Shown piece by piece: positions 1 through 51,976 of a stretch of 51,976 bases of DNA. The DNA comes from Myxococcaceae bacterium. GTDB taxonomy: Bacteria; Myxococcota; Myxococcia; Myxococcales; Myxococcaceae. The stretch's first letter is position 1. The number at the start of each line of letters is the position of its first letter. The stretch lies in contig JAIBBR010000018.1 in assembly GCA_019694575.1 (NCBI GenBank), forward strand, positions 1 to 51,976. The letters are read 5' to 3'. Under the pieces are notes generated by a model. It searched no databases, was not told where the DNA came from, and was given only the letters and a program-made list of their open reading frames with translations. The translations under genes were made by a program, and so were the position numbers.

Positions 1-73
1 CGATCACCGCGATTTGTCGAACTCGGTTGAGGTCTTGGAAAGCTTCGCGAATCACGTTGTTTAGGAGTGGCAC
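1..73 (-). CDS. UbiB/AarF (ABC1) family kinase, N-terminal fragment
   Basis: Only the first codons are in the window; the gene runs leftward off the edge. Two in-frame GTG starts are possible (first base 73 or 55). From the second the translation reads IREAFQDLNRVRQIAVI, which matches the usual start of ABC1/AarF/UbiB atypical kinases, where a (D/G)L.R.RQI.V helix precedes an RHGFG-like segment. The family assists quinone biosynthesis or lipid metabolism. No clear Shine-Dalgarno is visible. It is divergent from the SbcD-like gene. The family call rests on about 18 residues and is an inference. Confidence 0.5.
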   Translation of the reverse strand, partial: MPLLNNVIREAFQDLNRVRQIAVI

Positions 74-396
74 CGTGGCACGAGCGGGCAAAAGGGGCAA
101 AGGTTGGTTGCAGAAGGCCTGCGCTCAGTACCAAGGGTACAGTCGCGCGGCCCAATGACTCAGCTCGCGACGATCTTGTTGGTGTTGTCTGTGATGAACG
201 CGGCTCCGGGAGTGAGGTCGGGCGGTCAATTCCGAGTGCGGTGCTCGTTTTCAAGCCCACGCGAAAGCCATTGCTGGTTTGGGTGAAAGAAGTTTACCGA
301 ATGACGCGGTCATTCGCAGACTTCAGTGGCCAGCACATTGCTATTGCAGCGGTCACAAGCTTCTTTCGAGCTGCCTCTGGTGTACAACGCGTGCCA
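74..396. other. Divergent intergenic region
   Basis: 323 bp between the UbiB-like start and the nuclease operon. The frame of the downstream nuclease is open here back to about position 67, but its translation has no domain character and no ribosome site. The only structure I see is the dyad at 298-316. It probably holds both divergent promoters. Confidence 0.5.
298..316. promoter_or_regulatory. Perfect dyad, candidate operator
   Basis: CGAATGAC - GCG - GTCATTCG: 8-bp arms around a 3-bp centre, about 80 bp upstream of the SbcD/YhaN/MutS operon. The short centre suits a dimeric repressor better than a terminator, and no T-run follows. The regulator is unknown; it does not look like a LexA box that I recognise. 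Confidence 0.45.
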
Positions 397-1662
397 ATGA
401 GGGTGCGCTTTCTTCATGCTGCTGACTTGCATCTCGACAGCCCTTTTCGAGGCCTGCTCGACGTGCACGCTGAATTGCCGGCCGTGCTCGCCGACGCCAC
501 GCTGAAAGCGTTCACCCGCCTCGTCGATTTGGCTCTTACCGAACGTGTCGATTTCGTCGCGCTCTCGGGCGACCTTTACGATCGCGACGATCGCTCGCTC
601 CGCGCCCGGCTGCACCTGCAGCGCGAGACACAACGGCTGCACGACGCAGACATAAGAACTTTCATCGTGCACGGTAACCACGACCCGCTTGCGCATGATC
701 CCGGAGGGCTCCACTTCGCCCCCTCGGTCAAAGTCTTCAGCTCCCAGTGGGAAGAAATATGTGTACCCGCGCGCCAAGGGGGCGTTAGCTACCGCGTGCA
801 GGGCGTCAGCTTTCTCGAAGCCGTCGAGACAAAAAACCTCGCCCGCGCCTTTTCGCGGCAGAGCGACGAGCCCACCATCGGCCTGCTCCATACCAACGTA
901 GGCGGTGACACCACAGGCCACGCCAACTACGCCCCCTGCACTCTCGACGATCTCGGTGCCGCGCAGCTCGACTATTGGGCCTTAGGTCACGTGCACACCC
1001 GCGCTGAATACCGGCTTTCTCCGCGTGGCATGGCGGTGTACCCCGGCAACTTGCAGGGCCGTCACGCCCGTGAGCTCGGGCCACGCGGCGCGGTGCTGGT
1101 GACCATCGACCCTGCTGGGCAGGGGCATCACCACGTCTCTACGCGCTTCGTGCCGCTCGATTGCGTGCGCTGGCATTTCTGCGACGTTTCGTTGCAAGGG
1201 CTCACCACCCTCGACGCCGTCACCGAAACTTGCCTTGCTCACCTTCGCGACCGGGTGAGCGATGACAGCGAAGCGAACCTGGTGCGCGTACGCTGCTCGG
1301 GCCGTACTGCGCTGCATGGGCAATTGCAAGCCGTCGACGCAATCAGCTCGCTGCACGAGAGTTGGCAGCGCGAGCTCTCGGCGCACCGCATTTGGCTCGA
1401 GTCAATCGAAAATGTCACCCGCCCGGAGCTCGATATCGAACGCATTCGCGAGACCGACGGGCTCTTACAAGGGCTCGCGACTTACTGCCTTCATGGTGTG
1501 CCCGCGGCCGAGCTCGACAGTCTGCTAGACGATGAGGTGCTCAAAACGCTCGATGCACGACTCAAATCGGTCGGGCTTTCGAGCCTGCGCGAAACCGCAC
1601 CGGCGACCGCGCAAGACGCGGCCTGGCGGGCCATCGAGCTCGTGGCGCAGGAGGACGCGTAA
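397..1662 (+). CDS. SbcD/YhaO-type DNA repair metallophosphoesterase
   Basis: Calcineurin-like phosphoesterase of the Mre11/SbcD/YhaO group, 421 aa, expected to act as an Mn-dependent nuclease with the SMC-like ATPase encoded next. The metal motifs appear in order: HAADLHLD (residues 7-13), GDLYDRDD, GNHD, LLHTN and GHVH. A C-terminal capping region follows. ATG at 397 starts just before the first motif; GTG at 391 is an alternative. An upstream in-frame extension to 67 is open but unlike a protein. The stop lies 4 bp before the YhaN-type start, so the two are surely co-translated. This is the small YhaO/SbcD form rather than archaeal Mre11. Family call is firm; the exact substrate is not known. 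Confidence 0.88.
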   Translation: MRVRFLHAADLHLDSPFRGLLDVHAELPAVLADATLKAFTRLVDLALTERVDFVALSGDLYDRDDRSLRARLHLQRETQRLHDADIRTFIVHGNHDPLAHDPGGLHFAPSVKVFSSQWEEICVPARQGGVSYRVQGVSFLEAVETKNLARAFSRQSDEPTIGLLHTNVGGDTTGHANYAPCTLDDLGAAQLDYWALGHVHTRAEYRLSPRGMAVYPGNLQGRHARELGPRGAVLVTIDPAGQGHHHVSTRFVPLDCVRWHFCDVSLQGLTTLDAVTETCLAHLRDRVSDDSEANLVRVRCSGRTALHGQLQAVDAISSLHESWQRELSAHRIWLESIENVTRPELDIERIRETDGLLQGLATYCLHGVPAAELDSLLDDEVLKTLDARLKSVGLSSLRETAPATAQDAAWRAIELVAQEDA

Positions 1663-1666
1663 GCAC

Positions 1667-4600
1667 ATGAAGAGCGCTACCACGCGGGGCGTGTTCATTC
1701 GCCAGCTGCACATCGAAGGCTTCGGCCAATTTCACGATCTCGCCCTTACCCTGGGGCCTGGGCTCAACGTGCTTCATGGGCACAACGAAGCGGGCAAGAG
1801 CACGCTGTTCGCCTTCATTCGCGCCGTGCTGTTCGGGTTTAACTCGCGCAAAGCGGGCTTCAACCGTTACGAGCCCAAAACCGGTGGCGTGATGGGCGGC
1901 CGCCTGGTGCTCGCCACTCCCGAAGGCGATCTGCTCATCAGCCGCGTGCAAAAGCGAAAGACCGACGGCGATTTGGTGGTGCGCAACGCCCAAGGCGAAG
2001 AAGTCGCGCCAGCGCGGGTGCTCGAGGCCCTGGGAGGCATGAGCCGAGAGCTCTTCGAAGCCGTGTTCAGCCTCACGCTCGAAGATCTGCGTGATTTCGA
2101 GCGCCTCTCGAAAGAAGACACCCTTTCTAACGCGCTCTTCGTGTCGGGGGTGCCGGGCGCTCGCCGTGTGCCTGGGGCCGTCGAAGCGCTGCTCAATGAC
2201 GCCGACGCGCTCTTTCGCCCCAAAGGCGCCGCCAAGCCGTTCAACCTCGCGCTCGACCGATTGAAAGAGGTGCGTGCCAAGCTCGCTGCTTCTACCGATC
2301 GGCCGCGCGAGTACGCCGCGGCGCGGGCCGCCCAAGAAATGTTGCAAGAGCGGCTGCCCGCTCTGCACGCGAAGCGGCGCGACGCCGAGCTGCAGGTGCG
2401 CCGCTTAGAGACGCTCGCCCAACTGAAGCCCGAGCTCGAGCGTGCCCGCGAGGCCGAATTGGCGCTGGCTGATCTCGGGCCGACGCAGGCGCTGTCTGTT
2501 GAGCGCCTCGAGCACGCGCTCGAAGAAGAGCGCAAGGCCAAGCGTGAAAGTGAACAGCGTGAAGGTGAAGCGCGCCAGTTGGCCGACGCGCGTGCTGCCT
2601 TAGAGAGCACGCTTTGGTCAAACGAAGGTGCTCAGGCGCTGAACGAAGCCCTCTCGGCCGCAAACCGCTTGCAGGAGCTGGGCGAGAAACTGCCTCAGCG
2701 CCAGGCCCGCTGGGAGCTCGAGCAGCAACAGTGGCGCGCTGAGGCCAAAGACACCGGCCTGCAGGTGATGGCGGTGAATACCAGCGCAGTCGCCCGTGCG
2801 CGCCTGGTAGAGCTGAAAGCGCGGCACGAGCAGGGCCAACAGCACCTGCTGCGTGTCGAAGAAACGCGCCGAGAATTGCAAGCACAATGCGACATGGCAC
2901 GGGCCGAATCGGGCGAAGCCGAAGCACAGCTCAAGCTGCTCCCCGAAGTTGACGTCGAGGCGACCGAGGCCTCGCTGGCGGCGCTCCACGCTTTGGCCGA
3001 GGTGACTCCCCAGCTGGCTGATGCTCGGCACCGGCGTGAGGCTTTGCGCGCGGAGCAGTTTCAAGGCGCCGCGGCGGCGAAAGTGTCGGCCGCAGCCCCG
3101 CGTGTTTCTTTCGCTTGGGCGTGGGGGCTGGTGGCGGTGTTGGTTTTGGCCCCGCTGCTGGCTGCTTTGTGGGTGCCGGCGAAGGCGGGCATCATCACCG
3201 CCGCGGCGTTGCCGTTGGCAGGGTGGTTGGCGTGGGAGCTTTTTCGTCGTCGGGCCCCCGTTTCGCAGCCGCCCGCCAGCGTCGACAACACACCTGCCCG
3301 TTTGGCCGAAGTCGAAGCGCTGCTCGCCACACTCGAAACGCGTGCAGGGCAGCTGCGCCGCGCGGGTGGCATGGGCGAAAAAGATACCCCGGAGCAGACC
3401 AAGGCCCGCTTGCTGGCACGCAAGCAACACGGAGCCGACCGTGCGCAGTGGGTGAGGGAGCTTGCCACGCGACGTCAGCGGCGAGAAGGTTTAGAGCAGC
3501 GTCTGTCGCAAGCGGGCCGCGAGTGCGAAGAGAAGCAGCGTGCGTTTTCAGTGTTGGCCCAGGAGCTCGAGACCGCGCTCCTTGAGGCGGGGCTGCCCAA
3601 AACGCTGATGCCCGGGGCGGCGCTCGAATGGGTCGAGCAATGCAGCGCGCTGCAGAAGCGGTCTGCCGCGGCGCAGCTCGAGCGGGCCATACTCGATGAC
3701 GACGCGAGGCGCTGGGGCGACATTTTGAACACCGTGCGCGGTGCGGCGCAGGCCGTGGGGCTCGAGCTGCCCGAACAGGCCGAGCGGTTGTTGGGGGCTG
3801 TCTCTGCACGGGTGAAGACGCATCACGAAAAGTGGTTGGAAGGTCAGCGTTTGGGTGAGCGCCTCGAGGCCTTGAAGGCGCCAGGCCAAGCTGCGGCAGC
3901 GCGTTGGAGCGCGGCGCGTGAAGCGGTTGCCCAATTGCTCGCACAGGGTCACTGCGAGAACGCAGAAGCATTTCGTCTCGCCGCGCAAAAGGCCAAGCAG
4001 GCGGCGGCGCTCAAGACAGACATTCATGCGGTGACGGCGCGCGTCGAGCTCGCCCTGGCGAAAGGCTTGGCCGCCGCTCGGGAGCAACTCGCCGCTGCCG
4101 AGCCGCTGGCTGAAACGCTGAGCGCCGCGAGAGAAATGTTGGCCAAGGTAGAGCGAGAACAAGCTGCCGCTTTGCAAGAGCGCGGCGAGCTGAAGACCAC
4201 GCTGGCCGCGTGGGAAAATGACGGCGAAACACGGGCGCTTCGCTATGAAGAAGGGCAGCTGCTCGCGCAATTGTCGGCGCATGCACAGAAGGTGGCGACG
4301 GCGCGCATGGCGGCTAAGCTGTTGTCGCGGGCGAAAGAAGACTTCGAGCGTCACCACCAACCCCAGTTGCTCACCCGTGCCTCTGACATTTTTTCGCAGC
4401 TCACGGGTGGCCGTTACGTTCGGCTTTTCATCGCGGCGGGTGATGCAACTGCTCTGCGTGCAGTCGACTCACAAGGGCAAGACTGGGCGGCCTTGACGCT
4501 TTCGCGCGGCACACAAGATCAGCTCTTTCTCGCGTTTCGGGTGGCCTTGGCTGAAAGCGTGAGCGCCCGTCAGCATGCACTGCCGATGATGGTCGACGAC

Positions 4601-4795
4601 GTGCTGGTGAACTTCGACGAGGCGCGGGCCCAGGCAGCCGTGCACATGTTTGCGGCGCTTTCAAAGACAAACCAAACAGTCGTTTTCTCGTGCCACGCCC
4701 AAACCCGGCGTTGGCTTGAAGACGCGGGCGCCCACAGCGTCGCGGTGACTTCGCCCCAACAGCTCTGGTCGTTTTCCATCGACGCAAACGGGTAG
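1667..4795 (+). CDS. YhaN-type SMC-like ATPase, membrane-anchored
   Basis: AAA ATPase of the SbcC/Rad50/YhaN class, 1042 aa, partner of the nuclease upstream. Walker A GHNEAGKS lies at 38-45. Long Glu/Ala/Arg-rich coiled coils fill both arms. Near the C terminus are the signature (LSRGTQDQL) and Walker B (MMVDDVLVNFD). In place of the CxxC zinc hook, about residues 480-526 form two hydrophobic segments split by a short polar stretch, followed by FRRR; this is the YhaN feature and suggests that the apex sits in the inner membrane. ATG 1667 has AGGAGG at 1649-1654. MutS follows 18 bp downstream. An upstream in-frame start at 1532 would overlap the nuclease and is unlikely. Confidence 0.85.
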   Translation: MKSATTRGVFIRQLHIEGFGQFHDLALTLGPGLNVLHGHNEAGKSTLFAFIRAVLFGFNSRKAGFNRYEPKTGGVMGGRLVLATPEGDLLISRVQKRKTDGDLVVRNAQGEEVAPARVLEALGGMSRELFEAVFSLTLEDLRDFERLSKEDTLSNALFVSGVPGARRVPGAVEALLNDADALFRPKGAAKPFNLALDRLKEVRAKLAASTDRPREYAAARAAQEMLQERLPALHAKRRDAELQVRRLETLAQLKPELERAREAELALADLGPTQALSVERLEHALEEERKAKRESEQREGEARQLADARAALESTLWSNEGAQALNEALSAANRLQELGEKLPQRQARWELEQQQWRAEAKDTGLQVMAVNTSAVARARLVELKARHEQGQQHLLRVEETRRELQAQCDMARAESGEAEAQLKLLPEVDVEATEASLAALHALAEVTPQLADARHRREALRAEQFQGAAAAKVSAAAPRVSFAWAWGLVAVLVLAPLLAALWVPAKAGIITAAALPLAGWLAWELFRRRAPVSQPPASVDNTPARLAEVEALLATLETRAGQLRRAGGMGEKDTPEQTKARLLARKQHGADRAQWVRELATRRQRREGLEQRLSQAGRECEEKQRAFSVLAQELETALLEAGLPKTLMPGAALEWVEQCSALQKRSAAAQLERAILDDDARRWGDILNTVRGAAQAVGLELPEQAERLLGAVSARVKTHHEKWLEGQRLGERLEALKAPGQAAAARWSAAREAVAQLLAQGHCENAEAFRLAAQKAKQAAALKTDIHAVTARVELALAKGLAAAREQLAAAEPLAETLSAAREMLAKVEREQAAALQERGELKTTLAAWENDGETRALRYEEGQLLAQLSAHAQKVATARMAAKLLSRAKEDFERHHQPQLLTRASDIFSQLTGGRYVRLFIAAGDATALRAVDSQGQDWAALTLSRGTQDQLFLAFRVALAESVSARQHALPMMVDDVLVNFDEARAQAAVHMFAALSKTNQTVVFSCHAQTRRWLEDAGAHSVAVTSPQQLWSFSIDANG

Positions 4796-4813
4796 GGAAA
4801 CCGGCGAAAGACG

Positions 4814-7552
4814 ATGGTAGAGCTGCCCGCACCTGTGGAAATCGCCAATGTCAGTGCCGACGAAGCGCCCGTGGCGGCTGAAGTACCCGCGCCCGCCCTG
4901 ACGCCGATGATGAAGCAGTATCTAGAAATCAAAGCGGCGCACCCCGACTGCATGTTGTTTTTTCGCCTCGGCGATTTCTACGAGATGTTCTTCGACGACG
5001 CGGTGAAGGCGGCCGAGTTGTTGCAAATTACACTCACCGCGCGCTCGAAAGGGGCCGACAAAGTACCGATGGCGGGGGTGCCGTATCACGCCGCGCGGCG
5101 CTACGTGGCCAAGCTGATTGGTTTTGGCCTGAAGGTAGCCATTTGCGAGCAGGTCGAAGAAGCGGGCGGCCCGAACATCGTACGGCGCGAGGTGGTGCGG
5201 GTCGTCACTCCGGGCATGGTGCTCGACGACGCGGTGCTCGAAGCCAGTGAGAACAATTTTTTGTTGGGTTTGCTCCCGGGTGATTCTGAAGAAGCGACGT
5301 GGGGCGCGGCCGTGCTTGACGCCTCTACCGGTGAATTGCTGGCGCTCACCCCCGGCAACTTGGAGCGCTTGGCTGAAGAGGTAGGGCCGTGGAGCCCGAA
5401 AGAGGTGGTGTTGCCCGAAGGCAGCGACCTGCAGCGTGTCGAGGCTTTTTTTTCGGCGCTCGGGCGTCGTTTGCCGACCGCCACGCTCGGGGCTGACGCC
5501 TTCGTGCCGGCGCGGGCCGACGCGTTTTTGCGTAACCACTTCGGCGTCGCTTCACTCGAAGGTTTTGGCCTGGCTGCGGCCGGCCCTTCTGTCGGCGCGG
5601 CCGGGGCGTGTCTGCGGTACCTCAAAGAGACGCAGAAGAACCCCGCCCAGCATGTCGATCGCATCAGCCTGTGGTCGCGGGGTTCGGCGCTGATTATCGA
5701 TGAGGCGTCGCGGGTGAACCTCGAGCTGTTGCGCACGCTCAAAGACGGTGCGCGCCATGGTTCGCTGTTGGGTGCGCTCGATTTCACCGCGACGTCTTTG
5801 GGAGCGCGCAAGCTGTCGCGTTGGCTTTCGGCTCCGCTCGGCGACGTGTCGGCGATTGAAGCCCGCCACGACGCGGTGCAAGAGCTTTTTGAGAAGGGTG
5901 CTTTTCGTTCAGAGCTGCACGACAACTTGAAGGGCATTGCCGACATCGAACGGTTGGCGTCGCGGTTGTCGTTGCGCTCGGGCACGCCGCGTGACTTGAA
6001 GGCGCTGGGTCAGTCACTCGGGCGGTTGCCGGCGTTGGCGAAAGCGTTGGGGAAAACCAAGGCACCTCTGCTGCAGATATTGAGCGGGCCGCTGAGCACC
6101 GAGGGCGTGGTGGCGTTAGGCGAGGCGTTGGAGCGGGCGTTGGTCGACGAGCCTCCGGCGGTGGTGGCTGACGGTGGTTTCATCGCCAAGGGTTTTGACG
6201 CCCAGCTTGATGCGCTGCTGGAAATTTCGACCTCTGGCAAAGACTACTTGGTGAAGCTCGAGACCCGCGAACGTGAACGTACGGGTATTGGGTCGCTCAA
6301 GGTTCGGTACAACCGGGTGTTTGGCTATTACCTCGAGGTGACCAAGCCCAATTTGCACTTGGTGCCCACCGACTATGTGCGCAAGCAAACCATGGTGGGC
6401 GCAGAACGGTTCGCGACGGCGGAGCTGAAAGAATACGAAGAGAAGGTGCTGACGGCCGATGAGAAGCGCATCGCGCTCGAGCAAAAAATTTTCGAGACGT
6501 TGCGCGAGCAAGTGGTGTCGTGCGCGGCGGGGTTGCGCGGCGCGGCCGAGGCCGTGGCCACGCTCGACGCGTTGATGTCATTCGCCGAAGCGTCAGCGCG
6601 GCATGGGTATTCGCGGCCCGACATTGATGAATCGCAGGTGTTAGAGATTGAAGGCGGTCGTCACCCGGTGGTGGAGCGCACGCTGAAGGGTGAGTCATTC
6701 GTTCCCAACGACGTGAAACTCGACCGCGAGGCCCAGCAACTGGTGATTATTACCGGGCCGAACATGGCCGGTAAGAGCACGGTGATGCGACAGACGGCGC
6801 TCACGGTGATCATGGCGCAGGCGGGGTGTTTTGTTCCCGCGAAATATGCGCGGGTGGGGCTGTGCGATCGCGTCTTCACCCGCGTGGGTGCCTCAGACAA
6901 CCTGGCGAAGGGGCAGTCGACCTTCATGGTCGAGATGATTGAGACGTCGAATATTTTGCACCACGCGACACGCAAGAGCTTGGTGGTGCTCGACGAGATT
7001 GGGCGTGGCACCTCGACGTTCGACGGTTTGTCGATCGCCTGGGCGGTGGCCGAGCATCTGCACGATCGCATCGGCGCGCGCACTTTGTTCGCCACGCACT
7101 ACCATGAGCTGACCGACTTGGCCCGCGAGCGGCCGAAGGTGAAGAATTTTTCGGTGGCGGTGAAAGAGCAGGGGGGGCGGGTCACCTTCTTGCGCAAGTT
7201 GATACCCGGGGGAGCGAATCGCTCGTACGGTATCGAGGTGGCCAAATTGGCGGGGCTGCCGATTGAAGTGTTGGGGCGCGCCCGCGAGCTGCTCAAGAAC
7301 TTGGAGGCGCAGGAGCTCGACGCGCAGGGGCACGCCCGTTTGGCGCGAAAAGAGCCGCCGGGACAGAATGAAGTTTCAGCGGTTGATGCGTCGCAGCTTG
7401 GGTTGTTTGGGCCAATGGCGAAGCTGCCCCCCGTTGCGGCGCCCCAGGAGCACCCGCTGATCGACAAGTTACGGTCATTCGAGGTTGATCAGGCCACCCC
7501 GCTCGACGCTTTGAACGCGATCGCCGGGTGGAAGCGCCTGCTGAAGAAGTAG
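4814..7552 (+). CDS. mutS: DNA mismatch repair protein MutS
   Basis: Recognises mismatches and starts repair. 912 aa, a little longer than typical MutS because of about 30 extra Pro/Ala-rich N-terminal residues. The mismatch-contacting Phe-X-Glu is FYE at 55-57 within GDFYEMF. The lever/clamp region carries KVRYNRVFGYYLEVTKPN. The ATPase has Walker A GPNMAGKS at 648-655 and Walker B DEIGRGTSTFDG from 727, then THYHEL. The C terminus ends with the usual short domain (PLIDKLRSFEVD..TPLDALN). It is MutS1, since the mismatch domain is intact and no Smr domain is present. The 18-bp gap suggests it is transcribed with the two repair genes upstream. No MutL is in the window. Confidence 0.97.
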   Translation: MVELPAPVEIANVSADEAPVAAEVPAPALTPMMKQYLEIKAAHPDCMLFFRLGDFYEMFFDDAVKAAELLQITLTARSKGADKVPMAGVPYHAARRYVAKLIGFGLKVAICEQVEEAGGPNIVRREVVRVVTPGMVLDDAVLEASENNFLLGLLPGDSEEATWGAAVLDASTGELLALTPGNLERLAEEVGPWSPKEVVLPEGSDLQRVEAFFSALGRRLPTATLGADAFVPARADAFLRNHFGVASLEGFGLAAAGPSVGAAGACLRYLKETQKNPAQHVDRISLWSRGSALIIDEASRVNLELLRTLKDGARHGSLLGALDFTATSLGARKLSRWLSAPLGDVSAIEARHDAVQELFEKGAFRSELHDNLKGIADIERLASRLSLRSGTPRDLKALGQSLGRLPALAKALGKTKAPLLQILSGPLSTEGVVALGEALERALVDEPPAVVADGGFIAKGFDAQLDALLEISTSGKDYLVKLETRERERTGIGSLKVRYNRVFGYYLEVTKPNLHLVPTDYVRKQTMVGAERFATAELKEYEEKVLTADEKRIALEQKIFETLREQVVSCAAGLRGAAEAVATLDALMSFAEASARHGYSRPDIDESQVLEIEGGRHPVVERTLKGESFVPNDVKLDREAQQLVIITGPNMAGKSTVMRQTALTVIMAQAGCFVPAKYARVGLCDRVFTRVGASDNLAKGQSTFMVEMIETSNILHHATRKSLVVLDEIGRGTSTFDGLSIAWAVAEHLHDRIGARTLFATHYHELTDLARERPKVKNFSVAVKEQGGRVTFLRKLIPGGANRSYGIEVAKLAGLPIEVLGRARELLKNLEAQELDAQGHARLARKEPPGQNEVSAVDASQLGLFGPMAKLPPVAAPQEHPLIDKLRSFEVDQATPLDALNAIAGWKRLLKK

Positions 7553-7602
7553 CAGTCGCCGGTGACAGTTTTTTTGCCACCATGTAGGACGCATGCTCAC
7601 AT

Positions 7603-7635
7603 TGATGGTTCCTGTAGCGGTCCGTTTCACCATCA
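7603..7635. repeat. Hairpin just before the amidase start
   Basis: TGATGGT (7603-7609) and ACCATCA (7629-7635) can pair over a 19-nt loop. The right arm ends 6 bp before the amidase ATG and adjoins its weak ribosome site (AGGTG), so in RNA it could limit translation. It has no T-run and is not a good terminator. Confidence 0.3.
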
Positions 7636-7641
7636 GGTGCC

Positions 7642-9159
7642 ATGAGTCTTCTAGTTCCTCTTTTCGCGTTGACGCTTTTTCAGGCGGCGAAGCCGGTGCC
7701 GGCCGACGAAGCGTACGAGCGTGCGAAGACTGAATACCAAAATCTGCTGAAAGACAGCGGGCGCAACAAGTTGCGGCACCACTGGCTCAATGCGGCGTCG
7801 CGGCTTGAGAAGGTGGCCGAGCGCTACCCGAAGAGCCCGGTGGCCCCCGACGCGCTGACGCAAGCGACCCAGGCTTACAAACGCCTGGCCGCGCTTTCTG
7901 GCAACAAAGAAGACACGGCCTCGGCTGAACGCTGTGCGAGCAAGCTGCGAAGCGGTTGGCCAAAGTACAAGGGCTCGCCAACGGCTGCCGCTCCCAACCC
8001 GGTGGCGAAGCCGGCGGCACCTCCCATTGCCGCAGCCCGCCGGGCGGCCGTGCCAGCCAACGGGCGCGCTCCCGAAACGACGCGCCGCCCGCAGGTCACC
8101 GTGCCTTCGAAGGACAAGGCCGAGAAGGCGAAGGTTGGTGCGAAAGATCTGCGAGAAGCCAAAGAGGCGCTCGAAGACGAGGAGTCTCCCATCGCCGTGG
8201 CGATTCGAGCGGCCATTCAAAAAGGCCAAGCGAAGGTCAACGACGAATCACCTGCCGACGAAAAAGCCGAAGTCGAAGCCGGCGATGATGCTGACCGCGA
8301 CGAGGTCAGCGAAGGCCCCACCGCGTCGGTGATTACCTCGTTGCAAGAAAAGCTGCGCGACGTGCGCGTCGGCCAAGCTGAAGTGCCCTTGGCTGCCAAG
8401 CAACGGCTCAAAGGCGCCGCCACTCGGCACAACGGCTCCGAGCCGTCACTGGTTGAACAGCTCGGGCTCAAATACCGCCGTGTGGTGATCGACGCGGGGC
8501 ACGGAGGCCACGACACCGGTGCGATTGGGCCTAGCGGCGTTCGCGAGAAAGACGTGGCGCTCGCCATTGCGCTGAAGCTGCGCGACCGCCTGGTGACGCT
8601 GGGCCTCGACGTGGTGCTCACCCGCGATGACGATACCTTCGTTCATCTCGAAGAACGCGCCAGCATTGCCAACACCGCCAAGGGTGATCTCTTCATCTCG
8701 GTTCACTGCAACGCCGCACCTCGCCAGGAGTTGCGCGGCATCGAGACCTACACGCTCAACACCTCGTCGAACCGCTATTCCATTCGGCTGGCGGCCCGTG
8801 AGAACGCGGCTTCGCGCCGGGGCGTGAATGACTTGCAATACATTCTCGCCGACCTTGCCACCAAGGCGAACACTGACGATTCTGCGGTGTTGGCTGATCG
8901 CGTGCAGCGGTCAATGGTGCGCACCTTGAAAGCGAAGCACGCGGGAGTGCGCGATCTCGGCACCAAAGAGGCGCTCTTTCATGTGCTCTTGGGCGCGAAG
9001 ATGCCAGCGATTCTGGTTGAGACGTCGTTTCTGTCGAACCCGGCCGAAGAGAAGCTGCTCGCGAGCAAGGCGTACCAAGACGACGCCGCCGGTGCGATTG
9101 CCGAAGCGGTGAAAGACTTTCTCGACGGGCGCGGCACCATGGCGCGGGTTGATCGCTGA
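7642..9159 (+). CDS. N-acetylmuramoyl-L-alanine amidase (Amidase_3), exported
   Basis: Zn-dependent amidase that cuts the peptide from muramic acid in peptidoglycan, used in cell separation and remodelling. 505 aa. A short hydrophobic N terminus (SLLVPLFALTLF) can act as a signal peptide. Residues 20-115 are helical and TPR-like, 120-270 are low-complexity Pro/Ala/Lys/Glu linker, and the catalytic domain starts near 280 with VVIDAGHGGHDTGA. The ligand/catalytic residues appear as HGGHD, the Glu of REKD, SVHCNA and VETSFLSN near the C terminus. The order N-terminal helices, linker, Amidase_3 resembles AmiC-like proteins, though I see no AMIN domain. It is probably a separate transcription unit from mutS. 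Confidence 0.9.
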   Translation: MSLLVPLFALTLFQAAKPVPADEAYERAKTEYQNLLKDSGRNKLRHHWLNAASRLEKVAERYPKSPVAPDALTQATQAYKRLAALSGNKEDTASAERCASKLRSGWPKYKGSPTAAAPNPVAKPAAPPIAAARRAAVPANGRAPETTRRPQVTVPSKDKAEKAKVGAKDLREAKEALEDEESPIAVAIRAAIQKGQAKVNDESPADEKAEVEAGDDADRDEVSEGPTASVITSLQEKLRDVRVGQAEVPLAAKQRLKGAATRHNGSEPSLVEQLGLKYRRVVIDAGHGGHDTGAIGPSGVREKDVALAIALKLRDRLVTLGLDVVLTRDDDTFVHLEERASIANTAKGDLFISVHCNAAPRQELRGIETYTLNTSSNRYSIRLAARENAASRRGVNDLQYILADLATKANTDDSAVLADRVQRSMVRTLKAKHAGVRDLGTKEALFHVLLGAKMPAILVETSFLSNPAEEKLLASKAYQDDAAGAIAEAVKDFLDGRGTMARVDR

Positions 9160-9221
9160 ACCGCACCTGCGTTTCTTGGAAAAGATCATTCCCTCCCCGC
9201 ACACTTTGGGAAAGGGTACTT

Positions 9222-9251
9222 CACAAAAAGAACGTCTGATCTTTTTGTGAC
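9222..9251. repeat. Perfect 10-bp inverted repeat
   Basis: TCACAAAAAG (9222-9231) and CTTTTTGTGA (9242-9251), with a 10-nt spacer, 62 bp after the amidase stop. It could be a weak terminator or a regulator site. The stem is AT-rich and no separate U-tract follows. Confidence 0.45.
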
Positions 9252-9261
9252 GGTGGCCTTC

Positions 9262-9340
9262 CAGGGGTACCCGGCACCCTGGAGCGCAGTTTTCGGTAGA
9301 TCCACGAAAGACTCACCCCACTTCAGAATTCTGTGAAGTG
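9262..9340. repeat. Two further inverted repeats in the same gap
   Basis: CCAGGG (9262-9267) pairs with CCCTGG (9278-9283). CACTTCA (9319-9325) pairs with TGAAGTG (9334-9340) around GAATTCTG. With 9222-9251 this makes three dyads in about 120 bp upstream of the small lipoprotein. The rest of the 276-bp gap has nothing I can name. Confidence 0.35.
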
Positions 9341-9435
9341 TGGGCGTGCCCTTTAGAAATTCCTCACCTGCATCGCGCGGAACCACGCTGTTTCCCTCGA
9401 AACATTTGTGGCATCCAATGTGCAATGTGCACAGC

Positions 9436-9759
9436 ATGATCAAAAAGCTCATTTTCGGTGTCGCCTTCGGCTTTTGCTTGAGCCACTGCGGTTCTGCAAA
9501 AGAAGCGGCGTTAAGGCAGCTCAGTGAGCGGGTAAACAGCGCAAAGGCGTGCAGTGGCGAAAATCAATGCGTGCTCGCAGGAGCAAGTCACTGCTCTTGC
9601 GACGTTGCCGTCAACGTCAGCGCCACCAACGACATTGCCGCGCTGGTGGCCGAGGTCAACCGCCACTGTTCTCCGAGCGAATTTCTCGGCGAATGCATCG
9701 CTTACAAGAACCCGCGTTGCGACGTCGACGCTGGGCAGTGCGTTGCAGACGTACGGTGA
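9436..9759 (+). CDS. Small Cys-rich secreted protein, probable lipoprotein
   Basis: 107 aa, unrecognised. ATG 9436 gives a classical export signal (MIKK then a hydrophobic run) ending LSHC at 13-16; this is a poor lipobox because His precedes the Cys, so cleavage by signal peptidase II is uncertain. The mature part has several cysteines in pairs (ACSGENQC, CSCD, C-x(n)-CDVDAGQC), as in small disulfide-bonded secreted proteins. An in-frame ATG 18 bp upstream (9418) is an alternative. It stands alone, with three inverted repeats upstream. Confidence 0.6.
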   Translation: MIKKLIFGVAFGFCLSHCGSAKEAALRQLSERVNSAKACSGENQCVLAGASHCSCDVAVNVSATNDIAALVAEVNRHCSPSEFLGECIAYKNPRCDVDAGQCVADVR

Positions 9760-10014
9760 GTTCCCCGCTCGCAAACCCTCTGTCTACTACCCACTATCCG
9801 TATCGGCCGCTATGCCGCGGCACGGCGAGCGCCGGGCCCACTATCCGCATCCAATGGGCAAAGAGTCGATGGCTCAAACGAGACCCAGGGCGGGTTGAAT
9901 GTCTCGTCAGCGTCTGGGTGCCGACGTGCTCTCATGTCCGAAAGGGGCGTGGAAGCCTTCGTTCAGCTGTCGTACTGACGTAGAACGGCAGCGAACAAGA
10001 ACTGGGTGCTGAAT

Positions 10015-10031
10015 GGTGAAAAAATTTCACC
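10015..10031. repeat. Short perfect dyad
   Basis: GGTGAAA (10015-10021), AAA, TTTCACC (10025-10031). It sits in the middle of the gene-poor stretch. It may be an operator relic; no gene start lies close by. Confidence 0.3.
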
Positions 10032-10185
10032 GTTTGGCTCACAGTTCAGTCGCTTGACCGTGAGGCGGCCGCACAGTCACCCGAGCAAAAAATCTAAATG
10101 GCAATCAAGCGCCGCACTTCGACCCAGCACCTCTCATTGGAGCCGACGCTTGAAGCGAGGCACGGGAGGACTTGAGCCCAAAAAC

Positions 10186-10559
10186 TCACTGGAGCCGCAT
10201 CCAGTGGACAAAGAGCTGTACCAAGCAAGGCCGGATGATGTCGCCGCCGATGAATTCGAGGTTGACGGTCGTGCCGTCTGTGGCCGCGTTCCAGGCGAGG
10301 AGCTGAGCAAGCGTTTTGCGGCGATGTTGGCGGTCAGCGGCGAGCCTGGCGATGTGAGGAGCTGCAAGTTTCAGGGCCGGCTGAGCTGCATCGACATGAA
10401 TCGCCACGCGCACCTGACAGCACCACGAAGGCCGTCAATGAGCGAATACCTGTCGCGTCGGGCCACATGAAAGCCCTCGAGTGCCTTCACCACTGGGGCC
10501 ACCACAAGCCCCAACCCAGACGGGCAATTCGCTTCGTGGCGCTTCGGCGCTGATGACAA
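10186..10559 (-). pseudogene. Possible decayed gene, unidentified
   Basis: Reading leftward, frame one (10559 to 10371) ends after a segment reading SLIDGLRGAV and frame two (10413 to 10186) continues with VAIHVDAAQPALKLAAPHIA. A single frameshift near 10410 would join them into one protein-like run of about 115 residues. I recognise no family. It could equally be chance open frame in GC-rich DNA. Confidence 0.2.
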
Positions 10560-10632
10560 CCTTCGACTCGCATGACATCGAGGGGCCTCTGCTCGTCACG
10601 TCACCCTCGAGCCGAGCCGTATCGCGCGGGTA

Positions 10633-13158
10633 CTACGGAGGCGCCACACCCTTGAGCAGCCCGCCGGCCTCGGTACCAATCCACACGTCGGTATTGCTCG
10701 AGCCGTTAATCGCCTTCACCGTGTGCTGACTGCCCGAGTCGACCAGCTGCCACTGAGCGCCATCGAAGCGCACCACGAAGCCGCTCTCGGCGGGCACCGT
10801 GTAGAACCCCGCGGCATATAAATTGTCGATGCTCGAGCCCCACAAGGCGTTGACTTGATCAGGCGAGATGCCGCCCGGCGTGTCCATCAGCATCAAGTCG
10901 ACGGTATTCCAGTACACACCGTAACGTGCCACGCCGAACGCGAAAGCCTCGCCCGCAGCTGGCGACCACACCGCGCGGTAATCAGCATGCCTGAGCGTCA
11001 TTGAATTGCGCGCCGACCATGCCCCCGCTGACGAACGCATAAATAAACTGCCGTCGCCCGCGGCCCAGCTCTGCGAATCGTCTTTGCAATAAAGCGCATA
11101 GAGATTGCCCGCGCCCGAAATGTTGCCGCTCACCAATTGTGACGGGTTGCCGCGCGCATACACCGCGCCAGGGCCCACGGCGGTGGTGGTGACTCCGCAT
11201 TGGCGAATGGCGTTGAGCCGGGTTGCGCCGCCTGTGTTCACCATGGTCCACCCGAAGCCGTCCCAGTGGCGGGCGCCCACCACGGTGGTGACGGTGAGGT
11301 CGTTGCTCGCTCCGGCAATGATGCCGGTAATCTCGGCGCCGCCGCCGGCTGACGTGCCGACTGCTTCCCACGTGCCGGGGCCGGTGCGCTTCATTACTTC
11401 ACCCGCGCGCAGCGTGCACGCCATGTCGGCGCATTCATTGACCGCGGCAAAAACGTCGGCGCCACTCAACGCAATGCCCGCCACGTCGCCATAAAAGCCG
11501 CGTGACAGCTCAGTGAAAGTACCTTGCCCGTAGCTCCACACCGCGCCGAAGTCGCCCACCGCGTAACCCTGCGTGCCGTCGCCGAAGAACCCGCGTGGAA
11601 TTTGCCGATCGCGCCAGGGCACCCACACCCACTGCGCAGTCGCCATGCCTCCATCAGATGAACTGACCACTGTTGGCGAGTAGACGAGCAGCGCTCCCGT
11701 CTTGTTGGTGCGCACACCCACCACCACCCGACCATCGACGGTGCCCAAGCTGGTGGCTTCTGAATAGGCGTACTGACTGGGAATGTTGATGCTCGCCCAT
11801 GCGCCACCGCTGAAGTGCCAGAGCTTGTTGCCGCCCACCGCCCAGGCTTCGGTGCCGGTGGGGTTCACCAACTGCGCCGCGGTGAGCAACACCGAGAGCT
11901 GCGTTTGATACAGCGAGTCCCACACTTTTTTCGCAGGGTCCCACCGGTAGAGCGAGCCCCGGCTGCCCACGGTGACGAAAACGCCGGTGCCGTCTCCCAC
12001 CACTGAAAGCAAGGTCTCAATTGACGGGCTGTACTCTTTCTTCCACGTGCCCGAAGCCGCATCGCGCAGCAGCACGTCGTTGCCATAACCCACGGCCATG
12101 CCGTGCGTGCCGTCGAACCACATTGCGCGCGGTTCGAGGGTGGTGAAAGGCGTTACCACCGGAGCGGCGCTCGCTGCTTTGAGCTCCACCAACACGCCGG
12201 TGTTGCCCGCGGTGCCCACGGCGGCGGCGTTGGTGGGCGAGCTGCCTCCAATCGCCCGCAAGGTGATGCCCGGGTTCGAGAACAAGCGCGACCAATTGCC
12301 CAGCGCGTCGCGCGAGAGCACGGTCGAGTTGGCGCCAACGAATAGCGCACCCACGCCAGGCACCACGGCCCCGCCGTACAAGTCATTGCCGGTGGGAAAG
12401 GGGTTTTCATGCACGAATGACACCGGGCCTACCGCCGAGCCTTGCACCCGTACCGTTGCGGTCTTGCTCTGGCTCGCCGCGCGCACGGTAATCGTCGCCC
12501 ACCCGGGGGCATTGGCGGTGAAGTCGCCCTGCGGGGTGATGGTGCCTACGCGCGGAGGAGCCACTGCCCATGTCAGAGGTACGTCGACCGTGTCACCCGT
12601 CGGTGATTTCACCGCCGCGTCGAATTTTTGCGTCTCGCCCACCCGCATGAATTTTTCGTCAGGCGTCAACTCGAGCACGGCGATGTTCGGCTCAGCGGGG
12701 CTGGTGAGCCAAAACAGGCCCAAGCCATCGGTCTGTGCTTCGACCGCTTTGAATTCGGTGAGTGTCTTGGTGCCGGCGAGCGCGAGGTAGGGGTCGCTGC
12801 CGGTTTGGCGGCGGCTGTCAAAAGTGCCGGGGTCGACGCCGGCGGGCACGCGGTCTTCGAGGTACGGCAGCGTGATTTTCGAAGGCGAGCTGAACTTGAG
12901 GCCCGCGGGAGCAAAGCGATAACCGAAGCTGATGCGCTTGCGCCCCGGCACTTCGGGTACTCCGGTGTCGATGACCGTGACCGAGATCTGCGACTCGGTG
13001 GCGAGCGCGTTTTTCGGTATGTCGATGACCGCGCCCTGGCGAACAAAGATGCCACCGTTCGGGCCGGCGGTAATGAAGCCTCCGCCGTCATCTCCGGTAT
13101 CGATGTTGATGCACGCTCCGCAGAGCGAAAATAACAAGACGGCCGACAAGCGACGCAT
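10633..13158 (-). CDS. Large lipoprotein with Ig-like and beta-propeller-like regions
   Basis: 841 aa, function unknown. The signal peptide ends in the lipobox LCGAC, so it is probably anchored to the envelope. Residues 25-160 resemble a ZU5-like beta domain (NGGIFVRQGAVIDIPKNAL). About 165-245 is a bacterial Ig-like (Big2-type) domain, with LTPDEKFMRVGETQKF and ATITVRAASQSKTATVRV. The remaining 590 residues consist of repeated blades with G.DG...AVG..G...... motifs (AMWFDGTHGMAVGYGND, FFGDGTQGYAVGDFG), a Ycf48/Kelch-like beta-propeller layout. Such secreted proteins are common in myxobacteria. ATG 13158 is divergent from the HtrA gene with 101 bp between them. Confidence 0.75.
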   Translation of the reverse strand: MRRLSAVLLFSLCGACINIDTGDDGGGFITAGPNGGIFVRQGAVIDIPKNALATESQISVTVIDTGVPEVPGRKRISFGYRFAPAGLKFSSPSKITLPYLEDRVPAGVDPGTFDSRRQTGSDPYLALAGTKTLTEFKAVEAQTDGLGLFWLTSPAEPNIAVLELTPDEKFMRVGETQKFDAAVKSPTGDTVDVPLTWAVAPPRVGTITPQGDFTANAPGWATITVRAASQSKTATVRVQGSAVGPVSFVHENPFPTGNDLYGGAVVPGVGALFVGANSTVLSRDALGNWSRLFSNPGITLRAIGGSSPTNAAAVGTAGNTGVLVELKAASAAPVVTPFTTLEPRAMWFDGTHGMAVGYGNDVLLRDAASGTWKKEYSPSIETLLSVVGDGTGVFVTVGSRGSLYRWDPAKKVWDSLYQTQLSVLLTAAQLVNPTGTEAWAVGGNKLWHFSGGAWASINIPSQYAYSEATSLGTVDGRVVVGVRTNKTGALLVYSPTVVSSSDGGMATAQWVWVPWRDRQIPRGFFGDGTQGYAVGDFGAVWSYGQGTFTELSRGFYGDVAGIALSGADVFAAVNECADMACTLRAGEVMKRTGPGTWEAVGTSAGGGAEITGIIAGASNDLTVTTVVGARHWDGFGWTMVNTGGATRLNAIRQCGVTTTAVGPGAVYARGNPSQLVSGNISGAGNLYALYCKDDSQSWAAGDGSLFMRSSAGAWSARNSMTLRHADYRAVWSPAAGEAFAFGVARYGVYWNTVDLMLMDTPGGISPDQVNALWGSSIDNLYAAGFYTVPAESGFVVRFDGAQWQLVDSGSQHTVKAINGSSNTDVWIGTEAGGLLKGVAPP

Positions 13159-13259
13159 AGTGCTTCAAACCCTTACCACGGCCCGTGAGTGCGCACGTAC
13201 TCTATGGGAATTTCACCAGAGAGTGGAACGTTGCGTGATGAACGGTTAAGGAAAACAGC

Positions 13260-14630
13260 ATGGTAACCCGAATGATTCGAAGCAGCGTGTGGGCTGTGTT
13301 GTTGGTTTCGTCAGCGGTTTTTGCGCAAGGCAAAGACGCGCTGCTGCCCTCGCTCGCGCCTCTGGTCGAGCAAATGAAAGCGGCGGTGGTGAACGTCGAC
13401 GTGCAAGCCAAAGCAAGCGGCGAAGAAGAGCAGATGGAGCGCTTCATGGGGCGCAGCCGCGGCCAAAGCGTGAAGCAAGGCGCGGGGTCGGGGTTCATTT
13501 TCGATTCAGCCAAGGGCCTGGTGCTCACCAACAACCACGTGGTCGAGGGCGCCATCACCATTCGCGTGCGGCTCGACGACGGGCGCACGTTCGACGCCGA
13601 GACGCTGGGGCGCGACCCGTTGACCGACGTGGCGGTGGTGAAGCTGAAAGGCAAAATCGAGAACCTGCCCGCGGCGCGTTTGGGCGACTCGTCGAGCATG
13701 CGCGTGGGCGACTGGGTGATTGCCATTGGCAACCCGTTTGGGCTCGCGTCGAGCGTGTCGCTGGGCATCATTTCGGCGTTAGACCGCAACATTCACAACA
13801 GCCAGTATGATCAGTTTTTGCAAACCGACGCGGCGATCAACCCCGGCAATTCGGGTGGGCCGCTCTTCAACATGAAGGGCGAAGTGATCGGCATCAACAC
13901 CGCGATTGTGGGGGGCGGCACGGGTATCGGCTTCGCGATTCCTTCCAATTTGGCGAAGGCGTTGGTGCCGCAGCTGCAAGCGGGGGGAGCCGTGGTGCGT
14001 GGTTGGCTGGGCGTCGGTTACCAAGATTTATCGGCCGGCTTGTCTCGTGCGTTGGGCATGCCTGCCACAGAGACGGGTGGAGCGATTGTCACGTCGGTGA
14101 ACGACGGCTCTCCTGCGAAGAAAGCCGGTGTGCAGCTTGATGACGTGGTGGTTGAGCTCGATGGCGAAAAGGTGTCGTCAGGCGGCGTGTTTGCCCGCGC
14201 GATCGCGTTGAAGAAGCCTGAATCGACCGTGGCATTGAAGGTGTACCGCAACGGCAAGCCAATCGATTTGAAGGTGAAGCTGGGCACGCGGCCTGATCTT
14301 CCCGGTGAGCGCACGCCGAAAGCTGACCCCGGTGAGCAAAAGCAACAGCAACGCATCGGCTTGGCGTTCCAAGAGATTGACCCCCGGGTGGCGCAAAGCA
14401 ACGGGTTGCCCGCTCAATCGGTGTGGGTCGTCGACGTGGTGCCCGGCTCACCGGCCGACCGGGCAGGGTTTCGCCGCGGCATGGTGGTGACCGAGTTCAA
14501 CCGCAAGCCGGTGCGAGGGCGCGATGATCTGGTCAAAGCGCTGAGCGACATGAAGCCTGGCCAGTCGGCCTTGATTCGTGTGATGCAGCCCGAAGGCGGC
14601 CGCACGTTGCTCGCGCTCGAGCTGTCGTAA
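13260..14630 (+). CDS. HtrA/Deg-family periplasmic serine protease, two PDZ domains
   Basis: Envelope quality-control protease, 456 aa. The signal peptide ends near residue 22 (AVFA-QG). The trypsin-like triad is H93 in TNNHVVEGA, D123 in DPLTDVAVVKL and S198 in NPGNSGGPL. PDZ1 begins about residue 240 (GWLGVGYQDLS) and PDZ2 about 365 (IGLAFQEIDPR), the second ending with the typical ALIRVMQPEGGRTLLALEL. Two PDZ domains and a full catalytic domain match the Do/DegP/MucD group rather than DegS. A Shine-Dalgarno AAGGA lies a few bases before ATG 13260. It is divergent from the large lipoprotein and probably monocistronic. Confidence 0.93.
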   Translation: MVTRMIRSSVWAVLLVSSAVFAQGKDALLPSLAPLVEQMKAAVVNVDVQAKASGEEEQMERFMGRSRGQSVKQGAGSGFIFDSAKGLVLTNNHVVEGAITIRVRLDDGRTFDAETLGRDPLTDVAVVKLKGKIENLPAARLGDSSSMRVGDWVIAIGNPFGLASSVSLGIISALDRNIHNSQYDQFLQTDAAINPGNSGGPLFNMKGEVIGINTAIVGGGTGIGFAIPSNLAKALVPQLQAGGAVVRGWLGVGYQDLSAGLSRALGMPATETGGAIVTSVNDGSPAKKAGVQLDDVVVELDGEKVSSGGVFARAIALKKPESTVALKVYRNGKPIDLKVKLGTRPDLPGERTPKADPGEQKQQQRIGLAFQEIDPRVAQSNGLPAQSVWVVDVVPGSPADRAGFRRGMVVTEFNRKPVRGRDDLVKALSDMKPGQSALIRVMQPEGGRTLLALELS

Positions 14631-14853
14631 AGCTCTGTAAGAAAACCCCTTTTCCGATCTCTATACCCATGTGGCTGCGGCGCAAGGCCTGGTCTGTTGA
14701 TCAGCCTTTCGCCGTCACATATGGTCACGCCACGTAGCGTCATGCTTGCTCGCGGCCAAAAGCCTGTGATACTCGGCAAAACAAGCATTTAAGGCCGGTA
14801 AATCGGCTCCGGCGCAGTTTCCTCGCTGCACGAAAGCGATCCTTTTCAAGCCC

Positions 14854-17800
14854 ATGCGGATCAAGCGCCTCGACATCACTGGCTTCAAATCGTTCATGGA
14901 TCGGTCGGTTTTTTCCTTCGATGCCGGCATTACCGGCGTGGTGGGGCCCAACGGTTGTGGCAAGTCGAACGTGGTCGACGCCATTCGCTGGGTGATGGGC
15001 GAACAAAGCGCCAAGAACCTACGTGGCCGCGGCATGGAAGACGTCATTTTCAACGGCTCCGAATCGGCGCCGCCGTTGTCGATGGCCGAAGTCACCTTGA
15101 CGTTCTCGGTGGGTGAGGGTGATGTGCTGCCCCCGCAGTACGCTGGGTTGCCCGAAGTTGGCGTCACCCGCCGGCTCTTTCGCAACGGCGATTCTGAGTA
15201 TCAAATCAACCGCACCAGCTGCCGCTTGCTCGACATCACCGAGCTTTTCCTCGGCACCGGCGTCGGTACCCGCGCGTATTCGATTATCGAGCAGGGCCGG
15301 GTCGGCCAAATTGTCTCTTCACGCCCAGAAGATCGCCGCTCGTTCATCGAAGAGGCCGCCGGCGTTACCAAGTACAAGGCGCGCCGCAAAGCTGCTGAAC
15401 GCAAGATGGAATACACCCAGACGAACCTGCAACGGGTGAACGACATCGTCGCCGAGCTCGAGCGCCGCGTCGAAAGCCTCGAGCGCCAGGTGAAGAAGGC
15501 CGAGAAGTACAAGAAGCTGAAGGCCGACATGCGCAGCGTCGAGCTGCACACGTCGAGCCACCGTTACCTCGAGCTGCTCGCGCAGAAGAAAGTGCTCGAG
15601 ACCCAGCTGGCCAACCTGTCGAACGACGAGCGCGAGCACTTTGAGCAAGTGCGCCGGTTAGAAGATGACATCGGCGCCCGCCGCGCCACCCTCGACGCCG
15701 AAGCCGCGCAGCTCGAAGCGCAGGCCGCCGAAGTGCACACCTTGCAGAGCCAAGTGCAGCTCGACGCGCAGAACGTCAACCACTGGTCAGCAGATCTGCA
15801 GTCGACGCAGAAGCGCCGCGCCGAAGTCGAACAAGACCGGGCAGACCTGCTCGAAAAGCGCGCTGCCATTGAAGAAGCGCTCGCCCAGCGCGCTGAAGAA
15901 TTGGCCGCGCTCGCGGGCAGTGAAAAAGACGACGACGTCGCTTCGCAGGTGGCTGATGAAGAGCTGCGCCGTGTCACCGCCCTGCACCTCGAAGTGCAAG
16001 CCCGGCTCGATCGCGAGCGGCAAGCGCTGGTGACGCTCGCCACACAAGTTGCCAACCAAGAGAGCACCTTGCTCCACTTGAAAGAGCGCAAAGCTGAAAC
16101 CGAAGCCCGCGCTGCGCGAATCAAAGGCGAGTGGGATCAGCTCAAGAGCGAAGAAGACGTGCTCGAGCGTCTGCGCGCCGAGGTGCAAGACCGCGTCGGT
16201 CACAGCTTGAAGGCCTCAGAGACCTTCATGAGCCGCAAAGGCGAAGAAGAGGCTTCGCTCGAGCGCACCCGCGAAGCGTTCGCCGAGAGCGAAGTGCGCG
16301 TCATTCGCCTGCGCGAGAACCTGGCCGACTTGCGCAGTCGGCTCACCACGCTGAAAGAAATTCACCAGAATTACGAAGGGTATGATCGCGGCGTGCGCGC
16401 GGTGATGATGAAGGCGGGAGACCAGCCCCGTGACGTGGGCATTTGGGGCGTTATCGCCGACCTCGTGAGCGCCACGCCGCAGTACGAAAAAGCGGTCGAA
16501 GCCGCACTCGGCGAGCGCATGCAGCACATCGTGGTCGACGGCGCCCAGACCGGCGTCGACTGGGTGACGCAGCTCAAGGTGCAGGGTGAGGGGCGTTCGA
16601 CGTTTGTTCCCGTACCCTCGCAGAGCACGCTCGCTTTACCTGCGCTGCAACGTGAAGGCGTGTTGGCAATGGCGTCGGCCGAGGTCACCTGCCGCGACGA
16701 AGGTTTGAGGCCGCTCGTCGAGCAGCTGCTCTCGGGGGTGGTGGTGGTGTCTGACATGCCCTCGGCGCAAGTGCTGGCCTCGGAGCACAAAGACTACACC
16801 TTCGTCACGCTCGACGGCGACGTGCTTCGACCCGGCTCGATTGTCACCGGCGGCACGCTCGAAGGCCCCGCCGTGGGTGCGCTGCAGAAGAAGCGCGAGA
16901 TCGCCGAGCTCGAAGCCGAAGTGAGCAAGGCTGAAGCGCACTACAACGAAGTCGTCACCGCGCACTATTCGCTGCAGAAGCAAATGGGCCACAGCGAAGG
17001 CGTGCTCAAGGGCCTCTCGCGCAACCTGCACGCTGAAGAGTTGCTGTTAAAGAGCCACGAGAAAGATCTGCATCAAGCCGGCGCTGATTTGGGCAAGTTG
17101 CGCGAGCGTATGATTCAGCTCACTGCTGAAAGTCAAAAGCTCGAGGGTGAGTTGCTCAAGCTCTCGCTCGATGAAGAAGCAGCGCGCGGTGAAGTGGCGC
17201 ATGGCCAGAATGACCGCCAAGCCCGCGAAGAACAGGTGCGGCAGTTGAACCATGAGCTCGAGGCGTTGAAGTCACGTGCCGAACGCCACCAAGAAGAGCT
17301 CACGGTGCTCAAAGTGAGGGTAGCAAGCGCGCACGAAAAGCGAGAGGCCGCGACCACCGCTCAAGCCGAGCTGACGCAGCAGAAAGACGAGGTCGAGCAG
17401 CGTTCGGCCAAAGCTGAAGAGACGTTGACGCAGTTGATTGGCCACGGCGCCGATGTCGAAGCGCGCCTCGAGAAGAAGCGCGAAGAGCACGCCACCGGCA
17501 CCGAGCTGCTCGCGCTCGCCAATAAGGAACTAGAAGAGAAGCGCGTCGCGCACAACGAAAACGCGGCGTCGGTGCGCGCGGCTGATCAGCAGCTCAAGAC
17601 AGTGCGTGACACGCTTGACTCGCTGACCCAGGGGTTGTCGCAAATCGCGATGCGCGACCGCGAGCAGTCGATTGAGTTGGAGCACTTGGTGGCTCAGTTG
17701 CAAGAGCGCCACCAGGTGACGATGGCCGAGGCGGTGCACGAGTTTCACTGGAAGAAACCGCTTGGCCCCGACGCGCAAGCGCGGCTCAAAGACTTGCGGC

Positions 17801-18444
17801 TGCAAGTCGAGCGCATGGGCGAAGTGAATGTCATGGCGATCGACGAGCACAAAGAAGTCAAAGAGCGGTACGACTTCTTGTCGAAGCAGAAGCACGATCT
17901 CGAGGAGTCACTCAAGCAACTCGACGACGCAATCACCAAGATCGATCGCACCAGCCGCGAGCGTTTTCAGCAGACGTTCGACGTGGTGAACGAGAAGTTC
18001 CAGCAGATCTTCCCCCGGTTGTTTGGTGGTGGCCGCGCCGGCTTGGTGCTCACCAATGAAGGGCCGGGCATGGAGCCGGGCGTAGAAATCGTCGCCCAGC
18101 CTCCGGGCAAGAAGCTGCAGAACGTGGGGTTGCTGTCGGGCGGTGAAAAAGCGCTCACCGCAGTGGGCATGATCTTCGCGATCTTCCTCATCAAGCCGAC
18201 GCCGTTCTGCTTGCTCGACGAAGTCGATGCGCCGCTCGATGAAGCCAACGTTGGCCGTTACAACCAAATGGTGAAAGAGATGAGCCAGCAGTCGCAGTTC
18301 ATTCTCATCACCCACAACAAGCGCACCATGGAAGTGGTCGACACGCTTTATGGCGTGACGATGGAAGAGCCGGGCATTTCCAAGCTTGTCTCGGTGCGCA
18401 TGCACGACGCCGCGGCCGCCAACAGTGATCAGCAGGTGGCGTAA
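14854..18444 (+). CDS. smc: Chromosome segregation ATPase SMC
   Basis: Condensin subunit that organises and compacts the chromosome, 1196 aa, the full family length. Walker A GPNGCGKSN lies at 31-39 and is followed by IRWVMGEQSAKNLRG. Coiled coils run to about 510. The hinge starts near 528 (GIWGVIADLV) and includes a Gly-rich turn (VTGGTLEGPAVGA). A second coiled coil leads to the C-terminal head with signature LLSGGEKALTA near 1093 and Walker B CLLDEVDAPLDEAN near 1121, ending with the D-loop and HNKRTM. No scpA or scpB is adjacent. The 223-bp upstream gap holds no gene. ATG 14854 has no strong ribosome site, but no better start precedes MRIKRLDITGFKSF. Confidence 0.97.
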   Translation: MRIKRLDITGFKSFMDRSVFSFDAGITGVVGPNGCGKSNVVDAIRWVMGEQSAKNLRGRGMEDVIFNGSESAPPLSMAEVTLTFSVGEGDVLPPQYAGLPEVGVTRRLFRNGDSEYQINRTSCRLLDITELFLGTGVGTRAYSIIEQGRVGQIVSSRPEDRRSFIEEAAGVTKYKARRKAAERKMEYTQTNLQRVNDIVAELERRVESLERQVKKAEKYKKLKADMRSVELHTSSHRYLELLAQKKVLETQLANLSNDEREHFEQVRRLEDDIGARRATLDAEAAQLEAQAAEVHTLQSQVQLDAQNVNHWSADLQSTQKRRAEVEQDRADLLEKRAAIEEALAQRAEELAALAGSEKDDDVASQVADEELRRVTALHLEVQARLDRERQALVTLATQVANQESTLLHLKERKAETEARAARIKGEWDQLKSEEDVLERLRAEVQDRVGHSLKASETFMSRKGEEEASLERTREAFAESEVRVIRLRENLADLRSRLTTLKEIHQNYEGYDRGVRAVMMKAGDQPRDVGIWGVIADLVSATPQYEKAVEAALGERMQHIVVDGAQTGVDWVTQLKVQGEGRSTFVPVPSQSTLALPALQREGVLAMASAEVTCRDEGLRPLVEQLLSGVVVVSDMPSAQVLASEHKDYTFVTLDGDVLRPGSIVTGGTLEGPAVGALQKKREIAELEAEVSKAEAHYNEVVTAHYSLQKQMGHSEGVLKGLSRNLHAEELLLKSHEKDLHQAGADLGKLRERMIQLTAESQKLEGELLKLSLDEEAARGEVAHGQNDRQAREEQVRQLNHELEALKSRAERHQEELTVLKVRVASAHEKREAATTAQAELTQQKDEVEQRSAKAEETLTQLIGHGADVEARLEKKREEHATGTELLALANKELEEKRVAHNENAASVRAADQQLKTVRDTLDSLTQGLSQIAMRDREQSIELEHLVAQLQERHQVTMAEAVHEFHWKKPLGPDAQARLKDLRLQVERMGEVNVMAIDEHKEVKERYDFLSKQKHDLEESLKQLDDAITKIDRTSRERFQQTFDVVNEKFQQIFPRLFGGGRAGLVLTNEGPGMEPGVEIVAQPPGKKLQNVGLLSGGEKALTAVGMIFAIFLIKPTPFCLLDEVDAPLDEANVGRYNQMVKEMSQQSQFILITHNKRTMEVVDTLYGVTMEEPGISKLVSVRMHDAAAANSDQQVA

Positions 18445-18554
18445 AAGAGCAGTCGTTACCGCGGGTTGCCTTTGGTGCGCGGTGCACAGATCGCGCGCGG
18501 GCGTCACCCGTTTCATTGGGCCAGTACACCTTTTCTCTTTCAAGGGAGCTGCCC

Positions 18555-19673
18555 ATGTTGAAGCACATCGTCATGTCGCTGTTATTGCTTACGGCATTTG
18601 CCGCCGCGCCGGCCTTCGCCAAGGCCGACGAAGACCCCCGCATTCAAATTGCCATCTTGCTCGACACCTCGAGCAGCATGGACGGGTTGATCGCCCAGAC
18701 GAAGGAGCAGCTGTGGCAAATCGTCAATACCTTTGCCACCGCCAAGCGCGACGGCAAGAAGCCCAGGCTCGAGATTGCGCTTTACCAATATGGTAACGAC
18801 TCGCTTTCGAGCGAGGCGGGTTTCATTCAGCAGCTTTCACCGCTCACCACCAATTTAGATTTGATCTCTGAGAAGCTTTTTGCCCTGCGCACCAACGGCG
18901 GCAATGAATACTGCGGGCAGGTGATTCAGAAGGCGATTGATCAGCTCAGCTGGAGCGACAGCAAGAAAGACTTGAAGCTCATTTACATCGCCGGCAATGA
19001 GCCCTTTAACCAAGGCCCGGTTGATTTTCGCAAGGCGGTATCGAAGGCGATTGCCAAAGGCGTGGTGGTGAACACGCTGCATTGCGGTGACGAAGCCACT
19101 GGCGCGTCGACGGGCTGGAAAGAAGCGGCGATGTTGGCTGATGGCAACTTCATCACCATTGACCAAAACCGCGCGGTGGTGCGCATTGATGCGCCGCAAG
19201 ACCAAGAGCTGGTGCGTTTGAACGCGGCGTTGAACAAGACGTACATCGGTTATGGCCGTGGCGGCGCTGAAGGTATGGAGCGGCAGAGGGCGCAAGACGG
19301 CAACGCCGCGGCGATGGCCCCGAGCGCCATGGCGACACGTGCGGTGTCGAAGTCGACGGGTTTCTACGACAATTCTGGGTGGGACTTGGTCGATGCGAAG
19401 AAGAAGGGCGCCGTGAAGCTTGAAGCAATGGCGAAAGACGACTTGCCCGCCGAGATGCGCGAGCTGAAGCCCGAGGAGCGCAAGGCCTTCGTCGATGGCA
19501 AAGAGAAAGAGCGCGCTAAAATTGTCGAGCAGATCAAGGCGCTGAGCCAAGAGCGCGATGCCTTCGTCACCACCGAAACCAAGAAGCGCGCGGCGGCCGG
19601 CGCGGCGACCAGCGGTGGCGCGTTGATTCAGTCGGCCAAGACTCAGGCCGAAAAGAACGCGTTTACTTTTTAA
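18555..19673 (+). CDS. Secreted von Willebrand factor A domain protein
   Basis: 372 aa. ATG 18555 has AGGGAG upstream and a clean signal peptide cleaved after AFA (about residue 22). The VWA domain follows at once, with the metal-binding MIDAS motif DTSSS at 37-41 (ILLDTSSSMDG) and a later Thr/Asp pair. It therefore should bind a ligand or partner through a divalent ion outside the cytoplasm. The C-terminal third (about 290-350) is rich in Lys/Glu and probably helical. No transmembrane segment other than the signal is seen. Its neighbours, SMC before and a toxin-like module after, give no functional hint. Confidence 0.78.
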   Translation: MLKHIVMSLLLLTAFAAAPAFAKADEDPRIQIAILLDTSSSMDGLIAQTKEQLWQIVNTFATAKRDGKKPRLEIALYQYGNDSLSSEAGFIQQLSPLTTNLDLISEKLFALRTNGGNEYCGQVIQKAIDQLSWSDSKKDLKLIYIAGNEPFNQGPVDFRKAVSKAIAKGVVVNTLHCGDEATGASTGWKEAAMLADGNFITIDQNRAVVRIDAPQDQELVRLNAALNKTYIGYGRGGAEGMERQRAQDGNAAAMAPSAMATRAVSKSTGFYDNSGWDLVDAKKKGAVKLEAMAKDDLPAEMRELKPEERKAFVDGKEKERAKIVEQIKALSQERDAFVTTETKKRAAAGAATSGGALIQSAKTQAEKNAFTF

Positions 19674-19765
19674 GGCGAAGCCGTGGACTCACCGCGGAGC
19701 TCTTCGTTGGCAGAACTGGCGCTACTGCTCGAGGTTGAGATGGCGGGCTTGCTCTTACTCATGGC

Positions 19766-20353
19766 TCACGAGTCGAGCTTCATGAGGCGACGAAATTCCG
19801 CCAGTGCCGAGCTGTCAAGTACGGCATCGATTTCGACGAGTGCGTTCTCTACTTGGCCACGGTCGAAGGGGACCCCCGTCGCAAGCAGCGCCTTCACGTC
19901 ATCGAAGTCTTTGGGGCGGCCCGCCACCATCTTGTAAATGAGCAACGTCTCTAAGGGGCAAACCGGAACGCGAATGCCTGCCACGTTCCTCATTTCGCGG
20001 CGGCGCATCGCGTTGGCCTCAAAGGGTTGCATGGCGAGGCTCACGTCTACGGGCACCGCCGAAACGGTGTCCTCCAACAACAACACCAGATTCTCTTGTG
20101 CAAAGCGAAGTGCATCTTTGACACGTGGCCGTAGGCCGCTGCTGGCCGCAATCTTGAGCGTGTTGGGTAAGGCCGCTGCATCGGCAAGAAGTGCCACGTC
20201 GATGTCCGCGGTGGCTCTGGCGAAACCGTGAGCGATAACAGCTACACCCCCGATGATCGTTGCCGGGTATTCGCTCTTTTCGACGAAGTCCGCGACCGCC
20301 CTGAGGGCTTTCGTGAAGGGGTCTTGCCTCTTGCCGCCGCGAGCCTTACCCAC
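19766..20353 (-). CDS. AbiEii-like nucleotidyltransferase (toxin-like)
   Basis: Small nucleotidyltransferase of the AbiEii/AbiGii/MNT type, 195 aa from GTG 20353. The core is IIGGVAVIAHGFARATADIDV, with the GG pair at 35-36 and the metal-binding DxD at 50-52; a third acidic residue probably lies in PVDVSL. The C-terminal KMVAGRPKDFDDVKALL motif is also typical. These enzymes transfer nucleotides or phosphates to cell targets and often act as toxins in defence or addiction modules. ATG 20422 would lengthen the N terminus with Arg/Pro-rich sequence and is less likely. Its 5' end overlaps the upstream small gene in another frame. The partner is not the winged-helix AbiEi protein, so this is not a classical AbiE pair. 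Confidence 0.7.
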   Translation of the reverse strand: MGKARGGKRQDPFTKALRAVADFVEKSEYPATIIGGVAVIAHGFARATADIDVALLADAAALPNTLKIAASSGLRPRVKDALRFAQENLVLLLEDTVSAVPVDVSLAMQPFEANAMRRREMRNVAGIRVPVCPLETLLIYKMVAGRPKDFDDVKALLATGVPFDRGQVENALVEIDAVLDSSALAEFRRLMKLDS

Positions 20354-20544
20354 TTGGCCCGTACGGGCAGGGCGGCGTCTTCGTGGAGCCTGCGGTTGAG
20401 CTCGCTTTGGGCGACGGGCCATGTTGCCTCGATGAGAGAGAGCGCGAGTCGAACCGACTGTTCGGGTGCAAAGACAGGCGGTGCGACAGCCGCACCCGCG
20501 GCCATGCTGCGCTTCCATTTGAGGAGCTGCTGCTTCGAAGTCAT
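20242..20544 (-). CDS. Small partner of the nucleotidyltransferase, putative antitoxin
   Basis: 100 aa, placed just upstream of the toxin-like gene and overlapping it by 112 bp. Residues 20-73 (SVRLALSLIEA...LPVRAKWVRLAAARG) resemble the short helical proteins often encoded before such nucleotidyltransferases. The last 27 residues are Arg/Ser/Lys-rich, lie over the toxin reading frame and look like read-through, so the original stop may have been lost. The start ATG overlaps the TGA of an 85-codon open frame upstream (ATGA). Antitoxin activity is inferred from position alone. Confidence 0.5.
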   Translation of the reverse strand: MTSKQQLLKWKRSMAAGAAVAPPVFAPEQSVRLALSLIEATWPVAQSELNRRLHEDAALPVRAKWVRLAAARGKTPSRKPSGRSRTSSKRANTRQRSSGV

Positions 20545-20798
20545 CTCTTTAAAAAGGTTACCTGAAAACCATCGAGACGGTCGATGACGTGTTCGCCTAC
20601 CTGCGAAAAGATCATGTCGGCGAGAAAATTCCGGTGCGGTTTTTTCGCCTTTGAAACTTTGCTTCGAGCGATTTTGGGCTGGCTCACGGCCAAGTGTCGC
20701 AAGTGTGAGAGGTGCCCGAACGCTGCTCTCCCGGCAGAAAAGCTGTCGAATTCCTGCAACGGGTCCAAGGGTCTGCCGTCAAGTTGGCGAGTCGCCAC
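20541..20798 (-). CDS. Possible small ORF coupled to the antitoxin-like gene
   Basis: 85 codons ending in TGA that shares bases with the next ATG. It is unrecognised and its composition is weakly protein-like. Its right part overlaps the probable 5' leader of the lipoprotein at 20841, and its left part is antisense to the PDZ-like remnant. It is more likely chance open frame, but the ATGA junction is worth noting. Confidence 0.15.
   Translation of the reverse strand: MATRQLDGRPLDPLQEFDSFSAGRAAFGHLSHLRHLAVSQPKIARSKVSKAKKPHRNFLADMIFSQVGEHVIDRLDGFQVTFLKR
20553..20654 (+). pseudogene. 3' remnant of a PDZ-domain gene
   Basis: An open run with no start codon, bounded by TAA at 20550, reads IETVDDVFAYLRKDHVGEKI and then a few residues to TGA at 20652-20654. 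The pattern I..vdDv...L...vG..i.v...R is the end of a PDZ domain as in HtrA-type proteases. It appears to be the surviving 3' end of a lost gene, cut where the toxin-like module begins. The remaining 186 bp up to 20840 hold nothing I can name. Confidence 0.4.
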
Positions 20799-20840
20799 CG
20801 CTTTTCGTGGGGCCGTCGAAGGGTTAGAGACAGAACAAAC

Positions 20841-21947
20841 ATGACAAAGTTAGATTTCAGACAGGCGCTGATGTCGGTGAGTATGTTTTTGGCGTTGGGC
20901 TGCGTGGCTCCTCCGGCGATTCCACTGCAAGACGGTGGCGAAGAAGATGCTGGCCACGATGCGGGCAAACCCGTCGAAATGTTTTCCTGCAGCCCATGGC
21001 AACCCGCATTCAGCGAAGTACTCGACGGCGGTTTGATTCACTTGGAAACCGGCGGTGGTGTGAGCACCTTCGCGGTGTCTGACAACCGAGATCAAATCGC
21101 CTACCAAGTGCAAGACGGCACCGTGGTGGTGCGCGATTTCGATGCTGGCACCGAGCTGAAGGTGACGACGAAGCGCTCCTTGGCGGCGATCTTCGGTACC
21201 CGCCTCAGTGCCTCGTGGGTGATGCTCTCGGGCAGAGACGCGAAATACCAGCGCTTCAATTTTGAGACGTGTGCCCTCGATGGGCCGGCGATCAACGATT
21301 CGTCTGGAGGGCCGAACCCCTCAGACGACGTGACGCGAGATTCTCCGGCGATGTCGGGGCCGTACTGGTCGTGGACCTCGAATTCGGTACTCGGCAGAGA
21401 CCTTTCGATTGTCATTCCTGGTGCTGCGAGCGTCACCGTACCAGACACCGAAGTTCGCGTTTACAACGCGAGCCTCGCAGGCAGCCTGGCGCTCTGGCAG
21501 GCGACCAACAGCGTGGTGGGCCACCCCTTTTTCTTCCGCTTTAGAGATCTCAGCTCGGGTTGGAACACCGAGCGCGAAATCGTCAGCCATGGAGCCTTAA
21601 GCGACCCCCATCTGCGTGTGTCAGCAGGTTGGACAGTGTGGGTCGACTCGCCGGCGACTGGCACGTACGCCGTGCACGCGCTGGAAACCGCCCAAGCCCA
21701 TGACGCGGGAATTATCGACCTGGCGAGCGGTTCAATTCGGCCGATGACACTCGCGCTCAAAAATGGCGTGGTGGCTTGGGCCGAAACCATGCCTACGCCG
21801 GTGCTGGCGTGGAGCGATCTCAATATCGACGGAGGTGTTCAACGCCAGCCCACGCCAATGGGTTTTGCCGGCATGGAGCTCCATTCTGCGGGCCTGGTGT
21901 ACAGCGTCGACGGCGAGCTCTACATCGACCCTTCGTTCAAACGCTGA
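20841..21947 (+). CDS. Lipoprotein with beta-propeller-like repeats
   Basis: 368 aa, unknown function. ATG 20841 gives a signal ending in LALGC with Cys21, followed by a linker with DGGEEDAGHDAG typical of myxobacterial lipoproteins. The mature part has repeated strands such as DNRDQIAYQVQDGTVVVRDF, ALWQATN and VYSVDGELYI, a TolB/WD40-like beta-propeller pattern. It ends 15 bp before the end of the convergent DUF58 gene, so no separate terminator fits between them. Longer in-frame starts upstream lack a signal peptide and are rejected. Confidence 0.65.
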   Translation: MTKLDFRQALMSVSMFLALGCVAPPAIPLQDGGEEDAGHDAGKPVEMFSCSPWQPAFSEVLDGGLIHLETGGGVSTFAVSDNRDQIAYQVQDGTVVVRDFDAGTELKVTTKRSLAAIFGTRLSASWVMLSGRDAKYQRFNFETCALDGPAINDSSGGPNPSDDVTRDSPAMSGPYWSWTSNSVLGRDLSIVIPGAASVTVPDTEVRVYNASLAGSLALWQATNSVVGHPFFFRFRDLSSGWNTEREIVSHGALSDPHLRVSAGWTVWVDSPATGTYAVHALETAQAHDAGIIDLASGSIRPMTLALKNGVVAWAETMPTPVLAWSDLNIDGGVQRQPTPMGFAGMELHSAGLVYSVDGELYIDPSFKR

Positions 21948-21962
21948 AGCGGCAGGCCGCGC

Positions 21963-23297
21963 TCACAATTGTCCGCGTGTTTTTATTTCTAAATACGCGT
22001 TCACCGTAGCGGTGCCCAATTCTGCGGCGGGCGTACGCACCACCCGCGCGCCCGACTCTCGCAAGTTCGCTGCTGTCTTACGAAAAGCCCCTTCGAGCCG
22101 CTGGGCAACACGGCGTGCATACGCTTCATCAACACTGCGGGGAGCCGCTTGGCTGATCTGCTCTACCCGGGTGTCTTTGAACGAAACCACCAAGGGAAGA
22201 TGCCGTGGAGACAACCGCCGCGCATGACGCCACAACATTTCTGCGCTTTCTGGGTCTGACAGCTCGGTCAGCAGCACCACCAGCATGCGCCGCGGGGTCT
22301 GCGTGAGTGTTCGATCAATCGCCAGCGCATAGTCGCTCTCTTCGAGCGATGCGTCGACGCGGTACAACAGCTCGCTGAGCGCCTTCAACGCCGCGGTGCC
22401 TTTGCGCACGGGCATGGCCGCCTTCACTGTCGTGGCGAAGGCCAGCATGCCGACGTGATCTCCCTGCGCGACGCACGCGCGCGCCAACCGCAACGTCGCG
22501 TCTACTGCCAAGTCTACCTTGCGCCGGCCGTCGAGCTCGCCCGCCATGTGCCGGCCGCAGTCGAGCAGAATCATCACCGCCTGGTTCTGCTCGGGCCGAT
22601 ATACCCGCACCATTGCTTTGGCGCGGCGCGCAGTGGCTTTCCAATCGAAATGCCGGCGGTCGTCGCCCACGCGGTATTCGCGCAGCGACTCGAACTCGCG
22701 GCCGTCGGCGAGCTTCTGCATCACCCTTTGCGACACGTCGAGTTGTGCCGAAGCGAGCGCTATCGCGTCACGGCCCAGCACCGACAAGTCAGGGTACACC
22801 TTGGCCTGCTCTGTGAGACCAACGCGAAACTGCCGGCCCGCCAACCCCAACGGCCCCCAGGTGCGCACGGTGAGTGGCCCCACCTGCACGTCGCCCCGCC
22901 GCCGCGGGGTCAATGCCCATTCTGTGTGCACCACGGCTTGCTCATTCAACGAAAAGGGTTGGCGTCGCCCTTCGGTGAGTGGCCCCGCCGTCACGCTGTC
23001 TTCCCACTCGCCGCGCAGGTTGCCTTTCGCACCGGGAGGCAGCTCGAGCGTGATGCCCACCCGCTGTGAAACACCACACGAAAGAATCGGCGGCAAACGG
23101 CGAGAGGCGATGATGCGCTCGGCGGTTGGGGCTTTCCAAATGTCGATGCCGCACAGCACGCACACCGCCGCGTCGAATGCCAGCGCCAACAACAGCCAGT
23201 CAGAAGAGAGCACCGAGAGCGCGGCTGGTAGCAACCCCAGGGCCAGCCCCGCCGCCGCGCGCGCCGTGAGCACCGGCACCCATGCGCGCTGAACCAA
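21963..23297 (-). CDS. DUF58-family protein with VWA-like fold
   Basis: 444 aa, last gene of the zinc-ribbon/MoxR/DUF58 operon. Two hydrophobic segments lie near residues 15-50. The hallmark DUF58 motif REYRVGDDRRHFDWKATAR sits around 205-222, followed by a VWA-like domain whose metal site is degenerate (LLDCGRHM instead of DxSxS). DUF58 proteins are usual partners of MoxR ATPases and may act as substrates or scaffolds for metal insertion or complex assembly at the membrane. The frame begins with TTG 23297, 5 bp after the MoxR stop; a downstream in-frame GTG is possible. The usual transglutaminase/DUF4129 partners are absent. Confidence 0.85.
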   Translation of the reverse strand: MVQRAWVPVLTARAAAGLALGLLPAALSVLSSDWLLLALAFDAAVCVLCGIDIWKAPTAERIIASRRLPPILSCGVSQRVGITLELPPGAKGNLRGEWEDSVTAGPLTEGRRQPFSLNEQAVVHTEWALTPRRRGDVQVGPLTVRTWGPLGLAGRQFRVGLTEQAKVYPDLSVLGRDAIALASAQLDVSQRVMQKLADGREFESLREYRVGDDRRHFDWKATARRAKAMVRVYRPEQNQAVMILLDCGRHMAGELDGRRKVDLAVDATLRLARACVAQGDHVGMLAFATTVKAAMPVRKGTAALKALSELLYRVDASLEESDYALAIDRTLTQTPRRMLVVLLTELSDPESAEMLWRHARRLSPRHLPLVVSFKDTRVEQISQAAPRSVDEAYARRVAQRLEGAFRKTAANLRESGARVVRTPAAELGTATVNAYLEIKTRGQL

Positions 23298-23302
23298 AGC
23301 GC

Positions 23303-24232
23303 TCAGCGTGGTACCTCGGTGCGATCAAGCAAGGCGCTCACGGTTTGCTCCGCGCTCAAGCCCTCGATTTCGGCCTCGGCTTTGAGCAACACGCGGTGAT
23401 TCAACACGCTCGCCGCTACTGCTTTCACTTCGTCGGGCGTGACGAAGGTTTTGTGCACCAGCGCCGCGCGCGCTTTGGCTGCCGCGAGCAGTGCCTGGGC
23501 CGCGCGGGGAGAAGCTCCCAGCCGAATGCGTGCATCTTCACGCGTTGCTCGCACCAGCCGCACCACGTAATCAATCACGCTCGCATCGACCCGAACCGAT
23601 GCCGCGTTGTGCTGGAGCTCGGCAATTTCGGCCGCGTTGAGCACCGTGCTGGCCTGAGGTTGCGCGCCGCCCCGGGCATGAAAGCGTGAGAGCATGTCTC
23701 GTTCAGCGGCGGCGTCGGGGTAGCCCACCCGAATGCGCATCAAGAAGCGGTCGAGCTGCGCCTCGGGCAGCGGGTAGGTGCCCTCGAGCTCAAGAGGGTT
23801 TTGCGTCGCCACCACGAAAAAATGCGCAGGCAATGAATGGGTCTGCCCTTCGAGTGTCACCTGCCGCTCTTCCATCGCTTCGAGCAGCGCGGCCTGTGTT
23901 TTGGGCGGCGTGCGGTTGATCTCGTCAGCCACCAGCACTTCGGTGAACACCGGGCCTTTCACCCAGGTGAATGAGCCATCGCTGGGCCGAAACACGCTGG
24001 TGCCCACCACGTCGCTCGGCATCAAATCAGGCGTGAATTGAATGCGGGCAAAGCGCAGCCCCAACGCCTGCGCCAGTGAGCGGGCGATGAGTGTCTTCGC
24101 CACACCGGGCACTCCCTCGAGCAGCACGTGGCCTTGGGCCAGAAACGCGGTGGTCAGGTCGGTGAGCACCCGTGGTTGTCCGCGCACCACTTCTGAGAGG
24201 GCGGCGTTGAGCCGATCGAGAGCCGCTGTCAT
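23303..24232 (-). CDS. MoxR-family AAA+ ATPase
   Basis: AAA+ chaperone-like ATPase, 309 aa. Walker A GVPGVAKT is at 40-47, Walker B is in [14 protein letters not shown], and sensor 1 is in [24 protein letters not shown], all diagnostic of MoxR. The C-terminal helical lid ends with [14 protein letters not shown]. The start ATG overlaps the stop of the upstream gene by one base (TAATG), and the DUF58 gene follows 5 bp later, so the three are one translationally coupled operon. The expected role is ATP-driven maturation of a partner complex with the DUF58 protein. An in-frame extension upstream overlaps the zinc-ribbon gene and is rejected. Confidence 0.93.
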
Positions 24233-25011
24233 TACGCTCTTCCTTTCAGGCCCACCAACGTGCCGAGCAGGGCCAGCACGGAGCAAGGCACGGCGATGAT
24301 CGCCCCCAAGCCGGGCTTCGAGGCCCAAACGTCTGACGTGCCCACCGTCGCGCGCACCAGCACTGGGTTCCACGCGAGCTTGATGCAGACCAATGTCCAC
24401 AGAGGTATCAACACTGCGCAAGCGAACTGCAGGTACCAAGTGTTGGCTCGCTTGGCGCGCGCTACCCAGTCGCGTTCGCGGGCCCAAATTGAGCCGCACA
24501 ACGCGATTGAGAGCAGCAACACCCCAGCACCCAGGCCCATGAACCCCAGCGTGTCGCCTTCGAGCGCGGTCTGCCTCCACGGGAAGAAACAAGAAATCGC
24601 GACCAGGGCGCTGCCCCAGAAAGCGGCTTTGTCGCTGCCGCTCAGTTCTTGCAGAAAGAAGCGTGCTTCTTGCGCCAATTCTTCGGCGGCTCCGTAACCG
24701 ATGCCGATTTCTTCGCGGGCGCTCGCCTTGGGCGCGGGCCGAGGCGCAGGTGCGAGCACAGCGCGCCTTGTTCGCCCAGCTGCGGCTTCTTCTTCGCCAT
24801 CGTCGCCGACGTCGGTGTCTTCAGGTGCGGCCCGGCGCGGGGGCTCGGTGATTTCGTCTTCGGCCCACGGCGTGCCCTCGGCGGGGGTGTCTTGCTCCAA
24901 ATGTTCAATTGGCAATTCGCTTTGAAAGGCAGAGTTGTCGACGACGTAATCACACGCCGGACAAATGGCAGTTTTCGGAGCGAGCTGTGTGCCGCATTGG
25001 GGACAGCGCAT
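24232..25011 (-). CDS. Zinc-ribbon membrane protein
   Basis: 259 aa. The N terminus is a zinc ribbon with C3-x2-C6 and C17-x2-C20. An acidic, disordered segment follows (about 25-95), then about four membrane segments: ALVAISCFFPW, MGLGAGVLLLSIALCGSIWA, FACAVLIPLWTLVCIKLAW and IIAVPCSVLALLGTLVGL. The topology suggests an inner-membrane protein with a cytoplasmic zinc-ribbon tail. It is first in the MoxR/DUF58 operon, so it may recruit or anchor the ATPase. No named family recognised. Confidence 0.7.
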   Translation of the reverse strand: MRCPQCGTQLAPKTAICPACDYVVDNSAFQSELPIEHLEQDTPAEGTPWAEDEITEPPRRAAPEDTDVGDDGEEEAAAGRTRRAVLAPAPRPAPKASAREEIGIGYGAAEELAQEARFFLQELSGSDKAAFWGSALVAISCFFPWRQTALEGDTLGFMGLGAGVLLLSIALCGSIWARERDWVARAKRANTWYLQFACAVLIPLWTLVCIKLAWNPVLVRATVGTSDVWASKPGLGAIIAVPCSVLALLGTLVGLKGRA

Positions 25012-25076
25012 GGAGCGAAGTCTCTATAGCGCACCTCGCCGTACTTGAGACCCGTGAAGATCTCGAAACAGATGTT

Positions 25077-25244
25077 CTAAGGCGCCCGAAGTGCGGCAAT
25101 CGCCTCTTCGATGGCGCGGTCTGCGCCCGTGGCGAAGTCTTCAGCCCGAGGGTGAACCTCGATGTCCGGCACAATGCCGATGCCATGGTATGTGCCGCCA
25201 TCGACCTGGCGAACGTCCATTCCCGTGAAGCCGCGGTTTTCACC
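25077..25244 (-). pseudogene. C-terminal remnant of an S41 (tail-specific) peptidase
   Basis: Reads RGFTGMDVRQVDG, then TYHGIGIVPDIEVHPRAEDF and a helical end to TAG at 25077-25079. The pattern FTGM.V...DG..fHGiGI.PDieV....Df..G.D..ie.AI is the C-terminal end of S41/CtpA-type peptidases. The catalytic domain is missing: upstream sequence turns into unrelated DNA near 25250. It is a relic, not a functional gene. Confidence 0.6.
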
Positions 25245-25265
25245 ACAGGTGTTTGCAGCGAGCGC

Positions 25266-25433
25266 CCCACGTTTCGGCTGTGGAAATCGGCGGCCCAAGC
25301 GGCGCCAGTGACTTTGTACGGGTCAGAAACAGATTGGCTGGCCCACCCCGTGCCCTCTCCAGATGGAAAGAAACTCGCCCTTGCAGTGAAACAACACCTC
25401 ACCGATGCGTGGATGTTGGAGCTTCTTCATTAG
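25266..25433 (+). pseudogene. C-terminal remnant of a TolB/WD40-like repeat protein
   Basis: Reads TFRLWKSA, then SETDWLAHPVPSPDGKKLAL and DAWMLE before its stop. The SPDGKkLA motif and a D.W.LE ending are typical of the last blade of TolB-like propellers, often found at the C terminus of myxobacterial kinases or secreted proteins. There is no usable start and no upstream blades. It points toward the S41 remnant's broken end. Confidence 0.5.
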
Positions 25434-25451
25434 CGCTGCCCAGATGTTCTG

Positions 25452-25489
25452 TTGACAAGTTTAGACTTGTCAAGTTATGACTTGTCGAG
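25452..25489 (+). promoter_or_regulatory. Operator-like palindrome plus direct repeat before the ATPase
   Basis: TTGACAAGT (25452-25460) and ACTTGTCAA (25465-25473) form a perfect 9-bp dyad with a 4-bp centre. The unit GACTTGTC then recurs 15 bp further on (25464-25471 and 25479-25486), ending 4 bp before ATG 25491. Three half-sites covering the ribosome-site position suggest tight control. Because the ATPase itself carries an HTH, autoregulation is a reasonable inference. Confidence 0.55.
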
Positions 25490-25490
25490 A

Positions 25491-26927
25491 ATGAATCAGA
25501 TTGTTCATGCCACCGCGGCACAATTCGTTGGCCGCGAGCGCGAAAGGCGGGTGTTGGAACAGGCATGGGCTTCTTCCGTGGGGGCCTTCGTGCCGGTCTA
25601 TGGGCGACGGCGTATCGGCAAGAGCACGCTGCTGCTGCACTTTCTCGAAAAGAAGCGCGGGCTCTACCACGTGGGTAAGGTGGCGCCTGCTGAATTGCAG
25701 GTGAGGGAACTGTTGCAGACCGCGGCCGCGGTGCTCGAACAACCCTTGCTGGGGCAACTGGCCACGACCACGTGGAAAGAAGCGCTCGAACAGGTAGAGC
25801 AGGCCTGGCCAAAGAACGAGCGCATGGTGCTGGTGCTCGACGAGTTTCAGTGGACGTGCGGCGCCAGCCCCGAGTTGCCCTCGGTGTTGCAAGAGCTGTG
25901 GGATCGCAAGTGGAAAAAGTCGGGCCGGGTGATGCTGGTGCTGTGTGGCTCGTTCGTTGGCTTCATGGAACGCGAAGTGCTGGGCAAGAAGAGCCCGCTC
26001 TATGGTCGCCGCACCGCTCAAATTCACCTGCAGCCACTTGATTGGTACGAGTCGACCTTGCTGCACCCGCATTGGGGGCTGGAGCAGCAGACCGAGGCGT
26101 ACTTTCTTTGTGGTGGGGTGCCGCAGTACCTGTTGACGTTCGACCCCAAGAGATCGGTGCGCACCAACATCGAAGCTACGCTGCTCGATGAATTCGCGCC
26201 GCTCTACCGCGAGCCCGAATTTCTGTTGCGCGAAGAACTGCGTGAAGTCGAGAAGTACCACGCGGTGTTGTACGCGGTCGCCAACGGCCATGGCACGCAG
26301 CGGCAAATTGCCCAGGCCACTGGTTTGCCCGAGCGCAGCTTGCATTATTGGCTCGAGCAACTGGTGCAGCTGGGGTACGTGGCACGGCGGTTTCCCTTGA
26401 GCTTGGGCCCGAAGAACCGGCGCAAAGTGCGTTTTGTGCTCGAAGACCCGTTGCTCAAATTTTGGTTTCGTTTCGTTTTTCCTTACAAGAGCGCGCTTGC
26501 TTACCTGGGGCCTGTGCGGACGTATGCCCAGCACATCAAGCCTGAGCTCGACGCTTATTTCGGCGGCTGCTTCGAGCGGCTGTGCCGTGAAACCCTGCCC
26601 ACGCTGCTGAGGAGCGAAGACGTGGCGGCCTCGCTCGAAGTGGGCGAGTACTGGAACGACGGCGTACAGATAGACGTGGTGGGCGTGCGTGATGACGGCT
26701 GGGTCGAGCTCGGCGAGTGCAAGTGGGGCTCGGTGCATTCGGTGGGAGCGCTGCGGAAAGAGCTCGAGAGGAAAGTCACGGCCTTTCCCAATGCCCCTGG
26801 CGCCACTTTGAGAGCGCACTGTTTCGTGCGTCAGCTGGGTCGTGGCTTCAAGCCGAGCCGCGGTGAGCGCTGGCACACGCTCGAGCAAATGTATCGCGTG
26901 TGCAAAGCTGAACACCGTTCCCGCTGA
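25491..26927 (+). CDS. AAA ATPase with HTH and PD-(D/E)XK-like C terminus (ATPase_2/DUF234 type)
   Basis: 478 aa. Walker A GRRRIGKST at 38-46 and Walker B MVLVLDEFQW near 115 define the STAND-like archaeal ATPase group. A winged-helix region near 260-305 reads TQRQIAQATGLPERSLHYWL. The C-terminal domain contains QIDVVG...WVELGECKWGS, a D...ExK arrangement of the PD-(D/E)XK nuclease fold as in DUF234 proteins. Such ATPases are scattered, often horizontally moved, and of uncertain function, with defence or regulation suggested. ATG 25491 is preferred; a TTG 39 bp upstream would encode the operator itself. There is no clear Shine-Dalgarno. It lies next to gene remnants, which fits insertion into a degraded site. 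Confidence 0.8.
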   Translation: MNQIVHATAAQFVGRERERRVLEQAWASSVGAFVPVYGRRRIGKSTLLLHFLEKKRGLYHVGKVAPAELQVRELLQTAAAVLEQPLLGQLATTTWKEALEQVEQAWPKNERMVLVLDEFQWTCGASPELPSVLQELWDRKWKKSGRVMLVLCGSFVGFMEREVLGKKSPLYGRRTAQIHLQPLDWYESTLLHPHWGLEQQTEAYFLCGGVPQYLLTFDPKRSVRTNIEATLLDEFAPLYREPEFLLREELREVEKYHAVLYAVANGHGTQRQIAQATGLPERSLHYWLEQLVQLGYVARRFPLSLGPKNRRKVRFVLEDPLLKFWFRFVFPYKSALAYLGPVRTYAQHIKPELDAYFGGCFERLCRETLPTLLRSEDVAASLEVGEYWNDGVQIDVVGVRDDGWVELGECKWGSVHSVGALRKELERKVTAFPNAPGATLRAHCFVRQLGRGFKPSRGERWHTLEQMYRVCKAEHRSR

Positions 26928-26979
26928 GGGCGGCGCGCAATGCTGGCTTTCCACGGTTCGAAAAGCCATACCGCAACCC

Positions 26980-29100
26980 ATGCGATTTTTGACAAGCAGT
27001 CGTTGGGCGCTGAGCGTCGTCGTCTTGGGGTGCGCTACGGGTTCGAAGCCTGTGCGGTTCGACGCGGTTACCCCCGGGCCGACCATCGCGTCGTGGGAGC
27101 GAGAAATTCTGGCGCTCGAAGAACAGCGCTCTACCGCTGACGGTGTGTTGGCGAAGCTCGCTGCCACCGCGCCGAAAGCCGAAGTGCGCGCCCGGGCAGT
27201 GCTCGCATTGGGGCGCATTCAAGATCTCTCAATGATTCCCCCCGTCACCGCGGCGCTCAAAGACGCCGACGCCACGGTTCGCACCCAAGCCGCGTTCGCA
27301 GCAGGGCTCTTGGCGTTGGCCTGGCAGGGCACTGACGAGGCGCAGAAAACAGAATTGAGCCGCGCGCTGCTCAACGCCGAAGCCAACGAAAAGTTGCCCG
27401 ACGTACGCACCGCGATGCTCGAAGCGTTGGGCAAGGTGGCAGACCTGCCCTCGGTAGAGCGGCTCGCGGCGCGGCTCGAGAGTGACGTGCCCACCCAGAC
27501 GCAGGCGTTTTTCTCGCTGGGCGTCGCCGCGAAGCGGGGGGCGAAGTTGCCCGCGCCGGTGTTGAATGCGGCCACGCGGGCCCTGAGCAGCTCCAAGGGC
27601 TCGACGCATTTGGCGGCGGCCTACGTGTTGATGCAGTCGAAGTTGCCCGAAGCGCGCGAAGGGTTGCTCAAAGGCCTTGCCGATGCCGATGCCGAAACGC
27701 GCGGGCTGTGTGCGAAAGGCCTGGGAGACGTGGGGCAGCAAGCCGATGTGACTGCGCTCGGCGCGCTGCTGGCCGACGCTGATGCTCGTGTCTCTGCCGA
27801 AGCCACCCGCTCGCTGTCGAAAATGTTGGCGCGCAGCTATGCGGCGAAGGACGGCAAACCCGCTGCGCCGCCCATCGAAGCGGCATTGCGAGCGCTCGCG
27901 CTCCGGCCGCCGGTGGCGACGCCGCAAGCGCTCACCGCCGCGGTGATGCCGCGCTTGGTGCTCGCCCAGGCGGGGCTGCCTGCTCCAGCTGTACCGGTTC
28001 TCAACGCCGTGCGTGCCTCACTGGCTCAAGAAGAAAGCGCGAAGCTTTCTTCCAATGCACGCTCTGCGTTGGCCAACCTCGACTGCCGGTTCGCCGCGGC
28101 AATCGATCGCGCGCAAGGTTTTTTGCACCAAGTGTTCAATTGTGGAAACGGCCGGGTTCCCGAGGCGCATTGGTTGGCCCTCGGTCTTTCGGAATTGTCG
28201 CAAGCTCCACCCTTGAAAGGCAAAGAAGCCGCGCGTGTCGAAGAAGCGTTGCCGTACCTCACACACGCCGAAGCCAAAGTGCGCAGCGCCGCGGTGTCGG
28301 CAATCGCCAGCGGGAAGGGCGCCAAAGCCGTCGACGCCTTGAAGGCACTGCTCAAGAGTGAAGACGTGGTGCTCGTCGGTAGCGCCGCCGCCGGGCTCGC
28401 CACGCTGAAAGACAAAGCAGGCACCCGCGCGGTGCTCGAGCTGGCGAAGGCTGTGCCTGTGCCAGAGTTGGCGCCAGCGCTCGCCGATGCGCTGACCGAA
28501 ATTGGCTCGAAAGAGGCCATTCCACTTCTCGAAGCCTGGCTCGCTTCACCCCACGCCGTGGTGCGCCACGGTGCGGCCGCTGCACTGAGCACACTTGGTG
28601 GCCAGCCGGTCTCCGCGCCGCATGTCGCTCACGCTCCGTACCCTGCACTAAGCGAAGAATGGCGCCAGCCCGCGGTAGAAGTGAAGACCGAAAAAGGCAG
28701 CTTCGTGATTCGTCTTTATGGCCACGACGCGCCGCGCACCGTGGCCAACTTCGTCGAGCTGGCGAAGAAGGGCTTCTACAAAAACCTCACCTTTCACCGC
28801 GTGGTGCCGAACTTCGTGGTGCAAGGAGGAGACCCGCGCGGAGACGGCGAAGGCGGCCCGGGCTATTTGATTCCCTGTGAAATCACCGCGCACCCTTACC
28901 GCCGCGGCACCGTGGGCATGGCGCTCTCAGGCAAAGACACCGGAGGGAGCCAATTCTTCGTCACGACTTCGGCGCAACCACACTTAGACGGCCGCTACAC
29001 CAGCTTCGGAGACGTGGTGAGCGGTATAAACGTCGTCGACGGGCTGCTCGAGGGCGACGCGATCATCGACGTCAGCCCGTTACGAGAGAGAGAAAAATAA
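26980..29100 (+). CDS. Lipoprotein: HEAT-repeat domain fused to cyclophilin peptidyl-prolyl isomerase
   Basis: 706 aa from ATG 26980. The signal ends VVLGC with Cys18, so it is an envelope lipoprotein. Residues 60-540 are HEAT/PBS-type repeats (VRARAVLALGRIQD, TRGLCAKGLGDVGQ, VRSAAVSAIASGKGAKA, VRHGAAAALSTLGG). The last 150 residues form a cyclophilin: VEVKTEKGSFVIRLYGHDAP, FHRVVPNFVVQGGDPRGDG and GSQFFVTTSAQPHLDGRYTSFG. Key PPIase residues (Arg of FHRV, Phe and Gln of QFFV) are kept. The helical solenoid may hold client proteins for proline isomerisation in the periplasm. It ends exactly where the convergent HD-GYP gene ends, with no gap. Confidence 0.88.
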   Translation: MRFLTSSRWALSVVVLGCATGSKPVRFDAVTPGPTIASWEREILALEEQRSTADGVLAKLAATAPKAEVRARAVLALGRIQDLSMIPPVTAALKDADATVRTQAAFAAGLLALAWQGTDEAQKTELSRALLNAEANEKLPDVRTAMLEALGKVADLPSVERLAARLESDVPTQTQAFFSLGVAAKRGAKLPAPVLNAATRALSSSKGSTHLAAAYVLMQSKLPEAREGLLKGLADADAETRGLCAKGLGDVGQQADVTALGALLADADARVSAEATRSLSKMLARSYAAKDGKPAAPPIEAALRALALRPPVATPQALTAAVMPRLVLAQAGLPAPAVPVLNAVRASLAQEESAKLSSNARSALANLDCRFAAAIDRAQGFLHQVFNCGNGRVPEAHWLALGLSELSQAPPLKGKEAARVEEALPYLTHAEAKVRSAAVSAIASGKGAKAVDALKALLKSEDVVLVGSAAAGLATLKDKAGTRAVLELAKAVPVPELAPALADALTEIGSKEAIPLLEAWLASPHAVVRHGAAAALSTLGGQPVSAPHVAHAPYPALSEEWRQPAVEVKTEKGSFVIRLYGHDAPRTVANFVELAKKGFYKNLTFHRVVPNFVVQGGDPRGDGEGGPGYLIPCEITAHPYRRGTVGMALSGKDTGGSQFFVTTSAQPHLDGRYTSFGDVVSGINVVDGLLEGDAIIDVSPLREREK

Positions 29101-30219
29101 CTACGGCGCCGCGGCTTTCGGTGGCGCTTTGAAGGGAACCATCAGAGGGCGGCCTTCCCATTTCTTTTTGTCTTCTTCTTCTAGGCGCTCGACATGCGCG
29201 CGAACGCCATGCCACACCGAGTCAGGCTGGGCCAAGAAGGCGGCCACCAGCTCGGGGTCGAACTGCGTGCCCACGCAACGTGCAATTTCTGACCGGGCAA
29301 TTTCGACCGTTTGACCGCGGCGATAGGGGCGATCGCTGGTGATGGCATCGAGCGCGTCGACAATGCTGAACACCCGAGCGCCAATCACAATGTCGGTGCC
29401 CTTCAACCCGAGCGGGTAGCCCTTGCCGTCCCACCGCTCTTGGTGCTGGTGCACAATCTTCGATGCTTCTGACAAATAGGGAATGTTCGCCAACATGCGA
29501 AAGCCAATGTCGGGGTGCAGTCGCATTTCGACCCATTCTTCAGGCGTCAGCGGGCCCGGCTTGAGCAAAATCGAATCGCGCACGCCAATTTTGCCGATGT
29601 CATGGAGCAACGCCCCCTGCTCGATGATGTCGAGCATCGCGCCTTTGACGCCCACCGCTTCGGCCAGCCGCCGCGCGAACAACGCCACCCGCCGTGAATG
29701 CCATTGCGTTTCGGTATCTCGGTAGTCGAGCGCACGCACCATGCCGTCGAGCAAGCCGTTGGTGCGTTCAACCACCAAGCCCTCGAGGTTGTGGTTCAGT
29801 TGGGTCAGCAACGCATTGGTTTCACCCAACTCGCTCTGCAGCCGGCGGTTTTCTGCCAGCAAGTCATGGTGCGACACCGCCTGGCGAATGCACTGGGTGA
29901 CGTCGGCCAAGGTCCACGGCTTGGCGAGCAGGCGAAAAACCTCTCCACGGTTCACCGCCTCCATCGCCACTGAAAAGTCGTTGGCGGCCGTGAGCATCAC
30001 GCGAATGGCGTGGGGGTTGGTCTGCTTCAAAATCGACAGCAGCTCGGTGCCGCTTAAGCCCGGCATCATGAAGTCGGTCACCACGACCGAAAAGTCTCGT
30101 TCTTCCGCGGCGTTAAGAGGGTCAAGATGGGTAATGGCTTCGTGCCCATCGGCTTCGATGATTTTGGTCAGTGCCTGCACCAACAGTTTGTCGTCGTCGA
30201 CAACCAGAATTCTGGCCAT
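29101..30219 (-). CDS. Response regulator with HD-GYP output (c-di-GMP phosphodiesterase)
   Basis: 372 aa. The receiver domain at 1-120 has the acidic pocket VDDD (7-10), phospho-acceptor D49 in VVVTDFMMPG and the conserved Lys of AKPW. A coiled-coil linker follows (about 125-160). The HD-GYP domain carries HSRR, HDIGKIG (HD at 206-207), HPDIG, HQHQERWDGKGYP and the D of VDALDAITSDRPYR. All motifs for hydrolysis of cyclic di-GMP appear present. ATG 30219 is chosen because MARILVVDDD is the canonical receiver start; longer in-frame versions are junk. No histidine kinase is adjacent. The divergent neighbour starts 124 bp away. Confidence 0.92.
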   Translation of the reverse strand: MARILVVDDDKLLVQALTKIIEADGHEAITHLDPLNAAEERDFSVVVTDFMMPGLSGTELLSILKQTNPHAIRVMLTAANDFSVAMEAVNRGEVFRLLAKPWTLADVTQCIRQAVSHHDLLAENRRLQSELGETNALLTQLNHNLEGLVVERTNGLLDGMVRALDYRDTETQWHSRRVALFARRLAEAVGVKGAMLDIIEQGALLHDIGKIGVRDSILLKPGPLTPEEWVEMRLHPDIGFRMLANIPYLSEASKIVHQHQERWDGKGYPLGLKGTDIVIGARVFSIVDALDAITSDRPYRRGQTVEIARSEIARCVGTQFDPELVAAFLAQPDSVWHGVRAHVERLEEEDKKKWEGRPLMVPFKAPPKAAAP

Positions 30220-30343
30220 AGACCCGGTAACAACCCCCTTCTCGCTTACGGGCGAGCCACGAAGCCTGACATGTTCTTTTCTTTCTGAACAGCGCCAACA
30301 TTTCTGGCAGCAGAAGCGTCGCTCGTCTAACCTCGCCGCGCAC

Positions 30344-31357
30344 ATGGGGAAAGGCTTGAGTCAGGGCCCAGAAGGTCGAGTGCCGGTGGTGGTCATGGGG
30401 TTGGGCTACATCGGCCAAGAGATTTGCAGAGCGGCTCTTCAATCTGAAGAGGTCGAGCTCATTGGTGCCGTCGATAAGAGCCCCCAACTCAAGGGCAAGA
30501 AGCTCTCTGACCTGTTGGGCCCGAGCGCCGGCACGGTGCGGGTGGTGGGCGATTTGAAAGCGGCGGTAAATAAACGGCGCGGCGTGGTGTTGTTGCACGC
30601 TACCGGTTCACGTTTGCCCCAAGTGATGGACCAGCTGCTCGAAGCGATTGAGCTGGGCATGCCCATTTCTTCTACGTGCGAAGAGCTGGCTTTCCCGTAT
30701 TTGAAACACCCGGCGCTGGCCGAGCAGCTCGAGCGGGCCGCGACCAAGGGCAATGTGGCAGTGTTAGGCACCGGCGTGAACCCGGGCTTCGTGCTTGATC
30801 GCTTCGTGGCGATGGCCGGGCAAGTGTGTGGGCCGGTGCGAGGTGTCGTCGCCAAGCGGGTGGTCGACGCGCGCACGCGGCGTGAAGCGCTGCAGCGAAA
30901 AATCGGCGCCGGTCTCGACGAAGCCGAATTCATGCGGTTGGTCGACAAGGAGCAGCTCGGCCACGTGGGGTTGATGGAGTCGGCTGCTTTGTGCGCGCTC
31001 GGTCTGGGCATGGACTGCGACGATTTCGAAGAAGAGATTGCACCGGTCATTGCTGAAGAAGACATCAAAGGCGGTGCTTTTTTGGTACGCGCGGGCCGTG
31101 TGGCAGGTATTTCGCAGACCGCGGTGGGGTTACAAGAAGGGCAAGAACGGGTTCGGCTCGAGCTCACCATTGCAGTGGGGGCAACTGTCGCGATGGACAC
31201 GATAGAGATCGACGCCGAGCCGAAGGTGAGGGTCGAAGTTCCAGGCGGCATGGCCGGTGACAAAGCCACCGCTCATTTGGTTGTGAACGCTGCACCGCGT
31301 CTAACGGCTGCGCAGCCTGGGTTGCTGACCGGGTTGGAGCTGCCAGCCGGACGCTAA
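30344..31357 (+). CDS. DapB-like NAD(P)-dependent dehydrogenase
   Basis: 337 aa. The Rossmann motif is VVVMGLGYIGQEI near residue 17-29, followed by an acidic turn (GAVDKSP). Layout and length resemble the dihydrodipicolinate reductase / 2,4-diaminopentanoate dehydrogenase group (LHATGSRL, TCEELAFPY, TGVNPGFVLDRF). The DapB catalytic His-His motif is not visible, so lysine biosynthesis is unlikely and the substrate is unknown. It starts the operon with two MaoC hydratases and an FHA activator; 23 bp separate it from the next gene. A much longer in-frame start (29741) overlaps the HD-GYP gene and is rejected. Confidence 0.75.
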   Translation: MGKGLSQGPEGRVPVVVMGLGYIGQEICRAALQSEEVELIGAVDKSPQLKGKKLSDLLGPSAGTVRVVGDLKAAVNKRRGVVLLHATGSRLPQVMDQLLEAIELGMPISSTCEELAFPYLKHPALAEQLERAATKGNVAVLGTGVNPGFVLDRFVAMAGQVCGPVRGVVAKRVVDARTRREALQRKIGAGLDEAEFMRLVDKEQLGHVGLMESAALCALGLGMDCDDFEEEIAPVIAEEDIKGGAFLVRAGRVAGISQTAVGLQEGQERVRLELTIAVGATVAMDTIEIDAEPKVRVEVPGGMAGDKATAHLVVNAAPRLTAAQPGLLTGLELPAGR

Positions 31358-31380
31358 TGGGTCTGTAGGGGAGGGAACGG

Positions 31381-31830
31381 ATGCTCGACAAGAATGCACT
31401 GGGAAGAATGACTCCACCGACGATGAACGAAATCGAACGGGGAGCCATTCGGCGTTTTGCCGAGAGCATGGGTGATTACAACCCTGTCTATTACAATGAA
31501 GAATATGCCAAGGCGTCGGGCTACCCGACGATCATCGCGCCGCCCACGTTCCCCTATTCATTCTATTTGGGTACCGACCTGCGCGAGTTGCTGGGTGTGC
31601 CGTTGCGTGCCCTGCTCAACGCCGAGGTGACGTTCGATTACGAGCGCCCGTTGTACGCGGGTGACAAAGTATTGGTGACTTCACGGGTGGCCGAAGTCGG
31701 TGAACGCCCCAGCGCCACCGGCCGAATGGAGGTCGCCGTGATTGAAGACGAAGGCCGCGATGAAGAAGGGCGGCTCGTCTATCGGGCGCGCCGCACGTTG
31801 TTGGTGCGCGGCTCGAAGGAGAACAGCTGA
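31381..31830 (+). CDS. MaoC-like hot-dog hydratase, N-terminal type (HadA-like subunit)
   Basis: 149 aa. A single hot-dog domain with AIRRFAESMGDYNPVYYN. The active-site pattern D-x-N-P-x-H is altered, with D32, N34 and P35 kept but Tyr37 where the catalytic His should be. In mycobacterial (3R)-hydroxyacyl-ACP dehydratases the first subunit is similarly inactive but shapes the acyl tunnel. The next gene overlaps by one base (TGATG), which fits a heterodimer made in equal amounts. Confidence 0.8.
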   Translation: MLDKNALGRMTPPTMNEIERGAIRRFAESMGDYNPVYYNEEYAKASGYPTIIAPPTFPYSFYLGTDLRELLGVPLRALLNAEVTFDYERPLYAGDKVLVTSRVAEVGERPSATGRMEVAVIEDEGRDEEGRLVYRARRTLLVRGSKENS

Positions 31831-32486
31831 TGGGAGCGCGGAAGCTTTTTTTCGAAAACATTCACGTGGGAGACGAGATACCGGCGATGGCCAAGGCGCC
31901 GGTCGATCGCGTGCAGCTCGCGCGCTATGCGGGCGCCACTGGCGACTTCAACCCCATTCACGTCGACGAAGTGCATGCGCGCGGGTTGGGCATGCCGTCG
32001 GTATATGCCCCCAGCCCTTTGGGCATGGGTTTTTTGGGCCAGTTGATCAGCGACTGGGCGCGTGGGGCGTTGCTGCGCAAGTTCGGCGTGAAGTTCATCA
32101 AGATTATTTGGCCGGGTGACACGCTGGTCTGCAAAGGCCGCGTTAGCGATCGCTTCGGTCAAGACGGCAAGTACTTCATCGATCTCGACGTGTGGGCCGA
32201 GAACCAGAAGGGCGAGCTGGTGCTGAAAGGCCTGGCCACGCTGCAAGTCTTTTACTCGAGCGAAGACGAAACGCGCTTCAAGACCGGTCAACCGCCGATA
32301 GTTGTCAACGTACCGCGCGAGAGCATTGTGGCCGCCGCTGCCGCCGCCGAAGAGCAGAAAAAGGTGGCTGCTACGGCTGCTGCGTCGGTGAAGGGGGCCA
32401 AGCCAGGCAAGGCCGCTCCCACCGCCAAGAAACCTGACGTTGCGAAAGCCAAGCCCAAGGCGAAAGAGGGCACGCGCAAGCGCTGA
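31830..32486 (+). CDS. MaoC-family hydratase with Ala/Lys-rich tail (HadB-like subunit)
   Basis: 218 aa. The hot-dog domain (1-150) carries the full hydratase motif ATGDFNPIH with D39 and H44, so this is the active subunit of a probable (3R)-hydroxyacyl-ACP/CoA dehydratase with the previous gene. Residues about 155-218 form an unusual tail of AAAAA and AKKPDVAKAKPKAKEG repeats, like a histone H1 or nucleoid-protein tail and absent from typical MaoC proteins. It might bind nucleic acid, membrane phosphates or an acidic partner. The FHA activator starts 7 bp downstream. Confidence 0.83.
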   Translation: MGARKLFFENIHVGDEIPAMAKAPVDRVQLARYAGATGDFNPIHVDEVHARGLGMPSVYAPSPLGMGFLGQLISDWARGALLRKFGVKFIKIIWPGDTLVCKGRVSDRFGQDGKYFIDLDVWAENQKGELVLKGLATLQVFYSSEDETRFKTGQPPIVVNVPRESIVAAAAAAEEQKKVAATAAASVKGAKPGKAAPTAKKPDVAKAKPKAKEGTRKR

Positions 32487-32493
32487 CGCCTCG

Positions 32494-33834
32494 ATGGGCC
32501 GCACCACCCAGCCGCTCACCAGCAAGGAACTGATACGGGTTGACCGTGCTACCGGTGCGCTGGTGGTGCGCAAATACCGGCTGGCGGTGGTGGCGGGGCC
32601 GTCGCAAGGCAAAGAGGCGCCGCTGCTCAAGCCGACCACGCTCGGCAGCGGCCATGACGTAGCCTTCAAGCTCGAAGACCCCACGGTTTCTCGCAACCAC
32701 GTTCAGCTCTCGCCGCGCGCCGACGGCGTGTGGGTGAAAGACTTGGGTTCGATGAACGGCACCAAGGTCTCGGGAGCGCGCATCGATGAGGCGCTGATCG
32801 AAAGTGAAGCCACCTTGGCGGTGGGCAATTCGTTGGTGCGAATTTCGATTGTCGAAGACGCGGTCGACGCTCCGCTCGGGCCACCCCGTTTGGGCGACGC
32901 GGTGGCAGCCAGCGCGGCGATGCGGCGCGTGTTGGGCGTTCTCGAGCGGGTGGCGCGCAGTGATGCGCCAATCATTCTTCTGGGTGAAACAGGCACCGGT
33001 AAAGACGTGCTGGCGCGGGCGGCGCATGCGTCGTCGGCACGCGCGCACATGCCGCTTACCGTGTTCGACTGCAGCGCAGTGACGCCGACGCTGATTGAAA
33101 GCGAGCTGTTTGGCCACGAGAAGGGCGCCTTCACCGGAGCGGCCGGAGAACGTCGGGGCGTGTTTCAGCAAGCCCATGGCGGCACGTTGTTTATCGATGA
33201 AATCGGCGAACTGCCGCTCGACTTGCAACCGCGGTTGTTGCGCGCTGTTGAGTCAGGCCAGGTAAAGGCACTGGGCAAAGAGCGCGCGGCGCAGGTCGAC
33301 GTTCGCATCATTGCCGCCACGCACCGCGATCTCGAAGCCGCGGTGAAGGCCGGCAAGTTCAGACAAGACCTTTTTTACCGACTGGCCGTGGCGACGGTGA
33401 AGGTGCCTGCGTTGCGCGAGCGGCGCGACGACATTCCCCTGTTGGCTGAACGCTTCGTGCGCGAGCTGCAGAAAGAAGACTTCGCGATTCCCCCCGGGCT
33501 CATGGAGCGCATGGTGGCGTACGACTGGCCCGGCAACGTGCGCGAATTGCGCAACGTGGTTGCGCGCGCCATTTTGGGTGAAACCAATGCGTTGGTGGGC
33601 CAAGGCAAAACCCAAGCACCGCCCAGTGCCGAGCCGTTTCACGGGCTGCCGTTCAAAGAAGCGAAGGAGCGGCTCGTCGACAACTTTACCCGCGACTATG
33701 TCGAAACCCTGTTGCACCGTCACGGGGGCAACGTCAGCCGGGCGGCGCGGGCGGCTGGCTTGGCGCGCCCGTACTTGCACAAGCTGGCCGTTAAATACGG
33801 TCTCAAAGAAGAGGGGACCGACGACGACGGTTAG
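32494..33834 (+). CDS. FHA-domain sigma-54 activator (NtrC-like)
   Basis: 446 aa. Residues 45-118 form an FHA domain (TLGSGHDV, PTVSRNHVQL, DLGSMNGTKVSG), which binds phosphothreonine. The central AAA+ domain has Walker A GETGTGKD at 164-171, the sigma-54 contact loop GAFTGA at 211-216, GGTLFIDEIGELP and the arginine-finger region RQDLFYRL. The C terminus is a Fis-type HTH (GNVSRAARAAGLARPYLHK). FHA-headed activators are typical of myxobacteria, where Ser/Thr kinases replace histidine kinases as input. ATG 32494 is chosen; a start 54 bp upstream would lie in the MaoC gene. Co-transcription with the lipid genes suggests that they are its context or targets. Confidence 0.93.
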   Translation: MGRTTQPLTSKELIRVDRATGALVVRKYRLAVVAGPSQGKEAPLLKPTTLGSGHDVAFKLEDPTVSRNHVQLSPRADGVWVKDLGSMNGTKVSGARIDEALIESEATLAVGNSLVRISIVEDAVDAPLGPPRLGDAVAASAAMRRVLGVLERVARSDAPIILLGETGTGKDVLARAAHASSARAHMPLTVFDCSAVTPTLIESELFGHEKGAFTGAAGERRGVFQQAHGGTLFIDEIGELPLDLQPRLLRAVESGQVKALGKERAAQVDVRIIAATHRDLEAAVKAGKFRQDLFYRLAVATVKVPALRERRDDIPLLAERFVRELQKEDFAIPPGLMERMVAYDWPGNVRELRNVVARAILGETNALVGQGKTQAPPSAEPFHGLPFKEAKERLVDNFTRDYVETLLHRHGGNVSRAARAAGLARPYLHKLAVKYGLKEEGTDDDG

Positions 33835-33847
33835 CACCGCGCATGGG

Positions 33848-34849
33848 TTAACCGATTTCAGGTGGAGGCGTACCGCCGTCGGCTGAATTTTCAGACGTAC
33901 CCCCGCCGGCACCACCACCCGCACCGCTTCCCGCGCCACCCGTCATGCCACCGCCCTCTTGGGGGCTGTTGTCATCGGAGCTGCAAACGTCGACCACACC
34001 CTCTGCCGGCACCAGTTCATCGTCGCGATCACACGATGAGCGTTCGGCCGAGCAGCCTTCGATGTCGACGTGCTCACATTCGATCTCGTCGGCCTCGCGC
34101 ACTTCTTCGCTGTCATCGTCGTCGTCGACGGGCAGCACGCCGCTGCCCCCGCTGCTCCTGCCGCCGTCGCAGTAACGCAAGTCGAGATGATCAGTCTCGG
34201 TCGAACCATCGGTGTTTTTCCACGTCACGAAGACGCGATCGCGACCCTGGTCACGGTTGCCTTGGTGCGAACAATCAGCCTGGGTAACGGTGAAGACCGT
34301 ATTCGTTTTCAACGCTTCAAGGTGCCACGGCGTGCCTTCCATGGTGACGTTCACGATGGCAGCGGGTTGGCTGCCTTTTTCAGCGAAGGCGTCGCCCAGT
34401 TTCCACGTTTGGCCCACTGACAACTTGGCGTCGTAAGGCAGATCAGCGCGGCCTTGGTGTGCGCTGTCGCTGGGGCACGAATGAACGGCTGTCCCCGCAG
34501 CGGTCGACTGCGAGACCGTCTCATTCAACGCGCGAACCACGCCCAGGTCCAAGGTGGCACCCCGTCGCAACGTGAACCAGCGGGGGCCGATCAGCCGGCG
34601 AATTTCAAAAGTGCCCGTGGCGCTGCGCTCGGCGACCACCAGCTGCACCGGCTCGTCGGTAGGCACCTGCAACCGAAAGAGGCCGTCTCGAGAAACGTCG
34701 GTGACGCTTTGGCGGCCGGTTCGCGTGGTGCTGGCGACGATGGCTTGCGTGTTGGCGCTCGCCAAACGCCCTTGCACCGCGCGAGACGATTCAGATGACA
34801 CGCCGCAGCCCGAGAGAATGATCAACGAAGCGACAAGTTTATTGCGCAT
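33848..34849 (-). CDS. Lipoprotein with acidic and Gly-rich C terminus
   Basis: 333 aa, unknown function. The signal peptide ends in ILSGC (Cys15). Residues 25-110 resemble a carboxypeptidase-regulatory/Ig-like fold (VQGRLASANTQAI, DGLFRLQVPTDEPVQLVV). Then comes a conserved-looking Cys-containing region (HSCPSDSAHQGR, QADCSHQGNRDQGRDRVFV, LDLRYCDGG). After it are an acidic stretch (VDDDDDSEE) with paired cysteines and a Gly/Ala-rich tail. It is divergent from the porin gene across 179 bp and convergent (13 bp) with the FHA activator. ATG 34849 gives the lipoprotein signal; an upstream in-frame start is rejected. Confidence 0.65.
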   Translation of the reverse strand: MRNKLVASLIILSGCGVSSESSRAVQGRLASANTQAIVASTTRTGRQSVTDVSRDGLFRLQVPTDEPVQLVVAERSATGTFEIRRLIGPRWFTLRRGATLDLGVVRALNETVSQSTAAGTAVHSCPSDSAHQGRADLPYDAKLSVGQTWKLGDAFAEKGSQPAAIVNVTMEGTPWHLEALKTNTVFTVTQADCSHQGNRDQGRDRVFVTWKNTDGSTETDHLDLRYCDGGRSSGGSGVLPVDDDDDSEEVREADEIECEHVDIEGCSAERSSCDRDDELVPAEGVVDVCSSDDNSPQEGGGMTGGAGSGAGGGAGGGTSENSADGGTPPPEIG

Positions 34850-34933
34850 GCAGTGTTTCCTTTCGTGGGTGAGAAGGCTGACTGCAAGCGGTACGCCCAC
34901 GCTTCGGCTCGAGGTTGCGAGGAGTTGGCGACG

Positions 34934-34959
34934 AAAGTGTCATCTTTCGCAGACACTTT
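34934..34959. promoter_or_regulatory. Perfect dyad between lipoprotein and porin genes
   Basis: AAAGTGTC (34934-34941) and GACACTTT (34952-34959) with a 10-bp spacer, in the 179-bp divergent region. Half-site centres are 18 bp apart, close to two helical turns, so a dimeric regulator acting on either divergent gene is plausible. No T-run or RNA function is evident. Confidence 0.4.
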
Positions 34960-35028
34960 TGTTGTTTCGACATGACAAGGGGCTTGAAACCTTGGCCTTG
35001 AGAACGGCTTTGTTACATTCGACGGCCC

Positions 35029-36144
35029 ATGGCGCGGGTCGCTGCAACCAATGTCGTTCAGGTGGCCTGCCTCTTCGTCGCGGTGAGCGGTGCTTGGGCC
35101 AATGACAACGTGATCTTGAGCGGCTCGGCGAACCTCGACTATCGGTATGTGTCGGGCAGCAACCCACCCGGTAACCCGTCGGCGTTGGGCTTGACGGGTT
35201 TGGGTTTAGAAGTCGCGATGAAGGGCGTCATCGACTTCGGGCACGGCTTATCGTTCACGGCCAAAGTGTGTGGTGGGTGCCATGGCGTCGAGATTGATCA
35301 GGGCTACGGCGAGCTCATGCTGCGCGACGCCCTCAATGTTCGCCTGGGCCGGTTGAACGTGCCTTTCGGTGAGTTCAATTTGCGCCATGATCCGGTCAAC
35401 TTCACGCTGCCGAGCAAGCCGCTGCCTTACGCGATGGGTGATTTGCTCTATTACGGCCCCCAAGACTTCAACCTGGGCATCGTGCCTGCGCCGTACGTCG
35501 ACAACGGCGCCGAGCTTTACGGCACGGTGGCGCTCAGCTCGCCGGTACAGCTCGACTATTCCGTCTATGTGGTGAAAGGCCTGGCGGGGAGCAACGATCT
35601 CGACTTTGCGGCATCGCGCCGTTACCTCGACAACAATCGAATTCCTGCGGTGGGTACGAGGTGGGTGCTTGCCAGCGGCGACTGGGCACTCGGCGCATCT
35701 CTCTCGGGGGGAACTTACGATGACGCCGACACGCTGACTTACGTGATGGGTGGCGCCGATTTTTATTTGCGTTTGGGCAAGGTGACGCTGCGCGCCGAAG
35801 GGTTGTTTCGCAGAACGCAGCTCGACGCCACCGCCCCGGGTTACCGCTACCAGCTCATCGATTCGTTTTTTCTCAAAGCGGGGTACTACGCCCAGCTCGA
35901 TTGTGACCTCACCCAGGCGCTCACGCTGTCGGTGCGCGCCGACGGCCTGTTTCGCTGGGGAGCGCCCTTGCCCGCAAGTCACCTCGAGGGTCCCTTCGCC
36001 AGCATCACACGCTATGGCGGCGGGCTTTTGTACCGGCTGTCGCCGAGCTTGGCGGTGAAAGCAGGGTACGAGTGGTGGAATTTCGTGGCCATCGCGTCTT
36101 TGCCACGGCACGTCGCCCGCGCGGCGCTGGTGTTTGGGTATTGA
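35029..36144 (+). CDS. Outer-membrane porin-like barrel with a CxxCH haem motif
   Basis: 371 aa. A signal peptide ends near AWA-ND (about residue 25). The rest alternates in amphipathic beta strands (VILSGSANLDYRY, LNVRLGRLNVPFGEFNLRHDP, ALGASLSGGTY, FFLKAGYYAQLDCDL) and ends AALVFGY with a terminal aromatic, as in OprO/P-like porins. Unusually, CGGCH at 81-85 matches the c-type haem attachment motif within a loop just before a strand. The diheme cytochrome gene starts 2 bp after the stop. Together they look like a small porin-cytochrome conduit through the outer membrane. Whether haem is really attached cannot be seen. Confidence 0.72.
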   Translation: MARVAATNVVQVACLFVAVSGAWANDNVILSGSANLDYRYVSGSNPPGNPSALGLTGLGLEVAMKGVIDFGHGLSFTAKVCGGCHGVEIDQGYGELMLRDALNVRLGRLNVPFGEFNLRHDPVNFTLPSKPLPYAMGDLLYYGPQDFNLGIVPAPYVDNGAELYGTVALSSPVQLDYSVYVVKGLAGSNDLDFAASRRYLDNNRIPAVGTRWVLASGDWALGASLSGGTYDDADTLTYVMGGADFYLRLGKVTLRAEGLFRRTQLDATAPGYRYQLIDSFFLKAGYYAQLDCDLTQALTLSVRADGLFRWGAPLPASHLEGPFASITRYGGGLLYRLSPSLAVKAGYEWWNFVAIASLPRHVARAALVFGY

Positions 36145-36146
36145 CA

Positions 36147-36740
36147 ATGCTCGCGCCTCTTCTGCTCATGGTGTCGATGTCGGCCGCGCCTTCAGCCCGG
36201 GTGCTCTATGAAACGAAATGTCTTTATTGCCATTCGGCGGTGGTGACCGAAGCGGCCGTACGCACCCCTGCCCAGTGGAAAAAGGTGGTCGCCAGCATGC
36301 GCCGAAAAGCGCCGCTGCTGATCGCGCGAGGAGAAGCGCGTCAGCTGGTGAGCTACTTGGTGACGACCTTGAAGCTCGTGCCGCCGCCCTCAAGTAAGCC
36401 CCGCGCCGCCACGGTGGTTTTGAATTCACCCGCGGTGCGTGAAACAGCGCCGCCTGTTGAGCCCCCCGCCGACAGCGAAGGTTTACCGGGAGCCGCCGAC
36501 GACGCGACGAGCACCGAGCCATCAGACGAGAACGATCGTTTCGAAGGGCATGCCACCGAGCTCATTGAACGGCGCTGCTCGAAGTGCCACACGCTCTCGC
36601 GCGTCTACACCAAGCTCGACACGCTCGATCGCTCGCTGGTGACGTTGCGCCGCATGCGGTTGAAGCCCGGCTCGGGTATCAGCGCCACTGACGCCGCGAC
36701 GATTGAACGGTTTTTGCGAACGCAGTTCGACACGCGCTGA
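36147..36740 (+). CDS. Periplasmic diheme c-type cytochrome
   Basis: 197 aa. A short signal peptide (cut near AAPSA) precedes two haem c motifs, CLYCH at 25-29 and CSKCH at 144-148. Each is followed about 20 residues later by a Met in a helix (VVASMRRKAP, LVTLRRMRLKPG) that may be the sixth ligand, so the protein looks like an internal duplication joined by a Pro/Glu/Asp-rich linker (about 78-130). ATG 36147 lies 2 bp after the porin stop, so the pair is co-translated. Partner of the porin is inferred. The gene converges on the kinase-FGE gene with 10 bp between them. Confidence 0.8.
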   Translation: MLAPLLLMVSMSAAPSARVLYETKCLYCHSAVVTEAAVRTPAQWKKVVASMRRKAPLLIARGEARQLVSYLVTTLKLVPPPSSKPRAATVVLNSPAVRETAPPVEPPADSEGLPGAADDATSTEPSDENDRFEGHATELIERRCSKCHTLSRVYTKLDTLDRSLVTLRRMRLKPGSGISATDAATIERFLRTQFDTR

Positions 36741-36750
36741 CCGCGACATG

Positions 36751-38565
36751 TCACAGGCAGCAACGAAAGCCGATGTGAGCGGCGCCCCCGAGCCCAGGCA
36801 TGAAGTAGTCGCGCAGCGAGCAGGTGTTGGCTTGAGGGGGTTGCTTGAACGAGCCCCCGCGCAGCACCCGTTGGGGTTCTCCCGAACGAAAGGGGGTGGC
36901 GGTCCACTCCGCGACGTTGCCGCTCAAGTCGAACACCCCTTCGGGTGTACGACAGAGGGCAGCCGACCCGCTGGGCCGAACGCTGGCCACCGCGCGCTTC
37001 GAGCACCGGTGTGCTTCAAAAGTGTCACCGTAAGGAAAAGCAGCGCCCTTCGTGCCGGCGCATGCCCGTTGCCACTCGTCTTCGCTGCACAAGCGCTTAC
37101 GGGCGCGCTGGCACAAAGTCTGTGCCTCGGCCCAATCGACGGCGGTGGCGGGCAGTGCTTGGGCGCGGTTGGGGTACTCGTAGCGATCGATGGCAAAACT
37201 GCCAAGCCAAGCCATGCCGTTGCGCTGTGCGAACTGGGCGCGCTCCAAAGTGGCCAGCGGTTCGTCTGTGCCGCCATCGCTCAAGGCATGGCCGAGCGCG
37301 CGGTAGGCCACTGCCACGCGCTCTGCTTCGTCGAGGTGGTTCTCGGCCAACGCTTGGCGCAGCTGGGCTGAGAGCAGGGTGCTCAGCCGGCTTTGCAATG
37401 CCGACCATTCGGGCCTCGAGGGAAAAGCCGCTTCGGCAGAACGCAGGTAATCAATTGCACTGTTGGGCGGGTCGCCAAACAGCTGGCCTTTGTCAATGCG
37501 CGCGGCAATGGTTGACGTCATGTTCGCCACTTGTCGCTCGAGCGCGTCAATGCCGGTTGGCTTCACCGGGGGCGATGTGCGTGGCCCGAAGGCGATGACC
37601 ACGGCCAAAGCGGTGAGCGCCGCCGCTGCTGCGAGCAACCACCATCGCCTGGAACTGCGAGAAACAGGCAGCGCCGCCGCCAACGCGGTGCGCGCAAGGG
37701 CACTTGAAGCGGGTCGCCCCGCGGGGTCGATGCTCAAGAGCGAGGTGATCAGCGCCTCGAAGGCGAGTGGTGCGTCTGCGCGCAACGCACGTACCTTGGG
37801 GCGGGGAGCGTTGGCATGCAGCGCCAGCACCGAAGGCACGTTGGGCGCGTCAAAAGGCACTTGCCCGGTGGCCATTTCGTAAAGCACGCAACCGACCGCG
37901 TAGAGATCGCCCGCGAACGTCGCCGGCTCACCGGTGACCAATTCGGGGGGCGCATAGTGCGGCGTGCCCATGGCCAGCGTGGCTTCTGACGCCGAACGTT
38001 CGGCCAGCCCGAAATCGAGCAGCTTCGCCACGTGCGGCTCTGCCGGCGCGCCATTGACGAAAATGTTGCCAGGCTTGATGTCGCGGTGAATGAAACCCGC
38101 TTGATGCGCCGCCGTGAGTGAAGTGAGTACCGACTCACCCACCGACCGAATCAAGCTCCACGGCAAGGGCTGGTGATAGGCGAGCAGTGTTTCGAGGCTT
38201 TGTCCCTCGAGCAGTTCCATCACCAAGTAAGGTTGACCGTTCGGCAGCTTGCCCCAGCCGTGAATGTCGACGATGCCTTTGTCGCCGATGGCGTTGACGG
38301 CCCGTGCTTCGGCCAGCAGCGAAGGCAATTCGGGGTTCTCGGTCAAATGGGGGTGAACGACCTTGATGGCCACCTTCTTGCCAATGGTGGTCTCGACGGC
38401 CGCATACACCGCGCCCATGCCGCCCAGACCTAAGCGCCGCTCGACGCGGTAGCCGCCGATTGTCGACCCCAGCAGTGGGTCATTTTCGCCAGAGCCTCCG
38501 GCGCCACTTCGGTACTGACAATGGGGTGCGTGCTGCGCGGGAGCTTCGCCGCACACCGGGCACAA
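36751..38565 (-). CDS. Ser/Thr protein kinase fused to an FGE-sulfatase (SUMF1-like) domain
   Basis: 604 aa from TTG 38565. It opens with a CxxC (MCPVCGEA) and a further Cys16, perhaps a small zinc site. The kinase follows: G-loop GLGGMGAV at 46-53, K68, HRD at 160-162 (FIHRDIKPGN), DFG at 184-186 and a PPE version of APE (YAPPEL). A membrane segment spans about 308-327. The periplasmic part has a helical region, then an FGE/SUMF1 domain (452-604) with LCSEDEWQRACAG, FDLSGNVAEWT, RVLRGGSF and a final GFRCCL. The start is uncertain: no ATG lies between the cupredoxin stop and the CxxC. The cupredoxin gene ends 20 bp upstream and is probably co-transcribed. Confidence 0.87.
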   Translation of the reverse strand: MCPVCGEAPAQHAPHCQYRSGAGGSGENDPLLGSTIGGYRVERRLGLGGMGAVYAAVETTIGKKVAIKVVHPHLTENPELPSLLAEARAVNAIGDKGIVDIHGWGKLPNGQPYLVMELLEGQSLETLLAYHQPLPWSLIRSVGESVLTSLTAAHQAGFIHRDIKPGNIFVNGAPAEPHVAKLLDFGLAERSASEATLAMGTPHYAPPELVTGEPATFAGDLYAVGCVLYEMATGQVPFDAPNVPSVLALHANAPRPKVRALRADAPLAFEALITSLLSIDPAGRPASSALARTALAAALPVSRSSRRWWLLAAAAALTALAVVIAFGPRTSPPVKPTGIDALERQVANMTSTIAARIDKGQLFGDPPNSAIDYLRSAEAAFPSRPEWSALQSRLSTLLSAQLRQALAENHLDEAERVAVAYRALGHALSDGGTDEPLATLERAQFAQRNGMAWLGSFAIDRYEYPNRAQALPATAVDWAEAQTLCQRARKRLCSEDEWQRACAGTKGAAFPYGDTFEAHRCSKRAVASVRPSGSAALCRTPEGVFDLSGNVAEWTATPFRSGEPQRVLRGGSFKQPPQANTCSLRDYFMPGLGGAAHIGFRCCL

Positions 38566-38585
38566 GCTGATGAAAATCGTTCCGC

Positions 38586-39053
38586 TCAGCGAACCACCTC
38601 GATCGCCCCGGCCATACCACTGCCCGCCGCCGAACCGTGCGCTGAACAGTAGTAGCCGTAGGTGCCCAACGCCTGGGCAAAGGTGAAGGTGCGCGCGTTG
38701 CCCTCGCGAATCGAAGTGATGGCCGGCGCCGGGCCACACCCCTGCTGAATCGGGTGTGAGTCGAAACGCCCGCCTGAAAAAGTCACCGTTTGGCCAAGGC
38801 GAATGCGTAGACACGGCGGAGTGTATTGGTTGCCGTTTTGCCCGAAGTTCACTTCGCGCAACGACGGGTTGGCAGTGGCGTCAATGAAGGTGACGCACCC
38901 GGCGTACCCCGTGCAAGGGTCAACGCAGGCGCCGCCATCGCAAGGTGGTGAAAGTCCCGCGTCGGTTGACGCGTCGGCCAACAGCGGCCCCACTTCAGGC
39001 AAACAACTGCTCCACAGTGTGATCAACGAGAGCCTCAAAATCACCGATGGCAT
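38586..39053 (-). CDS. Cupredoxin (plastocyanin-like) lipoprotein
   Basis: 155 aa. A signal with weak lipobox LWSSC (Cys17) is followed by a Cys-rich linker (30-55, DAG and CDGGACVDPC). The C-terminal 100 residues form a cupredoxin: GQTVTFSGGRFDSHPI with H100, then the C-terminal copper loop YYCSAHGSAAGSGM with C136, H139 and M147, a complete type 1 copper site. It should carry electrons or copper in the periplasm. It precedes the kinase-FGE gene (20 bp) and is divergent from the acyl-CoA dehydrogenase. Confidence 0.85.
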   Translation of the reverse strand: MPSVILRLSLITLWSSCLPEVGPLLADASTDAGLSPPCDGGACVDPCTGYAGCVTFIDATANPSLREVNFGQNGNQYTPPCLRIRLGQTVTFSGGRFDSHPIQQGCGPAPAITSIREGNARTFTFAQALGTYGYYCSAHGSAAGSGMAGAIEVVR

Positions 39054-39112
39054 CGATGAGGGTTCATAACACCGTCGCGTGTGGGTGTATGGCGCACCGC
39101 GTTAGAAATGTA

Positions 39113-39142
39113 TTGACGGCGAAATGACCTGCCCGCGAGTAT
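39113..39142 (+). promoter_or_regulatory. Sigma-70-like promoter of the acyl-CoA dehydrogenase
   Basis: TTGACG at 39113-39118 and GAGTAT at 39137-39142 with an 18-bp spacer. The -35 is good and the -10 keeps three consensus bases. The expected start of transcription falls on the palindrome that follows, as for a repressible promoter. Confidence 0.4.
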
Positions 39143-39150
39143 CTCTTTTG

Positions 39151-39169
39151 GGTAACGCAAAGCGTTACC
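39151..39169. promoter_or_regulatory. Perfect palindrome, candidate repressor operator
   Basis: GGTAACGC - AAA - GCGTTACC: 8-bp arms, 3-bp centre, flanked by TTTT on the left and AAAA on the right. It lies about 10 bp downstream of the proposed -10 and 36 bp before ATG 39205. Fatty-acid oxidation genes are often held by TetR-type repressors (FadR/PsrA-like) released by acyl-CoA; such a protein is a reasonable guess here. None is encoded in the window. Confidence 0.55.
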
Positions 39170-39204
39170 AAAACTTTGGGGACATCACTGGGGAGACGTT
39201 TCGT

Positions 39205-41046
39205 ATGTCGGTCGGCATTAATCGATACAAGTGTGATCTGCGTGAGCTTCAATTCGTTCTGCTCGAGCAGTTTTCGTATGCGGGCCTTGCCGGTAAGGCG
39301 CCGTACGAAAATTGGGGCGAAGACGAGCTGAAGGCCGTGCTGTCCGAGACGTACCGTTTCGCGCGTGAAGTGTTGGGGCCGCTCAATTCGGTGGGCGACC
39401 GCGAAGGCGTCAAAATGGTGAACGGGGCGGCGGTGACCCCCAAGGGTTTTCGCGAAGCGTGGAAAGGGCTTTACGAGGGTGGCTTCAAGCAGCTCGCGGT
39501 GCCGAGCAAATTTGGCGGGCAAGCGGCGCCTGAAATGTTGCATGTGGCCGTCGAAGAGATTCTTTCGGGCGCGAACATCGCTTTCAACATTTACCCCGGT
39601 CTGGCCTGGGGCGTGGGCGAGCTGCTCGCTGAATGCGGCACGCCGGCGCAAATCGATGCGTACGTCGAGAAAGTTTTCAATGGCAAGTGGGGCGGCACCA
39701 TGTGCCTCACCGAACCGCACGCCGGTTCTGACGTAGGCGCGGTGAAGACCCGGGCGGTGAAGCAAGCCGACGGCCGCTACAAGATTCAGGGTACGAAGAT
39801 TTTCATCTCGGGTGGCGATCACGACATGACCGAGAACATCATTCACTTGGTGTTGGCGCGTGTCGAAGGCGCTCCGGCGGGCACCAAGGGCATTTCGCTC
39901 TTCATCGTGCCCAAGCTCAAAGTGAACGCCGACGGCAGCTCGGGTGAATCGAACGACGTCGCGCTCGCGGCGATCGAGCACAAGATGGGGCTGAATGGCT
40001 CGGCCACCTGCACCTTGAGCTTCGGCGAGAACAACAACTGCTACGGCGAGTTGGTGGGCACAGCCGAGAACATTGGCATGAGCCAAATGTTTCGCATGAT
40101 GAACGGCGCCCGCATTGCGGTGGGGTTGCAGGGCTTGTCGCTGGCGTCGAGCGCGTACCTGAATGCGCTCGAGTACGCGCGTGATCGCAAGCAAGGGCCG
40201 CATTTCTCTAAATTCAAAGACCCCAATGCTCCTCGCGTAGCGATTATCGAGCACCCCGACGTGCGCCGCATGCTGTTGGAGCTGAAGTCGACCACCGAAG
40301 GCATTCGCGCGCTGGTGGTGAAGCTGGCGATGCACCGTGACTATGCGATTGCCACCAAGGGCAAAGACGACGAGAAGGCCGCGTATCACCAAGGCCAAGT
40401 CGACTTGCTGACTCCGCTGGTGAAGTCGTACGCCGGCGATGAAGCGTACCGGCTGTGCGGCCAGGCGATTCAGGTCTACGGCGGCGCCGGCTATTTGAAA
40501 GATTGGCCGGTTGAACAGTACGCCCGCGACGCGAAAATTTTCTCTATTTACGAAGGCACCAGCCACATTCAGGCGATGGACTTGGTGGGCCGCAAGTTGG
40601 GCCAGCACGGCGGGGCCAACTTTCAAGCGTTCATGAATGACATCAACGTTTTCGTCGAAGCGCAGCGGGCGCACCCGGCGTTCGGCAAAGAGGCCGAGAT
40701 GTTGGGCCGGGCCGCCGAAGCGGTGACGCAGCTGGCGATGGCGATGCTGGGCTGGTCGCAGGCCGAAAAAATGGACCTGCTGGTGCTCAACGCCAACCGT
40801 TTCTTGACGATGATGTCGCAACTTTCGGTGGGGTGGTTGTTGCTCGATGCCGGCGTCAAAGCGCAAGCCGCGTCGATTCGACTCACCAAAGGCAACCAAG
40901 AGTCGAGCTTCTACGAAGGCAAAGTGGCGTCGGCGCTTTGGTATGCACGCAATGTGGTGGCGGGCATCAGGGCGCAAGCCGACATGGCGGCGCTTGAAGA
41001 CGACAGCGCCGAGAAGATCTCAGACGCGGCATTCGGCGGCAGCTGA
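39205..41046 (+). CDS. Acyl-CoA dehydrogenase (FadE5-like long form)
   Basis: FAD enzyme that introduces the first double bond in fatty-acid beta-oxidation. 613 aa, the long form with a C-terminal extension. Residues include MCLTEPHAGSDVGAVKTRA (FAD-binding), ISGGDHDMTENIIHLVLARV, YGGAGYLKDWPVEQYARDAKI and the catalytic glutamate at E450 in IYEGTSHIQAMDLVGRK. ATG 39205 is preceded by GGGGAGA and gives the family's usual N terminus (MSVGINRYKCDLRELQFVL); an in-frame ATG at 39124 lies upstream of the operator and is rejected. It is monogenic here, controlled by the promoter and operator just upstream. Confidence 0.93.
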   Translation: MSVGINRYKCDLRELQFVLLEQFSYAGLAGKAPYENWGEDELKAVLSETYRFAREVLGPLNSVGDREGVKMVNGAAVTPKGFREAWKGLYEGGFKQLAVPSKFGGQAAPEMLHVAVEEILSGANIAFNIYPGLAWGVGELLAECGTPAQIDAYVEKVFNGKWGGTMCLTEPHAGSDVGAVKTRAVKQADGRYKIQGTKIFISGGDHDMTENIIHLVLARVEGAPAGTKGISLFIVPKLKVNADGSSGESNDVALAAIEHKMGLNGSATCTLSFGENNNCYGELVGTAENIGMSQMFRMMNGARIAVGLQGLSLASSAYLNALEYARDRKQGPHFSKFKDPNAPRVAIIEHPDVRRMLLELKSTTEGIRALVVKLAMHRDYAIATKGKDDEKAAYHQGQVDLLTPLVKSYAGDEAYRLCGQAIQVYGGAGYLKDWPVEQYARDAKIFSIYEGTSHIQAMDLVGRKLGQHGGANFQAFMNDINVFVEAQRAHPAFGKEAEMLGRAAEAVTQLAMAMLGWSQAEKMDLLVLNANRFLTMMSQLSVGWLLLDAGVKAQAASIRLTKGNQESSFYEGKVASALWYARNVVAGIRAQADMAALEDDSAEKISDAAFGGS

Positions 41047-41069
41047 CGCTACTTGACGTGCAGGCTTAA

Positions 41070-41197
41070 GCCCGTTTCAAAGGCGGGCCACGGCAACAGA
41101 GTGTGGCGGCGGTGAATCGCCACTGGGGAAAGGGGGTTACTTTTTCCCTGCTGCACATTGATTGACGCCAGAAAAAGTAGGCCCGTCCCCTTTTTCT
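41070..41197. terminator. Cluster of hairpins between convergent genes
   Basis: GCCCG-CGGGC (41070-41074 with 41084-41088), GGGAAA-TTTCCC (41126-41131 with 41143-41148) and AGAAAAAG-CTTTTTCT (41170-41177 with 41190-41197). TACTTTTTC (41138-41146) can instead pair with GAAAAAGTA (41171-41179). The last element has a T-run on one strand and an A-run on the other, so it could end transcription from both sides. Confidence 0.4.
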
Positions 41198-41908
41198 CTA
41201 TGAGGGTGCGTGCGTGGTCCAATCGCTGAAGAGCTGCTCTTCTTTGTCGTCGGGGTGGGAACCGCCCGCTTTTGACAGAAGAGCCGCGATCGAGCTCGCC
41301 GAGAGAAGCTGTTCACCTGAAAGTGGCGTGCGACGAGCCTCGCGAAGCTCGCCGTCTGCAGCGTGGGCGTAACCGGCGGCAAGCACCCATTCCGCGAGGA
41401 AATGGGCACGCGTCGCGCCGAACGCTTCGAACAACACCGTCTGCGATTGCTGCGTTGAGGGTTTCTTCCAAAGGCTCAACATCTCGAGCCAGTCGGCCAT
41501 GATGTCGTCCTCGTAACCTTGAGCGCGATGACGCTTGATCGTCTCAACAAGTACTTTCTCCACGCCAGGCTGTCCGTCAGTAATCCAAGCCACCACCATG
41601 CTCTCGTGAAGTATCTGGCTCGAGGGTGCATCGAGCTCGCGCAACCGGTTTACGTTCTGCTCTCGATAGCGAACGACCTCCGGTGGCACGACGCGGGGAA
41701 GTGTGAAGAACTCGACATTCACTTGGACGAGCACGTCTTTGTTTGACGCAATAGAAGGGTGCCCGAATCGCGCGGTAACTTCTCCGCCAAGAACAGCCGT
41801 GTCGTCGTCAGGGGCGAATTCGCAACGAAAGCCGGCCGATCGAATTGCAGCGAGCCAGGCCTCGGGAGCGACGAAAATACCGCGATGGACAGTGATCGGG
41901 TTTGACAT
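41198..41908 (-). CDS. Hypothetical protein
   Basis: 236 aa, no signal peptide, no membrane segment, family not recognised. The N-terminal half (1-85) looks alpha/beta (VFVAPEAWL-like helix, then VLVQVNVEFFTLP). The C-terminal half is helical and charged (VEKVLVETIKRHRAQGYEDD, ARAHFLAEWVLAAGYAHAADGEL). Codon use is normal for the window. ATG 41908 has no strong ribosome site. It converges on the acyl-CoA dehydrogenase. It is followed on the other side by a lipoprotein on the same strand, 114 bp away. Confidence 0.6.
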   Translation of the reverse strand: MSNPITVHRGIFVAPEAWLAAIRSAGFRCEFAPDDDTAVLGGEVTARFGHPSIASNKDVLVQVNVEFFTLPRVVPPEVVRYREQNVNRLRELDAPSSQILHESMVVAWITDGQPGVEKVLVETIKRHRAQGYEDDIMADWLEMLSLWKKPSTQQSQTVLFEAFGATRAHFLAEWVLAAGYAHAADGELREARRTPLSGEQLLSASSIAALLSKAGGSHPDDKEEQLFSDWTTHAPS

Positions 41909-42022
41909 GGCCGTTCGTCACACTCCAATGAACACGAAACGCGCCGGCCTGAGCATGAAGCCCGCGCCAATTCGACACGCACACACGCGAAAACGAGCGC
42001 CAGGCCGCTCGCGCGCGCTGTA

Positions 42023-43999
42023 TTACGGGCTGACCGAAATCGTCAGTGACGACGACTGCGGCGACTGCTGATCTTTGTCGTCCCACACCAAGAGCGTGAC
42101 GCGGTAGGTGCCGGTGGCGAGTGGATCTAGCGTGAGCTTGGCGGTGTTGCTGGTGCCCGTCATGCCGTTGTTCTCGAGCGACGCATTCATCGCGTTGGTG
42201 GGTTTCGTCACCAAACGAAACTGAAACTTCTTCACGCGCGTGGTGCTGTTGTCGGGCGGGTCGTAACTGCCTTTGCCCTGCAGCGTGAGCTCCTTGGTCG
42301 TCAAGTCTTGCAGCCGCACCGACATGCTGTTGGTCGGCGTGTCGGTGGTGCTGGCGATGCACGCTGCATCGGTGATGTTGCAGCCCTTGAGCACGGCGAC
42401 TGGCACTTGGTCGAGCTCAGAGCGCGAATAGAGACGAACCGTCTTCCACTCAGTGGCGGGCGCGAGCGGGTCATTGGTCTGAATGTGCACGACGCCGGTT
42501 TGTTGACCGCCCGAGACCGGCTTTTTGTACTGAACGGTGGCTTCGGCGAAGGCACCGGGCGCCACTTGTTCGCCGGCCATCAAAAGCGGGTCGGCCACCG
42601 AGAAGAACGGGTTGGTGTCGACTTCTACCTTGTTGATTACCAAAGTGCCGCAGTTGGCTCCGTTCATGATGCGAATCGTTTTTTTGGTCAGCTCGTCGGT
42701 GGGGTCTTCGAAGTTGAGCTGTTCTGCAGGGTCAGTCGTCATACAGGGCACTTTGCCGCCACCGAGCGACATTGAAACGCGCTGGGGAACAGTGCTCGAA
42801 GCACCGACGACGCTCGCTTCCACCGTGACGATGTCGGTCACATAAAGCGGCATGTCGTTGTGGTGAATATCGAGGTTGAGAAAGCCCAACCCGGCAATGG
42901 TTTGCCCCACCAAGTTGCTGGTCAGGGTGAACCGGCCCGACGCGCTGGTCTCAGTGCCTGAGCTCTTGAAAGTCACCTTATCGATGCGCAGGTTGTTGGT
43001 ACCGCCGTTTTTGATCTGAAAACGCGCTTCGTTGGCCATTTTCGGCGTGTAGCCGCAGGGCACGTTGGGGTCAGAGAACTCGCAATAGGTGGGGTACGAG
43101 TAAATGTCGGGAGCCACGCCCGCGCCGTACAGCGTCAAATCAAAGACGCCTTTGGTCTGCTCACCGTTCTCGATGTTGGGGTCATTGGTGTGAATGCGCA
43201 GCAAGGCGAAGTGGCTGGTGTTGCCGCCGCCTTCGGCTTCGGGAGCGAAGCGAATGGTGATCGGCTGCTCTGACGCGCCATCGGCAGTGGTGAGTAATTG
43301 GGGGCTGGTGGCCGACGGGAGCACTGAAGGCGAATCAATGAAGAAGCCGGTGACCGACGCTCCACTTTGCACCGGGAGCAGCTCAATGCCGGTCACCTTC
43401 AGCGCGGGGCAACCGGTGTTGCGAATCTTCACCGTTAGCGTGCTCGACTCTTTGTGCAGCGTATCGGGGAACGTTTGCTGGCAGAGCAGACCTTCGACGC
43501 AGGTCTCGAATGAACCCGGCATGTCTTTGTTCTCATACGCCACTTCGAGCGTGGGCTGGGCGGGCAGGTTGCGGCCATTGCCAATCAACGCTACGTGCAA
43601 CAGCTCGGTGCTCTCAGCGCCGTCGTCGATCACCAGCTCGGCTTTCGACTCACCTTTGCGCGAAGGCGAAAACTGCACCGGCAGCTCTGCTTCTCCGAGC
43701 GACGCGACCAAGTCAGGGGTGCGTGCCGGGTCGAGCTTGAAAGCAGCAGCGTCGGTGCCCGAAAGCTTCACTGTCAACGTGGCTGATGCACGTGCCCGGT
43801 TGCGAATGATGAGCTTTTTCTCTTCGGGAAAAACGTCGGCCACCGCGGCGCCGTTTTCGTCTTTGGTCGGGCAGGCATCGAACGAGAGCGCGGTGGGCTC
43901 GCCTACCAGATCTGGCGTCAGCGACGGCGGCGTGCCGTCTTTGCACTTGCAACCGATGACAGAAAAAACAGCGAGGGCGATTAAAAGGTGTCGGTTCAA
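42023..43999 (-). CDS. Choice-of-anchor D-type lipoprotein
   Basis: 658 aa from TTG 43999, which has GGAG 9 bp upstream. The signal ends VIGC (Cys17). The mature part is a string of Ig-like ASPM/SPD-2/Hydin-type (choice-of-anchor D) repeats, seen as LTVKLSGTDAAAFKLD, LPVQFSPSRKGESKAELVI, ITIRFAPEAEGG and LRIHTNDPN. The last 100 residues resemble a PKD domain (GKGSYDPPDNSTTRVKKFQF, YRVTLLVWDDKDQQS). Such proteins are surface-exposed or fruiting-body-type structural proteins in myxobacteria, function unknown. It is divergent from the deoxyhypusine synthase-like gene across 62 bp. Confidence 0.75.
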   Translation of the reverse strand: MNRHLLIALAVFSVIGCKCKDGTPPSLTPDLVGEPTALSFDACPTKDENGAAVADVFPEEKKLIIRNRARASATLTVKLSGTDAAAFKLDPARTPDLVASLGEAELPVQFSPSRKGESKAELVIDDGAESTELLHVALIGNGRNLPAQPTLEVAYENKDMPGSFETCVEGLLCQQTFPDTLHKESSTLTVKIRNTGCPALKVTGIELLPVQSGASVTGFFIDSPSVLPSATSPQLLTTADGASEQPITIRFAPEAEGGGNTSHFALLRIHTNDPNIENGEQTKGVFDLTLYGAGVAPDIYSYPTYCEFSDPNVPCGYTPKMANEARFQIKNGGTNNLRIDKVTFKSSGTETSASGRFTLTSNLVGQTIAGLGFLNLDIHHNDMPLYVTDIVTVEASVVGASSTVPQRVSMSLGGGKVPCMTTDPAEQLNFEDPTDELTKKTIRIMNGANCGTLVINKVEVDTNPFFSVADPLLMAGEQVAPGAFAEATVQYKKPVSGGQQTGVVHIQTNDPLAPATEWKTVRLYSRSELDQVPVAVLKGCNITDAACIASTTDTPTNSMSVRLQDLTTKELTLQGKGSYDPPDNSTTRVKKFQFRLVTKPTNAMNASLENNGMTGTSNTAKLTLDPLATGTYRVTLLVWDDKDQQSPQSSSLTISVSP

Positions 44000-44041
44000 A
44001 GGCTTGAACTCCGGTTTTTGGGCGGCCTTAAAAATAAAACA

Positions 44042-44053
44042 GGGGTATACCCC
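44042..44053. promoter_or_regulatory. Perfect 12-bp palindrome
   Basis: GGGGTATACCCC in the 62-bp divergent region, 8 bp before ATG 44062 and 42 bp before TTG 43999. It may be an operator; its TATA centre might also serve a -10. The AAAATAAAA tract just before it would help melting. Confidence 0.35.
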
Positions 44054-44061
44054 CGCGCCCT

Positions 44062-45237
44062 ATGGTGACCAAGAGCCAGAAGCAATTGCGTAGCGGTTAT
44101 GAGAAAGCCCGCAAAGTCAGCCCCAAGCCGATTACCGGCAAAGAATCAGCGGTTGATCTGTTGACCCACGCCTTTGGTGCTTACGTCGGCCGGCAAGAAC
44201 GCACCGCCTTCGAATTGATGCGCCGCTCGCTCGACGAAAACGCTTCAATCTTTCTCACCCTTTCGGGAGCAATGACCCCGGCTGGCCTGCACCAAAGCTG
44301 CCTGATTCCGCTCATCGAGGCGGGAATCATTACGTGCCTCACCACCACCGGCGCGAATTTGTACCACGACGCGCACCGCATCATTGGCCACGGCATTCGC
44401 GAGGTGAACCCCAACGCCGGCGACTTGCAGTACCGCTTGGCGCGGGTAATTCGCATTTACGACTTGGGCTTCTGGGAAGAGGCGCTGCTCGACACCGACC
44501 GGCTCTTTTCGGCGCTGATTCAGGGCCCGCAGTTTCAGAAGAAGATGACCACGGTTGAATTTCACTGGCTGCTCGGCAAGGCCATTTACGAAATCGAGCA
44601 AGAGTTGGGCGTGAAGCAACCCTCGCTCCTTTCCACTTGCTACAAATACGGCGTGCCGATTTTCGTGGGCGCGATTCAAGACGGTTCAATCTTCTTGAAC
44701 GTGGTGAAGCTGCGCCGGCTGCTGGGTGACAAGTTCAAGCTCGAAATCGACATCAATGAAGACGTGTACGCCATGGCGGCGATGCAGCATTACTGCCGGC
44801 ACAATTACTCGAAGCGTTTGGCGATTTGGATTTTGGGCGGAGGCGTGCCGAAAAATTACACGCTCCAAGGCGAACCACTGCTCGATCAAATTCTTTTCGT
44901 GCCTACCCAAGGCTTCGATATCGACGTGCAGTTCTGTGTTGACCCGGTCGACAACGGCGCGCTCTCGAGCTGCCCCGCGGGAGAAGGGCATACCTGGGGC
45001 AAGGTGTCGGTAGAGGCGGTAGAGACAGGCTCTGTTTACGTACACACCGACGTGACGGCCGTGTTTCCTTGGCTCACCCATGCGTTGCTTTCGCTCAAGC
45101 AGTCGAAGCGCAAGCCGTTTCGCCTGATGGACCACGCCTCAGACGCGACCCAGCTGCTCGACGCGGCGGTGGCGAAGCAAAAGAAGACGCTGATGCAGAC
45201 CTTGAGCTGGAGCACCAAAGAAGTCACGGCCACATAG
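44062..45237 (+). CDS. Deoxyhypusine synthase-family enzyme (possible homospermidine synthase)
   Basis: 391 aa. The fold motifs of deoxyhypusine synthase are clear: FLTLSGAMTPAGLHQ and CLTTTGANLYHDAHR for NAD binding, and WILGGGVPKNY with the catalytic lysine K264 in place of the usual GGGxxKH. GEGHTWGKVS matches the family's C-terminal SWGK element. In eukaryotes and archaea the enzyme modifies eIF5A, which bacteria lack; bacterial members are thought to act on other amine acceptors, for instance making homospermidine. No polyamine gene is adjacent. A 12-bp palindrome lies just upstream. Family certain; substrate unknown. Confidence 0.85.
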   Translation: MVTKSQKQLRSGYEKARKVSPKPITGKESAVDLLTHAFGAYVGRQERTAFELMRRSLDENASIFLTLSGAMTPAGLHQSCLIPLIEAGIITCLTTTGANLYHDAHRIIGHGIREVNPNAGDLQYRLARVIRIYDLGFWEEALLDTDRLFSALIQGPQFQKKMTTVEFHWLLGKAIYEIEQELGVKQPSLLSTCYKYGVPIFVGAIQDGSIFLNVVKLRRLLGDKFKLEIDINEDVYAMAAMQHYCRHNYSKRLAIWILGGGVPKNYTLQGEPLLDQILFVPTQGFDIDVQFCVDPVDNGALSSCPAGEGHTWGKVSVEAVETGSVYVHTDVTAVFPWLTHALLSLKQSKRKPFRLMDHASDATQLLDAAVAKQKKTLMQTLSWSTKEVTAT

Positions 45238-45244
45238 CGACGCG

Positions 45245-46102
45245 CTACGACACCAGCGACGTGATGACTTCGTCGATTGTCGTGCTGCCTTGCACCAACC
45301 GATCGCCCCTGGGCTGAATTTTACCGCTGGCGAACCCCGCGTACATTTCGGCATAGGCCTCGGCGAGCTGCTGAGGAAGACCGGCCTTGGTCAGGGTTTC
45401 CACATGGGCTGGTGGAGCAATGTCGACGATCTGCAGCTTCTTGCCGAGCGCCGCGCCTAATTTTTCAGCCACCTGGCGTATCGAATAGGCGGGCCCATGC
45501 AGGTCAATCACCTCGTTTTTGGGCGGCTTGGCGAGCAACGAAGCCGCGGCCAGTGCCCCGATGTCGCGGGTGGCGAGCATCGGCATTGGGTAATCGGCCG
45601 AAGGACTAAAGTTGGCGTAGATGCCGGCGGTACGCGCCACCTCGATAGCTGTCGCCACGTTCTCTTGAAAATACCCGGCGCGAATCGCCGTGAGCGTGGT
45701 GCCGGTCGCCCGCAGCGCGTTTTCGAAATGAAACAAGCCTTTGATGGGGCCATTGCCCGCATCGAGATCGGCTCCCACCGATGAGAGCAGCACCACGTGC
45801 GGTACTCCGCTTGCTTTCACCGCAGAGGCAATGGTCATCGCCGTCGATCGCTGCCAACCGTAGAAATCAGTGGCGGCGAAATGAGGAGGTAACAACGTGA
45901 AGAAGCCCGCTGCACCGCGCAGCGCCGACGTTAAGAAAGCCCCATCTTCCAAGGAGCCGATGGCCACTTCAGCTCCCTTGCTCGACCAGGCGGTGGCCTT
46001 TTGGGCGTCGCGTACGATGACTTTGACTTTTTTACCCTGGGCCAGCAGGTCGCGCGCGACGATTCCGCCCACATGACCTGTCACTCCGGCGATGACGAAC
46101 AT
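45245..46102 (-). CDS. NmrA-like NAD(P)-binding reductase
   Basis: 285 aa atypical short-chain dehydrogenase. The Rossmann motif AGVTGHVGGIVA is at 5-16 and an NADP-type Arg (VKVIVRDAQKA) follows, as in NmrA/quinone-oxidoreductase-2 proteins. LLSSVGADLDAGNG and TAIRAGYFQEN are further family marks. No canonical YxxxK is seen, as usual for NmrA. It may sense or reduce quinones or other redox compounds. A strong dyad lies 40-61 bp upstream of its start, suggesting redox- or ligand-controlled expression. It converges on the deoxyhypusine synthase-like gene with 7 bp between. Confidence 0.85.
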   Translation of the reverse strand: MFVIAGVTGHVGGIVARDLLAQGKKVKVIVRDAQKATAWSSKGAEVAIGSLEDGAFLTSALRGAAGFFTLLPPHFAATDFYGWQRSTAMTIASAVKASGVPHVVLLSSVGADLDAGNGPIKGLFHFENALRATGTTLTAIRAGYFQENVATAIEVARTAGIYANFSPSADYPMPMLATRDIGALAAASLLAKPPKNEVIDLHGPAYSIRQVAEKLGAALGKKLQIVDIAPPAHVETLTKAGLPQQLAEAYAEMYAGFASGKIQPRGDRLVQGSTTIDEVITSLVS

Positions 46103-46141
46103 GGTGTGCTCCCTTTGTTGGTTTGCACGAGCGAGTAACGT

Positions 46142-46163
46142 GCTTGACCTGCCGGGGTCAAGC
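46142..46163. promoter_or_regulatory. Perfect 8-bp dyad upstream of the NmrA gene
   Basis: GCTTGACC (46142-46149), 6 bp, GGTCAAGC (46156-46163). On the minus strand the first arm contains TTGACC, a -35, and TTACTC lies 17 bp on as a possible -10. A dyad starting in the -35 and filling the spacer is the layout of MerR-family promoters, though TetR or HxlR types are also possible. As a stem without U-run it is a poor terminator for the pilus ATPase gene that ends at 46180. Confidence 0.45.
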
Positions 46164-46179
46164 GCTGGCTGGTTCGTCT

Positions 46180-47256
46180 TTACTCAAACGACAACGCGCG
46201 CTCGAAGTCACTGGGGTTGGTCGCGGCTTCTCGCGCCACTTCCATCGTGATCTGCTTTTGGCGCATCAGCTGCGCCAAATGGTAGTCGAAGCTCTGCGTG
46301 CCCAAGATGTCGTGGTTCTTGTCGAGATAGTCTTTCAGCTCGTGAGTGCGGTCGGCGTCTTTGATGAATTCGACCACCGACATCGTGCTCACCATTACTT
46401 CAGCCGCCACCACGCGGCCCTTGCCCGACGCATGGGGCAACAGGCGCTGTGAAATCGTCGCCTTGAGATTTTCGGCCAACCGCATGCGCACGTTGTTCTG
46501 TGCCTCGGGGGGAAACACGCTGATGATGCGGCCAATCGTCCGGTAGCAGTCGGTGGTGTGCACCGTCGAGAGCACCAAGTGGCCCGTCTCTGCCGAACGC
46601 ATCGCCACTTCAATGGTCTCGGGGTCGCGCATTTCGCCGACCAAAATCACATCGGGGTCTTGCCGCAACGCCGCGCGCAAACCTTGATGAAACGTCGGTG
46701 TGTCGGGCCCAATTTCACGCTGCGTCACGCGCGAGAATTTGTCTTCGTGCAAAAATTCAATCGGGTCTTCAATGGTCAGCACGTGCTTGCGGTAGTGGTG
46801 GTTGATGTAATTGACGATCGCCGCCAGCGTGGAGCTCTTGCCGGAGCCGGTTACTCCTGTCACCAACACCAAGCCGCGCTCTTCTTGCGAAATCTTCTCG
46901 AGCACCTTGGGCATGCCGAGCTTCTGAAAGTCGGGCACCGAGAAGGGAATCGAGCGCATCACCGCTCCCACGGTGCCTTTGGCCCGATGCAGGTTGGCGC
47001 GAAAGCGGCCCACGCCCTCGAGCGCATAGCTGGTGTCGATGTCTTGCAGGTCCTCCAGCGAGCCTTGGTGGCGGTTCGACGACAAAATATGCTTCGCGAT
47101 GCGCAGCGTATCTTCAGGCGCCAACGCGGGCACTTTCACCGGCAACAGCTGCCCATTGACGCGCAGAGCGGGCGAGGAGCCGACCTTGAAGTGCACGTCG
47201 GAAGCGCCGTTTTTCACCGCCGCCGCCAAGAATTGGTTGAAGGTATTCAGCTCCAT
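46180..47256 (-). CDS. pilT: Type IV pilus retraction ATPase, PilT/PilU family
   Basis: Secretion-superfamily ATPase that powers pilus retraction and twitching (S-motility in myxobacteria), 358 aa. Walker A GVTGSGKS, the Asp box (TIEDPIEFLHEDKFSRVTQRE), Walker B (DPDVILVGEMRD) and the His box (STVHTTDCYRTIGRI) are all intact. The N-terminal PAS-like part has ASDVHFKVGSSPALRVNG. The C terminus lacks PilT's AIRNLIREGK motif and instead has HELKDYLDKN and GTQSFDYHLAQLM, closer to PilU. It is thus a PilT paralogue or PilU. It is co-transcribed with the cyclic-nucleotide-domain gene 12 bp upstream. Confidence 0.92.
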   Translation of the reverse strand: MELNTFNQFLAAAVKNGASDVHFKVGSSPALRVNGQLLPVKVPALAPEDTLRIAKHILSSNRHQGSLEDLQDIDTSYALEGVGRFRANLHRAKGTVGAVMRSIPFSVPDFQKLGMPKVLEKISQEERGLVLVTGVTGSGKSSTLAAIVNYINHHYRKHVLTIEDPIEFLHEDKFSRVTQREIGPDTPTFHQGLRAALRQDPDVILVGEMRDPETIEVAMRSAETGHLVLSTVHTTDCYRTIGRIISVFPPEAQNNVRMRLAENLKATISQRLLPHASGKGRVVAAEVMVSTMSVVEFIKDADRTHELKDYLDKNHDILGTQSFDYHLAQLMRQKQITMEVAREAATNPSDFERALSFE

Positions 47257-47268
47257 GTGCGGTTTCCC

Positions 47269-47778
47269 CTAGCGCAGCGAAACTGACAACGCCTGCGTCT
47301 TCACGAGCAGGGTGGTGGTGGTACGCAACCGTTCAGACAACGTGCGGCAAAAGCTGCGGTACACCTTCAGCGCCAGCTTGTCGTTCGCGCTGAGCAGCTT
47401 CTCGAATTTGTCGCGTTGAAGTTTGAGTACCCGCATCGGCGTCGCGGCGCTCACCCGGGCGCTGGTGAGCAAGTCGTCAATCAACGACATTTCACCAAAC
47501 AATTCGCCGGCATGTAATCGACCGATTTCTTCGTGGCGCACATGTTGGCCGTGTTCGCCGCCCCCCGCTTCGCGCGTCACCACTGCTTCGCCCTTGACGA
47601 TGACGTACAGCGCGTCGCCGAGCGCGTTTTGATCAATGATCATCGCCTGGGGGTCGATGTCGGCGTGCGAGACGATTGACCCCAGCAGGCTGGTCTCTTC
47701 AAAGCTGAGCCGTTGAAAGAGTGGCAGCTTCTGCAACAACTCGACGCCTTCGACCTCGCCGAAACCTTCGAGTGCCAT
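47269..47778 (-). CDS. Cyclic nucleotide-binding domain protein
   Basis: 169 aa consisting of one cNMP-binding beta-roll and a C-terminal helix. Residues 15-140 show LPLFQRLSFEE, DALYVIVKGEAVVTREAGG and the phosphate-binding cassette region LHAGELFGEMSLIDDLLTSARV, with the Glu and Arg expected for ligand binding. There is no HTH, so it is not a CRP-type regulator. AGGAGG lies before ATG 47778. It sits 12 bp upstream of the pilus ATPase, so it may tune pilus retraction in response to a cyclic nucleotide; this is inference from position. Confidence 0.83.
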   Translation of the reverse strand: MALEGFGEVEGVELLQKLPLFQRLSFEETSLLGSIVSHADIDPQAMIIDQNALGDALYVIVKGEAVVTREAGGGEHGQHVRHEEIGRLHAGELFGEMSLIDDLLTSARVSAATPMRVLKLQRDKFEKLLSANDKLALKVYRSFCRTLSERLRTTTTLLVKTQALSVSLR

Positions 47779-47809
47779 CAGCCGTGACCCTCCTTCAAAA
47801 GCGCTTTTT

Positions 47810-48619
47810 TTAAGGTTGAACGCACACACCCGCGTCGCTGTACCCCGTCAGGCGGGCACAGGTACCGGTGGTGCAAGCGGGCGTTCCACTCGGAAACGCG
47901 CACAACTTCTGGCACTGGGTGCCGATGCAGGCCGTACCTTTCACGCAGTCATTCGAGAAGCTGCACGACGCGCCATCGGCCCCTGGCCCCGCGCTGAAGC
48001 AACCGGGCCCGCTCGAGGTGGGGTAGCAGGCTTCGCCCACCTTGGGGCAGTCTTGCGTGAGCAGGTTGCACACCAACGGAGGCTCGGCACAGATGCGCGG
48101 CCGCTCGGCGATACCGGGCAAATTCAGCGTCACGTAGCATTGCTGCGGAGCCATGCAGTCGCTGTTGGTGTGGCAATAGCGCGTGCATTCAGACGCCTGG
48201 CCTCCGTCTTCAGCCGGTACCACCACGCACGCCAGCCCCCGCTTACAGTTACTCGCTGTGCACGGCTCTCCTTCGTTCACCGTGCCATCGGGAACGCACG
48301 CCCGCCCACCGTCGGCAAAGCCGCACTTCATGCCGCCGTCGCAATTTTGCTGTACCACGTCGCACGCGCCGGCCACGCATTCGGTACCCAACCCGCCATC
48401 AGAGCGGCCAATGTAGGTGCAGGTAAAGTGAGCGCCCGCGTCGCACGCCTGGCCAATGTCACAGAGAAAGCCGATCGGCCGGCCCGCGTCAGCTTCGCCG
48501 GCGTCGAGAGGCCCTGCGTCAGGTACACCGGCGTCAATGCCAGCGTCGAAAAGCTGCGGAGGCGGGTTGCTGCTGCATGCCGCCAACGCCCACAGTGCGA
48601 GCCACAGCGTCTTTTTCAT
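47810..48619 (-). CDS. Cys-rich DAG-repeat lipoprotein
   Basis: 269 aa. MKK plus a hydrophobic run ends in lipobox ALAAC (Cys15). A linker of DAGIDAGVPDAGPLDAGEADAG type follows. The mature protein has over 20 cysteines in short spaced pairs (CDIGQACDAGAHFTC, CTASNCKRGLAC, CNLLTQDCPKVGEAC), as in secreted disulfide-rich proteins widespread in myxobacteria. Function unknown. It lies 31 bp upstream of the cNMP-domain gene on the same strand and may share its transcript. An in-frame ATG 39 bp upstream would spoil the signal peptide. Confidence 0.7.
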   Translation of the reverse strand: MKKTLWLALWALAACSSNPPPQLFDAGIDAGVPDAGPLDAGEADAGRPIGFLCDIGQACDAGAHFTCTYIGRSDGGLGTECVAGACDVVQQNCDGGMKCGFADGGRACVPDGTVNEGEPCTASNCKRGLACVVVPAEDGGQASECTRYCHTNSDCMAPQQCYVTLNLPGIAERPRICAEPPLVCNLLTQDCPKVGEACYPTSSGPGCFSAGPGADGASCSFSNDCVKGTACIGTQCQKLCAFPSGTPACTTGTCARLTGYSDAGVCVQP

Positions 48620-48814
48620 AGCGAGCGTGAAAAGACCACGCGGGCGGGGGCGATGCAATGAATCAGCGCGGGCTGAAAACGAAGGGGTGGGGGCTTTTCT
48701 CTTGCGAAGTCAATGGTATGTCCCTAGCCCTTCACGGTGACGTGCGCAGGGCCGTCGAAGAGAGCTACACTTCTCGCGGCAGTTCAAGGGCCGCCCCGGT
48801 GACAGGGGTTACGT

Positions 48815-51142
48815 TTGTTTCACGTTCGGTTCGTTCTGCTTCTTTCTTTGGCCGGCCTGGCTTGCTCTGGCAATGGCGGTGAGAATTTAGTGCCTGTTCC
48901 GAGGGAGCAGCCCGATGCCGGCGACTGCACGTCGCATGCGCAATGCAGCGGCACCACCCCGCGGTGCAATGTCGCGACAGGTCAATGCGTGGGGTGTTTG
49001 TCGGCGAAAGACTGCAGCATCGGTTACTGCGACACCACGACGATGACCTGCGCGCACGTGCCTGACTCGTGCGCCAGCGCGGCGGCGCTCGATTTGTCGT
49101 TCGGTATGGCCGAAGTGCAGGGCGACACCACCTATGCCGATGACGACACCACGCTGAGCTGTGCGCTCCCCGGTTCAGAGGGGCGTGACGTGGTGTACGT
49201 GGTGAGCCTGGCGACGCGTTCGAGCTTCGAAGCGATTGCAGTGCCCAAACCAGGCAGTGCGCTAAAGCCGGTGTTGCAACTGCGACGGGTTTGCAACAAC
49301 GCCGACAATGCTTTGAGCTTGGCGTGTGCCTACGCGACGACCAACACCTCGACGACGCGCCTGTCGATCGACTCGGTTGACCCGGGCACTTACTTTCTTT
49401 GGCTCGACAGCGAAGGGAGCGAAGCCGGCGCCTACACGCTAACGGTGAAGTTAGACCCCGCGGCGATTGGTGAGAGCTGCGCCACGCCGCGCACGGTGCT
49501 GGTGGCCGACAACCCTGTCGAGCTGACCGGCGACACGGGGCCACTGACCGATGATGCTTTTGGCACCTGTGGTGGGCAGGGCGCAGGCGACGCGGTCTTT
49601 CGTTTAGAAAACGTGGCGGCGCGGCGCGTACGCTTCGAAGTGAGCGCCGTCGAAGGAGGCTGGGCGCCGGTGGTTTACCTGCGCAGCGGCGCCTGTGATG
49701 ACGCCACCCGGGCCAACCAATTGGGCTGTGCGCTGGGTACTTCAGGCCCCGCGGTGCTCGACATACCCCGGCTCGAAGCCGGCCGTTCTTTTGTCGTCGT
49801 CGACGGCGCAGCGCACATGAGCGCAGGCGCCAAGGCTGGCAAATTTAGACTGCGCGTCGTACCGCTGGAAGCGATTGGGCCTCCCACCAATGATGGTTGT
49901 TCGGCGGCGGCGGCATTGACGCTGCCTCTGACCGGCCAGGTGACGGCGCAGGGTGACACGTCGAACGCGCTCAACGACGCATTGGGGTGCAACGGCTCGG
50001 GCAACGACTTGGTGTACAGCTTCGACTTACCGCAAGCCCGTCAGGTGGTGGTTCGAGCGGTGGCGTTGTCGGGCAGCTCTTTTCGGCCATCTTTGTACCT
50101 GCGCCGTTCAGGCAAGTGCGACAGCGAAATGTTGGCTGATCAAGTGGGGTGTGCCGTGGGCAATGTGGGCGGCTCGGCGACGTTGTCGTTGCCGAACCTC
50201 GCGGCGGGCACTTGGTATTTGTGGGTTGATGGCGCGTCGGCCACCTCTGGGCCGTTCGACTTGGTGGTGGAAACCGCGGCCCCCGTGCCGTCGCCGGCGA
50301 ACGACACCTGCGTGGGCATGCAGTCAGTCAGCGTGGCGTCGGGCCCCGTCACGGTGAATGGCACCACCCTGGGCGCGGGCGATGACACGTCGAGTTGCCA
50401 GTACCCCGAAGGGCTTTTTTCGCCCGATGTGGTTTACAACGTCTCGGTGCCCACGCGCCGTTCTCTGGGTATCGAAGTGAAGGCTTTGGCGGGGTCTTCG
50501 CTGCGGCCGGTGGTGACGCTGCGTGCGCCGGGGCAGTGCGATAGCACCTCGATGGGTACCGAGCTGTACTGTGGGTGGAACGATTCGCAATTCGTCGATC
50601 GGGTGGCTTTCACGTTGCCTGACGTGCCGGCGGGTGATTACCCGGTGTGGGTCGACGGCGACGTCGGGTCGCAAGGCCCCTTCACTTTGCGGCTCACGCC
50701 TGGTCCCGTCATTTCACCCCCCGCCAACGACGACTGCTCGTCGATAGCGATGGCGCCGGCGCTCACTTTGGGCAATGCGGTCATCGGAGACACCCGCGGC
50801 GCCGCTCCCACCACGCAAGGCATGTGCGCAATGCCCGCCGGGTCGAATGGCGAGGCCGCTCCCGATGTCGTCTATAAGTTCGTGCTGACCCAGGCGAAAT
50901 CGGTGGTGGTGACGGTGACGCCCGACGCCAACGACGGCCAACTCTTTCGCCCCGTGGTGTATGTGCGCGGCAACTTCAATGCGAGCTGCGCTGACCCGCA
51001 GGCGGTGAAGGGTTGTTCCGCGGCGACGGCATATGGCAGCGCCGCTACCGTGTCGTTGCCCAATTTGCCAGCGGGTACGTACTTTGTGTGGGTCGACGGC
51101 GCGGGTTTGTCGAGCGGCAAGTTTTCACTGAAAGTGCAGTGA
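48815..51142 (+). CDS. Lipoprotein with five tandem beta-sandwich (PPC-like) repeats
   Basis: 775 aa from TTG 48815, with GGGG 7 bp upstream. The signal ends LAGLAC (Cys17). A Cys-rich segment follows (35-80, CTSHAQCSGTTPRCNVATGQC). Then come five repeats of about 130 residues, each opening with a D.C..A..L.....V.GDT motif and closing with AGTYFLWLDS, AGRSFVVVDG, AGTWYLWVDG, AGDYPVWVDG and AGTYFVWVDG before a final strand. This is the pre-peptidase C-terminal domain pattern without any peptidase. It probably lies on the cell surface. It converges on the GNAT gene with 7 bp between. Confidence 0.75.
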   Translation: MFHVRFVLLLSLAGLACSGNGGENLVPVPREQPDAGDCTSHAQCSGTTPRCNVATGQCVGCLSAKDCSIGYCDTTTMTCAHVPDSCASAAALDLSFGMAEVQGDTTYADDDTTLSCALPGSEGRDVVYVVSLATRSSFEAIAVPKPGSALKPVLQLRRVCNNADNALSLACAYATTNTSTTRLSIDSVDPGTYFLWLDSEGSEAGAYTLTVKLDPAAIGESCATPRTVLVADNPVELTGDTGPLTDDAFGTCGGQGAGDAVFRLENVAARRVRFEVSAVEGGWAPVVYLRSGACDDATRANQLGCALGTSGPAVLDIPRLEAGRSFVVVDGAAHMSAGAKAGKFRLRVVPLEAIGPPTNDGCSAAAALTLPLTGQVTAQGDTSNALNDALGCNGSGNDLVYSFDLPQARQVVVRAVALSGSSFRPSLYLRRSGKCDSEMLADQVGCAVGNVGGSATLSLPNLAAGTWYLWVDGASATSGPFDLVVETAAPVPSPANDTCVGMQSVSVASGPVTVNGTTLGAGDDTSSCQYPEGLFSPDVVYNVSVPTRRSLGIEVKALAGSSLRPVVTLRAPGQCDSTSMGTELYCGWNDSQFVDRVAFTLPDVPAGDYPVWVDGDVGSQGPFTLRLTPGPVISPPANDDCSSIAMAPALTLGNAVIGDTRGAAPTTQGMCAMPAGSNGEAAPDVVYKFVLTQAKSVVVTVTPDANDGQLFRPVVYVRGNFNASCADPQAVKGCSAATAYGSAATVSLPNLPAGTYFVWVDGAGLSSGKFSLKVQ

Positions 51143-51149
51143 AGTTTTT

Positions 51150-51593
51150 TCAAGCCTTGAGCTTGAAGACGAGCACGTCGGCTTGCTCGAAACCGCATGA
51201 CGAAAAAAACGCCAGCGCGGGGTCTTTCGCCCCGAGCAGGTTCTGAATTTCGAGCCGTTTGGCGCCGAGCACTTTGGCGCGATCGACTGCGCGCTTGAGC
51301 AATTCACGGCCCACGCCCTTGCGCCGCCAGTTGCTGGCCACCACCAATTCGTCGATGGTGGCGATGCGGGCCGAGAAGCGAAGTTGCGGCCGGTGTGAAA
51401 GTGCGAGCACGCCGATCGCTTTGTCGAGCGAATCAGCGGCGACCAGCAACTCCATTTCAGGGTGGCTGATCAGCCAGGTGACAATCTGCGAATCGATTTG
51501 AAAACCGGCTTCGCCGAGCAGCGCGCGAACGGTTTCACCGTCACCCCGCCGGGCTGAGCGAATTTTGAAGAGTGGGCTTCGGTTTTCCGTCAC
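51150..51593 (-). CDS. GNAT-family N-acetyltransferase
   Basis: 147 aa from GTG 51593. The GNAT fold is clear: KIRSARRGDGETVRALL at the N terminus, ATIDELVVASNWRRKGVGREL (acetyl-CoA-binding R/Q-x-x-G-x-G/A as RRKGVG), then AKRLEIQNLLG and DPALAFFSSCGFEQAD. The substrate is unknown. TTG 51599 is an alternative start; longer in-frame versions have no support and run toward the structured element upstream. Confidence 0.82.
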   Translation of the reverse strand: MTENRSPLFKIRSARRGDGETVRALLGEAGFQIDSQIVTWLISHPEMELLVAADSLDKAIGVLALSHRPQLRFSARIATIDELVVASNWRRKGVGRELLKRAVDRAKVLGAKRLEIQNLLGAKDPALAFFSSCGFEQADVLVFKLKA

Positions 51594-51879
51594 GTTCAAA
51601 AGACATTTTAACCCGGCAGGTGCAGAGGCTCCATTTCGTGGGCGGCCGCCAGTGCCAGAGTTCGATAGCAACTGTAGAGCGCCGATCAGGTTACCTGAGC
51701 GTCACGAGGGTGCTGAGACCGAAGCGAGGCGGGCGCCCGAGGAAGGAGCTCCGGAGGCGTGCTGTTGGGCACGTCGAGGAGCGGACTGACGAGGCCGCAC
51801 GCCGCAGCGAGAGGATCGGCAGCCGCAGTAGGTCGGGTAACCTGTTCGGCGCTCTAAACAGCTTCTCGGTGATTGTGGA
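51594..51879. other. Intergenic region with structured element
   Basis: 286 bp between two minus-strand genes. The part 51594-51675 shows nothing I can name. The rest is the inverted-repeat element at 51676-51855. Confidence 0.5.
51676..51855 (-). ncRNA. Candidate structured RNA or mobile-type element with 20-bp ends
   Basis: AGAGCGCCGATCAGGTTACC (51676-51695) and GGTAACCTGTTCGGCGCTCT (51836-51855) are inverted copies with one mismatch, and CTGT/ACAG just outside extend the stem after a small bulge. The 140 bp between has smaller stems, for example CGTGC-GCACG, and on the minus strand seven CCTC tetramers spaced 13-22 nt apart. A transcript would be a closed 180-nt structure with several CCUC (anti-Shine-Dalgarno-like) motifs. 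The strand is uncertain; minus is assigned because both flanking genes lie on it. I cannot match it to 6S, SRP, RNase P or tmRNA. Confidence 0.35.
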
Positions 51880-51976
51880 TCATTGAAAGCGGGCGACATG
51901 ATTGGCGATGAGGCGAGGGGAGCGCTGAAAACGAGTAAAGGTGGCGCGCAGCGCGGAGTCGCGTTCGTCGGTCGTT
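51880..51976 (-). CDS. C-terminal end of an unidentified gene
   Basis: The minus strand is open from the window edge to TGA at 51882-51880, encoding about 31 residues that end RFQRSPRLIANHVARFQ. Codon choice (CGC, GCC, CTC, ATC) matches real genes here, better than the opposite-strand ATG at 51898. Too short to name a family. Confidence 0.4.
   Translation of the reverse strand, partial: TTDERDSALRATFTRFQRSPRLIANHVARFQ

Follow-up and report, generated by a model that had tools for sequence, protein, structure and literature searches.

A myxobacterial porin with a conserved, predicted haem site in its barrel and a constant small cytochrome c partner

A small porin encoded in a Myxococcaceae genome very probably carries a c-type haem of its own, to judge by its sequence, and together with the cytochrome c gene that follows it probably constitutes a minimal module for electron transfer across the outer membrane. 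The porin family is real and conserved, and it has apparently not been described before. A conserved haem site in the porin and a constant gene for a small haem protein beside it point to a previously undescribed electron route over the outer membrane. The stretch of DNA analysed here, referred to below as the window (51,976 nucleotides), corresponds to one entire contig of a draft genome (5.28 Mb, 98.9% complete). Its relevant features are the following:

35029–36144, + strand: porin open reading frame (haem-porin), ATG start, 371 aa, with a signal peptide and a predicted 16-stranded OprP/OprO-like β-barrel
35269–35283, + strand: CGGCH, the predicted c-type haem attachment motif of the porin, residues 81–85, at the tip of the β3–β4 hairpin (L2)
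35434–35436, + strand: codon of Met136, candidate sixth (axial) haem ligand, in the constriction loop L3 (residues 111–156)
36147–36740, + strand: dihaem cytochrome c partner, ATG to stop, 197 aa, with a signal peptide
36219–36233, + strand: CLYCH, first haem motif of the partner, cytochrome residues 25–29
36576–36590, + strand: CSKCH, second haem motif of the partner, cytochrome residues 144–148
36751–38814, – strand: Ser/Thr protein kinase with a C-terminal FGE/sulfatase-modifying domain, convergent to the porin pair
38586–39053, – strand: predicted cupredoxin of the plastocyanin/azurin type, with an H..CSAH..M ligand pattern

As the original prediction had it, CGGCH occupies residues 81–85 of a predicted outer-membrane barrel, likewise predicted by structural models of two different family members, and a cytochrome with two CxxCH motifs begins after a gap of only 2 bp (36145–36146) between the porin stop and its own ATG. 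The haem-porin is a single-copy gene in this genome, which also encodes cytochrome c assembly proteins. Once overlapping reading frames had been filtered by codon-position GC, the porin and its partner were the only window reading frames of at least 100 aa with a CxxCH motif. The porin scores 26.5 bits against Pfam Porin_4, slightly below the cut-off of 27 bits. Rfam and tRNA scans of the window gave no matches, and no match was found in PHROGs. The reading frame of the neighbouring kinase is over-extended at its start, the true start probably lying near 38480.

Homologues of the porin were searched for among relatives and in samples of the order, class, and phylum; the order and class samples comprise nearly the same genomes, and the kinship of the searched genomes is known only as a rank. 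The porin was found in 28 genomes from three myxobacterial families, one of which lies outside the class sample of the window. A single-sequence scan of genome contigs with exact patterns retrieved one close relative only, and no plasmid-borne relatives of the porin were found. The family is separated from other porins by a wide gap in score, its members having E < 1e-55 and the next porins about 1e-21 or weaker; the nearest of these do not align at the site and have no CxxCH motif, which other porins of the same genomes lack as well.

The conservation of the two cysteines and the histidine, which had been proposed as a check, proved to be complete: C81, C84, H85, and G86 are invariant in all 30 distinct homologues that cover the site, at a sequence difference of up to about 65% (identity down to about 33–40%). 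Met136–Gly137 is likewise invariant (30/30), and Met136, the candidate axial ligand, is the sole invariant Met or His besides H85. Met139 is kept in 27 of the 30 sequences, and many Arg and Lys residues are conserved across the family. Among 14 homologues whose cysteines were counted, most have none in the mature protein besides the motif pair; the window porin has two more, at residue 292 and within its signal peptide. Random shuffling of the porin residues yields CxxCH in 0.065% of 20,000 trials, and the 30/30 invariance rules out a chance origin of the motif. Two Cys, one His, and a distant Met conserved together form the pattern of a c-type haem with His/Met ligation, which is the natural reading. 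A sequence search of the PDB with the family profile returned nothing but chance hits and short stretches of cytochromes matching around CxxCH.

The predicted position of the haem site was derived from two AlphaFold2 models, one of the window porin (14 sequences, pLDDT 77.7, 16 strands) and one of a homologue with 37% identity (30 sequences, pLDDT 83.4), which has the same topology. In both models, the end of strand 3 and the start of strand 4 fall within CxxCHG, which places the motif at the apex of the second hairpin loop (L2). Met136 falls in the long loop that joins strands 5 and 6 and corresponds to the constriction loop L3 of general porins. With this loop and 16 strands, the predicted models have the hallmarks of the general-porin (OmpF/OprP) fold. 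The best structural matches are the phosphate-selective porins OprP and OprO, with Z 26.9 (294 residues, rmsd 2.9) for one model and Z 27.5 (300–304 residues, rmsd 2.8–3.0) for the other and with 15–18% identity in the structural alignment; no solved OprP or OprO structure is known to contain haem.

In the established topology of porins, a C-terminal aromatic residue and an even number of strands imply periplasmic termini, and both are found here, so L2 comes to lie on the extracellular side. The mean hydrophobicity of strand 3 alternates, with L74, F76, A78, and position 80 pointing outward and S75, T77, K79, and C81 pointing inward; since C81 faces inward by this alternation, the haem would lie in the lumen. 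According to the models, it would be held in the outer half of the pore, away from the periplasmic face, a position that would suit exchange with a surface cytochrome. The original prediction had tied a conduit to a motif on the periplasmic face. The two models do not support such a location: CxxCH is predicted to lie in the L2 hairpin on the extracellular side and to face the lumen. By that criterion the idea would fall, yet a haem in the outer half of the pore would still be compatible with a conduit.

The small cytochrome is a fixed partner of the porin. At all 29 porin loci that no contig end truncates, spread over 28 genomes, the same strand carries a gene from a single family of small cytochromes c. 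The cytochrome gene mostly overlaps the porin stop codon or begins a few bases away from it. A kinase gene stands between the two in two genomes (G035 and G005), one of the two porin copies in G073 has its cytochrome 7.5 kb away, and in the third family the order is reversed, with the cytochrome preceding the porin. In most relatives the partner is monohaem; a second, N-terminal haem domain is found in the partner of the window and of six near relatives, and the CSKCH-bearing C-terminal domain of the window partner is what it has in common with the monohaem partner of distant homologues. Against family models, the partner resembles SorB-like proteins and the haem domains of quinohaemoprotein amine dehydrogenases only loosely, with scores far below the equivalog cut-offs.

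The kinase-FGE and cupredoxin genes lie convergently downstream of the porin pair in five loci (the window, G013, G016, G019, and G025). The cupredoxin scores 20.5 bits against Pfam Copper-bind, slightly below the cut-off of 21.2. Rusticyanin serves as an electron carrier for Cyc2 in Acidithiobacillus, and by analogy the cupredoxin is a possible further electron-transfer partner of the pair. In Anaeromyxobacter-like relatives, a gene for a ten-haem protein flanks the porin at eight of the ten loci inspected, and all five such genes scanned pass the OmcA/MtrC cut-off (TIGR03507). Proteins of the OmcA/MtrC family act at the cell surface in metal reducers, and these neighbours lend support to a role of the porin in extracellular electron transfer. 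No protein encoded in the window's own genome reaches the OmcA/MtrC cut-off; the one candidate, a 26-bit fragment containing stops, falls below it.

Known systems resemble the pair in part. The remark in the original prediction that haem resides on separate multihaem proteins in such systems is right for the Mtr and Pcc complexes but overlooks Cyc2 and Cyc572, the fused single-haem cytochrome-porins of iron oxidisers (PMC8406198, PMC10654088). Like the window porin, these combine a single CxxCH and a 16-stranded OprO/OprP-like barrel in one chain and have a small c-type cytochrome gene nearby. However, CxxCH of Cyc2 comes straight after the signal peptide, in an N-terminal domain that precedes strand 1, whereas in the window family it lies between strands 3 and 4. 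Moreover, aligned Cyc2 sequences largely conserve two motifs around CxxCH, AxPxFAR[QK][TY] on its upstream side and PxL on its downstream side. These are found in 0 of 30 homologues of the window porin, and the conserved Met in L3 distinguishes the window family from Cyc2. Comparison of the two families with hhalign gave a probability of 5.9%, over 20 columns around CxxCH only. Membership in the Cyc2 family was therefore rejected on the position of CxxCH, the signature motif, and the profile. The Cyc2 haem has been proposed to lie on the periplasmic side (PMC8406198), unlike the outer-side position predicted for the window family. Cyc2 is the closest functional analogue of the window porin, in a different family and probably of independent origin. 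Among Cyc2 homologues retrieved from plasmids with a short query around the published motif, four of five copies have a c-type cytochrome gene directly downstream; the motifs accompanying CxxCH in these homologues read AxPxFARQTG and PxL. The four (L097, L098, L099, and L101) come from Caballeronia, Methylocystis, Ideonella, and Polymorphobacter.

MtrCAB, MtoAB, PioAB, and the Geobacter Pcc complexes share with the window pair an outer-membrane barrel associated with c-type cytochromes, and the OmcA/MtrC-family decahaem proteins adjoining the porin locus in Anaeromyxobacter-like relatives add to the likeness. Barrels of this type have 18–28 strands and enclose a periplasmic cytochrome with 5–14 haems (PMC4245776, PMC5877670). 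Their haems are on the cytochromes, whereas the window porin has 16 strands and a haem motif of its own, and its partner has one or two haems. Membership in the Mtr/Pcc group was rejected on the number of strands (16) and of partner haems (two here, one in distant homologues). The pcc cluster of Anaeromyxobacter, which consists of a porin and a 12- or 14-haem cytochrome (PMC4245776), differs from the window pair in composition and in type of locus. ExtI of Geobacter sulfurreducens is stated to be without a haem-binding motif, unlike the window porin. Searches of the open-access full-text literature brought up no account of internal CxxCH motifs in porins other than Cyc2 and Cyc572; absence there is weak evidence.

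A minimal conduit might work as follows. The porin would be exported unfolded, and the cytochrome c maturation system would attach one c-type haem to C81 and C84, after which the barrel would be inserted into the outer membrane. In the models, the haem would then occupy the outer half of the lumen, with H85 and probably Met136 of L3 as its ligands. The co-translated small cytochrome would dock at the periplasmic mouth and exchange electrons with the barrel haem. In this way, the periplasmic redox pool could be linked to an extracellular donor or acceptor, with flow possible in either direction. In Anaeromyxobacter-like relatives, the extracellular partner would probably be the neighbouring OmcA/MtrC-family decahaem cytochrome.

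A minimal conduit of a haem in the barrel and a small partner was already part of the original prediction; the motif in the barrel protein and the fixed cytochrome stand, and electron conduction is an inference from them. The conduit is preferred because CxxCHG and Met136 are invariant in a family that has few other Cys and is separated from porins without the motif, and because the same-strand cytochrome is constant, often with overlapping or nearly overlapping genes, even where the order is reversed. It is further favoured by the agreement of the two models, the lumen-facing C81, the flanking OmcA/MtrC genes, and the presence of cytochrome c assembly proteins, as well as by Cyc2, which has the same ingredients and is also mostly followed by a c-type cytochrome gene in its plasmid copies. 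On the other side, one haem in the barrel and two in the partner may leave a gap of more than about 14 Å across the membrane, the OmcA/MtrC cut-off is not reached by any protein of the window's genome, and the neighbouring kinases and partner-switch regulators would also fit a sensing role. A more far-reaching proposal, for which the case is close to balanced but falls a little short, is that these porins are a separate class of outer-membrane haemoproteins that arose from an OprP-like porin independently of Cyc2. They would hold a His/Met c-type haem in L2/L3 on the outer side of the pore, and the electron path that they form together with a partner of one or two haems would be the shortest known through an outer membrane; in Anaeromyxobacter-like relatives they would dock surface OmcA/MtrC decahaem cytochromes without an adjoining Mtr-type barrel.

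The likelihoods given to the conduit and to its alternatives overlap and do not sum to one, since an oxidase like Cyc2 is one form of conduit. In that special case, iron or another soluble reductant would enter the pore and be oxidised at the barrel haem, from which electrons would flow inward to the dihaem cytochrome and possibly the cupredoxin. The ingredients are the same as those of Cyc2, namely, a single-haem 16-strand OprP-like porin, a small c-type cytochrome, and a nearby cupredoxin (PMC8406198), but homology to Cyc2 is confined to CxxCH, and where relatives have OmcA/MtrC, oxidation is no more likely than reduction. The lineages concerned are, moreover, generally thought to be heterotrophic, and an oxidase of this kind is rather unlikely.

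It is also unlikely, and somewhat more so, that the porin is a redox sensor or redox-gated channel whose L2/L3 haem responds to redox conditions outside the cell or to binding of O2, NO, or a similar ligand. Its output would be control of pore opening, or a signal passed via the small cytochrome to the kinase or partner-switch regulators, with no respiratory current. The predicted haem position in the porin eyelet would suit such a function, as would the Ser/Thr kinases adjoining the porin in the window and in the G035, G005, G161, and G164 loci and the SpoIIE/HATPase/STAS trio after the porin in Anaeromyxobacter-like loci. However, such regulators are abundant in myxobacteria, so their adjacency may be partly due to chance, and their type varies between groups, whereas the cytochrome is constant. 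The flanking OmcA/MtrC cytochromes suggest electron transport, and the invariant Met suggests a six-coordinate electron-transfer haem over a ligand-binding one. Finally, CxxC of some outer-membrane proteins has been proposed to be a structural disulfide or a metal site, but that the porin motif is one of these is highly improbable: hairpin disulfides do exist in outer-membrane proteins and the porin haem is deduced from sequence, yet the cysteines are no more invariant than His85, Gly86, and Met136, a disulfide needs no His and no Met, and the partner is always a cytochrome.

A porin of this kind bears on the question of how electrons cross the outer membrane in myxobacteria with surface decahaem cytochromes. 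If the conduit reading is true, a haem in the constriction of an ordinary small porin is a second, independent solution beside Cyc2, and trans-envelope wiring can do without a large barrel and without a multihaem wire. The 30-sequence family offers invariant residues for mutation, including in genomes that apparently belong to cultured Anaeromyxobacter strains, their identity being inferred.

Several further observations concern the neighbourhood of the porin in relatives. Ser/Thr kinase genes adjoin the haem-porin in L045, L048, L087, and L088 (G035, G005, G164, and G161, respectively). At L092:11153-13956 (+ strand), the porin–cytochrome pair is followed by a SpoIIE phosphatase with HAMP and dCache domains, then by an ATPase and a STAS protein; this trio, in Anaeromyxobacter-like loci, is a partner-switching signalling unit. 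L085 (G073:C117) bears two haem-porin copies and two decahaem genes within 20 kb, and the one decahaem gene scanned passes the OmcA/MtrC cut-off. In several Anaeromyxobacter-like loci, the porin is preceded by a small protein that resembles a lipoprotein, contains a Cx4CH motif, and has no Pfam or NCBIfam match; this protein is encoded directly upstream of the haem-porin at L085:7227-7670 (– strand), with equivalents in L092 and L093, and is possibly an atypical haem protein.
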